From assembly GCA_015068605.1 (NCBI GenBank), contig SVKF01000008.1, positions 1 through 64,000 on the forward strand: a DNA stretch of 64,000 nucleotides, read 5' to 3'. Of this stretch, positions 1-64,000 are shown in pieces (positions within the stretch are counted from its first letter, which is position 1; each line of letters begins with the position of its first letter). The notes beneath the pieces were generated by a model that worked only from the letters and a program-made list of their open reading frames with translations, was not told the DNA's origin and did not search any database. A program made the position numbers and the translations under genes. Source of the DNA: Oscillospiraceae bacterium (GTDB lineage Bacteria; Bacillota; Clostridia; Monoglobales; Monoglobaceae).

Positions 1-1918
1 CGGTATGCTCAAGCCGACCAACTATTCCGCCTGCAACACCACCGTATTGCGTTTTTATATCATCATAAGATTCGGTTCTTTCGGATAAAATAACACCTTT
101 ATCTGCTTCAAAAACACATTTTTCAACCAGACAATTATTAAAGCTTAAACCAAGTATTCCTCCGACATTGGGCGCTGTCCCTGCCTTTTGTTTTGCGTAT
201 ATAATCTCTTTCTTTTGGGAATTTTTTGAAGAAACCCTGCATTCTTTAATTGTATTTCCTATTGTCCCAAGATTTGTAATATTGTTTGACCCCGCTGAAG
301 AATATCCCATAATTCCACCTGCCGCAAGCTTGAAATATTCCTGCTGATTATTGCTATAAACCGTTATATTTGTGTTTTCTGCGGCTGCACCGATTGACCC
401 GTCAATCATATCAACCTCACAATTATTTACATCGGAAAATAAAGAGTATGCAACAATTCCGCCGACAACCCCTTGCTCTTTGCATCCATTTACAACAATA
501 TCGGAATTATTCAAGGTGACCTTGCAATTTTCAAAACTATTTCTCTCTTCACTCGTTCCACAGGAATATCCGACTATTCCGCCAAGATATATTCTGCCTT
601 CGCTGTCTTTTGTTTTTTCTCCAATCAGCTCACTGTTGTCGTTAAGATTTACAGAACAATTTTTAATTTTGCTCCCTTCGACAAATTCTTTGTATCCCTG
701 AACAACTCCTGCAATTCCGCCTATATTGTTATTTCTTGAGGATAACTCACTCTGAACAACGCCAACCTTTGCTCCATTATTAATATTAACATTTACATTA
801 TATATTGTCGAAGCAGTCACCTTTCCTGCAAGCAATCCGAAATTATAATTATTTCGGTTAGATGTCACGACCACATCATTATCAACCCTTATGTTCAAAT
901 CAAAAACCTCCGCATTGATAAGCTGATTGAAAAGACCTATGTTATATGTGACATATTCGTTAGCTTGCTCCGGCTCAATTCCCGAAGATTTAATTGTTAT
1001 TGTTTTATTATTTCCGTTGAAATAGCCCTGAAATCCTACGCTTGTATTTTCAGTCCCAATTCCTGCAAAGCTTCCATAGGCTGTCTCAAGATTTTTCGCT
1101 TTTATATTGAAATTAACCGTTATATCCTCTGTCAATATATATGAAGCCTTGCTTAAATAATCAATTTTCTGCGCATTTGTAACAATACCATCGGGATATT
1201 CAAACATCCCCAAATCCGAATCATATCCCGAAATATTAAGTCTCCCTCTCAACTGAGGACCCATAAGTATTCTGCCAAGGGCGTATATCTTATCATTTTT
1301 ATCAATTTTTACTTTTTCGTTCTGATAATCCGGATGGAATAAAATTTCTTCCGGAACAGCATAAACCGTTGCATTTAAAGCATTATTAACAATAATCGCA
1401 ACATCACCTCTTGTTGCATTGTCAAGTCCGTTGTATTCAATTCCTTTTAATATCCCAAGCTGATTTGCCTGATTAATATATCCGTGGGGATATCCTCCCA
1501 TAGATTGTGCGGCATCTTCATATCCCAATGAAGCAACAACCATTTTAATTACTTCATTATATGTTATATAATCCTTCGGAGCAAAAATATTCCCCGGTTT
1601 TCCGTTTACAATACTGAAAAATTTTGATGACGCAATATACTCTCTCGCCCAGCTATCCTTGCTGTCAGAGAAAAATAATTTTTCTTCATTAATAAGCGGA
1701 TAATCCTTCATCTCAACTATAACCTTTGCAAACTCCGCTCTGCTGATTGGATTATCAGGCATAAATGTATTGTTTGGATAACCGCTTATAATCCCTAAAT
1801 CAACCAGCCTGTCAACCGCAATTCTTACCTCGTCATCCTTTATATCATAAAAGGCATTTGCAGGCACAATACCGACAGTCATTAATAAAACAATGAATAT
1901 ACATAAAATTTTTTTCAT
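1..1918 (-). CDS. SLH-domain surface protein with GLUG-like repeats (C-terminus runs off window)
   Basis: Reverse strand opens MKKILCIFIVLLMTVGIVPANAFYDIKDDEVRIAVDRLVDLGIISGYPNNTFMPDNPISRAEFAKV (signal peptide, SLH), followed by repeated GGIVGYS/GGIAGV-type GLUG-like motifs. Open to window edge; absent from ORF track because incomplete. Confidence 0.85.
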   Translation of the reverse strand, partial: MKKILCIFIVLLMTVGIVPANAFYDIKDDEVRIAVDRLVDLGIISGYPNNTFMPDNPISRAEFAKVIVEMKDYPLINEEKLFFSDSKDSWAREYIASSKFFSIVNGKPGNIFAPKDYITYNEVIKMVVASLGYEDAAQSMGGYPHGYINQANQLGILKGIEYNGLDNATRGDVAIIVNNALNATVYAVPEEILFHPDYQNEKVKIDKNDKIYALGRILMGPQLRGRLNISGYDSDLGMFEYPDGIVTNAQKIDYLSKASYILTEDITVNFNIKAKNLETAYGSFAGIGTENTSVGFQGYFNGNNKTITIKSSGIEPEQANEYVTYNIGLFNQLINAEVFDLNIRVDNDVVVTSNRNNYNFGLLAGKVTASTIYNVNVNINNGAKVGVVQSELSSRNNNIGGIAGVVQGYKEFVEGSKIKNCSVNLNDNSELIGEKTKDSEGRIYLGGIVGYSCGTSEERNSFENCKVTLNNSDIVVNGCKEQGVVGGIVAYSLFSDVNNCEVDMIDGSIGAAAENTNITVYSNNQQEYFKLAAGGIMGYSSAGSNNITNLGTIGNTIKECRVSSKNSQKKEIIYAKQKAGTAPNVGGILGLSFNNCLVEKCVFEADKGVILSERTESYDDIKTQYGGVAGGIVGRLEHT

Positions 1919-1938
1919 ACTCATCCCCTCCAAGTGAG

Positions 1939-2017
1939 ATTATACCACAATAAACGCCGTATGTCAATATACGCTACATTTTATGTTATGTATACTGACA
2001 CATATATCATCTATAAT
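1939..2017. promoter_or_regulatory. Divergent promoter region with inverted-repeat operator (TGTCAATATAC 1962-1972 / GTATACTGACA 1990-2000)
   Basis: Minus strand: TTGACA (1967-1962) N17 TATAAT (1944-1939). Plus strand: TATAAT 2012-2017. 11-bp inverted-repeat arms with one mismatch. Confidence 0.7.
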
Positions 2018-2038
2018 ACAATTTGGGGGATGAATAAA

Positions 2039-2320
2039 ATGATAAACGAAAGAATAAAAATGTTACGGGAACAGCATGGATTAAGCCAGGCTGAGCTTGC
2101 AAAAAAACTTAATATTGCCAGAACAAGCGTTATCGCATGGGAAAATCAAACATCCGTCCCAACTATTAAGCACGTTGTTGCAATTGCGAAGCTTTTCCAC
2201 ATCACTACCGACTATCTGCTTGAGGTTGAACAAAATCCAACTCTTTCAATTTCTGATTTAAACGAAAACGAGCTTTCCATTTTATATAAGCTCCTTGACT
2301 ATTTTAAATCAAGAGATTAG
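2039..2320 (+). CDS. XRE/Cro-family HTH transcriptional regulator
   Basis: ERIKMLREQHGLSQAELAKKLNIARTSVIAWENQTSVPTIKHVVAIAKLF is a canonical HTH_XRE. Start placed after GGGGG (2025-2029); the ORF-track start at 1934 lies upstream of the promoter. Confidence 0.9.
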   Translation: MINERIKMLREQHGLSQAELAKKLNIARTSVIAWENQTSVPTIKHVVAIAKLFHITTDYLLEVEQNPTLSISDLNENELSILYKLLDYFKSRD

Positions 2321-2505
2321 CCGTTTTAGTCCATACTGCCTATGGGATTTTTTCTAAATCCCAGTTTTGGTGTGCAATTTTTTATTTATACTTTGCAAAT
2401 TGTGTTTTTATATGTCATATTATACAATTTATTTGCAGAATAATGGTTGTTATAGCCTAAAATCATCAAAAACACACAAAAACAAAAAAAATCAGTAAAA
2501 AAGAC

Positions 2506-2534
2506 TTGCTTTTTTCTGTGTTTTTGTTTATAAT
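2506..2534 (+). promoter_or_regulatory. Promoter of aldolase gene
   Basis: TTGCTT 2506-2511, 17 bp, TATAAT 2529-2534. Confidence 0.6.
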
Positions 2535-2578
2535 ATAGAATATGGTTTAGTATTTTTATGCCGAGGAGGAATTTTAAT

Positions 2579-3526
2579 ATGTTAGTTAATATGAATGAAG
2601 TTTTAAGACCTGCTAAAAAGAATCGTTATGCAGTCGGTCTTTTTAATGCAGTTAATTTAGAGCTTGCCCGCGGAATTATCAGTGCAGCAGAATCTCTCCG
2701 CTCTCCTGTTATCATGGGAACTGCGGAAATTCTTCTTCCTTACGGACCTTTGGAAGAAGTTTCCTACTATCTTATTCCTATGGCGAAGAAAGCATCTGTT
2801 CCGGTTGTTGTTCATCTTGACCACGGTCTTACATATGACACCTGTATCAAGGCTTTAGAGCTCGGTTTCAGTTCAATCATGTATGATTGTTCAACAGATT
2901 CTTATGAAGAAAATGTTCGCAAGGTTAAGGAAATGGCTGATATTGCTCATTCTTACGGTGCAACTATCGAAGGTGAACTTGGTCACGTTGGTGATAACGA
3001 AGGCTCTGCAGAAGGTAGCGACCATCTTGCTGATCCGTCAAAATTCTTCACGGACCCGAAACTTGCTAAGGATTTTGTTGATAAAACAGGTGTTGACGCT
3101 CTTGCCATTGCTGTCGGAAATGCCCATGGTGCTTATAAGCTTCCGCCTAAACTTGATTTTGAGAGAATTAAGACAATTGCAAACACCGTTGATGTGCCTC
3201 TCGTTCTTCACGGCGGTTCCGGTCTTACCGATAACGACTTCCGTCAGGCAATCAAAGACGGTATCAGCAAGGTGAATATCTTTACAGATATCAATGTTGC
3301 CGCAGTTGAGGCTGAATTTAAGAAATTCCAGAGTATGGACAAAGGTCTTATCGACCTTATTCCTGCCGCAGTTGAAGCTGTTAAGCAGGAAACTATGAAT
3401 AAGCTTCGCCTGTTCAGCAGCGACGGTAAAGCAGGTATGTCTTCTGCTCCAAGCTATGGCGCAAGCGATATCGAAATGATAACAAAGCTTGTTGCTGAAG
3501 AAGTTGCAAAATATTTAAAGAAATAA
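2579..3526 (+). CDS. Class II fructose/ketose-bisphosphate aldolase
   Basis: VPVVVHLDHG, LVLHGGSGL and KVNIFTDIN motifs of the class II aldolase family; GAGGAGG RBS upstream of 2579. Confidence 0.92.
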   Translation: MLVNMNEVLRPAKKNRYAVGLFNAVNLELARGIISAAESLRSPVIMGTAEILLPYGPLEEVSYYLIPMAKKASVPVVVHLDHGLTYDTCIKALELGFSSIMYDCSTDSYEENVRKVKEMADIAHSYGATIEGELGHVGDNEGSAEGSDHLADPSKFFTDPKLAKDFVDKTGVDALAIAVGNAHGAYKLPPKLDFERIKTIANTVDVPLVLHGGSGLTDNDFRQAIKDGISKVNIFTDINVAAVEAEFKKFQSMDKGLIDLIPAAVEAVKQETMNKLRLFSSDGKAGMSSAPSYGASDIEMITKLVAEEVAKYLKK

Positions 3527-3576
3527 AACACATAGGTAATTAATCAGAATTACCCGTGATGGATGAATAACCAACG

Positions 3577-3622
3577 GCGGTGTTTGAAAAGTTAAAAGAC
3601 TTTTCAAGCATCGCCTTTGTTT
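3577..3622 (+). terminator. Intrinsic terminator after aldolase
   Basis: GGCGGTGTTTGAAAAGT...ACTTTTCAAGCATCGCC followed by a T-rich run. Confidence 0.7.
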
Positions 3623-3684
3623 TATGAAAATAATAAGCTTTAAAAATTCTTTACATTTTTAAGAAAATGTGATATAATACTATC

Positions 3685-3825
3685 ACCAAACAAAATTAAA
3701 AAGCACACTGGTGATTTTTGCTTATTGGCAAAAACGCACGTTTATTTTCTATGCCTGTGTGCTGATAATAAATTTTGTTTGGTAGCAAGTGCGTTTTTCG
3801 GGCGCAGCTTGTCTGCGCTTTTTTT
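3685..3825 (+). ncRNA. Structured RNA family member A (P1/P2/pseudoknot/terminator)
   Basis: Promoter TTTACA 3650-3655 N17 TATAAT 3673-3678. P1 3685-3697:3771-3783 (13 bp perfect); P2 3702-3708:3757-3763; long-range AAAAACGCAC 3730-3739:GTGCGTTTTT 3789-3798; terminator hairpin 3802-3818 plus T7. Confidence 0.75.
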
Positions 3826-3864
3826 GTTAAACGCACAACGCACAGTTGTTGCCAAACAATTACA

Positions 3865-3916
3865 CCCAAAAGAGGTTATAGCAAAACGATTTCGTTTTGC
3901 TATAACCTCTTTTGGG
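3865..3916. repeat. Perfect palindrome, 25-bp arms, 2-nt loop
   Basis: CCCAAAAGAGGTTATAGCAAAACGA TT TCGTTTTGCTATAACCTCTTTTGGG. Confidence 0.9.
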
Positions 3917-3924
3917 GATAGACT

Positions 3925-3990
3925 CAAATTAGCGCAACCAAATCCCGAAGGCGTACACAAATACTCCGAGAGATGAGGTTTATTTAAAAC
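3925..3990 (-). repeat. Dispersed CTCGGAGTAYTTNTGTACGCCTTCGGGATTYGGTT repeat, copy 1
   Basis: Reverse complement closely matches 27725-27810 and 34498-34570. Confidence 0.75.
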
Positions 3991-3996
3991 ACTTTT

Positions 3997-4095
3997 TTAT
4001 GCTATATACTCCATATAATCCATTTCCGTTGCGAACAACATATATTCGTCGCCAACCAATCCCATATATCCCGATTCAACATGATATCCCTTCAT
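3997..4095 (-). CDS. Small protein, 32 aa (MKGYHVESGYMGLVGDEYMLFATEMDYMEYIA)
   Basis: AGGAGG RBS upstream of ATG at 4095, stop at 3997-3999; non-random composition; below ORF-track size cutoff. Confidence 0.65.
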   Translation of the reverse strand: MKGYHVESGYMGLVGDEYMLFATEMDYMEYIA

Positions 4096-4109
4096 ATTTT
4101 TAGTACCTC

Positions 4110-4367
4110 CTATGCAATTTTTGTCCGATTTACCGTTATTGCTTTGCTTCTTCTGATTTTTCGGCGGATTGATGTCTGTCGAGCTTTAACCAGCATAAGC
4201 CCGAATCTGCCAAACATAATAAGGGAAACTCCCAAAAGCATATAGGGGAAAATTTCTGACAAATTCAGCCTTTCCAAATCACTTGCTCCTGCTGTTCCTA
4301 AAATTATAAAAACGCCTGCAATAATTACGAGTCTTAAAAAAATACTTGTTTTTTTCATATTCATCAT
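4110..4367 (-). CDS. Small hypothetical membrane protein
   Basis: Two hydrophobic segments and a basic tail; directly upstream of the 32-aa ORF. Confidence 0.6.
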   Translation of the reverse strand: MMNMKKTSIFLRLVIIAGVFIILGTAGASDLERLNLSEIFPYMLLGVSLIMFGRFGLMLVKARQTSIRRKIRRSKAITVNRTKIA

Positions 4368-4488
4368 CCTTTCTATGTCTTAATTATATCCTATTTACTG
4401 TGTCATATTTTGGACAACTCAAATTTATTATTGTAAAATTTTAAAAAATCTGATATAATATGACAGGAATTTAAAGGAGTGAGAAAAA

Positions 4489-5595
4489 ATGAGCAAAGGA
4501 ATCGCATTTATCCGAAAAAATATTGTTATGGTTATCGCCTTTGTTGCGGCGCTTATAACAAGCATAATTATTCCGCCGGACGGAAAATACGCAGGCTATT
4601 TTGATGTTAAAACCCTGACCTGTTTGTTTTGTGTTCTCGCTGTTGTTTGTGCGCTTAAGAATATAAATTTTTTCTACATTCTTGCAAAGAAAATCGTTCA
4701 GAAATTTAAAAATGCCAGAAAATGTATTCTGGCACTGGTTTATATAACTTTTATCGGCTCCATGCTTATTGCAAACGACATGGCTCTTTTGACATTTCTG
4801 CCCCTTGGATATCTTGTTCTTGCAACAACCGATATGGAAAAATATATGGCATTCACATTTATAATGCAAAATATTGCGGCAAATTTAGGAGGAATGTTGA
4901 CACCTTTCGGCAACCCTCAAAACCTCTATCTTTACAGCAAATTTGAAATTGACACTATTGAATTTATGGAAATAATGGCACCGCCTTTTCTGCTTTCCGT
5001 GGTTCTAATAACTTTATGCTGCCTGGTTTTTGTAAAGCCTGAATCGCTTAAAATTGATGACGAAAAGGTCTGCCTCAATCCGAAACGAACAACTGCATAT
5101 CTTCTGCTTTTCTCTCTTGCAATACTCATTGTTTTCAGGAGTATCCCTTATTGGATAGGTCTTATAATTATACCGTCAGCCCTTTTGATTATGGACAGAA
5201 AAGCTCTTAAAATGGTGGATTATCCCCTTCTTCTCACCTTTGTCTTTTTCTTTATATTTTCGGGGAATATGGCAAGAATTGACGCAGTCCGACAGTTTTT
5301 CGGTATGCTTTTGGAAAAAAGCACCCTTATTTTCAGTATTTTGTCCTGTCAGTTTATCAGCAATGTCCCTTCGGCAATTCTTCTGTCACAATTTACGGAA
5401 AACTACAAGGACCTGCTTCTTGGCGTGAACATAGGCGGAGCAGGGACTCTTATCGCCTCCCTTGCAAGTCTTATAACCTTCCGTGAATACATAAAACACA
5501 ACCCCGGAGAAACCCTTAAATATATCGGAATGTTCGCCCTATATAATTTTGCATTTGTCATAATTCTGACACTTTTTATGCTCATAATTAAATAA
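4489..5595 (+). CDS. SLC13/ArsB-type anion permease family protein
   Basis: Multi-TM; NIAANLGGMLTPFGNPQNLYLYSKF resembles the conserved NxGGxxTPIGNPQN region of ion-transporter superfamily permeases; GGAGTGAG RBS. Confidence 0.75.
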   Translation: MSKGIAFIRKNIVMVIAFVAALITSIIIPPDGKYAGYFDVKTLTCLFCVLAVVCALKNINFFYILAKKIVQKFKNARKCILALVYITFIGSMLIANDMALLTFLPLGYLVLATTDMEKYMAFTFIMQNIAANLGGMLTPFGNPQNLYLYSKFEIDTIEFMEIMAPPFLLSVVLITLCCLVFVKPESLKIDDEKVCLNPKRTTAYLLLFSLAILIVFRSIPYWIGLIIIPSALLIMDRKALKMVDYPLLLTFVFFFIFSGNMARIDAVRQFFGMLLEKSTLIFSILSCQFISNVPSAILLSQFTENYKDLLLGVNIGGAGTLIASLASLITFREYIKHNPGETLKYIGMFALYNFAFVIILTLFMLIIK

Positions 5596-5655
5596 CATAG
5601 GATAAAACAAAGGCCATAGCAAATTAGCCATGACCTCTGTTTTATTTAGTCCTAT

Positions 5656-6663
5656 TTATCCGTTATATATAACTTTTTTATTGATATAATCATAACAAAG
5701 CGCTCTTTGACTACGGAAATAATTGTCAGTGTTATTTCCTATTCTCGCAATCTTCAAAATTCCCAGATTTGCATCTATGCTGACAACATTAAAGCAGTCA
5801 TAAGTTCTTGTTCCTCTGATACGCTTTCCGTCGCACCAGCCGTTCCAATTAGTTGCAGACGGAACAATTGAGTTTAAGATTCCGGCATCTGTTCTACCAA
5901 AAAAGTCATGATGCTCATGCCCTGCAAGATTACAGATATGACACCCGCCCTGTGCAACAAAATCCGCAATAATCGGCTCAAATGGCACCTGTCTGCGTTT
6001 GCCCACAAGGGACTGATAATCATTTTTCGTATGGAATGTTACACCATAAGTGTCATGTATCTCACCTGACGGCTCATGCATAGCAGTTATAACACCCAGA
6101 TTTTTTTCTTTTGCATCAGCAAGAATCTGCTTCAGCCATTCACTCTGAAGCTCAATGTCATAGTACAAATCAAGAACAACAAGTCTTACATTCGCTTCCG
6201 GAAAATCCTTATAGTATGTCATGGAATATTCACATTCAAGGAAATTAACATTTCTTGAATCATCATTTATTGGTGCAAACAACAATTCATGCGTGGATTC
6301 CTTTGTGTTACCAATCCATTTTGGCGTTATAACCGTATCGTGATTACCCACACAGTTATATATCGGTCTGTCGCATTGGGTTCCGTAATTATAAAAATCC
6401 ACATACAAAGACTGGTTATTTCCGCAATAATCGCCCGTGTGAAGGGCAAAATCTATGTATTCTTTATAATGATTAACATATTCAACCATACGATTCCACA
6501 AGTCCAAAACCGCATGAATATCCGAAAAATGAACAAACTGAAGGGGCTTAAACTTGTCTCCGTATTTATTTTTAAAAGGAACAGGGCGTGACGCAGAGCC
6601 TTGAATAATATAAGGTTCCATATCCCTATTTAATTCTATGATGTTATCTGTTAAATTCTGCAT
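5656..6663 (-). CDS. Metallophosphoesterase (calcineurin-like)
   Basis: HFSDIHA, HTGDYCG, CVGNHD and AGHEHH metallophosphoesterase motifs; start chosen at MQNLTD with AAAGGAGAG RBS. Confidence 0.85.
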   Translation of the reverse strand: MQNLTDNIIELNRDMEPYIIQGSASRPVPFKNKYGDKFKPLQFVHFSDIHAVLDLWNRMVEYVNHYKEYIDFALHTGDYCGNNQSLYVDFYNYGTQCDRPIYNCVGNHDTVITPKWIGNTKESTHELLFAPINDDSRNVNFLECEYSMTYYKDFPEANVRLVVLDLYYDIELQSEWLKQILADAKEKNLGVITAMHEPSGEIHDTYGVTFHTKNDYQSLVGKRRQVPFEPIIADFVAQGGCHICNLAGHEHHDFFGRTDAGILNSIVPSATNWNGWCDGKRIRGTRTYDCFNVVSIDANLGILKIARIGNNTDNYFRSQRALCYDYINKKVIYNG

Positions 6664-6745
6664 ATTTTTCTCTCCTTTAACTATTTTTTGAAAAATATGC
6701 ACCGCCAGAACATTCTATCCGACGGTGCAATAAATTTACATATCA

Positions 6746-7858
6746 TTAGGAAATAATAGACATTTCTGTTTCTTTATCAAAGATGTGAATCTTGTTGCCT
6801 TCAAATACAACATCAATAACATCATCTGTTTTAGCTGTTGTTCTCGGGTTAACACGAGCAACAATCTGTGTATCACAAGCATCAAGGAAGAGATATGTTT
6901 CCGCACCCATTAATTCTGTGTGAGTAACTGTTGCTGTAACCTTGCAATCTCCAAAAGTTGAAATGTGATTCTGGTCATCATAAATATTTTCAGGTCTGAT
7001 ACCAATGATAACTTCCTTATCAAAGTATTCATTAAGCTCCTGACGATTTGCCTTTCCTTCCGGAAGCTTAATGCTCATCTTATCGTTAACAAGATAAACA
7101 CCATCCTGCTTTTTAGTCAATGTTGCATTGATAAAGTTCATCTGCGGGCTTCCGATAAATCCGGCAACAAATACGTTACATGGTTCGTTGTAAATATCAA
7201 CAGGACTTGCAACCTGCTGAACAACACCGTCTTTCATAACAACGATTTTAGAACCCATTGTCATAGCTTCTGTCTGGTCGTGTGTTACATAGATAAATGT
7301 TGTCTGAAGCTTTTTGTGAAGCTTTGAAATCTCACTACGCATCTGAACACGAAGCTTTGCGTCAAGGTTAGAGAGCGGTTCGTCCAAAAGGAAAACCTTA
7401 GGATTACGAACAATAGCACGACCGAGAGCAACACGCTGTCTCTGACCACCGGACAATGCCTTCGGCTTTCTCTCTAAAAGATGTTCTATGTCAAGAATCT
7501 TTGCAGCTTCCTGAACCTTCTGTTTAATAACTGCCTTCGGAACTTTACGAAGCTTAAGACCAAAAGCCATATTGTCAAATACTGTCATATGAGGATAAAG
7601 AGCGTAGTTCTGGAAAACCATCGCAATATCTCTGTCCTTCGGAGCGATTGAGTTAACAAGCTTGTCGCCTATGTATAACTCACCCTTTGATATTTCTTCA
7701 AGGCCTGCAATCATTCTGAGAGTTGTTGATTTTCCGCAACCGGAAGGACCAACAAGAACGATAAACTCCTTGTCTTCAATTTCAAGGTTACAATCTTTAA
7801 CAGCTGTAACATTTCCTTCGTATACTTTGTAAATATTTCGTAAGCTCAAACTTGCCAT
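6746..7858 (-). CDS. ABC sugar-transporter ATPase, MsmX/UgpC type
   Basis: [45 protein letters not shown], and a C-terminal TOBE-like regulatory domain. Confidence 0.93.
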
Positions 7859-8128
7859 TATGCATCTGCCTCCGTTTATTAATCATTTTACTTCTGTACT
7901 ATTTTAGCATACTTTTCAATTTTTTCATAGAGACTTATTGCACAAATCTATATTTACTTTTTTGTTTATTTTGTCTAACAAAAAATTCTAACCCTCAAAA
8001 AAGCCCGTGGTTATGCGGTTTTTCAGGGTTTTTGTCATATCAAAAGTTGGATATCCTAATTGCACAAATTAATCGAAATAATTTAGTCTTTTTTCAATAT
8101 ATTAACTAAAATCAATTTTATAATATGA

Positions 8129-8659
8129 TTACAGCCGCTTTCCGCCGCACTGCCTGCAAAACATATCTGACGGCTCAAATCTGCGTCCACATTTCGAACA
8201 AAAGCTTATCGTGTTCATATTTGGCATATTGTTCGCATTTGGCTGAGCATTAGCATATGCAAAATTCTGTCCTGCATACGGGTTAATATTCTGCACTACC
8301 TTATTTGAAGGTTTCATAAACTCTTCAATCGGAATATAAACCTCCTGACCGTATGTTCCGAGAAGCTGATTCATATATTCCACCATGTGCCTGCTGTGAG
8401 CCTTATATCTTGCACCCCATAGTTGAAGATATATATCATAATTTATATTCATTGCCGTTCCGCCATTATATGAAATAAAGCTTACATTACACAATCCGCC
8501 ATTCATATTATATCTGAAAGAAAAACATAATCCAAATGAAATTGCATGAAACGGCATTGACCGAAACTCCTGATTAAAATGACCTGCAACCACCTTAACA
8601 CAAGCCCTGTATACTTCTTCCACATTTTTATTATAAAAAACACAAACATCTCTTTTCAT
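8129..8659 (-). CDS. Zinc-ribbon-containing hypothetical protein
   Basis: C-terminal CSKCGRRFEPSDMFCRQCGGKRL. Confidence 0.75.
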   Translation of the reverse strand: MKRDVCVFYNKNVEEVYRACVKVVAGHFNQEFRSMPFHAISFGLCFSFRYNMNGGLCNVSFISYNGGTAMNINYDIYLQLWGARYKAHSRHMVEYMNQLLGTYGQEVYIPIEEFMKPSNKVVQNINPYAGQNFAYANAQPNANNMPNMNTISFCSKCGRRFEPSDMFCRQCGGKRL

Positions 8660-8736
8660 ACCAATATCTCCTTGCTTTGTTTTATCCTATATTCAGTTCC
8701 GTGAATAAAATTCTTTCTTCGACAGACATTTATATA

Positions 8737-8766
8737 CAAAAGGACGGGCAATGCCCGTCCTTTTAA
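8737..8766 (-). terminator. Terminator of tuf
   Basis: AAAAGGACGGGCAATGCCCGTCCTTTT. Confidence 0.8.
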
Positions 8767-8781
8767 TATCATGAAATAAAA

Positions 8782-9984
8782 TTATTCAATGATAGATGTT
8801 ACAACGCCGGAACCAACTGTTCTACCGCCTTCACGAATAGCGAAACGGAGACCTTCTTCCATAGCGATGTGTGTTGTGAGTTCAACTGTCATAGTAACGT
8901 TGTCACCAGGCATACACATTTCTACTCCTTCAGGAAGGTTAACGATACCTGTAACGTCAGTTGTTCTGAAATAGAACTGAGGTCTGTAGTTTGTGAAGAA
9001 TGGAGTATGACGTCCGCCTTCTTCCTTAGTAAGAACGTAAACCTCGCCTGTGAACTTTGTATGAGGTGTGATTGAACCCGGCTTAGCGAGAACCTGTCCT
9101 CTTTCGATTTCGTTTCTCTGTACACCACGGAGAAGAGCACCAATGTTGTCACCAGCTTCAGCCTGATCAAGAAGCTTTCTGAACATTTCGATACCTGTTA
9201 CAACAACCTTACGGCTTTCGTCAGCAAGACCAACGATTTCAACTTCGTCAGAAACAACGAGAGTACCTCTTTCAACTCTACCTGTAGCAACTGTACCACG
9301 ACCTGTGATAGAGAATACGTCTTCGACAGGCATAAGGAAAGGAAGATCGCTCTTTCTTTCAGGTGTTGGAATGTATCTGTCAACTTCAGCCATGAGTTCG
9401 TGGATACAAGCATATTCAGGAGCAGATGGGTCGTTTGATGCACATTCGAGAACCTGGAGACCGCTACCCTTAACGATCGGAATATCGTCACCCGGGAAGT
9501 CATATTCAGAGAGAAGTTCTCTGATTTCCATTTCAACGAGTTCGAGAAGTTCAGGATCGTCAACCTGGTCAACCTTGTTCATGAATACAACGATGTAAGG
9601 AACGCCAACCTGACGGGAGAGAAGGATGTGTTCTCTTGTCTGAGGCATTGGACCGTCAGCAGAAGAAACAACCAAGATAGCACCGTCCATCTGAGCAGCA
9701 CCTGTGATCATGTTCTTAACGTAGTCAGCATGTCCAGGGCAGTCAACGTGTGCGTAGTGTCTTGTTTCTGTTTCGTATTCAACGTGAGCTGTAGAGATTG
9801 TGATACCTCTTTCTCTTTCTTCCGGAGCCTTATCGATCATATCGTAAGCTTCGTACTGAGCCTTACCGTCCATAGCAAGCACCTTTGTGATAGCAGCGGT
9901 AAGAGTAGTTTTACCATGGTCAACGTGACCGATAGTACCAATGTTTACGTGTGGTTTGGTTCTTTCATATTTAGCTTTTGCCAT
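8782..9984 (-). CDS. tuf: Elongation factor Tu
   Basis: [33 protein letters not shown]... Confidence 0.98.
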
Positions 9985-10120
9985 TTTGAAATTCCTCCTT
10001 GTATTTAACTTTTAATTAATTTACTTTATCAGGGAATTACCCCTATTTTTTATTTTACTATTTTTTCAAATAGTTTTCAAGAGTTTTTTGTAAAATAAAC
10101 TGAAAATTTTACAAAAATAA

Positions 10121-12226
10121 TTATTTCGCTCTGTCGCTGATAATTTTCTCCTGAATTGATCTTGGAACTTCGCTGTAATGTGAAGGTTCCATTGTATACT
10201 GACCACGACCCTGTGTTCCGCTACGGAGAACAGTTGCGTAACCAAACATTTCAGAAAGCGGGACATTAGCTGTTACCTGTGTAACACCGCCGCTTCTTGA
10301 TTCCTGACTCTTAATCATACCACGTCTTGAGCTTAAGTCACCGATTACAAATCCGAGGTAATCATCAGGAGTTATAACGTTAACAAGCATGATAGGTTCT
10401 TTAAGAACCGGGTCTGACTTTCTCATAGCGTCTTTAAATGCCATAGAAGCAGCAATCTTAAACGCCATTTCAGAGGAGTCAACTTCGTGGTAAGAACCGT
10501 CATAGAGGACAGCCTTAAGGTCAACAACGTTGTAACCTGCGAGGACACCGTTGAGCATTGCGCTCTGGATACCGGCATCAACAGCAGGGATATATTCCTT
10601 CGGAATAGAACCGCCGACAATAGCGTTCTCAAATACATATCCTTCGCCCTCTTCCAGTGGCTCGAACTTAACGAGAACGTGTCCGTACTGACCTTTACCA
10701 CCTGACTGACGAGCATACTTATGCTCAATGTTAACAGGCTTTCTGAATGCTTCACGGTAAGATACCTGAGGTTCACCAACATTAGCCTCAACCTTAAATT
10801 CTCTTAAGAGACGGTCAACGATAATTTCAAGGTGGAGCTCACCCATACCTGCGATGATTGTCTGGCCTGTTTCTTCGTCTGTGTAAGTCTTAAATGTTGG
10901 GTCTTCTTCTGCAAGCTTTGCAAGAGCGATACCCATCTTTTCCTGACCTGCCTTTGTCTTTGGCTCGATAGCAACACGGATAACCGGTTCAGGGAATACC
11001 ATAGACTCAAGGATTACAGGAGCTTTTTCGTCACAAAGAGTTTCACCTGTTGTTGTGTTCTGGAGACCTACTGCAGCAGCAATATCACCGGAATAAACAA
11101 TGTCAAGGTCTTCTCTGTGGTTAGCGTGCATCTGGAGAATTCTTCCCATTCTTTCACGCTTATTCTTGCAAGAGTTAAGAACGTGTGAACCCTTTGCAAG
11201 TGTACCTGAATATACACGGAAGAAGCAAATCTTACCAACGAATGGGTCTGTTGCAATCTTAAATGCAAGAGCTGCAAACGGAGCATCATCTGTTGATGGT
11301 CTCTCTGTTTCTTCACCTGTGTCAGGATCAACACCCTTGATGTTTGGAACATCTGTTGGGTTTGGCATATATTCAACAATTGCGTCCAAAAGAAGCTGAA
11401 CGCCCTTATTTCTGTATGATGTTCCGCAAAGAACCGGAACGATTTCGTTGTTGATTGTAGCTTTTCTCAAAGCTTTCTTAAGTTCAGCAACAGAAATTTC
11501 TTCGCCGTCAAAGAATTTTTCCATCAAAGCTTCATCTGTTTCACAGATAGCTTCAACCATCTGCTGACGGTATTCTTCAGCTTTTTCCTTCATATCAGCA
11601 GGAATTTCTTCCTTATGATATTTCTGACCAAGCTCGTCCTCATAAACTTCAGCTTCCATGTTCATAAGGTCAATGATACCAACAAATGTGTCTTCAGAAC
11701 CGATAGGTAACTGAATCGGAACACCGTTAGCATGGAGACGCTCGTGAATCATGTTAACAACATTATAGAAGTCTGCACCCATAATGTCCATTTTGTTGAC
11801 ATATATCATACGGGGAACTTTGTAGTCATCAGCCTGACGCCAAACGGTTTCTGACTGAGGCTCAACGCCGCCCTTAGCACACATAACTGTAACAGAGCCG
11901 TCGAGAACACGGAGTGAACGCTGAACTTCAACTGTAAAGTCAACGTGTCCCGGTGTGTCGATGATGTTAATTCTGTGTTTGATATTTTTGTAAGGACCTT
12001 CAGCAGGCTGCCAGAAACAAGTTGTTGCAGCGGAGGTAATTGTGATACCACGCTCCTGCTCCTGAGCCATCCAGTCCATAGTTGCAGAACCTTCATGGGT
12101 TTCACCGATTTTGTGGTTTACACCTGTATAATAAAGAATACGCTCGGTGGTTGTTGTTTTACCGGCATCAATGTGAGCCATGATACCAATATTTCTTGTT
12201 CTTTCCAATGAGAACTCTCTACCCAT
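10121..12226 (-). CDS. fusA: Elongation factor G
   Basis: [35 protein letters not shown]... Confidence 0.98.
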
Positions 12227-12375
12227 AATTTTCTCCTTTCATAAAGCAATTCCATAGGGAATGCTTAAATCTGATTGCGGTTTTTCCGCAATATATCAAT
12301 ATTTCCGCTTAATTCAAAGAGTGATGCACGCAAATGCGAGGCGGAAAAGAATTTCTCTTTTCACTCATCACACTC

Positions 12376-12845
12376 CGAATGGTTTTGTGAAGAAAATTGC
12401 TTTAGATTTGGCGGATATGAGATAATGAAAAGCACAGCTGTATATGCTATACAGCGAGCATTTTCCTGCCCTGCCCAAATCCTCAAACATTCTTCGAATG
12501 GTTTTGCGAAGAAATTTGCTTTAGATTTGGCGGATACGAGATAATGAAAAGCACAGTCGTATTAATATACAACGAGCATTTTCTTGCTCTGCCCAAATCC
12601 TCAAACATTCTTCGAATGGTTTTGTGAAGAAAATTGCTTTAGATTTGGAGGATACGAGATAATGAAAAGCACAGCTGTATTAATATACGACGAGCATTTT
12701 TCTGCCCCAACCAAATCCTCAAACATTCTTCGAATGGTTTTGCGAAGAAATTTGCCTTGGATTTGAGAGATGCGAGGTAGCGAAAAGCACAGTCGTATTA
12801 ATATACGACGAGCATTTTCCTGCCGAGCAATGCTCTCAAAGACGA
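12376..12845. repeat. Tandem repeat, about 4 units of 118-119 bp, between rpsG and fusA
   Basis: Unit CGAATGGTTTTGYGAAGAAA...GAGCATTTTCYTGC...CAAATCCTCAAACATTCTT starts at 12376, 12495, 12613 and 12731; last unit is divergent. Confidence 0.92.
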
Positions 12846-12864
12846 GGTAAATTTCGAAGCAAAA

Positions 12865-13335
<471 letters not shown>

Positions 13336-13517
13336 TTATCTTCCCTCCATTTCTTAGTGGTAAATACCCACAAGGTACTCAATACCTTAATTGGTACTGT
13401 TAGCGCTGTATCTACTATTACTCATCAGTGGGAGCTGTTGCTCGCTTCGATATATATAAAATAGTAATATACGCACTATACTGATTTTTCAATAAATTTC
13501 TTCAGAGTTTCAAGGAA

Positions 13518-13937
13518 TTATTTACCTTCCTTCGGTCTCTTTGCACCGTACTTAGATCTTGACTGGTTACGCTTAGCAACGCCGGCAGTATCAAGTGTTC
13601 CGCGGATAATGTGATAACGCACACCCGGGAGGTCCTTAACTCTTCCGCCTCTTATCATAACAACGCTGTGTTCCTGAAGGTTATGTCCCACACCCGGGAT
13701 ATAAGCAGAAACCTCGATGCCGTTAGTAAGACGAACTCTGGCAACCTTACGAAGAGCTGAGTTAGGCTTTTTAGGAGTCATAGTTCTAACAGATGTACAA
13801 ACGCCTCTCTTCTGCGGAGAATCCTGGTTTGTCGGCTTTTTCTTAATGGTGTTAAAACCCTTTAAGAGAGCCGGAGCTGTTGACTTCTTTTCAGCAGTTG
13901 CTCTACCCTTCTTAACAAGTTGGTTAAATGTTGGCAC
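13518..13937 (-). CDS. rpsL: 30S ribosomal protein S12
   Basis: [12 protein letters not shown]...[27 protein letters not shown]. Confidence 0.98.
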
Positions 13938-14001
13938 TTAATATTCACCCCCTGTAATATAAAATATATATAAAAATGCATTTGCACTTTTAACAATGTT
14001 A

Positions 14002-14244
14002 TTATTCCTTGACCGTTGCCGCCACAGCCGTCGGAACTTCCACACGGCAGGCTTTTGCAAGCTCTTTCATGGTTTCGGCATAAACAACAAAAACCTCATT
14101 CTCACTGCAAAGATTTTCCATTTCTTCAATAATATAAAGATCACAATCTTTGGCAATAAATACAGCTTCCGCCTTTTGGGCAAGAATTGCTTTTTTGACT
14201 TGTTTAATCCCTGCAACACGATTTTTATTCTGCAATCTTTCCAT
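14002..14244 (-). CDS. L7Ae/L30e-type RNA-binding protein (YbxF-like)
   Basis: GIKQVKKAILAQKAEAVFIAKDCD; position immediately upstream of rpsL as in Firmicutes. Confidence 0.85.
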   Translation of the reverse strand: MERLQNKNRVAGIKQVKKAILAQKAEAVFIAKDCDLYIIEEMENLCSENEVFVVYAETMKELAKACRVEVPTAVAATVKE

Positions 14245-14436
14245 TTTAATTTACTCCCGTTAAAATTATGAAGCCAAAGTCTCAAATGGACACAGTGCAA
14301 CACTTAAACATAAAGCACTTTATTTTACCATTTTTTTTACCTTTTGTCAAGTACTATATATAGTTTTTTTATAGTAAATATACACAAAATATCGTATTTT
14401 AACATTCCGTGTAATATTCAAAGAAACTATATTCCT

Positions 14437-15807
14437 TTAAATCAGCGGTACACCAAACATATTAGCCATACTGCTTGCAATCAAGAAATACAGAAGAACC
14501 GAGCAGGTATCCGTTATTGTTGTCACCAGCGGTCCTGCCATAAGCGCCGGGTCAAGATGAAGGAGCTTTGCAACCATTGGGAGAACACAGCCCAAAATTT
14601 TTGCGATAAGAACCGTCATAATTAGGGTTATTCCCAGCACTATTGTAAGATATAAATCGTGTTCATCGGCAGTCAGATACACTCTTATACCGTTTACAAC
14701 AGCAAGCACCGTTCCGCACAGTACACCAACCCCTGCCTCCTTCAAAAACACTTTAAAAAAGTCACCAAGGGATATTTCGTCAATTGACAGACCTCTTATA
14801 ATCATTGTCGCACTCTGCGACCCACTGTTTCCGCCGGTTCCCATAATCATGGGAACAAAGGCAACGAGGATTGGCAAGCTTGTGAAAGCCGCCTCATATT
14901 GAGTTATAATCATACCCGTAAATGTTGCGGTCAGCATAAGGAACAACAGCCACACAATACGGCTTTTTGCGTGTTTGAAAACCGAGGTTTTAAGATATTC
15001 GCCCTCACTCGGCATAATAGCCGCCATTTTTTCAAAATCCTCCGTCGTCTCCTCCTGGATAACATCCATAGCATCGTCGACTGTTATAATACCAACCAAA
15101 CGATTTTCCTTATCCACGACGGGCAACGCAAGAAAATCATACTTATCGAACATTTTGGCAACGACTTCTTTATCCTCAAAGGTATCAACACAAATAATAT
15201 TTGTGTCCATCAAATCTTCAATAATTGCGTCTGACGGAGCAAGCAAAAGGGTTTTAACGGTTATAACCCCGAGAAGGTGCCGATTTCTGTCCTTAACATA
15301 ACAGGTATAAATCGTTTCCTTATCAACTCCGACTCTGCGGATTTTTTCAAAAGCCTCGGAAACCGTCATATCCCTCCGCAAATCTATATATTCAGTAGTC
15401 ATCATTGAGCCTGCGCTGTCATCGGGATATTTAAGGATTTCGTTGATACTCTGCCTCTTTTCGGGAGGAGTGTGAGCGAGAATTCGCTTAACCACCGTTG
15501 CAGGCATTTCCTCTATCAAGTCAACCGTATCATCGACATACATCTGGTCAAGAACTATACGGAGCTCCTTATCGCTGAACGCCAGGATAAGCTGTTCCTG
15601 ACTGTCCGAATCAAGACAGGCAAAAACCTCCGCAGCAAGCTCCTTTGGCAATATTCTGTAAATCAAGGGAAGGTCGTCTTCCGGAAATTCATCAAAAAGC
15701 ATTGCAATATCAATCGGCATCATTTCAAGCAAAATAGATCGCAATCGGGTGAATTTCCGTTCTTCAAGAAGTTGTTGTATGAGTTCGCTGAAATTTTCAT
15801 TTTCCAT
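14437..15807 (-). CDS. mgtE: Magnesium transporter MgtE
   Basis: MgtE N domain, paired CBS domains, and TM domain with GTGGNSGSQSATMIIRGL. Confidence 0.95.
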   Translation of the reverse strand: MENENFSELIQQLLEERKFTRLRSILLEMMPIDIAMLFDEFPEDDLPLIYRILPKELAAEVFACLDSDSQEQLILAFSDKELRIVLDQMYVDDTVDLIEEMPATVVKRILAHTPPEKRQSINEILKYPDDSAGSMMTTEYIDLRRDMTVSEAFEKIRRVGVDKETIYTCYVKDRNRHLLGVITVKTLLLAPSDAIIEDLMDTNIICVDTFEDKEVVAKMFDKYDFLALPVVDKENRLVGIITVDDAMDVIQEETTEDFEKMAAIMPSEGEYLKTSVFKHAKSRIVWLLFLMLTATFTGMIITQYEAAFTSLPILVAFVPMIMGTGGNSGSQSATMIIRGLSIDEISLGDFFKVFLKEAGVGVLCGTVLAVVNGIRVYLTADEHDLYLTIVLGITLIMTVLIAKILGCVLPMVAKLLHLDPALMAGPLVTTITDTCSVLLYFLIASSMANMFGVPLI

Positions 15808-15932
15808 AGTGAGCCCTCCCTTTCCGATATTTTTTCATATTATATAATACTCCAAATTTACGAATTTGTCAAGATTTTAGGCAGTTGACAATAGATTTTT
15901 ACTGTGTTAAAATTAGTTCGGGAGGCAATGAT

Positions 15933-16613
15933 ATGAAATATGAAAACATTAAAACTGCAACCTTTCTTAAAAGACCAAATCGATTTATCGCCCATATCGA
16001 AGTTGACGGCAGAGAGGAAATCTGCCATGTCAAAAACACGGGACGCTGTCGTGAGCTTTTAACAGACAGAGCGAAAATTTATGTTCAGCAATCCGATAAC
16101 CCAAACAGAAAGACAAAATACGACCTGATTACGGTTTTAAAAGGAAAAACCCTTATTAATATGGACAGCCAAGCTCCCAACAAGGTTTTTCACGAATGGC
16201 TGATTGAAGGAAATTTTTTTGAAGAAATCACTCTGATTAAACCGGAATGTAAATACAAAAATTCACGGTTTGACTTTTATATTGAAGCCAAAAACCGAAA
16301 AATTTTTGCTGAAATAAAGGGTGTCACATTAGAGGAAAACGGTGTTGTTATGTTTCCTGATGCACCCACAGAGCGTGGTGTTAAGCATATTAATGAACTG
16401 ATTGAATGTAAAAGAGAGGGGTATGAGGCATACATTTTCTTTATAGTTCAGATGGAAAGCTGTAAATATTTTACCCCAAACCGAAAAACTCATCCAAATT
16501 TTGCTGACGCACTCATAAAGGCGAGGGATTTTGGGGTGAACATTATTGCCCTCAACTGCACCGTTACCCCCGACATACTGAAAATAAAGGATAATGTTCC
16601 GGTTGATTATTGA
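15933..16613 (+). CDS. sfsA: DNA/RNA nuclease SfsA
   Basis: RPNRFIAHIEVDG, CHVKNTGRCRELL, EIKGVTLEENGVVMFPDAPTERGVKHI; GGAGG RBS at 15921. Confidence 0.92.
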   Translation: MKYENIKTATFLKRPNRFIAHIEVDGREEICHVKNTGRCRELLTDRAKIYVQQSDNPNRKTKYDLITVLKGKTLINMDSQAPNKVFHEWLIEGNFFEEITLIKPECKYKNSRFDFYIEAKNRKIFAEIKGVTLEENGVVMFPDAPTERGVKHINELIECKREGYEAYIFFIVQMESCKYFTPNRKTHPNFADALIKARDFGVNIIALNCTVTPDILKIKDNVPVDY

Positions 16614-16667
16614 CATTATTGGATAATATGATATATAATGAAAAAAAATTTATGAAGGACTGAAAAT

Positions 16668-17588
16668 ATGAAGATTTATAAAAACGTCACAGAGCTTATA
16701 GGAAAGACCCCTCTTATGGAGCTTTCAAATTTCGCCAACGGACTTAATGCAAAAATTCTTGCCAAGCTTGAATATTTTAATCCCGCGGGAAGTGTTAAAG
16801 ACAGAGTCGGTCTCGCAATGATAAACGATGCGGAAAATCGAGGACTCCTCAGAAAAGGGTCTGTTATTATCGAGCCAACCAGCGGAAACACAGGGATTGG
16901 ACTTGCCTGCGTTGCGGCGGCGAGAGGGTATAGGGTCATTCTGACAATGCCTGAAACCATGAGCGTTGAACGGCGAAATCTATTGAAAGCCTACGGTGCG
17001 GAAATAGTCTTAACTGACGGAAAAAAAGGGATGTCAGGGGCTGTTGAGAAGGCACTTGAGCTTTCAAAGGAAATTGAGGGAGGCTTTATCCCCGGTCAGT
17101 TTGAAAATCCTGCAAACCCCAAGGCACACAGAGAATCCACCGGGGTCGAAATATGGGAGGATACTGATGGTCAGGTTGACATTTTCGTTGCAGGCATCGG
17201 AACCGGCGGAACTCTTTCGGGAGTTGGTGAATATCTTAAATCCCAAAATCCACGCATAAAAATCGTTGCCGTTGAGCCTCTTTCCTCACCACTTCTGTCG
17301 GAAGGAAGAGCCGGGGCGCACAAAATTCAGGGGATTGGAGCGAATTTCATCCCCGATGCTTTAAACCGTGAAATTTATGACGAAATAATAACCGTTTCCG
17401 ATGAAGATGCCATGAAAACGGGAAAAGCCCTCGCAAGACAAGAGGGAATCCTTGTCGGAATTTCCTCGGGTGCATCGGTTTTTGCCGCAACCAAGCTTGC
17501 CGAAAGGGAAGAAAACAAAGGCAAAATCATCGTTGCTCTCCTTCCTGACACAGGTGAGCGGTATATGTCCACTTCAATGTTTGACTAA
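16668..17588 (+). CDS. cysK: Cysteine synthase A
   Basis: NPAGSVKDRVGLAMI, PTSGNTGIGLACVAAARGY, GTGGTLSGVG. Confidence 0.95.
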   Translation: MKIYKNVTELIGKTPLMELSNFANGLNAKILAKLEYFNPAGSVKDRVGLAMINDAENRGLLRKGSVIIEPTSGNTGIGLACVAAARGYRVILTMPETMSVERRNLLKAYGAEIVLTDGKKGMSGAVEKALELSKEIEGGFIPGQFENPANPKAHRESTGVEIWEDTDGQVDIFVAGIGTGGTLSGVGEYLKSQNPRIKIVAVEPLSSPLLSEGRAGAHKIQGIGANFIPDALNREIYDEIITVSDEDAMKTGKALARQEGILVGISSGASVFAATKLAEREENKGKIIVALLPDTGERYMSTSMFD

Positions 17589-17659
17589 AGGGAATGTTAA
17601 AAGCTCCGAATTGCAAGAAAAGAAGAAGGCTGACAGAGGTTGAACTGTTTACAATTTAT

Positions 17660-20296
17660 TTATTCATCTTCGTTATTTTTTAACTTTATCTGTTTAAGTT
17701 TTTCTTCCAAAACTCTTAAAAATCCGGAGTTATCCGTTTTTAAATTATACAGCTCCACCATTTTTCGGACACCCTTTTCCACACTTATAACATCTTCCTC
17801 CAAGTGTCTTGCCGGCATCCTGAATGCTCCGCTTCCAAAAATTATAAGCTGTTCGAGAGCATCTGATGTTGCAACGGTTACCTGATAATTTTTCGTTAAT
17901 TCTTTAGCTGTTTTTTCAATATAGGCATCGGCGGTTTGGGCTTCCTTTGTATAGACAATCGTCAGCCCTTTTTCCCGTTCCTCTTCGCCACGGTTTCCCT
18001 TAACCTTATAGGCATCAAAAACCAATATGATTTCATAATCCTTAAAGACCTTATAAACCGAGAGCCGTTCAATCAGCTCCCGTCTTGCGTCCTCCAAACT
18101 GTATGACGCAATTTTTTTAAGGCTGTCCCATGCAAAAATCATATTATATCCATCTATCAAAAGATAGCTTTTATCATACTTCTTCCCACTGCTTTTTCTC
18201 GGCTTATATGGTTTAGCCTCCTTCGGGGTATGCATAGCACGGTCAGGCAGTTTTGTTTCCACCTTACCGTAAGTTCTCTCAAAAATCCGAAGCAGCTCCT
18301 CATCATCGGCAGAGACAGAGGAAGCACGAACAGTTTTTGCCTTTTCTTCCACCTTTTTTGGCTTTAATATACTTTCCAAATGCATATAATCGGAAACCTC
18401 GTTCCACTTCACATGAAATCCCGCTCCGTGGGAACAAAAAACGGAGTCGGGAGTGTTTTCCGTGTCTTCTTCCGCAGAATATCCGATGGTTTCCACAACT
18501 TCATCGGTATTTTGGCAATTACCATATCCGCCAAACCTACAGGTTATTTGTCCGACACCGTGAGTATATGCCGTAATCTGCTTTTGATAATTTCTTATAA
18601 CCTCTGCCGGGGCAGTTCCTTTGATTTTCGACATTTCAACCGAGGTGCGAAAAACAGAAAATTCCGCCCCCATTAAATTCAAATCCGTCATAACCTTTCC
18701 CACATTATCCGCCGGAATATCAATAACAAAGTCATAATAAGGCTCAAGCAAAAGAGATTTCGCTTTCATTAAGCCTTGTCTTACGGCTCTGTATGTTGCC
18801 TGACGGAAATCTCCGCCTTCCGTATGCTTTAAATGGGCTGCTCCGGATTTTAACGTGATTTTCACATCGGTTATTGGCGAACCCGTCAAAACACCGATAT
18901 GCTGCTTTTCCATCAAATGAGTCAGAATAAGCCTCTGCCAGTTTTTATCCAAAACATTTTCGGGACAATCGACTTCAAACTGCATTCCCGTCCCCCTTGG
19001 CAAGGGCGATAGCAAAAGATGTACCTCCGCATAATGACGCAAAGGCTCAAAATGTCCGACACCTTCCACCACATTTTCAATGGTTTCTTTATATAAAATC
19101 CTTCCCTCTTCAAAGGCAACATCCATATCAAAACGGTTTTTAACAAGCTGTTTTAGGATTTCAAGCTGAATTACGCCCATAACACGCAAATGAATTTCTT
19201 TCATTTGACTGTTCCATGTTACCATAAGTTGAGTTTCTTCCTGCTCCAGCTCTTTAAATTTTTCAAGGGCAACCGAGGGGCTCACATCCGACGGCAAAAT
19301 GACACGATAATTGAAAATCGGCTCTGCCGTCAGGGGTGAGGCATTTCCCTCAAAACCCAGACCTTGTCCGGTAGCAGTTTGCTTTAGCCCTGCCACAGCA
19401 CAAACACAGCCGGGATACACTTCCTCCGCTGGCTGATATTTTTCTCCCGAATATATACGGATTTCATTCACTTTTTCTTCTATATCTTCTCCTGTTCGGA
19501 TAAGATTTCTCACTCTTAGGCTTCCGCCCGTAATTTTCATATAAGTCAAACGAATTCCTCTGTCGTCCTGACCTATTTTAAACACCTTTGCCCCGAAAGC
19601 TTCCATTGCTTTTGCAGGCAGGCTTAATCGCTCCAGAGCCTTCAGGAAAAAGTCAACTCCCTGCATTTTAAGAGCCGACCCGGAAAAGCATGGAAAAACA
19701 GACCTTCTCTTTATTGCCTCAGCAACCGTTTTTTCGGAAATCTCGCCCAACAAAGCCTCCTCCATCAAACTTTCATCGCAAAGAGCCAGACTTTCGCAAA
19801 TTTTCTCCGAATTTTCCGTGAAATCTATAAAATTTTCACCAAATTCAGCTCCCAATTCCTTTATGACCCGTTCTTTGTCCGCTCCCGTCAAATCCATTTT
19901 ATTAATAAAAACAAAAAGCGGAATATTATGTTTTTCCAAAAGCTCCCACAAAGTCTTTGTGTGACTTTGAATACCGTCTGTTCCGCTTATAACCAAAACA
20001 GCATAATCCAAAACAGCCAAGGTTCGTTCCGCCTCAGCGGAAAAATCCACATGACCGGGTGTGTCCAAAAGGGTTATCAGAGTGTTTTCAAGACCAATTA
20101 TCGCTTGCTTTGAAAAAATGGTAATCCCTCTTTTTCGTTCTATTTCATTAATATCCAAAAAGGCATCCCCCAAATCTACTCTGCCCAGTTTGCGAATTTC
20201 CCCTGCCGAAAACAAAAGCCCTTCTGAAAGGGTTGTTTTTCCTGCGTCAACATGTGCCAGAATTCCGAGAGCAATCCGTTTCATTTCCTTTTCCAT
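17660..20296 (-). CDS. TetM/TetO-like ribosomal-protection-type GTPase with C-terminal YacP/Rae1-like NYN domain
   Basis: N-terminal [50 protein letters not shown]-terminal SYLLIDGYNMIFAWDSLKKI...EIILVFDAYKVKG...TKEAQTADAYIEK...VTVATSDALEQLIIFGSGAFRMPARHL resembles YacP/Rae1 of B. subtilis. Confidence 0.9.
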   Translation of the reverse strand: MEKEMKRIALGILAHVDAGKTTLSEGLLFSAGEIRKLGRVDLGDAFLDINEIERKRGITIFSKQAIIGLENTLITLLDTPGHVDFSAEAERTLAVLDYAVLVISGTDGIQSHTKTLWELLEKHNIPLFVFINKMDLTGADKERVIKELGAEFGENFIDFTENSEKICESLALCDESLMEEALLGEISEKTVAEAIKRRSVFPCFSGSALKMQGVDFFLKALERLSLPAKAMEAFGAKVFKIGQDDRGIRLTYMKITGGSLRVRNLIRTGEDIEEKVNEIRIYSGEKYQPAEEVYPGCVCAVAGLKQTATGQGLGFEGNASPLTAEPIFNYRVILPSDVSPSVALEKFKELEQEETQLMVTWNSQMKEIHLRVMGVIQLEILKQLVKNRFDMDVAFEEGRILYKETIENVVEGVGHFEPLRHYAEVHLLLSPLPRGTGMQFEVDCPENVLDKNWQRLILTHLMEKQHIGVLTGSPITDVKITLKSGAAHLKHTEGGDFRQATYRAVRQGLMKAKSLLLEPYYDFVIDIPADNVGKVMTDLNLMGAEFSVFRTSVEMSKIKGTAPAEVIRNYQKQITAYTHGVGQITCRFGGYGNCQNTDEVVETIGYSAEEDTENTPDSVFCSHGAGFHVKWNEVSDYMHLESILKPKKVEEKAKTVRASSVSADDEELLRIFERTYGKVETKLPDRAMHTPKEAKPYKPRKSSGKKYDKSYLLIDGYNMIFAWDSLKKIASYSLEDARRELIERLSVYKVFKDYEIILVFDAYKVKGNRGEEEREKGLTIVYTKEAQTADAYIEKTAKELTKNYQVTVATSDALEQLIIFGSGAFRMPARHLEEDVISVEKGVRKMVELYNLKTDNSGFLRVLEEKLKQIKLKNNEDE

Positions 20297-20326
20297 ATAT
20301 CTTACCTTTTGCTAAAAAATTTATAA

Positions 20327-20427
20327 GGGCAATTTAATCGTGTATTTTATCTTATAAGAAACTGCATCTTTCCCATAAGATAAAATATTTCACCCGACCG
20401 AATAAAAACGGTCGGGGAAAATTGCCC
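20327..20427 (-). ncRNA. Nested-hairpin region between mannosidase gene and GTPase-NYN gene (leader and/or terminator)
   Basis: GGGCAATTT 20327-20335:AAATTGCCC 20419-20427; TATTTTATCTTAT 20343-20355:ATAAGATAAAATA 20375-20387; CCCGACCG 20393-20400:CGGTCGGG 20409-20416. Confidence 0.55.
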
Positions 20428-20449
20428 AAATCCAATCTGTGAAAACACA

Positions 20450-23128
20450 TCAGAATTTAACCATAACAGTTGAAATATGCCATGGCGCTATATTAAGCTT
20501 AACTTTATTTCCGTCAAGCTCGGTATTATTATAAGCTAAAACCTCTTCATTCATATTGGTTTCAACCGCTTCTTTTACGCTGTCTGCAAATTCAAGGGTT
20601 GCAACAGAGTCTTTATCCGAGGCATTAAACATTCTGACGATATATGCATTATCTTCTCTTTCCGCACATTTTATCACAGATAAAAGAATATCATCTCCGC
20701 TTAACTTAAAGCTACTTACGGGAGCCTTCGTTTTCGAGTCAGCCTCAACCTCAGCATAGGCACTTATCAGCCCGACTCCCATAATATCCTGCTGACGAAC
20801 AAGGTCTGCATATGAAATATCCGAGTTTAAAGGCACAAGGCGGAAGTTAAATTCGTGTTCGCCCTGAATTTGTCCGCCGACTTCACCGTTAGTTGTTACT
20901 GTTTTCTTAAAACTGCGAATTAAAGTTGCATACAGCGTTTTATAATCATCATCAAAGCTTGCACATTCGTGGAGTCCTTCTGCGCTGACAAAGGCAAGTC
21001 CTGTTCCGTCCGCCCTGCGCTTACCCATAATACCGTTCATTGCTTTTTCATGAACTTCAGGCTCATACCAATTCTGTGTTGAATAATCAATATCAACATT
21101 TCTCTCACAGCAATAAAACGCCTGACCTGCAAAATATTTGTCGCCTTCTGTATATGTGGGCACTGCAAGGCGAAGTCTGTGGTCACACACATTATTATCA
21201 ACAGTCAGCTTAACATCAACATATTCCGCATCTTCATTAAGCCCAACTTCAAATACCGCGGTATACTCTTTATACGCATCACTTCGTGTTTTTCCCGTTG
21301 CGCTAAATTCCATTTTCTCAGGGACCATAAATTTTTTGGTAATCCTGAATACACACCTTGAGCAGCCGCTTTCAATTTTTTCAACATTGCAACCGCCAAA
21401 GGCTGACATAACCGCTCTGTCATTTCTTGGATTGCAATGTGACCAGCCGTCCCCGATTTCACCATCATCAACAAGGCAAAGCTGATTATCATAAGTCCTG
21501 TCGTTAAGCTTATCATATATACACAAAGTACCGTTTGGATTAATTTTAACACGGATTTTGCTGTTTTCCATATAATCAACACCGCTGTTTAAATGTGACA
21601 AATAACGGGTAAATTCCTTTGACGGAACAATACGATATTCGCACATTCCCGATGCCGGCAAATGGGCTTTAAATGTAACTCTGTGCACATCAACAGTTTC
21701 ACAATGATGTTCAATAATTCTTCGGGTCATTCCACGCTTAATATCAACCACCTGATAGGGAATCTCATTGCCCTCATAATCGCATATTCTGAAATTATTT
21801 ATAAGCTCATAACCGCAAAGAGGCTCTGCAAATTGCTCCGGATAATCCGCCTTCATATTAATGTCCACGGTTATGACTCTGTCTATATCATAAGGAAGAG
21901 GATTAAACAATGTCAGTATTCCGTGAGTATCCTTATCCTTTCCGTTAAGATACGGTCTTGCTTCACTATACATATAATCCGCCAGAAGCTCATCGCAAAG
22001 CTCTTCTGTCTGAGAAAATCTGTATTCCATATCCTTGTGCACCCGATCAATCGAACAACCGCATATAGAATCATGAGGATGATTTTGAATAAGATGCTTA
22101 TATGCAACTTTTACATATTCCCTCTCCATCGGATTTCCCGACATTGCCGAAAATGCGACCATTGGCTCAACAATTTTTTCCAGCTTGTTCTGACATATAT
22201 CATTTGCCTTTTTAATGGTATAATAGCTTGAAACCGTATTTGGTATAAGCTGCATTGAATCAAACCATTTAGCACTGATATTAAGTTCACCTTCAACAAC
22301 CGGCAGCTCATCACGATATTGCTCAAGATATACCCCTGCATCACGCAAATCACAATGATAAACCTCAAAGTCGGGTAAAATCTCTTTTATAAACTCAATA
22401 TATTTTCCCGTGTCAGTATGTAATGGACTATGGTCTATTCCGTCACTTACAATATATACAGGAAGCTCACTTGTCGTAAGCAAATAATCCATATATGCTT
22501 TTGTTCTATCCTTGATTTCGTCAAGGGTATACGGCTCTTCACCAAAAGGTCTTTCAAGCACACGACGGGCATATTCACCATACGCTCCGTTATTGCTGAT
22601 ATGGATATTAATAACCTCACTGCCATCGGGAGATTTCCATATAAAATACGGCGTGCTGCAGGTATGATAGCCTCTGCACTGATAAGAATGGTTTATATCA
22701 AAACCGGTGAAGATTTGCGGCATTTGCGCTATATGTCCGAATATATCGCAAATATATCCAAACTTCCACGCACTTTCAGCGCCCCATTTTTTTGATACCT
22801 CATGACCCAGCATAAGATTTCTTATAAGGCTTTCCCCCGAAAGATTAAACTCATCAGGCATAACATACCACGGTCCAACCTTAATCCGACCGTTTTTGAT
22901 ATACTCCGTAAGCTCCTGTGCGTTCTTGGGCTTTATCTCGGCATAATCCTCCAAAACTATGCTCTGTCCGTCAAGATGAAAAATCTTAAAATCCTCCTGA
23001 TTCTTCATGGCATCAAGAATTCCGTCCATAACCTTAACCAATCTGTATCTGAATCCCTGAAAGCTCTGATACCACTCCCTGTCCCAATGAGTTGACGAAA
23101 AATAAAAAATCTTCTTTTTCTTATCCAT
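20450..23128 (-). CDS. GH38 family alpha-mannosidase
   Basis: FSSTHWDREWYQSFQGFR, RIKVGPWYVMPDEFNLSGESLIRNLMLG, NHPHDSICGCSIDRVHKDM. Confidence 0.93.
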   Translation of the reverse strand: MDKKKKIFYFSSTHWDREWYQSFQGFRYRLVKVMDGILDAMKNQEDFKIFHLDGQSIVLEDYAEIKPKNAQELTEYIKNGRIKVGPWYVMPDEFNLSGESLIRNLMLGHEVSKKWGAESAWKFGYICDIFGHIAQMPQIFTGFDINHSYQCRGYHTCSTPYFIWKSPDGSEVINIHISNNGAYGEYARRVLERPFGEEPYTLDEIKDRTKAYMDYLLTTSELPVYIVSDGIDHSPLHTDTGKYIEFIKEILPDFEVYHCDLRDAGVYLEQYRDELPVVEGELNISAKWFDSMQLIPNTVSSYYTIKKANDICQNKLEKIVEPMVAFSAMSGNPMEREYVKVAYKHLIQNHPHDSICGCSIDRVHKDMEYRFSQTEELCDELLADYMYSEARPYLNGKDKDTHGILTLFNPLPYDIDRVITVDINMKADYPEQFAEPLCGYELINNFRICDYEGNEIPYQVVDIKRGMTRRIIEHHCETVDVHRVTFKAHLPASGMCEYRIVPSKEFTRYLSHLNSGVDYMENSKIRVKINPNGTLCIYDKLNDRTYDNQLCLVDDGEIGDGWSHCNPRNDRAVMSAFGGCNVEKIESGCSRCVFRITKKFMVPEKMEFSATGKTRSDAYKEYTAVFEVGLNEDAEYVDVKLTVDNNVCDHRLRLAVPTYTEGDKYFAGQAFYCCERNVDIDYSTQNWYEPEVHEKAMNGIMGKRRADGTGLAFVSAEGLHECASFDDDYKTLYATLIRSFKKTVTTNGEVGGQIQGEHEFNFRLVPLNSDISYADLVRQQDIMGVGLISAYAEVEADSKTKAPVSSFKLSGDDILLSVIKCAEREDNAYIVRMFNASDKDSVATLEFADSVKEAVETNMNEEVLAYNNTELDGNKVKLNIAPWHISTVMVKF

Positions 23129-23307
23129 ATTTAAATCCTCCTGTGCAAAACAACCGTTTCATATACTTAATTATATTCCATTGCGTATAAATTGTCAATC
23201 TTAAACTCTAATTTCTCTCAATGCTTGACAACTGCAATTTGTCGGTATATAATAGGTGTAGTATGAAAAATATCGTAAATAATTGGATGTCTTGAAAGGA
23301 GTTTCCC

Positions 23308-23841
23308 GTGAAAAAAGAACAGTATACCCTAATAAAAGAGAGAGCACTTACCTACTTTGAAAAAGCAGGGATAGTTCTCACAAGCGAAGAAAAAGAAAAT
23401 TTAGAGGTTGCCGACTTTGGTCTTGATATGATTGAGGAAATCGGTCTTCAGATATGTGTGTATATTAACACAGACCGAGTATGCGCAAAGGAAATGGTGC
23501 TTTTCCCGAAACAGACTTGCCCCGAACATATGCATATCAGCTCATACGGGAAAGAGGGGAAGGAAGAAACCTTCCGCTGTCGATTCGGAAAGGTATATCT
23601 TTATGTGGAGGGAGACGGTGAGCTTGATTGCATCAGCGGTATTAACCCTCCAACAAAAACGACCGTATACCACGAGATAATTTTGCTTCCCGGTCAGCAA
23701 TACACACTTATGCCCAACACAAAGCATTGGTTCCAAGCAGGAAGCGAAGGAGCTGTAATTTCTGAATTTTCAACCACAAGCACCGACGAAACAGATGTGT
23801 TCACAGACGAAAGAATTGTCAGAACACCCGTTGTTGAATAG
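23308..23841 (+). CDS. D-lyxose ketol-isomerase family protein (cupin)
   Basis: GLQICVYINTDRVCAKEMVLFPKQTCPEHMH, LLPGQQYTLMPNTKHWFQAG, EFSTTSTDETDVFTD. Confidence 0.8.
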   Translation: MKKEQYTLIKERALTYFEKAGIVLTSEEKENLEVADFGLDMIEEIGLQICVYINTDRVCAKEMVLFPKQTCPEHMHISSYGKEGKEETFRCRFGKVYLYVEGDGELDCISGINPPTKTTVYHEIILLPGQQYTLMPNTKHWFQAGSEGAVISEFSTTSTDETDVFTDERIVRTPVVE

Positions 23842-23928
23842 GTAAGCTTTATTAAAAAAAGATTTGATTACCCATATACATTTCGTCAAAGGCGAAAATT
23901 TTGCATGGATAATCAAATCTTTTTTGTG

Positions 23929-25008
23929 TTACAGACCAAGCTCGTCAAATGTATACTTATTTAAATAGTGGCAAACTGCGTCTTCATAGGCAACATAAAG
24001 AATTTTATTTTCATAATCAACTGCCGTATGTGGATAGAACAAGGCTTTGTCCTTATCATCAACATAGCACAAAAACTCCCATGTTTTACCATTATCTCGG
24101 CTTACCTGAATTTGGAGATTTGTTCTTGCGTCAAACCCGAATGTGTTGGTAACATTTGAAATAAGCAAAAGCTTTCCGTTAACTTTTTCAAGGGTTATTT
24201 TGGAATTTCCGTTGGGAATATCTATACTTCCGTGATGTGTCCATGTTCTTCCGTAGTCAGAGCTTTCCGCACAGTTTATATATGCATAGCTGCTGTCACG
24301 CATAAACATTATAATATGTCCATCCTCCGCTTCAATGCAGTTAGGCTCCCATAAATCGACTGAATTTCCTATATTTTTCCCGGTATCCACCGCTTTATTG
24401 TTAAGAAAATCCAAATCAATTCTGAAATCCCCATAAGGAATATAGCTTTTTCCGTTATCCCCCGTTACAACCACTCCGCAAATATGCTGTGAGCCTTCCC
24501 AAAAATTCTCATCGCCTATCTTTGGAAATTTTTTCAGTCCGCTGTTGCATATAGTGTGGTATATGGGAAAAAGAGTTTCGCCGTTACTCATTTTAATCCC
24601 TTTTCTCAAGCTGACTCCGTTAGCATAAGGAGCAATCATTTCGGGTTTTGACCATGTTTCGCCGTTATCATAAGTATAAGAAACAAAGGTCTGGAGCTCC
24701 TTATAAGGACAATCGCCGTTGTATGTATGAACAACCATCATCGGATTTTCAAATCCCATATAGATTTCAGGCGCCCATACCCCTCTATCCTCATGGCTGA
24801 ATAAAATTTCAGGCTTCGTCCAGCTTTCGCCCTTATCATAGCTTTTGCAATAAGCAACAACATTATCATTATGCGGCTCTGTCGGTCCACCCGTTATCAT
24901 AACACAGATAATCGTACCATTTGGCATAATTGCAATAACCGGCTCTCTGCCATACTTTTTATCTATATTCTCCATTTTTGAAAAATCTGCAATAAGATAC
25001 TTTTCCAT
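23929..25008 (-). CDS. Sialidase-like (BNR/Asp-box) protein
   Basis: Repeated Asp-box motifs (SYDKGESWTKP, TYDNGETWSKP, SSDYGRTWTHH, SRDNGKTWEF). Confidence 0.85.
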   Translation of the reverse strand: MEKYLIADFSKMENIDKKYGREPVIAIMPNGTIICVMITGGPTEPHNDNVVAYCKSYDKGESWTKPEILFSHEDRGVWAPEIYMGFENPMMVVHTYNGDCPYKELQTFVSYTYDNGETWSKPEMIAPYANGVSLRKGIKMSNGETLFPIYHTICNSGLKKFPKIGDENFWEGSQHICGVVVTGDNGKSYIPYGDFRIDLDFLNNKAVDTGKNIGNSVDLWEPNCIEAEDGHIIMFMRDSSYAYINCAESSDYGRTWTHHGSIDIPNGNSKITLEKVNGKLLLISNVTNTFGFDARTNLQIQVSRDNGKTWEFLCYVDDKDKALFYPHTAVDYENKILYVAYEDAVCHYLNKYTFDELGL

Positions 25009-25019
25009 TATTCTTCCCC

Positions 25020-25865
25020 CTAAATTTTCAAGGTTTCTCCCGGGGAAATTTTATAAATCTCTCCGTCAACATCAAACCATATATCAAGAAGTGTCGGGTT
25101 ATAAACAGTATTGCCGTTTGCACTGTAAACAAGAGCTTCATACGCCTTTGTATACTCATAAATTTCCATATTGGTTGCGTACCATATATCGTCATTTCCC
25201 GACAGCTTTTCGCAGATTTCGTCAAGACGCTCCCAGTTGTTGTCACGACCAAATTCATAGCTGTGTCCCCAGATATAAAACAATCTCGGATAGCGACTTG
25301 CGTGATAAGTCTTCTTAGACATATCCAAATTTATAAATTCATCGATATATTCAAAAATATTCGGATTATTATGGTGTGCCGTTGGCATCCATTGATGCCA
25401 ATCCGACGGCAAACGGAACTCATTATTATCGTTGCCTAAGGTTCTTGAATAAGCAATATCCAAATCAGAAAGATACTGCTTAATATTTTCATAGCTTGCG
25501 CCGTTATTCATAAGCCTTATGCCCGTGTCGGGATAAGCCATTCCTCTTATAATAAATCCAAACTCCTCTTCCATTTCAAGGCGACAGTCCAAAACATCTC
25601 TTATCCCCTCAATGGCACGAAGATTTCCCTCCGCCCTGTGGTTTAAGCCATGGACTGCAATTTCATGACCACGGTCAATCATATATTCCTTAACCTGCTC
25701 ATGAGTTAAAGCTCTTCTGTGTTTTCCGTTAAGATTAAAAGTACACTTCATTCCTGCCTTTGTTAAAACATCAGAAAAACGCATATCATCTGCAACTCCG
25801 TCGTCATAGCTGAATGTTACGGCTTTAGGCTTTCCCCCCGGAAACCTCATAAATTTCGACATCAT
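25020..25865 (-). CDS. Polysaccharide deacetylase family protein
   Basis: AVTFSYDDGVADD, FNLNGKH, HEIAVHGLNH (NodB-like motifs). Confidence 0.88.
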   Translation of the reverse strand: MMSKFMRFPGGKPKAVTFSYDDGVADDMRFSDVLTKAGMKCTFNLNGKHRRALTHEQVKEYMIDRGHEIAVHGLNHRAEGNLRAIEGIRDVLDCRLEMEEEFGFIIRGMAYPDTGIRLMNNGASYENIKQYLSDLDIAYSRTLGNDNNEFRLPSDWHQWMPTAHHNNPNIFEYIDEFINLDMSKKTYHASRYPRLFYIWGHSYEFGRDNNWERLDEICEKLSGNDDIWYATNMEIYEYTKAYEALVYSANGNTVYNPTLLDIWFDVDGEIYKISPGETLKI

Positions 25866-25962
25866 AATTCCGACTCCTCCATTTCATTATTCTATGCGTA
25901 AATTATAACATAATTTATTCTTAATGTAAAGCACAATTCTTCATTTCTTTGCAATAAAACTA

Positions 25963-25991
25963 TTGACAAAACCGCACAGGGGTGGTATAAT
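25963..25991 (+). promoter_or_regulatory. Promoter of T-box/trpB unit
   Basis: TTGACA 25963-25968 N17 TATAAT 25986-25991. Confidence 0.85.
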
Positions 25992-26004
25992 TAGCATAAT
26001 TTAA

Positions 26005-26262
26005 TAGTGAAAATAAACCGATGAGGCAGAAAAAAGTCAGATAACGGCTCTTTGAGCGAGCGGATTACGGTGTGAGTTCCGCAGAGTCGCCTGAGTAATA
26101 TGGACTGTTAAGGGCGATGTTAAATGCATCGACGGGAGGACCTTCGTTAAGGGTCGGAAGTATGATGGTACTTCGTTAAGAGCGCTTTATGCGAATTCAG
26201 GGTGGCACCGCGGATATTGATTATTCGTCCTTGACAGAAATTTAATCTGTCAAGGATTTTTT
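26005..26262 (+). ncRNA. T-box leader, putative Trp specifier
   Basis: T-box core CAGGGTGGCACCGCGG (~26198-26213); candidate TGG specifier 26101-26103 followed by A; terminator CCTTGACAGA/TCTGTCAAGG plus T-run. Confidence 0.93.
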
Positions 26263-26283
26263 GTGATTTGCGGAGGTTTAACT

Positions 26284-26358
26284 ATGATACTTTTAACGAA
26301 ACGATGGCGAAGCTTTACAGCTTTATATATATATATATTTGAATTTGGAGGAAGATAA
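26284..26358 (+). CDS. Candidate 24-aa leader peptide [24 protein letters not shown] upstream of trpB
   Basis: GGAGG RBS before ATG; stop codon lies within the trpB RBS/start region; contains (TA)7 and one Trp codon. Confidence 0.4.
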
Positions 26359-26359
26359 A

Positions 26360-27580
26360 ATGAAATTAAATAATGTTGATTTTGATACTTATTTCAGCAA
26401 CTATCCCGATAAAAACGGGTATTTTGGCAAATACGGCGGAGCATATATCCCCGACAATCTCAAAAAGGCAATGGAGGAAATCACAGAGGCATATTACTCA
26501 ATCTGTCAGTCCAGAAAATTCATTGCAGAGCTTCGCAGAATAAGAAAAGAGTTTCAGGGCAGACCAACTCCCGTTACTCATCTTGAAAGGCTTTCCGACG
26601 CTCTCGGCGGAAAAGTTCAGCTTTATGCAAAGCGAGAGGACTTAAATCATTCGGGTGCTCACAAGCTTAACCACTGTATGGGTGAGGCACTTTTAGCAAA
26701 ATATATGGGTAAAAAGAAGGTTATCGCCGAAACAGGTGCAGGTCAGCACGGTGTTGCTCTTGCTACTGCGGCGGCATATTTCGGACTTGAATGTGATATT
26801 TATATGGGAACTGTTGATATTAAAAAGCAGGCTCCAAATGTTGCAAGAATGAAAATACTCGGTGCAAATGTTGTTGAGGTTACACACGGACTTAAAACTC
26901 TTAAAGAGGCTGTTGATGCGGCATTTGATGCATACAGCAGAGAATATAAGGACGCAATTTACTGTATTGGCTCGGTGTTAGGTCCACACCCGTTCCCTAT
27001 GATGGTTCGTGATTTCCAGAGCATTGTCGGAATTGAGGCAAGGGAGCAGTTTATTGATATGACAGGGCATCTTCCGGACGCAATCGTTGCCTGTGTTGGC
27101 GGCGGAAGCAACGCGGCAGGGCTTTTCGCCGGATTCTTAAATGACCCGGTTGATATTTACGGAATTGAGCCCCTCGGCAGAGGTCCGAAGCTTGGCGACC
27201 ACGCCGCAAGCCTTAAATACGGTACGGAGGGTATTATGCACGGCTTTAACAGCATTATGCTCAAAGATGAAAATGGTGAGCCTGCACCTGTTTATTCTGT
27301 TGCAAGTGGGCTTGACTATCCGTCATCAGGCCCTGAACACGCTTTCCTTCAGGAAATCGGCAGGGTTAAATATGATGTTATTGATGACGAGGAAACCATT
27401 GATGCATTCTATCGTCTTGCCCGTTTAGAGGGCATAATCCCTGCGATTGAAAGCTCTCACGCTGTTGCATACGGAATGAAGCTTGCAAAATCCATGGAAC
27501 ACGGCTCTGTTTTAATAAATCTTTCCGGCAGAGGCGACAAGGATATGGACTATATTATTGAAAATTACGGAATAAGATAA
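26360..27580 (+). CDS. trpB: Tryptophan synthase beta chain
   Basis: [58 protein letters not shown]. Confidence 0.97.
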
Positions 27581-27721
27581 TCTAATGATAAGCAAAAAAT
27601 CAAAAAATTTGATTTTTTTACCCCTGTTTTTAGGTATATTCAGGGATATATTCTACAAAAAATTTTCTCAATCCCTGTTATTTTTCCTCTTTTCTTGCGA
27701 TCCGGAGTTTTTTAACATCCC

Positions 27722-27871
27722 CTAAATTCAAAAATGTTTTGTGTTTTGAATAAACCTCACCTCTCGGAGTACTTATGTACGCCTTCGGGATTCGGTTTAT
27801 CCAATCTGAGCTATTTTGCATCCATCCCCCAACGAGGCTGTAGCAAAATGATTTCATTTTGCTACAGCCTC
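27722..27871. repeat. Composite repeat copy 2: CTCGGAGTAC block plus 18-bp-arm palindrome (27834-27871)
   Basis: GTGTTTTGAATAAACCTCACCTCTCGGAGTACTTATGTACGCCTTCGGGATTCGGTT, then GAGGCTGTAGCAAAATGA TT TCATTTTGCTACAGCCTC. Confidence 0.85.
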
Positions 27872-28014
27872 CAAAAGAGGTTAACCGATGAACAAAAAGC
27901 AAATGTTATATATAAATTAAAAATTTGTTAGAATATAAAAAATATAATGCAAAGTATATTGTTCTTGAGGATAGGCTCGGTACAATAAGTAGATGTGTTA
28001 TTTAACGGTTGAAA

Positions 28015-28490
28015 AACAACCTACACCTCACCACCGCCTTCGGCGGAGCCTCTCCTCAAGGAGAAGCCTTCTCCTTGAGGAGCGATGCTTGCCGATGGCA
28101 ATCGTTTACCGCCGACCGAACCGACAGGTGAGACAGGTGGGTTTTGCGAGGCAAAATTCGGATGAGGTGGTGCAGTAAAATGCAAGATAATTCAACAGTT
28201 ACATCTGTATTTTCCACCTCATCAGTCTCGCTGTGCTCGCCAGCTTCCCCTCAAGGGGAAGCCAAGCCTTTTCCTTTGAGGAGCCGGTGCGTACTCCCCA
28301 CACGCCTTCCCCTTTGAGGGGAAGGGGGGACCGCTTGCGGTGGATGAGGTGTCGACCGTTAAGAAAACAACCCAGTGAGTTGTTTTTAGGGCGATTGAGA
28401 GCCGACAGGCTCGGCAATAAAAGAAATGCGTAGCATTTCAACAATAGAGAATACCGCTTGCGGTGGATGAGGTGTTGTAATAGCAAGACA
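28015..28490. repeat. GC-rich intergenic repeat cluster (CACCTCATCAGTC / CCCCTCAAGGGGAAG / GGATGAGGTG)
   Basis: Inverted and direct copies of CACCTCA, TTCCCCTCAAGGGGAAGCC, GACCGCTTGCGGTGGATGAGGTG; shares segments with 54155-54420. Confidence 0.8.
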
Positions 28491-28543
28491 AAACAGGAAT
28501 GTTCATTTGAATATTAATCTCGTGTGATTATGCGTAAAAACTA

Positions 28544-28630
28544 TTTACAATTGGAAATATTTATGTTATAATAATTATGCTAAACTATATATAACCAAAA
28601 GGACGGCTCACGCCGTCCTTTTGGTTATCA
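28544..28630 (+). other. Promoter-only relic of the RNA family (locus D) plus shared hairpin terminator
   Basis: TTTACA 28544-28549 N17 TATAAT 28567-28572 with about 80 bp flank near-identical to locus B, then GCTAAAC at the predicted start and AAAAGGACGGCTCACGCCGTCCTTTT as at locus B. Confidence 0.65.
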
Positions 28631-28693
28631 TGATGACCTTGTCATCAAGCAACAGCGGAAAAAACCTCCGCTTTTTTAACTTTGAAAGTAAGA

Positions 28694-29065
28694 TTACTTA
28701 AGTTCGATTGTTGCGCCGGCTTCTTCGAGCTTAGCTTTCATAGCTTCAGCTTCGTCCTTAGAAACAGCTTCCTTAAGTGTTGTAGGTGCGCCTTCAACAG
28801 CAGCCTTAGCTTCGCCAAGACCAAGACCTGTGAGGTCCTTAACAGCCTTAATTGTAGGCATCTTCTTGTCAGCAGCAAATCCTGTGAGAACTACATCGAA
28901 TTCTGTCTTTTCTTCAGCAGCAGGACCAGCAGCAACAGCACCAGCCATCATAACAGGAGCAGCAGCAGATACGCCAAACTCTTCTTCGAGAGCCTTTACT
29001 AAATCGTTTACTTCTAAAAGTGTAAGTGTTTTAATTTCTTCAACTAATTTCATTACATCAGCCAT
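28694..29065 (-). CDS. rplL: 50S ribosomal protein L7/L12
   Basis: [32 protein letters not shown]... Confidence 0.98.
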
Positions 29066-29142
29066 TTTAAAAATCCTCCGTTTTTTTAAATATTTTGGGG
29101 CATTTTGCCCATAATTTACTTTTTAATAATTAAATAAATTTT

Positions 29143-29640
29143 TTACTCAGCGTCTTTATTAGCAATAGCATCCAAAGCACGAACCAAGCTTGAGATAGGA
29201 GCCTGTAAGCTTCCCATCATCTTGGAAATAAGAACTTCCTTAGAAGGAATACTTGCGTAAACCTTAACCTCTTCAGCGTCAATTACCTTGCCGTCAACAA
29301 AACCTGCTTTAATTTCAAGCTGTTCATTGTTCTTAGCGAACTCAACAAGAATTTTTGCAGGAGCAACAACATCAGAATCACTTGTTGCAAGAGCAGTAGG
29401 ACCGTGTAAAACGCCATCAAGCTCTCCAAGACCAACTTCGTTTGCTGCAAAACGTGTTAATGTATTCTTAACAATAGTGTATTCAACACCGGCTTCACGA
29501 AGCTGTTTACGAAGCTCGGTATCCTGAGCAACGGTCAAGCCTCTGTAATCGGCGATAACACCTGCCTGAGCGTTCTTAAGTCTTTCAGTTATAGCAGCAA
29601 CAACTGTCTTTTTGTTTTCTAAAACTTTTGCACTTGGCAT
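29143..29640 (-). CDS. rplJ: 50S ribosomal protein L10
   Basis: MPSAKVLENKKTVVAAITERLKNAQAGVIADYRGLTVAQDTELRKQLREAGVEY; start after AAAGGAGG. Confidence 0.97.
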   Translation of the reverse strand: MPSAKVLENKKTVVAAITERLKNAQAGVIADYRGLTVAQDTELRKQLREAGVEYTIVKNTLTRFAANEVGLGELDGVLHGPTALATSDSDVVAPAKILVEFAKNNEQLEIKAGFVDGKVIDAEEVKVYASIPSKEVLISKMMGSLQAPISSLVRALDAIANKDAE

Positions 29641-29667
29641 AAAATTTCCTCCTTTCAAAGTTTCAAT

Positions 29668-29795
29668 CCGTAAAGGATTAATATGAAAAATCCCTCGCAA
29701 ACACGAGGGATTACAAATTCATAAGAATTATCAAATCTCCTCGGCAGGATTTACGGCATAGCCACCTGCTGTCTGCGGAAAATATTCAACTGATT
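29668..29795 (-). ncRNA. Ribosomal protein L10 leader
   Basis: Reverse strand CCGCAGACAGCAGGTGGCTATGCCGTAAATCCTGCCGAGGAG, then terminator hairpin ATCCCTCGTGTTTGCGAGGGATTTTT. Confidence 0.88.
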
Positions 29796-29800
29796 AAAAA

Positions 29801-30496
29801 TTAACCTTCAATCTTTGATGTGTTAATCTTAATACCGGGGCCCATTGTTGTTGCAATGGTAACAGATCTTAAATACTGACCTTTAGCAGCCGCCGGACGA
29901 GCCTTTATAATAGCGCCCATTAAAGCATTAAAGTTTTCGGTAAGCTTTTCAGGTCCGAAAGATGCTTTTCCTAAAGGACAGTGGATAATGTTTGTCTTAT
30001 CCAATCTGTATTCAATTTTACCTGATTTTATTTCGCTGATAGCTTTAGCAACATCAGGAGTAACAGTGCCGGCCTTCGGGTTTGGCATAAGACCCTTAGG
30101 ACCAAGTGTCTTACCGATACGACCAACAACACCCATCATATCCGGAGTTGCAACAACGATATCAAAGTCAAACCAGTTTTCAGACTGAATCTTTTGAACT
30201 AAGTCTTCAGCACCAACAAAATCAGCGCCTGCAGCCTTAGCTTCTTCAGCCTTGCCTTCTCTTGCAAATACGAGAACGCGAACATTTTTACCAGTTCCGT
30301 TAGGGAGAACAACAGCACCTCTAACCTGCTGGTCAGCATGTCTTGAGTCAACGCCCAATTTAACATGAATTTCAACTGTTTCATCAAACTTAGCCTTAGC
30401 AGTCTGACAAGCAAGACTCATAGCTTCGTTTGAATCGTACAATTTACCTTTTTCAAGAAGCTTAATGCTATCTTGATACTTTTTACCCATTTTCAT
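29801..30496 (-). CDS. rplA: 50S ribosomal protein L1
   Basis: [58 protein letters not shown]. Confidence 0.98.
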
Positions 30497-30559
30497 TAAT
30501 TTTCCTCCTATAGTGGTTATTGCAGGGCATTAGCCCCTCCCACATTGTTAACCGTCAGA

Positions 30560-30985
30560 TTATTCTTCAACGGTAACGCCCATTGATCTTGCAGTACCTG
30601 CAACCATAGACATAGCTGCTTCAAGTGATGCTGCGTTAAGATCAGGCATTTTCTGTGTAGCGATTGCCTCTAAATCAGCTTTAGAAAGCTGAGCAACCTT
30701 ATTCTTGTTCGGAACACCGCTTCCGCTCTGGATTTTACAAGCCTTCTTAATAAGAACAGCAGCCGGCGGAGTTTTAGTGATGAATGAGAAAGATCTGTCC
30801 TGGTAAACTGTGATAACAACCGGGATAACAAGACCTGCGTCATTCTTTGTTCTTTCGTTGAACTGCTTACAGAAGTCCATGATGTTAACACCGTGCTGAC
30901 CGAGAGCCGGACCAACCGGTGGTGCAGGAGTAGCTTTCATAGCTTCAATCTGCAATTTGATGTAACCTGTGATTTTCTGAGCCAT
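30560..30985 (-). CDS. rplK: 50S ribosomal protein L11
   Basis: [43 protein letters not shown]. Confidence 0.98.
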
Positions 30986-31107
30986 TTACATGACACCTCC
31001 CTTTCCAACAAACGTGGTAATATCGAGATTGCCTCATGGCAACCCCTCCCACAAACTTGGTGCAAGCACCAAATATATAATACAGCGTGTGCTGTGTGGG
31101 TAACAAA

Positions 31108-31626
31108 TTAAACTATGTGTTCAACCTGATTAAATTCAAGTTCAACATCCGTATCTCTGCCAAACATAGAAACTTTGGCTTTGATTTTCTGTCGTTCCAT
31201 GATGATAGCATCAATAACACCAACGAAGCCTTCAAGCGGACCATATTTAACTCTGATTTTGTCACCAACCTCAAAGTCAATGGTAATAGTGCGTTTTTCA
31301 AGCCCCATGTTAATGATTTCCTGCTCGGTAAGAGGAACCGGCTTACTACCGGGACCAACAAACCCCGTGACACCACGGCAGTTTCTCACAACATACCAAC
31401 TCTCGTCGGTCATAATCATTTTAACAATAACATAACCGGGGAAGAGCTTACGCATAACCGTTTTCTTCCGGTCATCCTTAATTTCAACAACCTCTTCCAT
31501 AGGAACGCAAATTTCCTGAATAACATCCTGCATGTTACGATTTTCAATTGTTTTTTCTATATCAGCCTTAACCTTATTCTCGTATCCGGAATAGGTGTGA
31601 GCCACATACCATTTTGCTTCTGCCAT
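31108..31626 (-). CDS. nusG: Transcription antitermination protein NusG
   Basis: KWYVAHTYSGYENKVKADIEKTIENR, KWOW segment VGDKIRVKYGPLEGFVGVI. Confidence 0.97.
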   Translation of the reverse strand: MAEAKWYVAHTYSGYENKVKADIEKTIENRNMQDVIQEICVPMEEVVEIKDDRKKTVMRKLFPGYVIVKMIMTDESWYVVRNCRGVTGFVGPGSKPVPLTEQEIINMGLEKRTITIDFEVGDKIRVKYGPLEGFVGVIDAIIMERQKIKAKVSMFGRDTDVELEFNQVEHIV

Positions 31627-31665
31627 AAGTGTGGGATTAACCCGTTCCCTCCTATAAAGTTATAC

Positions 31666-31845
31666 TTAAAACCACTTGCCCATGCCCCATGTAAGTAATA
31701 CATCAAGTCCGGCAATTACAAGTCCTATAAGTATTACGAAAACAAGCACTATGATAGTGTTCTGTCTGATTTTAGAAAATGAAGGCCAAACAACTTTTTT
31801 AAATTCAGCCTTGGTATCAATAAACCAGTTCTTAATCTTGCTCAT
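31666..31845 (-). CDS. secE: Preprotein translocase subunit SecE (59 aa)
   Basis: Reverse translation MSKIKNWFIDTKAEFKKVVWPSFSKIRQNTIIVLVFVILIGLVIAGLDVLLTWGMGKWF; below ORF-track cutoff. Confidence 0.95.
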   Translation of the reverse strand: MSKIKNWFIDTKAEFKKVVWPSFSKIRQNTIIVLVFVILIGLVIAGLDVLLTWGMGKWF

Positions 31846-31873
31846 TTTAATACTCCTTTAACCTTTTTACAGA

Positions 31874-32023
31874 CTACTTCGTTTCTTTATGAAGTGTGTG
31901 CTTTCTGCAGAATCTGCAGTATTTATTCATTTCAAGTCTGTCCGGGTCGTTCTTCTTGTTCTTCATAGTATCGTAGTTTCTCTGTTTGCATTCACTGCAA
32001 GCCAATGTGATTTTAACTCTCAT
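31874..32023 (-). CDS. rpmG: 50S ribosomal protein L33
   Basis: [49 protein letters not shown]. Confidence 0.97.
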
Positions 32024-32227
32024 TTTGTTCACCCTTTCTCTTAAAATCCCTATGGGGATTCGTACAACACAAATAAAGCCTCTTCTCAGAGGTGATGTTA
32101 TTTTAACACAGTTTTTTAAATTTGTCAATGGTTTTCGCAAAAAAAGTTGAGAATATTTAAAAAAAGTGCGAATAAAATTAAAAAAACGAATAAAATTGCA
32201 GTATTCATATGGGGCAGAGGTGTGTTT

Positions 32228-33226
32228 ATGATAAACGGATTAAAAATCGCTTTTGTGTATGTCGGGTTGGTTATCGGTGCCGGATTTGCATCGGGCAGAG
32301 AAATTCTTGAGTATTTCAATATGAAAGACAAGGGTGAAACATTTCCCGTTGTTTTGACTTTTATTTTGTTTGTGATGATTTCCTACCTCATATTATACAA
32401 ATCAAAAAAACACAGGATTACCGGTTTTGGTGAATTTGTTGATTTCATGGCAGGAAGGTCAAGTATTGTCATTAAGGTGATAATGTATCTTTTTATGTTT
32501 TGCGGATTTTTTGTTATGCTCTCGGCAGGTGGCGCACTTTTTGAGGCAGGGATTGGATGCGACCGAAGATGGGGAGTTATGTCTCTTGCCGTGATTTGCT
32601 TTGTTGTATTTTCCTTTGATATAAAAGGGATTGTAGCTATAAATACGATTCTTGTTCCGTTTATGGTTATAGGGATAGCATATCTTTCCGTCACAGCCAT
32701 GATGTATGAAAGTGTCACAACATCATCAATATCCATAGTAAATAATTCTCTTGTTTCTGCGGTTTGTTATGTCAGTTACAACACCATAACGGCAGGAGCG
32801 GTATTAGTTCCCCTTTATCCGATTGCGGATAAAAAATCCATAAAAATAGGAGCTCTTGCCGGAAGCGGTATCCTTTGTTTGTTGGTTTTTATAATACGGA
32901 GCGCTCTTAATATGTATTATGACAGTATTTTTAATTCCCAAATGCCAATGCTTGATTTGGCAATAATGAGAGGGGAAATATATCAATATATATACATGGT
33001 TGTGCTTTTCACATCAATCTGTACCACAGCGGTATCCCACGGCTTCGGAGTATTATCGATTTTTCGATTTAATACACTCAAAAAGAGAGTGATAGCTGCG
33101 GCAGTGTTTTGTTTAGCGGCACTCCCGTTTTCCGAGTTAAATTTTTCGTTTTTGGTATCGTCATTGTATTCGGTTTTTGGATATGTTGGTATTTTTTGGC
33201 TGTTAATTCTTGTGTTTAGAAAATAA
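32228..33226 (+). CDS. YkvI-like membrane protein/transporter
   Basis: [25 protein letters not shown], multi-TM; start at MINGLK preferred over ORF-track start. Confidence 0.7.
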
Positions 33227-33390
33227 TTTTTCGACTTGAAGTTGGAGTAAACGAGAGTATAAAAGAGGAAAACAGCGAATTCGAGACTTTGAGATGTGCT
33301 AAATTAATTTCTTTGAAAAAAATTCAAAAAAAGGGTTGACAAAATGGAAATTCCGTATTATAATAAACAAGCTTGTTAAATTGACAAAGC

Positions 33391-33440
33391 AGACTGTGGG
33401 CAGATGCACACAGGAAAATGTGTCTGTCTGCTCACAGTCC
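33391..33440 (+). ncRNA. Ribosomal protein L13 leader
   Basis: AGACTGTGGGCAGATGCACACAGGAAAATGTGTCTGTCTGCTCACAGTCC hairpin immediately upstream of rplM RBS. Confidence 0.88.
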
Positions 33441-33466
33441 GAAATTTAATCAGGAGGTATGTTATT

Positions 33467-33901
33467 ATGTCAACTTATATGGCAAAAGCAAACGAAGTTG
33501 AAAAGAAATGGTATATCATTGATGCTGCCGGTAAGCCTTTAGGCCGTGTTGCTGCAGCTGCTGCAACAATCCTCAGAGGTAAGCACCGTCCTGAGTTCAC
33601 ACCGAACACAGACTGTGGCGAATATGTTATCATCATCAACGCAAAAGACGCTGTTTTAACAGGAAATAAGTTATTACAGAAAAAATGGTACAGACACACA
33701 GGTTATATCGGTCATCTTAAAGAGGTTTCTTATAAGGAACTTATGGCTGACCGTCCTGAGAAGGCTATGGAGCTTGCAATCTCCGGTATGATGCCTCATA
33801 ACACTCTCGGCAGAAAGAGCCTTAAGAAGCTTAAGGTTTATGCCGGAGCAGAACATGAGCATGAAGCACAGAAACCTGTTATGTGGACAGGCAGAATATA
33901 A
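33467..33901 (+). CDS. rplM: 50S ribosomal protein L13
   Basis: [51 protein letters not shown]. Confidence 0.97.
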
Positions 33902-33919
33902 GATAGGAGGATAAGTTAA

Positions 33920-34318
33920 ATGGCTAAGACAGTTCAGTATTACGGAACAGGTAGAAGAAAAGAATCTGTTGCAAGAGTAAGATTAGTTCCCGGCAACGGT
34001 GCAATCACAATTAACGGCAGAGATATTGACGACTATTTCGGTCTTGAAACTCTTAAGACTATCCTTCGTCAGCCTCTCGTGCTTACAGGTACAATCGGCA
34101 AATTTGATGTTTTGGTAAACGTTAAAGGCGGCGGTTTCACAGGTCAGGCAGGTGCTATCCGTCACGGTATAGCAAGAGCTTTGCTTGAAGTTGATACAGA
34201 AAGCTTCAGAGCAACACTCAAAGAAGCAGGTTACTTAACACGTGACCCGAGAATGAAGGAAAGAAAGAAATACGGTCTCAAAGCAGCCCGTCGTGCACCA
34301 CAGTTTAGTAAGAGATAA
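33920..34318 (+). CDS. rpsI: 30S ribosomal protein S9
   Basis: [20 protein letters not shown]...[28 protein letters not shown]. Confidence 0.98.
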
Positions 34319-34328
34319 TTATTATCTG

Positions 34329-34368
34329 TCAAAAATCCCACAACCATCGAGGTTGTGGGATTTTTTTG
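34329..34368 (+). terminator. Terminator of rplM-rpsI
   Basis: AAAAATCCCACAACCATCGAGGTTGTGGGATTTTTTTG. Confidence 0.9.
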
Positions 34369-34497
34369 TAACGAGGGGCTGTAGCAAAATGCACCAACCA
34401 CACAAAACACCCAAAAAGATGTATAAAAATCATTTTTAAAAGCGTAAATGACAAAATATACTTCATAAATTAGGAAAGAAATTCGCGATTTAGCGAA

Positions 34498-34575
34498 TTT
34501 CTAAATTCAAAAATGGTTTGTGTTTTGAACAAACCTCACCTCTCGGAGTACCTATGTACGCCTTCGGGTAAACCA
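34498..34575. repeat. CTCGGAGTAC dispersed repeat copy 3
   Basis: CTAAATTCAAAAATGGTTTGTGTTTTGAACAAACCTCACCTCTCGGAGTACCTATGTACGCCTTCGGG matches 27722-27790. Confidence 0.85.
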
Positions 34576-34700
34576 AAGCCTTGGCTTTGGCTCAGCTTGT
34601 CCGCTTTAAAGCTTTTTTCCTATCCCTTAAAACCAAAGCGGTGTTTAAAAAGTCTTTTTGACTTTTTAAACACCGCCTTAATTTAAACATAAACTGAAGA

Positions 34701-35630
34701 TTAACCTTTTACACCGCCGACAGTTATACCGCCCATAATTCTTCTCTGGAAGAACGCAAATATGATAAATGGCGGAATACTACCGAAGACAAGTCCCATA
34801 AAGTATGTATTATACTCAATGGTCGCATTTCCAGACATATGATACAATTTAAGTGGCATTGTAACCTTATCCGGAGAGATAATCAACGGACCCATATAAT
34901 CAGCCCAAGATGCACTCAATACACCGATTGATTCGTATATAACGATTGGCATTGAGAGCGGGAACATAATTTTAAAGAATACCCCATAGTTCGTACATCC
35001 ATCAATTTTAGCAGCTTCAACATAAGATGTTGAAAGAGTATCAAAGTTATTCTTAAAGAGCAATACTGCATAACAGTCCGCACCGGCACCGAGCCAGAAA
35101 GGAATAAATGTATTAAGAACATCTACACCAAGAACTAAACCCTGTTCTTCCAAATAGTTTCTTGCGAACGGAAAGGCTGTATAACTAATGTAGTTCGGCA
35201 CTGTTCTGATCTGACCGGGCATCATCATTGTCCATACGATAAGTACAAACAAGAGCTTTGAGCCTGTTGGTTTAAGCTTTGACAAAACATAACCACCAAA
35301 TCCACAAACAACGAGTCTTGAAATTAACTCACCAACCGATCTGATAAGCGTATTCACGATTGTTGGAGCAAGGTCAAGCTTTACCCATGCATCAACCACT
35401 CGAGTCTTTGCAATCTCCCACGATATTTCTTTCGGGAAAAACGATGGATCAGCTATGATTTCCGTTGACTTTTTAAAGGCAGATGAAACTGCCCATATTG
35501 CCGGAATAAGCGAACATAACGCAACAACAATAAGAATTGCAAATATAATCCAATAAAGGAGCTGACCCTTAAATGTTTTAAGTTCGGCTGAGCTTAAACA
35601 AGCCGCCTTTTTTTCATTAAATCTTTTCAT
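34701..35630 (-). CDS. Carbohydrate ABC transporter permease (MalG-like)
   Basis: Binding-protein-dependent inner-membrane motif EAAKIDGCTNYGVFFKIMFPLSMP. Confidence 0.9.
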   Translation of the reverse strand: MKRFNEKKAACLSSAELKTFKGQLLYWIIFAILIVVALCSLIPAIWAVSSAFKKSTEIIADPSFFPKEISWEIAKTRVVDAWVKLDLAPTIVNTLIRSVGELISRLVVCGFGGYVLSKLKPTGSKLLFVLIVWTMMMPGQIRTVPNYISYTAFPFARNYLEEQGLVLGVDVLNTFIPFWLGAGADCYAVLLFKNNFDTLSTSYVEAAKIDGCTNYGVFFKIMFPLSMPIVIYESIGVLSASWADYMGPLIISPDKVTMPLKLYHMSGNATIEYNTYFMGLVFGSIPPFIIFAFFQRRIMGGITVGGVKG

Positions 35631-35649
35631 TTTCTATCCTCGTGCCTCC

Positions 35650-36657
35650 TTAATATCTGCTTTCAACTTTCTTATTCAGCCAAAAATAGAATATTGTGAA
35701 AACAATAAGAATAAGAAATATAATAACACCAAGAGCCATAGCCTGACCAACTCTTCCTGCACTGAGGAATCCATATCTGTAAAGCTGGAGTGACAGAGTT
35801 GTTGAGGCAAAGTTCGGACCACCATCTGTCATTGCAAACGGTTCCTGCATAACCTGGAAAACACCAATAATTTGTCTTACAAAATTAAGAATCAACAAAC
35901 CTTCAATAGCAGGTCTTGTTACATACCAAAATCTTTTGAAAGGACCTGCGCCGTCGATGAGCGCTGCTTCGTAAAGCTCTGTTGATATACCCTGCATGGA
36001 AGCAAAATAAAGAAGCATCGAGCCACCAAAGCCCTTCCATGTCATATATATTACAATACCGATAATGGTAAAGTCAGGGTCCATCAACCAATCATACGGT
36101 GCAATATCAAGCCAGGATAAAGCCATATTCAAAAGACCGATTTCGCCCGGGTCGTACATCTTCGTCCAAATCAACATCGCCGCAATTCCGGGAATAACCA
36201 CCGGAAGGTAAATCAAAAGTCTCAATCCGCTTCTGAAATGAACCATTTCATTAAGACCGGCTGCAATAAGAAGCGGCGGAATATATCCGATAATCATTGA
36301 CCACATAACGAACTTACATGTATTCAAAAGAATCGGAACAAAATATGAATTCGTCACAACAATTTTAAAGTTGTTTAAGCCAACAAATTCATCCGTAGGC
36401 GTGAATCCTTCAATTTTAAAGAAAGACCACCAGAACGCCATTACTGTCGGACGCCATACCATAGTGTACAGAATGAACACTGTAGGAATAAGCAAAATCC
36501 AAGCTTCAATGTTATTCCGACGTCTCATTTTTTTCTTTAGCTTTTCAACCGATAAAAGAGCAATGTCTTTATTTGCCTTTATCGCTGCCGTCTGCCCCGC
36601 ATCAGAAACATTTACATCGTTTGATGCATTGGCAGGCTTAGTTTTTTTAACCTTCAA
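35650..36657 (-). CDS. Carbohydrate ABC transporter permease (MalF-like)
   Basis: YEAALIDGAGPFKRFWYVTRPAIEGLL; TTG start near 36657 preferred because GAAAGAGGG lies just upstream. Confidence 0.88.
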   Translation of the reverse strand: MKVKKTKPANASNDVNVSDAGQTAAIKANKDIALLSVEKLKKKMRRRNNIEAWILLIPTVFILYTMVWRPTVMAFWWSFFKIEGFTPTDEFVGLNNFKIVVTNSYFVPILLNTCKFVMWSMIIGYIPPLLIAAGLNEMVHFRSGLRLLIYLPVVIPGIAAMLIWTKMYDPGEIGLLNMALSWLDIAPYDWLMDPDFTIIGIVIYMTWKGFGGSMLLYFASMQGISTELYEAALIDGAGPFKRFWYVTRPAIEGLLILNFVRQIIGVFQVMQEPFAMTDGGPNFASTTLSLQLYRYGFLSAGRVGQAMALGVIIFLILIVFTIFYFWLNKKVESRY

Positions 36658-37029
36658 TTTTTTTACCCTCTTTCCATGTTGAATATAGCACCGCAACAGA
36701 CAAACGCACCGCTACGGTTAAGATTAAAATTGTATGTAAAATTTAATTATCTTCTATGTTTAATTATGCCTAATTTTCCATTTTGCACAACATTTCCAAA
36801 TATTAGACACACTGTTTATATAACTATAACACATCCCTTACAAAAAATCAAGTACTTTTTGAAATTTTTTTATCATTTTAAACAAAAAATTTCTCCCCTT
36901 CCTATGCAATCTCACTTTATTTTGTCAAATATTGTTAAAATTTAACGATCTTTTAAAAAATCTTCCTTTTATTTATATTTTTATTGACTTTATGCAAAAA
37001 ATATGTTATCATATACGATGAATTATCCG

Positions 37030-37145
37030 TTGAAGTGTTCGGAATTATCAGACCGGATACTGAGGAAACTCTGGAGAATCCCGTTTTCGGGTGCCGAAGG
37101 TGCAAGGCTTTATGCCGAATCTCTCAGGCAAAAGGACAGAGGTTC
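37030..37145 (+). ncRNA. Glycine riboswitch (single recognisable aptamer)
   Basis: GGAGAATCCCGTTTTCGGGTGCCGAAGGTGCAAGGCTTTATGCCGAATCTCTCAGGCAAAAGGACAGAGG; downstream terminator AGTCAGGGGTATGCCTGACTTATTTTATTTTTT. Confidence 0.93.
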
Positions 37146-37224
37146 ATTTCTAAATATTTTAATGAATCATTGTGCTTTGAGAGTCAGGGGTATGCCTGAC
37201 TTATTTTATTTTTTAACAGAAAGG

Positions 37225-38721
37225 ATGAAAAAAATGATTGAGTCTATCACAAAAATCAACACTTCAATCAATGATGTTGTTTGGGGAGTTCCTGCTCTGT
37301 TTCTTCTCATAGGAACAGGTGTTTTGATGACACTTCTCCTCAAATTTTTCCAATTCACACACTTTGGACACACTATCAAAGAAACAATCGGCGGAATGTT
37401 CAAAAACAAGGATATTCTGAAAAACGAAAAAGAAGGACAGGTTTCACAGTTTCAGGCTATGTGTACTGCTCTTTCCGCAACAATAGGTACCGGTAATATC
37501 GCAGGTATCGCTCTCGCAATCACAATGGGTGGCCCCGGTGCTATTTTCTGGATGTGGATTGCGGCGATTGTCGGAATGCTGACAAATTACTCTGAAAATG
37601 TTTTAGGTATTTATTTCAGAAGAAGAAACAAAAACGGTGAATGGTGCGGAGGCTCTATGTACTTCCTTCAGGATGGTCTCGGGTCATACAAAGGCTGCAA
37701 ACATATAGGTAAAATCCTTGCTGTCCTCTTCTCTGTTTTTGCGCTCTTAGCTTCTTTTGGTATTGGTAACATGGGACAGGTTAGCTCTATCAAGGATAGT
37801 ATCAGCACTCTTGTTCCCAAAATGAATCCTACAATATACTCGCTTATTATCGGCGGAATCGTTGCTTTTGTTGCTGCACTTGTTATTCTTGGAGGACTTA
37901 AGAGAATCGCAAAAGCCAACGAAAAGATTGTTCCTTTTATGTCTGTTTTCTACATAATCGGTTCACTCATTATAATAGGTGTCAACTATGACAAAATCAT
38001 TCCTGCATTTGGTTCAATCTTCGGAAATGCATTTACCCCAACAGCAGTTGTCGGCGGTACTGCAGGTGCTGCACTCAAAATGGCAGTAACATGGGGCTTT
38101 AAGCGTGGAGTATTTTCAAACGAGGCAGGGCTTGGTTCTTCCGTTATGGTTCACTCCTCCTCTAATGTTAAAGAACCTGTTGTTCAGGGCCTATGGGGAA
38201 TTTTCGAAGTATTCTTCGATACCATCATCGTGTGTACAATGACAGCTCTTGTTATCCTGACAAGTGGAGTTGTTAATATACAAACAGGCGAATCAATCAG
38301 CGGTGCTACAAAGCTTGGTCTTGCAACGGAAGCATTTACGGGTCAATTCGGTACTGCCGGAGGAATTTTTATCGCTATCGCAATTACGCTTTTTGCATTT
38401 TCAACAGTTCTTGGATGGAGTTATTACGGCACAAAGGCTTGGGAATATCTTTTCAAAGGCAAAGGGCTTTGGGTTTATAAATTCATATTCATCGGGATGA
38501 TTATCGCTTGTTGTGTTCTAGACACCTCCCTCGCCGTTGACCTTTCCGATACATTTAACGGGCTCATGATGATCCCTAACCTTATTGGTGTTATCGCACT
38601 TTCCGGGCTTGTTGTCAAGATTACTAAAAACTACAAAGACAGAAAATTTAAGAATAAAGACATTAAACCAATGCTTTCAGCATTTGAAAACATTCAGACT
38701 GAACAAGAAAATAACCTTTAA
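37225..38721 (+). CDS. Sodium:alanine/glycine symporter (AGCS family)
   Basis: SALSATIGTGNIAGIALAITMGGPGAIFWMW, RGVFSNEAGLGSS; start with AAGG RBS downstream of the riboswitch. Confidence 0.94.
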   Translation: MKKMIESITKINTSINDVVWGVPALFLLIGTGVLMTLLLKFFQFTHFGHTIKETIGGMFKNKDILKNEKEGQVSQFQAMCTALSATIGTGNIAGIALAITMGGPGAIFWMWIAAIVGMLTNYSENVLGIYFRRRNKNGEWCGGSMYFLQDGLGSYKGCKHIGKILAVLFSVFALLASFGIGNMGQVSSIKDSISTLVPKMNPTIYSLIIGGIVAFVAALVILGGLKRIAKANEKIVPFMSVFYIIGSLIIIGVNYDKIIPAFGSIFGNAFTPTAVVGGTAGAALKMAVTWGFKRGVFSNEAGLGSSVMVHSSSNVKEPVVQGLWGIFEVFFDTIIVCTMTALVILTSGVVNIQTGESISGATKLGLATEAFTGQFGTAGGIFIAIAITLFAFSTVLGWSYYGTKAWEYLFKGKGLWVYKFIFIGMIIACCVLDTSLAVDLSDTFNGLMMIPNLIGVIALSGLVVKITKNYKDRKFKNKDIKPMLSAFENIQTEQENNL

Positions 38722-38725
38722 GATA

Positions 38726-38757
38726 AATAAAAAGAGCCGCTCGGCTCTTTTTATTTA
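38726..38757. terminator. Bidirectional terminator
   Basis: AAATAAAAAGAGCCGCTCGGCTCTTTTTATTT. Confidence 0.88.
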
Positions 38758-39858
38758 TCTTAATATTTTGGAATTATTAAGCATCGTTGTGCTGTACAGG
38801 AATAAAACATCCTGATTATTAAATTTTATAAAAGCTCCGAGATAATCGCTTTGGACATATCTTATATCCACCACAGTTGTTTTTTTATACCGCTGTGACA
38901 ATAGCGGTGCTATACTGCTTCCGAAGGAATCACGGAAAATTACCAGCTCTCTCTCTGTTGTTGCAGCAGGATTTTCTATTGTCACAAGTGGCGTTGACCC
39001 TGAAAGAAACATTTCGTATGGGTCTTTACCTTTTGCCTTTTCCATATCGTACATAGCCCCTTCCTTGGGCATTCCCGTGTCATAATATGTCACAACAGCA
39101 TTATCTATAATATCATTTGTCAGGTATTTTATTTCATCCGCCTCACAGGGAAGTGCAGATTGCCCTGCATATACGCCTAGAAACGGGTTATCAAGCTTAT
39201 TTACGGTATATTCCAAGCGAATCTCATCCGCTCCCATTTGTTCTGCCATATATTTGGCAATTCCCGTTATTTTCTCCTGTTTCCAATGGGAATCGGTTCT
39301 GTAATAATCATCTATTTCCAACAACTGCGCAATATCTATATACACGGCATAATTCATTTCCGATTCAAAATAGTCAATAAAATTTTCGTAATTAATCGAC
39401 GGATAGCCGTATTTTTCCGCAAGAAAATAATTTTTATCCGGCACTATAGATAAATACACATCGGCATCGCTGTTCTTGATAAATTTATGGTATATGGAAG
39501 TAAATTTCTTTGCACCATACTCCATCATCTCTTTGTTTTCCGGATATTCCAATTTTGAAATATGACCTTCTTTCATATATATCCCGTTATTATCAGCTTT
39601 ATTTAAGATTTTTGTAGAAAATACAGCTTTTACCGTTCTGAAATTATCCCTCATCGGAAACTGGTCGGCGGCATACACTTCAAACTCCTTTGCATACTCC
39701 CCCGAAAACACTCTTTCCGCCGAAAGCTCCGGCTTTTGGGCTAAAACCCTTCTTTCGCTGTCGGATATTTCCTCATCGGCTTTAAAATAGCACATAACCG
39801 ACAAAACCGAAAAAAACAGAGCAAAAATACAAATCATTATAATATTTTTATTTTTCAT
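38755..39858 (-). CDS. DHHW/AlgX-like exported acyl-transfer partner protein
   Basis: DQFPMRDNFRTVKAVF, YRTDSHWKQEKI, FRDSFGSSIAPLLSQRY; adjacent to MBOAT gene. Confidence 0.85.
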   Translation of the reverse strand: MKNKNIIMICIFALFFSVLSVMCYFKADEEISDSERRVLAQKPELSAERVFSGEYAKEFEVYAADQFPMRDNFRTVKAVFSTKILNKADNNGIYMKEGHISKLEYPENKEMMEYGAKKFTSIYHKFIKNSDADVYLSIVPDKNYFLAEKYGYPSINYENFIDYFESEMNYAVYIDIAQLLEIDDYYRTDSHWKQEKITGIAKYMAEQMGADEIRLEYTVNKLDNPFLGVYAGQSALPCEADEIKYLTNDIIDNAVVTYYDTGMPKEGAMYDMEKAKGKDPYEMFLSGSTPLVTIENPAATTERELVIFRDSFGSSIAPLLSQRYKKTTVVDIRYVQSDYLGAFIKFNNQDVLFLYSTTMLNNSKILR

Positions 39859-39869
39859 ATTCCGCCCCC

Positions 39870-41270
39870 CTAAAATCTGAAATATAAAAACGGATTAAAC
39901 GACCCGTCTGCAAGATATGCCGTCACAACTATAAGAAGCATTATAAGCACCGGTATTTCAAGAATATCGATTATCTTTTCGCCGCACCCGATATTTTTCA
40001 GATATGTCACTGTTTTTTTAGGCAAAGGGGTTGCTCCAAGGGCACTTATCAAAATAAGAAACCCGTAATTTTTAACTGCATAACCAATTCCCTGTGACAC
40101 AAGTGGTATTCCTCCTGCTCCAAACAAGCCTCCCACATAGGATATGGATTCCGTCAGATTGTTTCCGCTGAAAATCACAAAACTCACCGCTATAAGGAAA
40201 AATGTGTAAACAAAATCCACAGATTTATGCGCCTTGAGGAAGCTTGTCAGGAAAAACTTTTCTATGGTCAAAAGTATACCAAAATATAGTCCCCAGATAA
40301 CAAAATTCCATTCCGCTCCATGCCAAAATCCCGTCAGAAACCACACCGTAAAAATATTTATAAAAAAGCGGAGCTTTTTCACTCTGTTTCCACCCATCGG
40401 AATATAGACATAATCACGGAACCAGCTTCCGAGAGAGATATGCCATCTTCTCCAAAATTCCGAAATGCTCCTTGAAATAAAAGGATAGTTGAAATTTTCC
40501 ATAAATTCAAAGCCTAATATTTTCCCCAGACCGATTGCCATATCGCTGTATCCCGAAAAATCATAATAAATCTGAAGCATATAGGAAATTGCAAATATCC
40601 AATAAAAAACAACGGATTTTTCGCCCGATGCCATAAAGCTTTCCGTAAGCTCACCGAGAGTGTTTGCAAGAATAATTTTCTTGGAAAGCCCGATAATAAA
40701 CCTTCTTATGCCTTCCGCTGTCTTATCGACCGTATGGCTTCGTTGCGTGAGTTGACCTTCAATATCCGAATATCTGACAATAGGTCCTGCAATAAGCTGC
40801 GGAAACAGAGCAACATAGGTCGCAAGGTTTATAAAATTTTTCTGCGCACTTACCGTCCCTCTGTAGACATCGATTTTGTAGCTTAAAATCTGAAAAGTGT
40901 AAAAGCTTATCCCTATAGGTAATGCGATGCCCAACAGAGAAGCCGACAATCCTGTTATTTTGTTGAAATTCTCAATAAAGAAATCTGCATATTTAAAATA
41001 TGCCAATGTTCCCAAATCAAAAACAACTGCCAATAAAAGAATTGCTTTTGATAAACCGGTTCCCTTATATTTTTCAATAAATATGCCGGACACATAACCG
41101 ATTGCAACGGTTAATATCATAAGGGAAAGATATTTAGGCTCTCCCCAGCCGTAAAAAAACAGACTGGACAACAACAGCACGCTGTTTTTTATTTTTTTCG
41201 GGGCTATAAAATAAAGCAACAAAACCACCGGCAAAAAATAATACAAAAAGGGAATACTTGAAAAAAGCAT
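39870..41270 (-). CDS. MBOAT family O-acyltransferase
   Basis: QIYYDFSGYSDMAIGLGKILGFEFMENFNYPFISRSISEFWRRWHISLGSWFRDYVYIPMGGNR; FLTGFWHGAEWNFVIWG. Confidence 0.95.
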   Translation of the reverse strand: MLFSSIPFLYYFLPVVLLLYFIAPKKIKNSVLLLSSLFFYGWGEPKYLSLMILTVAIGYVSGIFIEKYKGTGLSKAILLLAVVFDLGTLAYFKYADFFIENFNKITGLSASLLGIALPIGISFYTFQILSYKIDVYRGTVSAQKNFINLATYVALFPQLIAGPIVRYSDIEGQLTQRSHTVDKTAEGIRRFIIGLSKKIILANTLGELTESFMASGEKSVVFYWIFAISYMLQIYYDFSGYSDMAIGLGKILGFEFMENFNYPFISRSISEFWRRWHISLGSWFRDYVYIPMGGNRVKKLRFFINIFTVWFLTGFWHGAEWNFVIWGLYFGILLTIEKFFLTSFLKAHKSVDFVYTFFLIAVSFVIFSGNNLTESISYVGGLFGAGGIPLVSQGIGYAVKNYGFLILISALGATPLPKKTVTYLKNIGCGEKIIDILEIPVLIMLLIVVTAYLADGSFNPFLYFRF

Positions 41271-41324
41271 AATTCTCCTCCAAATCTAAAAGAGGCTGTG
41301 GCAAAAGCACCAGCCCCTTGGTTT

Positions 41325-42089
41325 TTATCCTTCTAAAGATTTGGGACACATAACAAAGAAAACTTTATTTCCTTCGCTTCCCGTCACCATCTCTTCCGCT
41401 TCTGCGCAAATGAGCCATCTCAAATTTGCATTACTCTTAAGCTTTGAAACAAAATCAGAAGCACTAACCGTTCCGTCAAGGTCAAACACATATCCCACAA
41501 AAGGAATTGAGCCAATCATCGGCATAAAAGCAACGCCGGACTTATAGCCCTTAATCTCCGCCTCGTCAAAGCCGGGCAGATAATCTCCGGGCGCAACCGG
41601 ATTTGGAACTAACATTATCTGTGAAGAAAGTTTTTCGGAAATCGCCGCCACTATATCATCTGTGCTCTTTCCCGCTTTTGCATTGGTCTTAAATACATCC
41701 AAAAGTGTATTTCCGACCGTCTTATTTGAGCTTGACGGTGTTTCAACAGGCTTGCTTTGTTCGGGTTTGCTTTCTGCAGGTTTGTTTTCAGCAGGCTTAT
41801 TTTGTTCCGGTTTACTTTCCGCAGGCTTGTTTTCTTCAGTTTTTCCATCTTCTTTTACTGTTTCGTCTGCAGTTTGCTTGTCCGACTCTTCCTGCTTCTC
41901 CGTTTGCTCATTCTTGTCTTCTTTTTCAGCCTTATCAGCCTCGTCCTTTTTACTTGTCTCGGGTTTTTCGATTTCATCGACAATTTTTTCGGGTTCAGGG
42001 TCTTTATTATCTTTTTCCTTATTGTCACCGCACGCAACTAATGTTGCGCCAATCATAATTGCCATAATAAACGATAAAAATTTTTTCAT
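41325..42089 (-). CDS. Lipoprotein with Lys/Glu-rich low-complexity linker and PAESKPEQ repeats
   Basis: Lipobox LVACGDN; PAESKPEQNKPAENKPAESKPEQSKP. Confidence 0.8.
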   Translation of the reverse strand: MKKFLSFIMAIMIGATLVACGDNKEKDNKDPEPEKIVDEIEKPETSKKDEADKAEKEDKNEQTEKQEESDKQTADETVKEDGKTEENKPAESKPEQNKPAENKPAESKPEQSKPVETPSSSNKTVGNTLLDVFKTNAKAGKSTDDIVAAISEKLSSQIMLVPNPVAPGDYLPGFDEAEIKGYKSGVAFMPMIGSIPFVGYVFDLDGTVSASDFVSKLKSNANLRWLICAEAEEMVTGSEGNKVFFVMCPKSLEG

Positions 42090-42159
42090 ATTTTCTCTCC
42101 TTGTTTTTTAGTATTCATAACTAATACTTCTATTATACCAAAAAGGTTGCAAATTAAAA

Positions 42160-44127
42160 TTAATTTTCTTTAGATGTCATATCGTTCAGCGACTTAAGCT
42201 CATAGAATCTGCCTTTTTTAGCCATAAGCTCATCAAACGTTCCAACTTCAACGCATTTCCCCTGATCAAGAACAACTATTCTGTCTGCATCTCGAATTGT
42301 TGACAATCTATGGGCAACAATAAATGTGGTTCTGCCTTTTATGAGACTCGATATAGCCTTTTGAACATGGTATTCGGAAATATTATCAAGGGCGGATGTT
42401 GCCTCGTCCAAAATCAAAATCTTCGGGTCACGCATAAGCGCTCTCGCAATAGATATTCTCTGGCGCTGACCTCCGGAAAGCTTATCGCCATGCTCACCAA
42501 TCATTGTATCCAGTCCGTTAGGGAGGGATGGCAGGAATTCATTTATATTCGCCATTTCAACAACCTCTTCAAAGCGTTTTTTGGAATAGCCGGATACTCC
42601 GTATGTTATATTATCCCTTACTGTTCCCTTAAACAAAATACTGTTCTGCGGCACAACAGAAATAAACTGACGATACTGATTAAGGTTTATCTCATCTATC
42701 GGTTTTCCGTCAATTTTCAAGACACCTTTAGTTGCCTTCAAAAATCCTATTATCATATTCATTGCTGTGGATTTACCCGAACCTGATGCACCAACGAATG
42801 CTATACACTCGCCCGGCTCAACATTCAGCGAGAAATCCTTTATAGTTTCCTTATCTCCGTTCGGATAGCGATATGACACATTTTCAAACTGAACTGTTCC
42901 GTGTACATATTTAATCGGAATCTTGCCCGAATTATCCTCAACATCACGGGATAGCATAATTTCCGAAACAGAATGCAGTGACTCCGCCCCTTTTGTTATC
43001 TCCGGATAGAAATTTATAAGCGACTGCACTTCGTTGCTTATTGTTGAAAAATAAGTCTTAAACAAAATAATGTCTCCGACGTGTATCTTCCCATTTAGGG
43101 CAAGGTATGCCGAGAAGATAAGACAAACCGTACTTAAAATCTGACTTGTAACCCAGCTTACGGAGCCGAAATATGCACTCGTTTTATCCAAATCAAGACC
43201 TCTGTTGCGAAGCTGTCTGATTTTCTTCTCAAGAAGCGAAATTTCTTCGTCTTCAAGACCATGCGCCTTGGTTACGGGAATCATTTCAATCATACTTGCA
43301 ACCTTAGCGGATACACTTTCTGTTTCAATTCTGTATTCCCTGTTTGTTTTTCTGACTTTGTTGCGAAAAGCATAAACAAGAAGAATGTTTATGGGAATAA
43401 CCGCAATAAAGAAAAGGGTAACCCAGCCGCTCTTATATGCTGAGACGGAAATGGATATGATTATTCCTATCAAGCATGGAATAACACTCTTGACAAATCT
43501 TGAGTTAAGAGTTTCTATTGCTTCTATATCACGCATAAACTTCGATTGAATACGCCCCGATTCCATTTCCTTATGATATGTAACCGAAAGGTGTTGAAGT
43601 TTTCTTATAAGAGAACAACGAAGCCCTGCACCAATGTTTCGGAGCAGCTTATTTGCATACTTTTCATACCAGATATGGGTCGGGATATTCTGAACAATCA
43701 ACAACCCCAGCGCAATCGCCAAAACAGCAATATCCCTCGTTGCATTTGGACTGCCCTCCGTTACGATTGTTACAACCTCTGCCGTCACAATGGGAATAAG
43801 CCACACCGGGCTATGCTTGATGATAAACAGAATTTGGGCTATGAAAACCTTAAACCAATTCTTCCTCAAAAGCTTAAAAACAAAGGAAATCCCTTTTGTT
43901 CCCTCTTCCTCATTTTCCGATTCGGAAAAGAACTGCTCATAATCAGGAATAGGGTTCTTCCGCCGCTCCTTGGCTTCTTTTACAGCCTCGTTCGCCTCTT
44001 TAACAGCCTTATCCGCCGCCTCTTTCACCCTTTTTGCATTCTCAATCGCCTCTTCAACGGTTTCTGTCTCGCTTGACTCTTTCTTTTCAAAAAATTCATC
44101 AATTTTGTTTTCCTTTGGATTTTCCAT
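42160..44127 (-). CDS. ABC exporter (fused TM and ATPase domains) with N-terminal coiled-coil-like extension
   Basis: [49 protein letters not shown]; start chosen at MENPKENK with GGAG RBS. Confidence 0.92.
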   Translation of the reverse strand: MENPKENKIDEFFEKKESSETETVEEAIENAKRVKEAADKAVKEANEAVKEAKERRKNPIPDYEQFFSESENEEEGTKGISFVFKLLRKNWFKVFIAQILFIIKHSPVWLIPIVTAEVVTIVTEGSPNATRDIAVLAIALGLLIVQNIPTHIWYEKYANKLLRNIGAGLRCSLIRKLQHLSVTYHKEMESGRIQSKFMRDIEAIETLNSRFVKSVIPCLIGIIISISVSAYKSGWVTLFFIAVIPINILLVYAFRNKVRKTNREYRIETESVSAKVASMIEMIPVTKAHGLEDEEISLLEKKIRQLRNRGLDLDKTSAYFGSVSWVTSQILSTVCLIFSAYLALNGKIHVGDIILFKTYFSTISNEVQSLINFYPEITKGAESLHSVSEIMLSRDVEDNSGKIPIKYVHGTVQFENVSYRYPNGDKETIKDFSLNVEPGECIAFVGASGSGKSTAMNMIIGFLKATKGVLKIDGKPIDEINLNQYRQFISVVPQNSILFKGTVRDNITYGVSGYSKKRFEEVVEMANINEFLPSLPNGLDTMIGEHGDKLSGGQRQRISIARALMRDPKILILDEATSALDNISEYHVQKAISSLIKGRTTFIVAHRLSTIRDADRIVVLDQGKCVEVGTFDELMAKKGRFYELKSLNDMTSKEN

Positions 44128-44346
44128 AATAATCTCCATTCCGCCGCTCTGCGTCGCCACAAATAGTAATGAATAATCTCCTATCCGCAGAGCAAGGAAT
44201 GATAAGAGATTATTTCGTCCATGTGCATTTTTGAGCATAAATGCTCAAAAAATTTTGCACGGACAATAAAATCCGCCGGAGGCTTAACGGGAAAGGAACT
44301 TTCCCGTTAATCTCTCCTAAGCTTTGTGCATACACACGATTACTTA
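44128..44346 (-). ncRNA. Structured 5' leader of ABC exporter, predicted RBS-sequestering switch
   Basis: Promoter TTGACT N16 TATAAT on minus. 12-bp hairpin 44284-44295:44299-44310; long hairpin 44217-44264; AATAATCTC (minus 44214-44206) complementary both to GAGATTATT at 44180-44172 and to the RBS segment at 44136-44128; GCTCTGCG/CGCAGAGC stem 44193-44186:44153-44146. Confidence 0.65.
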
Positions 44347-44482
44347 CACTTGCATTATAACATTTAGGAAAATAAAGTCAATACAATTTTTAAAAAAAGA
44401 TATTACAATTAAGTTACAATAAAAAAATTGCTATATATAATAAGGAAGAAATTTATATTATGCTTGATTTTACAATTTTTTT

Positions 44483-44522
44483 AAAATTTTACTTGACAAA
44501 CAAAAAGGCTTGTGATATAATT
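44483..44522 (+). promoter_or_regulatory. Promoter of rpoBC (long, about 245 nt leader)
   Basis: TTGACA N17 TATAAT upstream of 44530, ATG at 44776. Confidence 0.75.
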
Positions 44523-44775
44523 TATATCTATTATAGTGCGGTTTTTTGCGTTTTTCCCAAATGTTGGCAAAAAAAGGGGCGAATAAGCTAAATTTTAATG
44601 CTTTTCATTGTGTAAAACTAACAAATTTTTATTAAATTCGCTTTAAAATTTCTCCACACGCACAAAAAAAGTTTTTATCAGTAAATTATTTATGTATTTT
44701 TTATACATTTTTATTCTTAAATGCGCAGTAAAATTACTGTTTTCCTGCGTAAATACACATTAGAGGTGATTGTTT

Positions 44776-47700
44776 ATGATTCATCCGGTCAAACTTGGAA
44801 GGAATACCCGAATGAGTTACGGTAAGATCAGAGAGGTTATTGATATGCCTAATCTTATCGAAATTCAGAAAAATTCCTATGATTGGTTCTTAGAGGAAGG
44901 GCTTAAGGAAGTCTTTCACGATGTATCGCCTATAGCTGACTATGCCGGCAACCTTATGCTCGAATTTGTTGACTACAGGATTGATATGACACCAAAATAC
45001 GACATTGAAGAATGTAAAGAAAGAGATGCGACTTATGCCGCTCCGCTTCGTGTTAAGGTTCGTCTCATCAACAAGGAAACAGGTGAAGTTAAAGAGCAGG
45101 AAATCTTTATGGGTGATTTCCCGATTATGACTCCTTCGGGAACATTTATCATAAACGGTGCTGAACGTGTTATCGTCAGCCAGCTTGTCCGTGCCCCCAG
45201 TGTTTACTACACTCAGGAGTTTGATAAGCTCGGTAAAAAGCTTTTTGCATCTCAGGTTATTCCTAACCGTGGTGCTTGGCTTGAATACGAAACCGACAGT
45301 AATGACCTCTTCTATGTCAGAATTGACAGAACAAGAAAAATTCCGATTACTGTTTTAATCCGTGCTTTGGGCTTCGGAACAAATCAGGAAATCTTAAATC
45401 TTTTCGGCGAGGATGAAAAGATTGTTGCAACCCTTACAAACAAGGACACAACAACCTCCGAGGAAGAAGGTCTTTTAGAGGTTTACAGAAAGCTCCGTCC
45501 GGGCGAACCGCCAACGGTTGAGAGCGCTAAAACTCTTCTTACAAATCTTTTCTTCGACCCAAGAAGATACGATTTGGCTCATGTTGGAAGATTTAAGTTT
45601 AATAAGAAGCTTTCATTGTCCGACAGAATTGTGGGTCAGGTTTCGGCTGATACCATTGTTTCCGAAAAGACAGGTGAAATTCTTGTTACGGAAGGCGAAA
45701 TGATTACAAAGGACATCGCCGCTGCCATTGAAAGAGAATGGATTAACACAATTAATATTAAAATTGACGATGAAGGAAAGACAACTAAGGTTATTTCAAA
45801 TAACATGGTTGACCTTAAGAGCATCGTTGACTATAACCCGAGAGATTACGGTATCAAGGAAAAGGTTCGAGTTTCCGTTCTTAACGAAATTCTCGCCCAG
45901 TATCCTGATGTTAACTCCGATGAGTTCAAAAAGGAAATTGAAGCCCGTCGTTATGAGCTTGTTCCAAGCCATATCACAATTGACGACATCATTGCATCTG
46001 TTTCCTATATGTGTAACGTTGCACACGAGGTTGGACACACAGACGATATCGACCATCTCGGCAACCGTCGTTTGAGATCTGTCGGTGAGCTTTTGCAGAA
46101 CCAGTTCAGAATCGGTCTTGCAAGAATGGAAAGAGTTGTCAGAGAGAGAATGACAACCCAGGATTTAGACTCCATCACACCGCAGACTCTTATCAACATA
46201 AGACCGGTTACATCTGCAGTTAAGGAGTTCTTTGGTTCATCACAGCTTTCACAGTTTATGGATCAGATTAACCCACTCGGTGAGCTTACTCATAAGAGAA
46301 GACTCTCCGCCCTCGGTCCCGGTGGTCTTTCAAGAGACAGAGCAGGCTTTGAAGTTCGAGATGTTCACCATTCTCACTACGGCCGTATGTGTCCTATCGA
46401 AACACCTGAAGGTCCGAACATCGGTCTTATTAACTCACTCAGCGGCTTTGCTAAAGTAAACGAATACGGTTTCATTGAAGCGCCTTATCGTAAGGTTGAC
46501 AAGGAAAACGGTATCGTTACAGACGAAGTTGAATATATGACAGCTGACACCGAGGAAGGATTTTACATTGCACAGGCTAACGAAGAGCTTGGCGAAAACG
46601 GTGAATTCTTATCCTCAAAGGTTGTTACAAGATATAAAGACCAGTTCCTTGAAGTTCCTGCAGAGCCCGGAAATTGCCGTGTTGACTATATGGACGTTTC
46701 CCCGAGACAGGTTACATCAATCGCTACAGCTATGATTCCGTTCCTTGAGAACGACGATGCTAACCGTGCCCTCATGGGTTCTAACATGCAGCGTCAGGCT
46801 GTTCCGCTTCTTATTCCTGAATCCCCGATTATCGGTACAGGTATGGAATATAAAGCTGCAAGAGACTCCGGTGTTTGTGTTCTCGCAAAGAACGCAGGTA
46901 CTGTTACAAAGGTTTCTGCAACTCACATTGAAATCAAGACAGATTCCGGCGAAACAGATAAGTATAAGCTTATCAAGTTCACACGCTCCAACCAGGGTAT
47001 GTGTATTAACCAGCGTCCTATCGTTGTTAAGGGCGAAAGAGTTGAAGCAGGTGACATTATCGCTGACGGTCCTTCAACAAAGAACGGTGAAATCGGTCTT
47101 GGCCGTAACATTCTTATCGGATTTATGACCTGGGAAGGTTATAACTACGAGGATGCTATGCTTATTAACGAAAGACTTGTTAAAGAGGATATTTTAACCT
47201 CTATTCATATTGAAGAATACGAACTTGAATCAAGAGATACAAAGCTCGGACCGGAAGAAATCACAAGAGATATTCCAAATGTTGGTGAAGATGCTCTCCG
47301 TGACCTTGACGAACGCGGAATTATCCGTATCGGTGCTGAGGTTGAAAGCGGTGATATTCTTGTTGGTAAGGTTACACCAAAGGGTGAAACCGATTTAAGC
47401 TCCGAGGAAAGACTTCTTCGTGCTATCTTCGGTGAAAAGGCAAGAGAAGTCCGTGACACATCTCTCCGTGTTCCTCACGGTGAATACGGTATCATCGTTG
47501 ATGTTAAAGTGTTCACAAGAGAAAACGGCGACGAGCTTCCGCCGGGAGTTAACCAGATTGTCAGATGTTACATCGCTCAGAAGAGAAAGATTTCTGTCGG
47601 CGATAAGATGGCCGGTCGTCACGGTAACAAGGGTGTTATTTCAAGAATTCTTCCTGAAGAGGATATGCCATTCCTTCCGGACGGAACTCCGCTCCAGATT

Positions 47701-48567
47701 GTTTTAAACCCTCTGGGCGTACCTTCCCGTATGAATATCGGTCAGGTTCTTGAAGTGCATTTGGGTTATGCCGCTAAAAAGCTTGGCTGGAAGGTTGCAA
47801 CGCCTGTATTTGACGGTGCTAACGAGGCAGATATTGCCGAGGCTCTCGTTCAGGCAGGCTATGACAAAGACGGTAAGACAGTTCTTTATGATGGTAGAAC
47901 AGGTGAAGCCTTTGATAACCGTGTTACGGTTGGATATATGCATATCTTAAAGCTTGCTCACTTGGTTGACGATAAGATTCACGCCCGCTCAACAGGACCT
48001 TACTCCCTCGTTACTCAGCAGCCACTTGGTGGTAAAGCTCAGTTCGGTGGACAGAGATTCGGTGAAATGGAAGTTTGGGCTCTTGAGGCATACGGCGCAG
48101 CTTATACTCTTCAGGAAATCCTGACGGTTAAGTCTGACGATGTTGTTGGTCGTGTTAAGACCTACGAAGCTATCGTTAAGGGTGAAAACATTCCAAAAGC
48201 AGGTGTTCCTGAATCCTTTAAGGTTCTTATCAAGGAGCTTCAGGGTCTTGCTCTTGATGTTAAGGTTCTTGACGGCAACGGCGACGAGGTTATCTTAAAA
48301 GAGCTTTCCGACGAAGATGATGACGATATGCCAATCATCACAGACCTTGAAAAGGTTGAGGATGATGTCGACGGTGAAAACAAGGGTGCGTTTACTCTTA
48401 ATGAGGACGATGACGACCTTGACGAAGACAGTATTCTCGACGATGATGAATACGATGATTTTAACGAACCTGATTTTAATGCTGAGGATATCGAAGCTGA
48501 TTTTCTCTCGGTTGAAGAATTAGGCGAAGATGAGTTAGACGGCGACATTGAGGATGACGAGATTTAA
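44776..48567 (+). CDS. rpoB: RNA polymerase beta subunit
   Basis: [43 protein letters not shown]...; acidic C-terminal tail. Confidence 0.98.
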
Positions 48568-48654
48568 TCACTCCCTCCTTTTTGTCGGCTTCCCGCCGCT
48601 CACAGCGGGAAGAAAACCGAAAAAATTTTGTGAGCAGAAAGTCGAGTGTTCGTT

Positions 48655-51600
48655 ATGAGTGAATATCAAAATTTCGAAGCGATGCAAATTGGTCTTGCAT
48701 CTCCCGAAAAAATCAGAGAATGGTCAAGAGGCGAAGTTAAAAAGCCTGAAACTATAAATTACAGAACATTAAAACCCGAAAAGGACGGTCTCTTCTGTGA
48801 GCGTATTTTCGGACCAACAAAAGACTGGGAATGTCACTGCGGTAAGTATAAAAGAGTCCGTTATAAGGGTGTTGTTTGTGACCGCTGCGGCGTTGAAGTT
48901 ACCCGCGCAAAAGTAAGACGCGAAAGAATGGGGCATATTGAGCTTGCCGCTCCTGTTTCTCATATCTGGTACTTCAAAGGTATCCCCAGCCGTATGGGAC
49001 TTATCCTTGATATTTCCCCGCGTATTCTTGAAAAAGTTTTATACTTTGCAGAATATGTTGTTATCGACCCGGGCAGAACTGACCTTATGCCTCATCAGGT
49101 CCTTAACGAAAAAGATTATCACGAGGCAATCGAGAAATATGGCGAAGGCTCTTTCCGTGCAGGAATGGGCGCTGAAGCTATCCTCGAGATGCTTCAAAGC
49201 ATCGACCTTGACGCTCTTTATGAGGAGCTTAAGGAAGATTTAGATGGTGCTAAAGGGCAGAAAAAGGGCAAAACTATCAGACGTCTTGAAGTTGTTGAAG
49301 CATTCAGAATGTCCGGAAACAAGCCTGAATGGATGGTTATGACGGTTATCCCCGTTCTTCCTCCCGACATAAGACCTATGGTTCAGCTTGACGGCGGAAG
49401 ATTTGCGACATCTGACCTTAACGATTTATACAGACGAGTTATCAACAGAAACAACCGTCTTAAAAAGTTAATTGACTTAAATGCACCTGAAATTATTATC
49501 AGAAACGAAAAGAGAATGCTCCAGGAGGCTGTTGATGCTTTAATCGACAACGGTCGCCGTGGCAGACCTGTTACGGGTCCCGGAAACAGAGCATTAAAAT
49601 CTCTTTCTGACCTTCTTAAAGGTAAGCAGGGTCGTTTCCGTCAGAACCTCCTCGGTAAGCGTGTTGACTATTCCGGTCGCAGTGTTATCGTTGTTGGTCC
49701 TGAACTTAAGATTTATCAGTGCGGTCTTCCAAAGAAAATGGCTCTTGAGCTTTTCAAGCCTTTCGTTATGAAAAAGCTTGTTAAGGACGGTCTCGCACAT
49801 AACATTAAATCAGCCAAGAGAATGGTTGAGCGTGTTCGCCCTGAGGTTTGGGATGTTTTAGAGGAGGTTATCGGTGAACATCCGGTTCTCTTAAACCGTG
49901 CCCCCACACTTCACAGACTTGGTATTCAGGCGTTTGAGCCTGTTCTGGTTGAGGGTAAGGCGCTTAAGCTTCATCCACTTGTTTGTACTGCGTTTAACGC
50001 CGACTTCGACGGTGACCAGATGGCTGTCCATCTTCCTCTTTCCGCCGAGGCTCAGGCTGAAGCAAGATTCTTGATGCTTTCAGCTAATAACTTGCTTAAG
50101 CCTCAGGATGGTAAACCTGTAACCGTTCCGACTCAGGATATGGTTCTCGGAAGTTACTATCTTACTATCAAAATCGACGGCGAAGAAGGAACAGGCAAGG
50201 TATTTAAATCCGAAGAAGAAGCTCTCATGGCTTATCAGAATGATGCTGTTGGACTTCATGCACCAATCAAAGTCAGAAAGACAGGTTTCTTTGGTGATAA
50301 GGAAATCACAAAGCTTATTGACGCAACCGTGGGTCAGCTTATTTTCAACAGTAAGATTCCTCAGAATTTGGGATTTGTTGACAGAACAAGCGAAGAAACA
50401 GCTTTAGACCTTGAAGTTACCTTTAAGGTTGATAAGAAAAAGCTTGGTCAGATTATTGACAAAAGCATCAAAATTCACGGTATCACAGAAACCGCAACCC
50501 TTCTTGATAATGTTAAGGCTATGGGCTTTAAATACTCAACAAGAGGTGCGATCACAGTATCCGTTGACGATATTATCATTCCTGAAGCTAAGCAGTATAT
50601 CTTAAACGGTTTCAGCAAGGAAGAAGCTGAAAACCGCAACTGTGAAGCAGGTCAGTTCGCTCGTTATGTCAAGGGCAACAAGGCTGTTTATAAGGTTGAT
50701 GCTTTATCCGATGAGGAAAAGTCTGCTCTTGAAGCGGATGGATACGAACTTGTTTATGAGGATTGTGCTCAAAAACGAGTTGACAAGATTGATAAACAAT
50801 TCAGACGCGGTCTCTTTACCGACGAAGAAAGATATAATAAGGTTATTGATGTTTGGAACAGTGCGTCAGGTATGGTTACTGATGCCATGATGGAAAACCT
50901 TGATGAGCTTAACCCAATCTTTATGATGGCTAACTCCGGTGCCCGTGGTAGCGTTAACCAGATTCGTCAGCTTGCCGCTATGCGTGGTCTTATGGCGGAT
51001 ACATCCGGTCGTCCTGTTGAAATTCCAATCAGAGCTAACTTCCGTGAAGGTCTTACAGTTCTTGAATACTTTATTTCAACTCACGGTGCTCGTAAAGGTC
51101 TTACCGATACAGCCCTCAGAACTGCCGACTCCGGTTACCTTACCCGTCGTCTCGTTGACGTATCTCAGGAAGTTATCGTTCGTGAAAAGGATTGCGGAAC
51201 AAGAGATTATATTCTTGCAACTGCAATTACGGAAGGCAAGGAAATGATTGAGCCGCTTTCTGACAGATTAGAGGGCAGAACTGTTGCCGAAACAGTTGTT
51301 GACCCACAGACAGGCGAAGTTTTGGTTAACGAAAACGAAACAATCAATGCCGACCTTGCCAAAAAGATTGAAAAAGCAGGTATCACTGAAGTTAAAATCC
51401 GCAGTGTCCTCAAATGTCGCAGTAAGATTGGTGTTTGTGCTAAATGTTACGGATTCAACCTTGCAAGCGGTGACATTGTTGATGCCGGTGAAGCTGTTGG
51501 TATTATTGCCGCTCAGTCAATCGGTGAACCGGGTACACAGCTTACAATGAGAACATTCCATGCCGGCGGTGTTGCATCAGGCGACGATATCACACAGGGT

Positions 51601-52344
51601 CTCCCCCGTGTTGAGGAATTGTTTGAAGCAAGAAAGCCAAAGGGTCTCGCAATTATTGCTGAAATCGGTGGTAGAATTCAGATAAGCGATTCCAAGAAAA
51701 AGCGTGAGGTTATCGTTCTTAACGATGAAACAGGCGAGGCTGTAACATACCTTATTCCTTATGGTTCAAGAATCAAGGTTACAGACGGTCAGATGATTGA
51801 AGCCGGTGATGAACTTACCGAAGGTAGCGTATATCCGCAGGATATTATGGCAATCAAGGGCTATACCGCTGTTCATGATTATCTCATCAAGGAAGTTCAG
51901 AAGGTTTACAGACTTCAGGGTGTTGATATCAACGATAAGCATATCGAAGTTATCGTTAGACAGATGATGCGTAAGGTTAGAATTGAGGCTGCAGGTGACA
52001 CAGAATTCTTAACAGGCTCACTTGTTGACAGATATGAACTCGAAAGAGAAAATATGAAGATGGAAGCTCAAGGCCTTGAAAAGGCAGTTGCAAGCGATGT
52101 TTTAATGGGTATCACTAAAGCCGCTCTCGCAACAGACTCCTTCCTCTCTGCCGCTTCCTTCCAGGAAACAACAAGAGTTTTAACCGATGCGGCAATCAAA
52201 GGAAAGAAAGACCCACTTATCGGTCTTAAGGAAAATGTTATTATCGGTAAGCTTGTTCCTGCCGGAACAGGTATGCCGGAATACAGCGGAATCTATGTTC
52301 AGGCAAATGAGAACGAAGAAATCGCTTCCGCCCTTTCCGAATAA
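48655..52344 (+). CDS. rpoC: RNA polymerase beta' subunit
   Basis: [37 protein letters not shown]. Confidence 0.98.
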
Positions 52345-52451
52345 TAATTTGCATTATAAAAAGGATGTTCGAAATGAACATCCTTTTTTGACACCTCATC
52401 AGTCACCTGTCGGCGACCAAACTTACGGCGAATGAAGTGTTATGTAGGAAA

Positions 52452-52862
52452 TTATTTGCGTCTTCCACAGCCGTTGCAATAAGGAGCACTTTTCTTATTT
52501 TTTCTTCCGCAACTTCCACATATCCACCCATCGGTATTTAACACATCCTTTTCACTTGCATCTTTTTCATGCGCTAAAGCCGATAAGGAATAGTTTGGAG
52601 TCTCTGATTTTCTGCTTTCAATATCACAGACCTTATCAACAAGTTCTCCAAAACCATATATAACAAGGTGGCTAATCCATATAAAAAGTGTACCAAAAAT
52701 CAGCATAATTGCACCTAAAGCAATAAATATTTCATTTTCGTCATCAAGTCCGAATAAAAGCAAAGATCCTCCTCCTAATACATTTGCTATTATTTCCAAT
52801 ATGCAAAATGCTTCTGTCACGCCTTTAATCTTTTTACCAATCTCATTAAACACATCTCTCAC
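52452..52862 (-). CDS. Membrane protein with C-terminal zinc ribbon
   Basis: Two hydrophobic segments; WICGSCGRKNKKSAPYCNGCGRRK; GGAGG RBS. Confidence 0.75.
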   Translation of the reverse strand: MRDVFNEIGKKIKGVTEAFCILEIIANVLGGGSLLLFGLDDENEIFIALGAIMLIFGTLFIWISHLVIYGFGELVDKVCDIESRKSETPNYSLSALAHEKDASEKDVLNTDGWICGSCGRKNKKSAPYCNGCGRRK

Positions 52863-52881
52863 CTCCTTTTTTCTTTAAAAT

Positions 52882-53037
52882 AAAAAATGCACCAACCGAA
52901 GTCAGTGCATAAAAACACATTCTCCGATTGCTGCGACACAACTTTTTAAAGAACCACAATAGGATACCAAAATAGAGGACGTGTTTTTGGCAAAAAAACA
53001 CTCCTACAATGATTCTTTAACTATTCAGTTATGTCGC
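52882..53037 (-). ncRNA. Structured RNA family member E, leader of 52452-52862
   Basis: Minus promoter TTGATA (53073-53068) N17 TATAAT (53050-53045). P1 53037-53027:52943-52933 (11 bp); P2 53020-53011:52955-52946 (10 bp); A-tract 52988-52979:U-tract 52920-52911 (10 bp); terminator ATGCACTGACTTCGGTTGGTGCATTTTTT. Confidence 0.75.
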
Positions 53038-53199
53038 AATATTTATTATATCACATATTCGACAAAATATCAATAGTTTTTTTCACCTCATCAGTCACCC
53101 AATTGTCAAGGCAAAAAGAGTTTTTATTTGAATATCAGTTTTATGTGATTATGTGTAAAAACTATTTACAATTGGAAATAGTTATGTTATAATAATAGT

Positions 53200-53347
53200 G
53201 CGAAACAAAATTGAATAATAGTTGCGTTAGGTGTTTTTTCCTTTGGTAAAAACGCACCTTTATTAATTGCACCTATGTGACTATTATAAAAGATTTTGTT
53301 TCGCGACAAAGTGCGTTTTTCGAGCGCAGTTTGACTGCGCTTTTTTT
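53200..53347 (+). ncRNA. Structured RNA family member B
   Basis: Promoter TTTACA 53165-53170 N17 TATAAT 53188-53193. P1 53200-53212:53292-53304; P2 53215-53222:53280-53287; AAAAACGCAC 53248-53257:GTGCGTTTTT 53311-53320; terminator GCGCAG/CTGCGC plus T7. Confidence 0.75.
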
Positions 53348-53396
53348 AGTTAAACGCACTAACGCACTATGTCGCCAAAACAAATCAAAAAACTTG

Positions 53397-53426
53397 CAAA
53401 AGGACGGCTCACGCCGTCCTTTTGCA
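53397..53426. terminator. Hairpin AAAAGGACGGCTCACGCCGTCCTTTT, identical at locus D
   Basis: Perfect inverted repeat with flanking A/T runs. Confidence 0.8.
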
Positions 53427-53515
53427 TCAGACTACCGACAAACCCACCTGAAAATGGTGGGTTTGTCAGTGGTCTGATGCCCTCCTTTACACAGGGAGGG
53501 CTTTATAGCGTGCTG

Positions 53516-54124
53516 TTAATCAGACTTTTTTAATCTTATATTCAACGAATTTGCCTTTTCTTCAAATTCTTCATAGGAAATATGCAAAAGCTTATTTTTC
53601 AGTTCTTCGTCAAGAACATATTTTTTCTTACTGAAACACCATTCTCCTATATACCTGTTTTCCTCAGGAGAAAATCTTACAGCGATATAAAAGGCATTTC
53701 CTATCCTTCCTCCCCCGATACCAACCGCACCGGCATGGAAAACATCAATCATTCCGTAGCTCTCTCCGCACCAGAATTTATATATGTAAGAATCGCCGTG
53801 TTCGTCAGCACCCTCACGGGCAACCTTTCTTAATAAATAAGATTCGATAATTATATAGTTTTTTGGTGCATATTTCGTATTTTTAAGCTTTTTATATCCT
53901 TTAATAGTGGAATGAATCATTCCGCCAAGAATGAATATGGAAAAGAGCCACAAGAAAACCTGAATATAGATTTTTTCATTATATATCTTATTGAAAACAT
54001 AGCTTCCGCAAATTATCAAAATGAAACCGACAGAAGCTATTGTCATACCGATTAAATATGATTTCAGGTTTTTAGCAGTCATACCTTCCAGTCTTGCCCG
54101 ATTCAACATCTTCCTTTTCACCAA
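53516..54124 (-). CDS. Hypothetical membrane protein
   Basis: Two TM segments; no recognised family. Confidence 0.6.
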   Translation of the reverse strand: MVKRKMLNRARLEGMTAKNLKSYLIGMTIASVGFILIICGSYVFNKIYNEKIYIQVFLWLFSIFILGGMIHSTIKGYKKLKNTKYAPKNYIIIESYLLRKVAREGADEHGDSYIYKFWCGESYGMIDVFHAGAVGIGGGRIGNAFYIAVRFSPEENRYIGEWCFSKKKYVLDEELKNKLLHISYEEFEEKANSLNIRLKKSD

Positions 54125-54154
54125 ATCACCTCATAGAAATTATTTCATATTCAA

Positions 54155-54420
54155 AAACACCTCATCAGTCAGCTTGCGATGTGCTGCTTGAGTGACACCT
54201 CACCACCGCCTTCGGCGGAGCTGTCTCGGCTCTCGCCTCGGTCAGCGGTAAACGATTGTCACCGGCAATCACCACCCTCAAGGAGAAGCCTTTGGGGCAA
54301 TCCCTCAGTTCTCGCCTTGGTCGGCGATAAACGCTTGCCACCGGCAAGCATCGCCCCTTAAGGGGAAGCCTTTGGGCAATCCCTCAGTCACTTCGTGACA
54401 GCTCCCTGATGCTATAAGGA
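54155..54420. repeat. GC-rich intergenic repeat cluster, second locus
   Basis: CACCTCATCAGTC, CACCTCACCACCGCCTTCGGCGGAGC, CCTCAAGGAGAAGCC / CCTTAAGGGGAAGCCTTTGGGCAATCCCTCAGT (two internal copies). Confidence 0.8.
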
Positions 54421-54538
54421 GCTGAGTTTTGATATTCGGACAGATGATAGCATCTGTCCCTACAATAAGAAATTTCAATTTGATATTTACACAAGGACGA
54501 GCCGGTGTTACAGAAAACAGAGTTATGTGAAAAGCTTT

Positions 54539-54688
54539 TTACTGTTGATTTTTACTTTCTTTTCGGGCTGTAATTTTTGATAAAACCGTTGTCAAAATAA
54601 TTATAACGCCCATAACGCCGACAATCCCGAGCATTCCCATTCCCATATACTTAAGATTTTCAACAAAATTCCATAAATTTATTCCCAT
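54539..54688 (-). CDS. OadG-like small membrane subunit (49 aa)
   Basis: MGINLWNFVENLKYMGMGMLGIVGVMGVIIILTTVLSKITARKESKNQQ, directly downstream of OadB; missed by ORF track. Confidence 0.78.
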   Translation of the reverse strand: MGINLWNFVENLKYMGMGMLGIVGVMGVIIILTTVLSKITARKESKNQQ

Positions 54689-54700
54689 AACTATAACCTC

Positions 54701-55822
54701 CTATTTCAAAAAGAAACTTAAGATAAGACCGCCGGCGATAACCGATGCAATCTGACCCGATACATTAACACCCATTGAATGCATAAGAAGGAAGTTTTGC
54801 GGGTCTTCCGCAAGTCCCATCTTATGGACAACTCTGCCCGACATAGGAAAGGCTGAAATTCCTGCCGCACCAATCATCGGGTTTATTTTTTTCTTTGTGA
54901 AAAGGTTTATAAACTTTGCAAAAAGAACTCCACCGGCTGTATCGAAGATAAACGCAAAGAGTCCAAGTCCCATAATAAGAAGGGTGTCCGGTCTGAGGAA
55001 AGCCTCTGCGTTCATTCTTGCCGCAACCGTAATTCCGAGGAAAATGGTAACGAGATTAGCCAAAACCTTTTGTGCTGTTTCCGAAAGGGAGTTTAAGACA
55101 CCACATTCACGGATTAAGTTACCAAACATTAAGAAGCCAACAAGCGCCACGGAGTCAGGAGCAACGATACCTGCAATAACCGTTATGACAATCGGGAAGA
55201 GAATTTTGGTTGCTTTTGAAACTTCTTTGCCACGATACTCCATTTTGATTTTTCGTTCTTTTTTGGTTGTTAAAAGCTTAATAACAGGTGGCTGAATAAT
55301 TGGAACGAGCGCCATATAAGAATATGCCGCAACCATAATTGCACCGAGATATTCTGAGCCGAGCTTTCCTGCAACAAAGATTGATGTGGGGCCGTCTGCC
55401 GCACCGATAACTGCGATTGATGCCGCATCCTTAATATCGAAAAATACCGATGCTGTGCAAAGAGTCAGGAATATACCAAACTGTGCCGCCGCACCGAAAA
55501 TCATAAGCTTCGGATTTGATAAAAGCGGACCAAAGTCAATCATAGCCCCGATTCCGATAAAGAGAATAAGCGGGAATAATTCGTTTGCAATACCGGCTCC
55601 AAAAAGAGTTGTCAAAACGCCTTCGTGACCGATTTCCTCACTTATAACCGTGGAGAACGGTAAATTAACGAGTATTGCGCCAAAGCCCATAGGGAGAAGG
55701 AGCGTTGGCTCCATATCCTTTTTGATGGCAAGATAAATGAGTATTCCTCCGATAGCCCACATAACAATCATTTGCCAGCTGATGGCGAGAATGTTGGTTT
55801 TAAGCATTTCTAAAATTTCCAA
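54701..55822 (-). CDS. Sodium ion-translocating decarboxylase beta subunit
   Basis: LLPMGFGAILVNLP, AADGPTSIFVAGKLG, AAGISAFPMSGRVVHKMG. Confidence 0.93.
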   Translation of the reverse strand: MEILEMLKTNILAISWQMIVMWAIGGILIYLAIKKDMEPTLLLPMGFGAILVNLPFSTVISEEIGHEGVLTTLFGAGIANELFPLILFIGIGAMIDFGPLLSNPKLMIFGAAAQFGIFLTLCTASVFFDIKDAASIAVIGAADGPTSIFVAGKLGSEYLGAIMVAAYSYMALVPIIQPPVIKLLTTKKERKIKMEYRGKEVSKATKILFPIVITVIAGIVAPDSVALVGFLMFGNLIRECGVLNSLSETAQKVLANLVTIFLGITVAARMNAEAFLRPDTLLIMGLGLFAFIFDTAGGVLFAKFINLFTKKKINPMIGAAGISAFPMSGRVVHKMGLAEDPQNFLLMHSMGVNVSGQIASVIAGGLILSFFLK

Positions 55823-55849
55823 TTTTAAACCCTCCAGTTTTCTTTTGTT

Positions 55850-58459
55850 TTATTTTTTAAATATATATGAAATCAGTTTTGCGATTTCCATAATAATCAA
55901 CGGAACAAAAACCAGTCCCACAGCAATTAAATAAAGCTCTTTAGTCAAATATACAAGCCCGAATGCACTCTTAAGCGGTGTGAATAAAACGAGAAGAACA
56001 AGCAGAACCGAAATAAGAACAGCACCGTTTAGGGTCTTATTTGTGAACATTCCGATTTTAAAGAGAGAATGCTCGGAGCGCATATTGTAGCTATGAATAG
56101 TCTGGGACAAGGCAAGCACCATAAACGCCATTGTTTGACCGCCTTCAAGCTTACCCATTCTCGATTCGCCTATATAAAAGGCGAAAAGTGTCATAGCCGC
56201 AAACATTGCTCCCCAAAGAACAACCTTTATCCCCAAACCGTGGGCGAAGATGCCTTCATTTTTCGGCTTCGGTTTTTTGTCCATAACATCCGATTCCACA
56301 GCCTCCATTCCGAGAGCAATCGCAGGGAGGGAGTCTGTCACAAGGTTTATCCATAAAAGCTGCATTGAAAGAAGAGGCGTTTTATGCCACAAAAGCATAG
56401 CAACAAAAACAGTTATAACCTCACCAATATTTGTTCCGAGAAGGAAGCCGATTGTCTTTTTGATATTTGCATAAATACCGCGCCCTTCACGGACAGCATC
56501 AACAATTGTTGCAAAGTTGTCATCGGTAAGGGTCATATCAGCCGCACCCTTTGCAACATCTGTTCCGGTTATCCCCATTGCGCAACCGATATCCGCCGCC
56601 TTTAAGGCAGGAGCATCGTTAACGCCGTCTCCCGTCATGGAAACAACCTGCCCCCGTCTTTGCCAAGCCTTAACTATACGGATTTTATTTTCAGGGGAAA
56701 CTCTTGCATAAACCGATATATTTTCAACAACCTTATCAAGCTCGCTGTCGGTCATTTTATCAAGCTCCGCTCCGGTTATGGCTTTATCGCCGTCGTTTAA
56801 AATTCCAAGCTCACGGGCAATAGCCGAAGCTGTAATAATATGGTCACCGGTAATCATAACAGGCTTTATACCAGCCTTTTTGCAGACCTCAACCGCCGCT
56901 TTCGCTTCAGGGCGGGGCGGGTCAATCATTCCCACAAGTCCCATAAATATCAAATCTGTTTCGAGGTTTTCCGAAGTAAGATTTTCCGGAATAACATCAA
57001 TCTCTTTATATGCAATGGCAAGAACTCGGAGAGCATTTTCGCTCATTTCCCTGTTGATTTCCTTCGCCTTTTCAAAATCTCCGCTTATGGAACGGGTTTC
57101 TATAACATCAAAAGCACCCTTGACGATAACAATATTTTTTCCGTCGATTTTGTTGATTGTTGACATAAGTTTTCTGTCGGAGTCGAATGGGATTTCCCCA
57201 AGTCTTGGGTATTGTTCCAAAAGATTATCCTTTGAAATTCCCATATTGTGTGCCGCATAAACGATTGCAGTTTCCGTCGGGTCGCCTATATGAGTAACCT
57301 CATCGCCGTTTACCACAATAGAACCGTCACAGCAAAGAGTTGCATAAGTTATAAGCTGACGGGCTTTATCCGTAACATTTTCGGAAATATTTTCCGTCTC
57401 ATTTCCGTCCGTATACGCCTTAACCAATGTCATCTGATTCATCGTAAGCGTTCCTGTTTTATCGGAACATATAATTGAAGCACTGCCCAAAGTCTCAACG
57501 GCAGGAAGTCTGCGGATAAGAGCATTTTTCTTAACCATTCGCTGAACACCGATTGACAAAACAATGGTGACGATAGCAGGAAGTCCTTCGGGAATTGCCG
57601 AAACTGCAAGGGAAACCGCTGTCATAAAAATCTCCATGGCAGGGATATTGTTTGCAATACCGACAACAAATATAATCGCACAGGCAATTACTGCAATAAC
57701 ACCCAAATATTTACCCAAGGAAGCAAGTTTTTGCTGGAGTGGGGTCTGTCCGCTCTCCTCATTGTCAAGGAGGTTTGCGATTTTACCCATTTCAGTATCC
57801 ATACCCGTGGCACAGACAACCGCAACCGCTGTTCCGTAAGTTATGCTGCAACCTGAAAACACCATATTACTTCTGTCGCCAAGAGGTGCATTTTCATCAA
57901 TAATTGCCTCGGAATCTTTTTCAGAGGGAACAGATTCTCCCGTCAGAGCCGATTCTTCACTTTTCAGGCTGACAGAATGGATAAGTCTCGCATCAGCAGG
58001 GACAAAATCTCCGGCTTCGAGACGGATTATATCCCCCGGAACAAGCAAAGATGCATCTATAATTTTCTCTTCCCCGTCACGGATAACTCTGGCGTGGGGG
58101 GCAGACATATTTTTAAGCGCATCAAGAGCCTTTTCCGCCTTGCTCTCCTGAACAACACCCATAATCGCATTTAAAACCACAATCAGCAAAATAAGGGCAG
58201 GCTCAAAAAACTCTTTGGGATTTCCTTCAACAATCGCAACGCCAAAAGAAATTGCCGCCGCCGCAATCAGCATCAGAATCATAACATCCTTAAACTGTTC
58301 CGCAAATTTTTGAAATGCCGTTTTCTTCTTTTTTTCCTTCAGTTTGTTTTCACCGTATTCATTTAAAAGACGTTCAACGCAAGCAGATGACAATCCGCTT
58401 TTTTCGTCGGTTTTAAGAACGGATAAGGTCTCTTCTTTGGTTTTACTGTGAAATAACAA
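55850..58459 (-). CDS. P-type cation ATPase (calcium/manganese type)
   Basis: SDKTGTLTMNQMT, VMITGDH, MTGDGVNDAPALKAADIG. Confidence 0.93.
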   Translation of the reverse strand: MLFHSKTKEETLSVLKTDEKSGLSSACVERLLNEYGENKLKEKKKKTAFQKFAEQFKDVMILMLIAAAAISFGVAIVEGNPKEFFEPALILLIVVLNAIMGVVQESKAEKALDALKNMSAPHARVIRDGEEKIIDASLLVPGDIIRLEAGDFVPADARLIHSVSLKSEESALTGESVPSEKDSEAIIDENAPLGDRSNMVFSGCSITYGTAVAVVCATGMDTEMGKIANLLDNEESGQTPLQQKLASLGKYLGVIAVIACAIIFVVGIANNIPAMEIFMTAVSLAVSAIPEGLPAIVTIVLSIGVQRMVKKNALIRRLPAVETLGSASIICSDKTGTLTMNQMTLVKAYTDGNETENISENVTDKARQLITYATLCCDGSIVVNGDEVTHIGDPTETAIVYAAHNMGISKDNLLEQYPRLGEIPFDSDRKLMSTINKIDGKNIVIVKGAFDVIETRSISGDFEKAKEINREMSENALRVLAIAYKEIDVIPENLTSENLETDLIFMGLVGMIDPPRPEAKAAVEVCKKAGIKPVMITGDHIITASAIARELGILNDGDKAITGAELDKMTDSELDKVVENISVYARVSPENKIRIVKAWQRRGQVVSMTGDGVNDAPALKAADIGCAMGITGTDVAKGAADMTLTDDNFATIVDAVREGRGIYANIKKTIGFLLGTNIGEVITVFVAMLLWHKTPLLSMQLLWINLVTDSLPAIALGMEAVESDVMDKKPKPKNEGIFAHGLGIKVVLWGAMFAAMTLFAFYIGESRMGKLEGGQTMAFMVLALSQTIHSYNMRSEHSLFKIGMFTNKTLNGAVLISVLLVLLVLFTPLKSAFGLVYLTKELYLIAVGLVFVPLIIMEIAKLISYIFKK

Positions 58460-58477
58460 AAAAATACCTCCTTTAAA

Positions 58478-58645
58478 ATTAAAAGCCCAAGCGCAACCTC
58501 TTGCTGCACTTGAGCCTTGATTTCTGAAAATACAGACTCAGATACAGCATTAGTATGTATGAGTCTGGCAATTTAAAACAAGCCAGGTCAAAGACCAGGA
58601 TGTTGACTTGCTACGCAATGCGCTTGCTACTCCCTCACAGGAATT
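58478..58645 (-). ncRNA. yybP-ykoY (Mn2+) type riboswitch
   Basis: Minus strand GAGGGAGTAGCAAGCGCATTGCGTAGCAAGTCAACATCCTGG...CCAGACTC, then terminator GCTCAAGTGCA/TGCGCTTGGGC plus TTTTAATTTT, upstream of P-type ATPase. Confidence 0.8.
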
Positions 58646-58789
58646 TATTATATTATAACAATTTTTGCCTCAAATGTCAAGCCGGTTTATTAAAACTAAT
58701 TCTTAAATTACTCATTATATGTTGCAAAAATAAGAAAAATGTGTTATAATTGCTTCATATTCAATTTTATATGGAAAGGATTTGATGAA

Positions 58790-60721
58790 ATGGGCTTAAC
58801 GCTTACAGAAAAAATCTTAAACGCTCATATTGTCGACGGTAAAGCCGAAAAAGGCAGTGAAATCGGCATAAGAATTGACCAGACTTTAACTCAGGACGCA
58901 ACAGGGACAATGGCGTATCTTGAATTTGAAGCTATGGGTATCCCCAGAGTCAGAACTGAAAAATCCGTGGCTTATATTGACCACAATACTTTACAGTCAG
59001 GCTTTGAAAATGCCGATGACCACAGATTTATCGGCTCTATTGCAAAAAAACACGGTATTTATTTCAGCCGTCCCGGTAACGGCATTTGTCACCAGGTTCA
59101 CCTTGAACGCTTTGGTGTTCCGGGCAAAACCTTAATCGGTTCAGACAGCCACACTCCAACAGGCGGCGGTCTTGGTATGATTGCTATTGGTGCAGGCGGG
59201 CTTGATGTTGCTGTTGCTATGGGTGGCGGTGCTTATTATATAACATACCCAAAAATCGTTAAAGTTAATCTTTCAGGTTCACTTTCTTCTTGGTGCTCTG
59301 CAAAAGATGTTATTTTAGAGGTTTTAAAGAGACTCAGCGTTAAAGGCGGAGTTGGAAAAGTTATTGAATACTGCGGTGAGGGTGTTAAAACTCTTTCCGT
59401 TCCCGAAAGAGCAACCATAACAAATATGGGTGCGGAGCTTGGAGCGACAACTTCAATTTTCCCGTCTGATGAAATAACAAAAGAATTTTTAAAGGCACAA
59501 AAGAGAGAAGAAGTTTGGACAGCTCTTTCTGCTGATGCTGATGCAGTTTATGATGAGGTTGTTGAAATCAATCTTTCCGATATTGAGCCTGCGGCGGCTT
59601 GTCCTCATTCACCCGATAACATTAAATCTGTTAATGAAATCGGCGAAATGAAGATTGACCAGGTTTGTATCGGGTCCTGCACTAACAGTTCTCTCCTTGA
59701 TATGCTCAAGGTTGCGCATATCTTAAAGGGTAAAACCGTTCATCCCGATGTTTCTTTATCTATCGCACCTGGCTCAAAGCAGGTTTTAAATATGCTTGCG
59801 CAGTGCGGAGCATTATCCGACCTTATTGATGCAGGCGCAAGAATACTCGAGAGTGCTTGCGGACCGTGTATCGGTATGGGACAGTCCCCGAACTCAAAGG
59901 GTATCTCCCTCCGTACATTCAACCGTAACTTTGAAGGAAGAAGCGGTACTAAAGACGGTCAGATTTATCTTGTTTCCCCTGAAGTTGCGGCAGTTTCAGC
60001 CCTCACAGGCGTTTTAACCGACCCAAGAACTCTTGGTGAAATGCCAAAGTTTGAGCTTCCCGAGGAGTTTATCATAAACGATAATATGGTTGTTACTCCT
60101 GCAACACCTGACGAGGCTGACTCCGTTGAAATCTTAAGAGGACCGAACATTAAACCGTTCCCGAAAACTTCTCCACTTGATGAAAGCATTGAATGTAAAT
60201 GCTCTTTAAAGGTTGGCGATAATATAACAACAGACCATATTATGCCTGCAGGAGCGAAAATTCTTCCGCTTCGTTCAAATATTCCTGCAATTTCTCAGTA
60301 TTGCTTCACAGTTTGCGACGAGGAATTTCCGAAACGAGCTGAAGCTCTCGGAAAGAGCGTAATTGTTGGCGGCGTGAACTATGGTCAGGGCTCATCCCGT
60401 GAACACGCGGCTCTCGCTCCGCTCCATTTGGGAGTTAAGGCAGTTTTGGTTAAGTCTTTTGCGAGAATTCACCGTTCAAACCTCATCAATGCAGGTATCC
60501 TTCCTTTGACCTTTGCAAACGAAGCTGACTATGACAGAATTTCAGAGGGCGATGATTTGGCTTTTGAAAATCTTAAGGAAAGAATCGTAAAGGGCGAGGA
60601 TGTTGTTCTTAAGAATAAGACAACAGGCGAAGAGATTATCTGTAAATGTGAGCTGACCGACGGAACAAAGGCGATTATTTTAGCCGGCGGACTCTTAAGC
60701 TACACAAAAGAGAATATATAG
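58790..60721 (+). CDS. acnA: Aconitate hydratase
   Basis: [61 protein letters not shown]. Confidence 0.92.
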
Positions 60722-60732
60722 GAGATAAAATA

Positions 60733-61944
60733 ATGGAAAAGATTAAAATGATAACTCCCCTTGTCGAAATGGACGGGGATGAAATGACAAGAATTATATG
60801 GAAAATGATAAAGGATATTCTTTTAACTCCATATATTGATTTGAAAACAGAGTATTACGATTTGGGTCTCGAACATAGAAACGAAACCAATGACAAGGTT
60901 ACATTCGACAGCGCAGAAGCAACAAAGAAATACGGTGTTGCCGTAAAATGCGCAACAATTACGCCAAATGCTGACCGTATGACAGAATATAACCTTAAGG
61001 AAATGTGGAAATCCCCCAACGGAACAATCAGAGCAATCCTTGACGGAACAGTTTTCAGAACTCCGATTATCGTTAAGGGAATAACCCCGTTTATTCCGAC
61101 TTGGACAAAGCCTATAACAATCGCAAGACACGCATACGGCGATGTTTATAAGAATACAGAAATGCAGGTTCCCGAGGGCTCAAAGTGCGAACTGGTTATG
61201 ACAGATAAAGACGGAAACGAAACCCGCTCTTTAATCCACGAGTTCAGCGGAAGCGCAGGTATTATTCAGGGTCTTCACAATATTGATAAGTCAATCGGAA
61301 GCTTTGCAAGAAGCTGTTTCAACTTTGCTCTTGACACAAAGCAGGATTTGTGGTTTGCAACAAAGGATACAATCTCCAAAAAGTATGACCACCGCTTCAA
61401 AGACATCTTCAACGAAATCTTTGAAAGCGAATATAAGGAAAAGTTTGATGCGGCAGGCATTGAATATTTCTACACACTCATTGACGATGCGGTTGCAAGA
61501 GTTGTTCGCTCCGAGGGTGGATATATCTGGGCTTGTAAGAACTATGACGGCGATGTTATGAGCGATATGGTTGCAACTGCTTACGGCAGCCTTGCTATGA
61601 TGACATCCGTTCTCGTTTCCCCTGACGGCGTTTATGAATACGAAGCGGCACACGGCACAGTTCAGAGACATTATTATAAACACTTAAAAGGCGAAAAAAC
61701 CTCAACAAACAGTGTTGCAACACTCTTTGCATGGACAGGCGCTTTAAGAAAAAGAGGCGAAATGGATAACACTCCTGACCTCTGCGCCTTTGCAGACAAG
61801 CTTGAAGCTGCAACGATTAAGACAATCGAGGACGGCATTATGACAGGCGACTTGGCGCTCTTATCAAGCCTTCCGAATAAGAAAAAGGTTGACACAGAGG
61901 AATTTCTCCTTGCAATCAACGAAAGACTCAAAGAAATGCTTTAA
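60733..61944 (+). CDS. icd: NADP-dependent isocitrate dehydrogenase
   Basis: [39 protein letters not shown]. Confidence 0.95.
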
Positions 61945-61951
61945 ATTTCAA

Positions 61952-61992
61952 GAGGGGCTATGGCAAATCGATTTTGCCATAGCCCTTATTTT
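61952..61992 (+). terminator. Terminator of acn-icd
   Basis: AGGGGCTATGGCAAATCGATTTTGCCATAGCCCTTATTTT. Confidence 0.85.
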
Positions 61993-62077
61993 GCGCCTAT
62001 TTATTTTTTGTATATTTTCTTAATTAATATAAGAAAAAATGTTGCTAAAATATAAAATATATGTTATAATATATATT

Positions 62078-62260
62078 GCCAAATGATTTGAAATATTTCT
62101 GCAATTATGGGATAATGTATCCCTCTTTTTTCGTATCCTATGTTTGAATTTGATAAAAACACAAATTCCACACATGGGATATGCAGAAATATCTTAAAAT
62201 TGTTTGGCGACAATCGGAGTTTGTGTTTTTTATGCGTCGACTCCGGTTGGCGCATTTTTT
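62078..62260 (+). ncRNA. Structured RNA family member C, leader of 62280-62516
   Basis: Promoter TTGCTA 62042-62047 N17 TATAAT 62065-62070. P1 62078-62089:62197-62208; P2 62093-62103:62182-62192 (11 bp perfect); AAAAACACAAA 62155-62165:TTTGTGTTTTT 62220-62230 (11 bp perfect); terminator ATGCGTC...GGCGCATTTTTT. Confidence 0.78.
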
Positions 62261-62279
62261 ATGATATAAAGGAGGAAAT

Positions 62280-62516
62280 ATGAATATAAAAGAAGAACTT
62301 TTTAAAAGTGTGGCTCTCGAAATTCTGTCCGATGAAATAAGTAATATTAAAATAGATGTTGGAAACATCGAAGACACCCAAGCCATAAAAATTCTTGGAG
62401 AAATTCAGGACATTCTTCACAATAAATATAATGAAGATGATTTTATAATCGTTGAAGAAATTGTCCGTGTATTTGAAAAATATCATATCAGCGCAGGTCC
62501 ATGCCACGATTTTTAA
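62280..62516 (+). CDS. Hypothetical small protein (78 aa)
   Basis: AAAGGAGGAAAT RBS; MNIKEELFKSVALEILSDEISNIKIDVGNIEDTQ... Confidence 0.75.
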   Translation: MNIKEELFKSVALEILSDEISNIKIDVGNIEDTQAIKILGEIQDILHNKYNEDDFIIVEEIVRVFEKYHISAGPCHDF

Positions 62517-62649
62517 ACAACCTAAGAGGGATAAAAAAATATCAATACATATTTTGGCAGATTACATTTTATTTACAAATTTATAAAACATATTGAAATA
62601 ATTTCCTGTCCGTTATATAATTATATCATAATTTAAGGAGGTATGATTT

Positions 62650-64000
62650 ATGAAAAAATTTGTTAGTTTAATTATTGCGTTGATGCTTGTTTTTTCTACT
62701 CTTTCCGCCTATGCAGAGGATTTTGTCAAGTTTTCCGTATCTTACCCCGAAGGCGAAAAGCTCTGGGCAGAGGATTATCAGGCATATACACGCCTTGCCC
62801 TGCGTTTTGCGGATGATAAGACGACCATCCCTCTTTCCGAATACTATGACGGATATGTTTATGCATTAGTTCCCGAAAAGGACAAGGACAGAGATGTTGA
62901 AGTTTTTATATCCGAGGACAAGACTTTCACCGACGAAACAAGTGATTACAGCTACGAAATGACCATTATGAAGCTTATGGCGGCTCGTGGGGTTATAAAC
63001 GGTGACGGTGAGGGCAGAGCAAATCCTAATTCCAACATAACAAGAGCCGAGGCAACCGCAATGGTTATGCGATTTTTAGGGCTTAACGAAACCGAAAACA
63101 AAAACACGGGCTTTAAGGATGTTAAAGAAACCGACTGGCACGCAGGCGTTATTGCAGCGGCGAAGAATATCGGTCTTATACAGGGTGACTCCCCCGACAC
63201 ATTCAGCCCAAACAGACTTGTTTCCCGTGAAGAAATGGTGACTATGATTGCGAGAGCCACATGGATTTCGGGGCTTCAGAGAGAAAATCAGGTTACAGAC
63301 GATGACCGTGGAAATATCCCCGATTACAAAGATTATGAGTATATTTCCGATTGGGCAAGAAATTCCTATGAAACCATGCGGTCATTTGCAGTTGCCGACT
63401 GGACACCTACTTTCGGAGAAGCAAACATACACGGAGAACCAATCGACTATCTTTACGCTCACCCATATTACCCTGCAACAAGATTTGAAGCAGCGGTTAT
63501 GCTTTATAGAGTTTGGGATAGTTACTTTATAAATCCAAGTCAAATCGCTATTGAATACGGATTTGACAAGGAGATGCCCGTAATTGACGGGTCAACCTCA
63601 ACCTATCCGTTTACAGAGGCGGTTTACCGAAACCTTTTTATCGGCGGTTGGTATCATCCCGATATGCCAAGAAAGCACAGCAAGAGCCACGCCTCATACG
63701 AAAGGCTTATAAACGGCGAGGTTGATATGCTTTTTGCCTCGGTTTATCCTGCCAGTGATATTTTAGCCCTTGCTAAAGAAAAAGGCGTTGAGCTGGAGCT
63801 TATCCCAATCGCTTATGATGCCATGATTTTCTTTACCAATGCCGACAATCCCATAAAAGGGCTGACAAAGGAACAGATTTCCAAAATTTATGTAAACAAT
63901 ACTTATGAGAACTGGAGTCAGCTCGGTGGCGAGGATTCCCTCTTGTATCCATACTGTCGTAACAATGACAGCGGAAGCCACGCACAAATGGAGAGACATT
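62650..64000 (+). CDS. SLH-domain protein fused to PstS-like substrate-binding domain (runs off window)
   Basis: Signal peptide MKKFVSLIIALMLVFSTLSAYA; SLH-like MTIMKLMAARGVINGDGEGRANPNSNITRAEATAMVMRFLG; later MPVIDGSTSTYPFTEAVYRNLF...DMLFASVYPASDILALAKEKGVELELIPIAYDAMIFFTNADNPIKGLTKEQISKIYVNNTYENWSQLGG. Confidence 0.88.
   Translation, partial: MKKFVSLIIALMLVFSTLSAYAEDFVKFSVSYPEGEKLWAEDYQAYTRLALRFADDKTTIPLSEYYDGYVYALVPEKDKDRDVEVFISEDKTFTDETSDYSYEMTIMKLMAARGVINGDGEGRANPNSNITRAEATAMVMRFLGLNETENKNTGFKDVKETDWHAGVIAAAKNIGLIQGDSPDTFSPNRLVSREEMVTMIARATWISGLQRENQVTDDDRGNIPDYKDYEYISDWARNSYETMRSFAVADWTPTFGEANIHGEPIDYLYAHPYYPATRFEAAVMLYRVWDSYFINPSQIAIEYGFDKEMPVIDGSTSTYPFTEAVYRNLFIGGWYHPDMPRKHSKSHASYERLINGEVDMLFASVYPASDILALAKEKGVELELIPIAYDAMIFFTNADNPIKGLTKEQISKIYVNNTYENWSQLGGEDSLLYPYCRNNDSGSHAQMERH

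What the first reader, a model, noticed from the sequence alone, without database searches (positions are those of the whole stretch)
3715..3798. U-tract / A-tract / U-tract in every copy: possible triple helix or strand-exchange switch
Each copy has, in order, a U5-7 tract (A 3715-3719; B 53234-53239; C 62126-62131; E minus 52998-52992), an A5 tract (A 3730-3734; B 53248-53252; C 62155-62159; E minus 52988-52984) and a second U5-6 tract after P1 (A 3794-3798; B 53316-53320; C 62226-62231; E minus 52915-52911). In A, B and E the A-tract can pair locally or long-range. Pseudoknots with this order can form U.A-U major-groove triplexes (established for telomerase RNA and some riboswitch pseudoknots). 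In A and B the same GTGCGTTT strand can also pair with AAACGCAC just past the terminator, so a three-way competition is possible.
Basis: partly seen in the sequence, partly recalled or inferred. Interest (0 to 1): 0.82.

Follow-up and report, generated by a model that had tools for sequence, protein, structure and literature searches.

The report
Four-strand RNA switch controlling transcription termination
The repeated U-A-U pattern belongs to a previously uncatalogued family of RNA leaders in gut Clostridia, about 20 per genome here, in which one A-rich strand swaps between two U-rich partners and so probably decides whether the gene behind it is transcribed; the data point to strand swapping, not to a triple helix.

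Summary
All tract coordinates are correct. The tracts are conserved far beyond chance in 128 homologues, and they mark pairing strands, not a triplex. Order along the RNA: N (U-tract), M (A-tract), T (tail ending in the second U-tract), Ta/Tb (terminator arms). M pairs locally with N or long-range with T. T pairs with M or with Ta, which would block the terminator. Ta pairs with T or Tb. So N:M plus T:Ta should mean read-through, and M:T plus Ta:Tb should mean termination. Each helix covaries or is partner-specific. Bases flanking the A- and U-tracts covary antiparallel (Watson-Crick), not parallel as a U.A-U triplex would need, and the A-tract lies on the wrong strand for a telomerase-type triplex. 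The family has no Rfam match and I found no published description. It occurs in 82 of 393 sampled Clostridia genomes; a 300-genome phylum sample gave no match besides the window's own genome. About 20 copies lie in this genome. In the homologue set 70% have a start codon with a ribosome-binding site, typically about 20 nt past the terminator. C and E are such leaders; A and B belong to a standalone subtype with weaker switching. The trigger is unknown; direction and function are inferred, not measured.

The parts
3650..3678 (+). Copy A promoter: -35 TTTACA 3650-3655, -10 TATAAT 3673-3678
   Evidence: Sequence. In 127 homologues a -10 box matching at least 5 of 6 bases is present in 110, most often 5 nt before the RNA start.
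3684..3826 (+). Copy A RNA: P1 3685-3697/3771-3783, P2 3702-3708/3757-3763, terminator 3802-3818 plus U-tract; standalone subtype
   Evidence: CM hits 129 bits with R1 (training member) and 88.5 bits with R2.
3715..3721 (+). Copy A strand N (UUUUUGC), local partner of M
   Evidence: Sequence; N:M covariation over homologues
3728..3739 (+). Copy A strand M (GCAAAAACGCAC)
   Evidence: Sequence; pairs with N or T
3785..3798 (+). Copy A strand T (GCAAGUGCGUUUUU), partner of M (3730-3739 with 3789-3798) or of terminator arm/loop 3803-3811
3829..3836 (+). Copy A strand T' (AAACGCAC), further competitor for T downstream of the terminator
   Evidence: Sequence; 8-nt exact complement of T
53199..53348 (+). 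Copy B RNA (N about 53232-53241, M 53245-53257, T 53311-53320, terminator 53324-53340, T' 53352-53359); standalone subtype
   Evidence: CM hits 130.9 bits and 96.2 bits; sequence
52883..53038 (-). Copy E RNA (N 53001-52991, M 52990-52981, T 52926-52911, terminator 52910-52887); cis leader
   Evidence: CM hits 46.8 bits with R1 and 96.6 bits with R2; in neither training set
52452..52853 (-). Gene led by E: 133-aa putative small membrane protein, start codon 29 nt after the CM hit, AAAGGAGG upstream
   Evidence: A 28%-identical protein follows a homologous leader in L114.
62077..62260 (+). Copy C RNA (clamp 62146-62152/62162-62168, M 62155-62165, T 62215-62230, terminator 62232-62255); cis leader
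   Evidence: CM hits 33.3 bits with R1 and 75.5 bits with R2; in neither training set
62280..62516 (+). Gene led by C: 78-aa small protein, start codon 19 nt after the CM hit, AAAGGAGG upstream
   Evidence: A 42%-identical protein follows a homologous leader in L056.

Best explanation
The tracts are the cores of the pairing strands of a leader-RNA family that controls transcription by attenuation. The RNA starts at the base of a long stem (P1-P2). Its apical loop holds strand N (with the first U-tract) and strand M (with the A-tract). After P1 come strand T (with the second U-tract) and an intrinsic terminator with arms Ta and Tb. Pairings alternate: M with N or T; T with M or Ta; Ta with T or Tb. 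If N:M persists, T pairs with Ta, the terminator cannot form and the gene about 20 nt downstream is transcribed. If M leaves N and forms the long-range pseudoknot M:T, Ta pairs with Tb and transcription stops. Shown computationally: all the helices, their conservation and covariation, the promoter, the terminator and the gene spacing. Inferred: that they form in the cell, that M:T is the off state, and that an unidentified signal (small molecule, RNA-binding protein, or transcription speed/ions) tips N:M against M:T. C and E are cis leaders; A and B are standalone copies with weaker alternatives.
For: P1, M:T and the terminator counted on 103 homologues: 98.8% of cells paired against 84.7% shuffled and 34-57% slid; M:T alone 99.2% with compensatory changes such as UA40/CG34 and GC73/AU24. 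T:Ta 90.3% paired with both-sided changes. N:M: mean score 15.6 own, 14.0 with M from another sequence (best of 100: 14.5), 7.3 shuffled; A-to-G changes in the tract mostly met by C (5) or U (2) in N; antiparallel covariation. In a set of 17 dissimilar sequences own duplex energies beat all 200 partner swaps for T:Ta, M:T and N:M. Mean energies are balanced: M:T -15.7, T:Ta -14.5, terminator -16.9 kcal/mol. -10 box most often 5 nt before the RNA start. A start codon with a ribosome-binding site within 120 nt past the terminator in 86 of 122, most at +14 to +32. Independence: the 80 named loci were found with a pattern on the tail alone, yet carry P1, N and M.
Against: No transcription, probing or genetic data. 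T:Ta in copy E is weaker (-8.7 kcal/mol) and C uses a different local clamp for M. Standalone copies such as A and B have no downstream gene to control and the subtype shows weaker N:M and T:Ta on average, so the model does not explain them. P1-P2 is long, so P1, P2 and all of M:T may not coexist without a bend or partial opening. Tails are similar between sequences, so partner swaps are only moderately discriminating. Sequence relatedness inflates shuffle statistics, though slid and swapped controls agree. Some -10/ORF counts depend on my scoring rules.
Confidence: 0.82

Rival explanations
1. [quoted passage not shown]
For: The U-A-U tract order is real and a 10-bp A5:U5-containing pseudoknot helix is conserved. 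Loop 1 is long enough to reach the groove.
Against: Flanking bases covary antiparallel with the U-tract strand and scarcely in parallel register. Where A5 becomes AAAAG the change is met on the 5' side of the U-run, as expected for antiparallel pairing. The purines sit in the 5' strand of stem 2, so loop 1 runs antiparallel to them (geometry from PMC5696562; parallel requirement from PMC4689454). About a tenth of homologues lack a U-run of 4 or more near M.
Confidence: 0.05
2. Same attenuator, but the signal is read by an RNA-binding protein (or a general factor such as a cold-shock protein or NusA/NusG) and not by a small molecule: the leader has switching strands but no aptamer pocket.
For: Nearly all strongly conserved positions are explained by pairing; few conserved unpaired bases remain (the CAA linker, the GG before A5, pyrimidines after M). 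Targets are diverse, as expected of a global regulator.
Against: No candidate protein identified. P1 itself has a conserved sequence (GCNANACAA) beyond pairing need, which could be part of a pocket.
Confidence: 0.4
3. Trans-acting small RNAs: the terminated ~145-nt RNA, especially the eight similar standalone copies, acts by base pairing through M or T, or titrates the factor that acts on the cis leaders.
For: Eight standalone copies in this genome with no gene close downstream, most retaining promoter, M, T, terminator and a T' segment.
Against: In homologues 70% have a start codon just past the terminator, and M and T match within each copy better than between copies, which is a cis signature. 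Trans pairing was not tested.
Confidence: 0.15
4. A selfish or structural repeat (REP/MITE-like) whose hairpins serve only as terminators, with no switching.
For: Multi-copy, intergenic, sometimes tandem.
Against: T:Ta and N:M are specific to each copy and covary, which a passive repeat would not need; promoter and gene spacing are conserved; sequences have diverged far while structure is kept. Only one viral contig carries the tail pattern. No target-site duplications were looked for.
Confidence: 0.06

Closest known systems
ZTP/ZMP (pfl) riboswitch
   Same: A pseudoknot in the leader competes with an intrinsic terminator through shared strands during transcription (PMC7337938).
   Different: There the ligand-stabilised pseudoknot is the antiterminator (ON); here the pseudoknot strand T is itself the antiterminator strand, so the pseudoknot should mean OFF. 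Different strand order, and no Rfam match.
Amino-acid operon attenuators of the trp type (general knowledge)
   Same: A chain of mutually exclusive helices (1:2, 2:3, 3:4) ending in an intrinsic terminator.
   Different: No leader peptide was seen in the loci read; the middle helix is a long-range pseudoknot across a P1-P2 stem; targets are not biosynthetic operons.
Telomerase RNA / guanidine-III type triplex pseudoknots
   Same: H-type pseudoknot topology with a U-rich first loop.
   Different: Purine tract on the opposite strand of stem 2 from telomerase RNA, and the loop strand pairs Watson-Crick and antiparallel with it instead of forming a groove triplex.

Membership tests
Any of 4227 Rfam 15 families (including riboswitches, T-box, ZTP, preQ1, SAM-II) | Covariance-model match | tested here: not met
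   No relevant match for the window at gathering scores, for A, B and E at E up to 10, or for 16 homologue loci at E up to 1 (one marginal cobalamin hit lies elsewhere in L053).
Major-groove triplex pseudoknot (telomerase type) | Third-strand pyrimidines parallel to the stem-2 purine strand | tested here: not met
   Purines are in stem-2 5' strand M; covariation is antiparallel; geometry. Not a direct structural test.
Transcription-attenuating leader | Mutually exclusive antiterminator and intrinsic terminator | tested here: met
   T:Ta against Ta:Tb share Ta; both conserved.
Transcription-attenuating leader | Position between a promoter and a gene | tested here: met
   -10 box just before the RNA start; start codon close behind the terminator in 86 of 122. 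Not met for the eight standalone copies, among them A and B.
Riboswitch | Direct small-molecule or ion sensing | not testable with these tools
   Needs in-line probing or transcription assays with ligands.
Riboswitch | Association with genes of one pathway that suggests a ligand | tested here: not met
   77 downstream proteins are diverse: 11 BspA-type LRR, 3 CHAP, zinc ribbons, HTH, many others outside the commonest families.
Amino-acid/trp-type attenuator | Short leader peptide with regulatory codons overlapping the helices | not tested
   None noticed while reading the loci, but no systematic uORF test was made.

The most novel reading that the evidence does not exclude
A new class of metabolite- or signal-sensing RNA switch, present in up to about 20 copies per genome, that acts as a global regulator of surface, secreted and small accessory proteins in uncultured gut and rumen Clostridia, with a four-strand relay in which one U/A-tract helix is exchanged for another.
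Probability: 0.45. Interest if true: 0.85.

Novelty: new variant of a known kind. Interest (0 to 1): 0.7.

Why it matters
If right, a common and uncatalogued RNA family controls many accessory and surface genes in the Oscillospiraceae/Monoglobus side of the gut flora, a group with few genetic tools and, from my own knowledge, few known regulators. The number of targets and their mixed functions imply a general signal, as c-di-GMP riboswitches do elsewhere. The strands are sharply defined, so the mechanism can be tested with a handful of mutants, and the covariance models made here can annotate the family elsewhere.

Tried and rejected
Rfam at gathering and permissive thresholds: nothing relevant. 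First MAFFT alignments misaligned P1 because P2 is highly variable; a hand-set structure on nine copies fixed this. Reading the family as a standalone sRNA, from A/B alone: dropped as the general reading when homologues showed close downstream genes. Mobile or viral element: one viral contig only. Seven literature searches for a described motif, attenuator or triplex precedent found no description of this family (one search gave the triplex review used); discovery papers on 50 and 26 genomes were checked only by term search. A first anchoring script mis-set M in a few copies and was corrected. A telomerase-structure paper was not held, so the U-U-A order of telomerase rests on my own knowledge.

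Full report
OBSERVATION. All coordinates in the finding are correct. Copies A (3684-3826 +), B (53199-53348 +), C (62077-62260 +) and E (52883-53038 -) are members of one RNA family. Covariance model R1 was built from nine sequences, including A and B but not C or E. It finds all four copies. In the window's own 1.59-Mb draft genome R1 gives 23 matches at E up to 1, and the broader model R2 gives 23 at E up to 0.01, 20 of them at E below 3e-6.

DISTRIBUTION. R1 matches 56 of 148 relative genomes, with up to 19 matches in one genome. R2, built from 103 homologues, matches 82 of 393 genomes sampled across the class, in 48 of 221 genera. In 300 genomes sampled across the phylum, only the window's own genome matches at E up to 1e-6, which also serves as a false-positive control; a few genomes of the same class in that sample were negative too. 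Nearly all are confirmed by the model. One viral contig carries the pattern.

ANATOMY. Typical order: promoter with a -10 box most often 5 nt before the RNA start (110 of 127 match at least 5 of 6 bases); P1 5' strand (GCNANACAA...); variable P2; N (...GUAUUUUUAYC); M (GGUAAAAAYGCANGCUC); a short pyrimidine stretch; P2 and P1 3' strands; a CAA linker; T (GGAGYUAUGCRUUUUU); Ta (GUGCGURGCUUCG); Tb; a U-tract. Then, in 86 of 122 copies with enough downstream sequence, a start codon with a ribosome-binding site within 120 nt, mostly at +14 to +32.

WHICH STRANDS PAIR. P1, M:T and the terminator together: 98.8% of cells paired, 396 cells with changes on both sides, no shuffle as high, and slid versions at 34-57%. 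T:Ta alone is 90.3% paired with five pairs changed on both sides. N:M scores well above shuffles and above partner swaps. With 17 mutually dissimilar sequences, own duplexes are stronger than in all 200 partner swaps for T:Ta (-14.2 against a best swap of -12.4), M:T (-15.5 against -12.7) and N:M (-10.6 against -10.0). M is shared by N:M and M:T, T by M:T and T:Ta, and Ta by T:Ta and Ta:Tb, so these helices exclude one another. The mean predicted energies of M:T, T:Ta and the terminator lie within about 2.5 kcal/mol, as expected of a switch.

TRIPLE HELIX OR STRAND EXCHANGE. A parallel third strand and an antiparallel Watson-Crick partner predict different covariation next to the tracts. The base 3' of the A-tract covaries with the base 5' of the U-run (0.37 bits) and the base 5' of the A-tract with the base 3' of the U-run (0.32 bits), 0 of 2000 shuffles each. 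The parallel registers give 0.065 bits (8 of 2000) and 0.025 bits (798 of 2000) over all 117 sequences, and 0.02-0.04 bits with about 900 of 2000 shuffles in the 71 with a U-run of exactly 5. When the fifth A is G, the N partner is C in 5 and U in 2 of 8. In addition, H-type geometry puts the loop-1 strand antiparallel to stem-2's 5' strand (description of guanidine-III in PMC5696562), while pyrimidine-motif triplexes require a third strand parallel to the purines (PMC4689454). Here the purines are in stem-2's 5' strand. A triplex is therefore unlikely, though not excluded for a strand that loops back.

TARGETS. Of 77 downstream proteins, 11 match BspA-type leucine-rich repeats and 3 CHAP; others are lipoprotein-like, zinc-ribbon, HTH or small uncharacterised proteins. 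The 78-aa product behind C is 42% identical to one behind a leader in another family's genome. The 133-aa putative membrane protein behind E has a relative behind another leader. So leader and gene travel or are retained together. Tandem leaders occur (for example L102, L136, L147, L053, and L035/L039 from this genome), and at least some second copies have their own promoter (L053, L035/L039).

STANDALONE SUBTYPE. Eight copies in this genome, including A and B, have no gene close downstream. As a group they carry weaker N:M and T:Ta (means -6.4 and -11.3 against -8.7 and -14.9 kcal/mol in cis leaders), although A itself is not weak in either. Their role (decoy, small RNA or relic) is open.

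STATUS OF THE CLAIMS. Shown by computation: homology, helices, exclusivity, promoter and gene spacing, absence from Rfam. Inferred: that M:T is the off state, that the switch responds to a signal, and the nature of that signal. Not tested: any biochemistry. Novelty rests on Rfam 15 and an open-access literature search only; a description in a subscription journal or supplement could have been missed.

Noticed in passing
window 37061-37149 (+): Glycine riboswitch (one aptamer matched), Rfam RF00504, overlapping the start of the 572-aa ORF listed at 37003-38721.
   Followed up: no
window 29675-29796 (-): Ribosomal protein L10 leader, Rfam RF00557.
   Followed up: no
window 3865-3917: A long hairpin (CCCAAAAGAGGTTATAGC...GCTATAACCTCTTTTGGG) follows copy A; other standalone copies are also followed by a second terminator-like hairpin (AAAAAGACGGC...GCCGTCTTTTT).
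   Followed up: partly
L008/L009 (contig C20 of the window's genome): One standalone copy has its downstream segment displaced by an extra stretch bearing a long A/T-rich inverted repeat, possibly an insertion.
   Followed up: no
L010, L021, L023: In genus g9 relatives a copy resembling the standalone subtype lies about 155-180 nt upstream of a gene whose product looks like the GTPase TypA/BipA, with a T'-like segment after its terminator.
   Followed up: partly
L102, L136, L147, L053, L035/L039: Tandem pairs of the leader; in L053 and L035/L039 the second copy has its own promoter.
   Followed up: partly
window 62280-62516 and 52452-52853: Two small uncharacterised protein families (78 aa; 133 aa putative membrane protein) recur behind this leader in distant genomes; the 133-aa protein has no Pfam or NCBIfam match.
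   Followed up: partly
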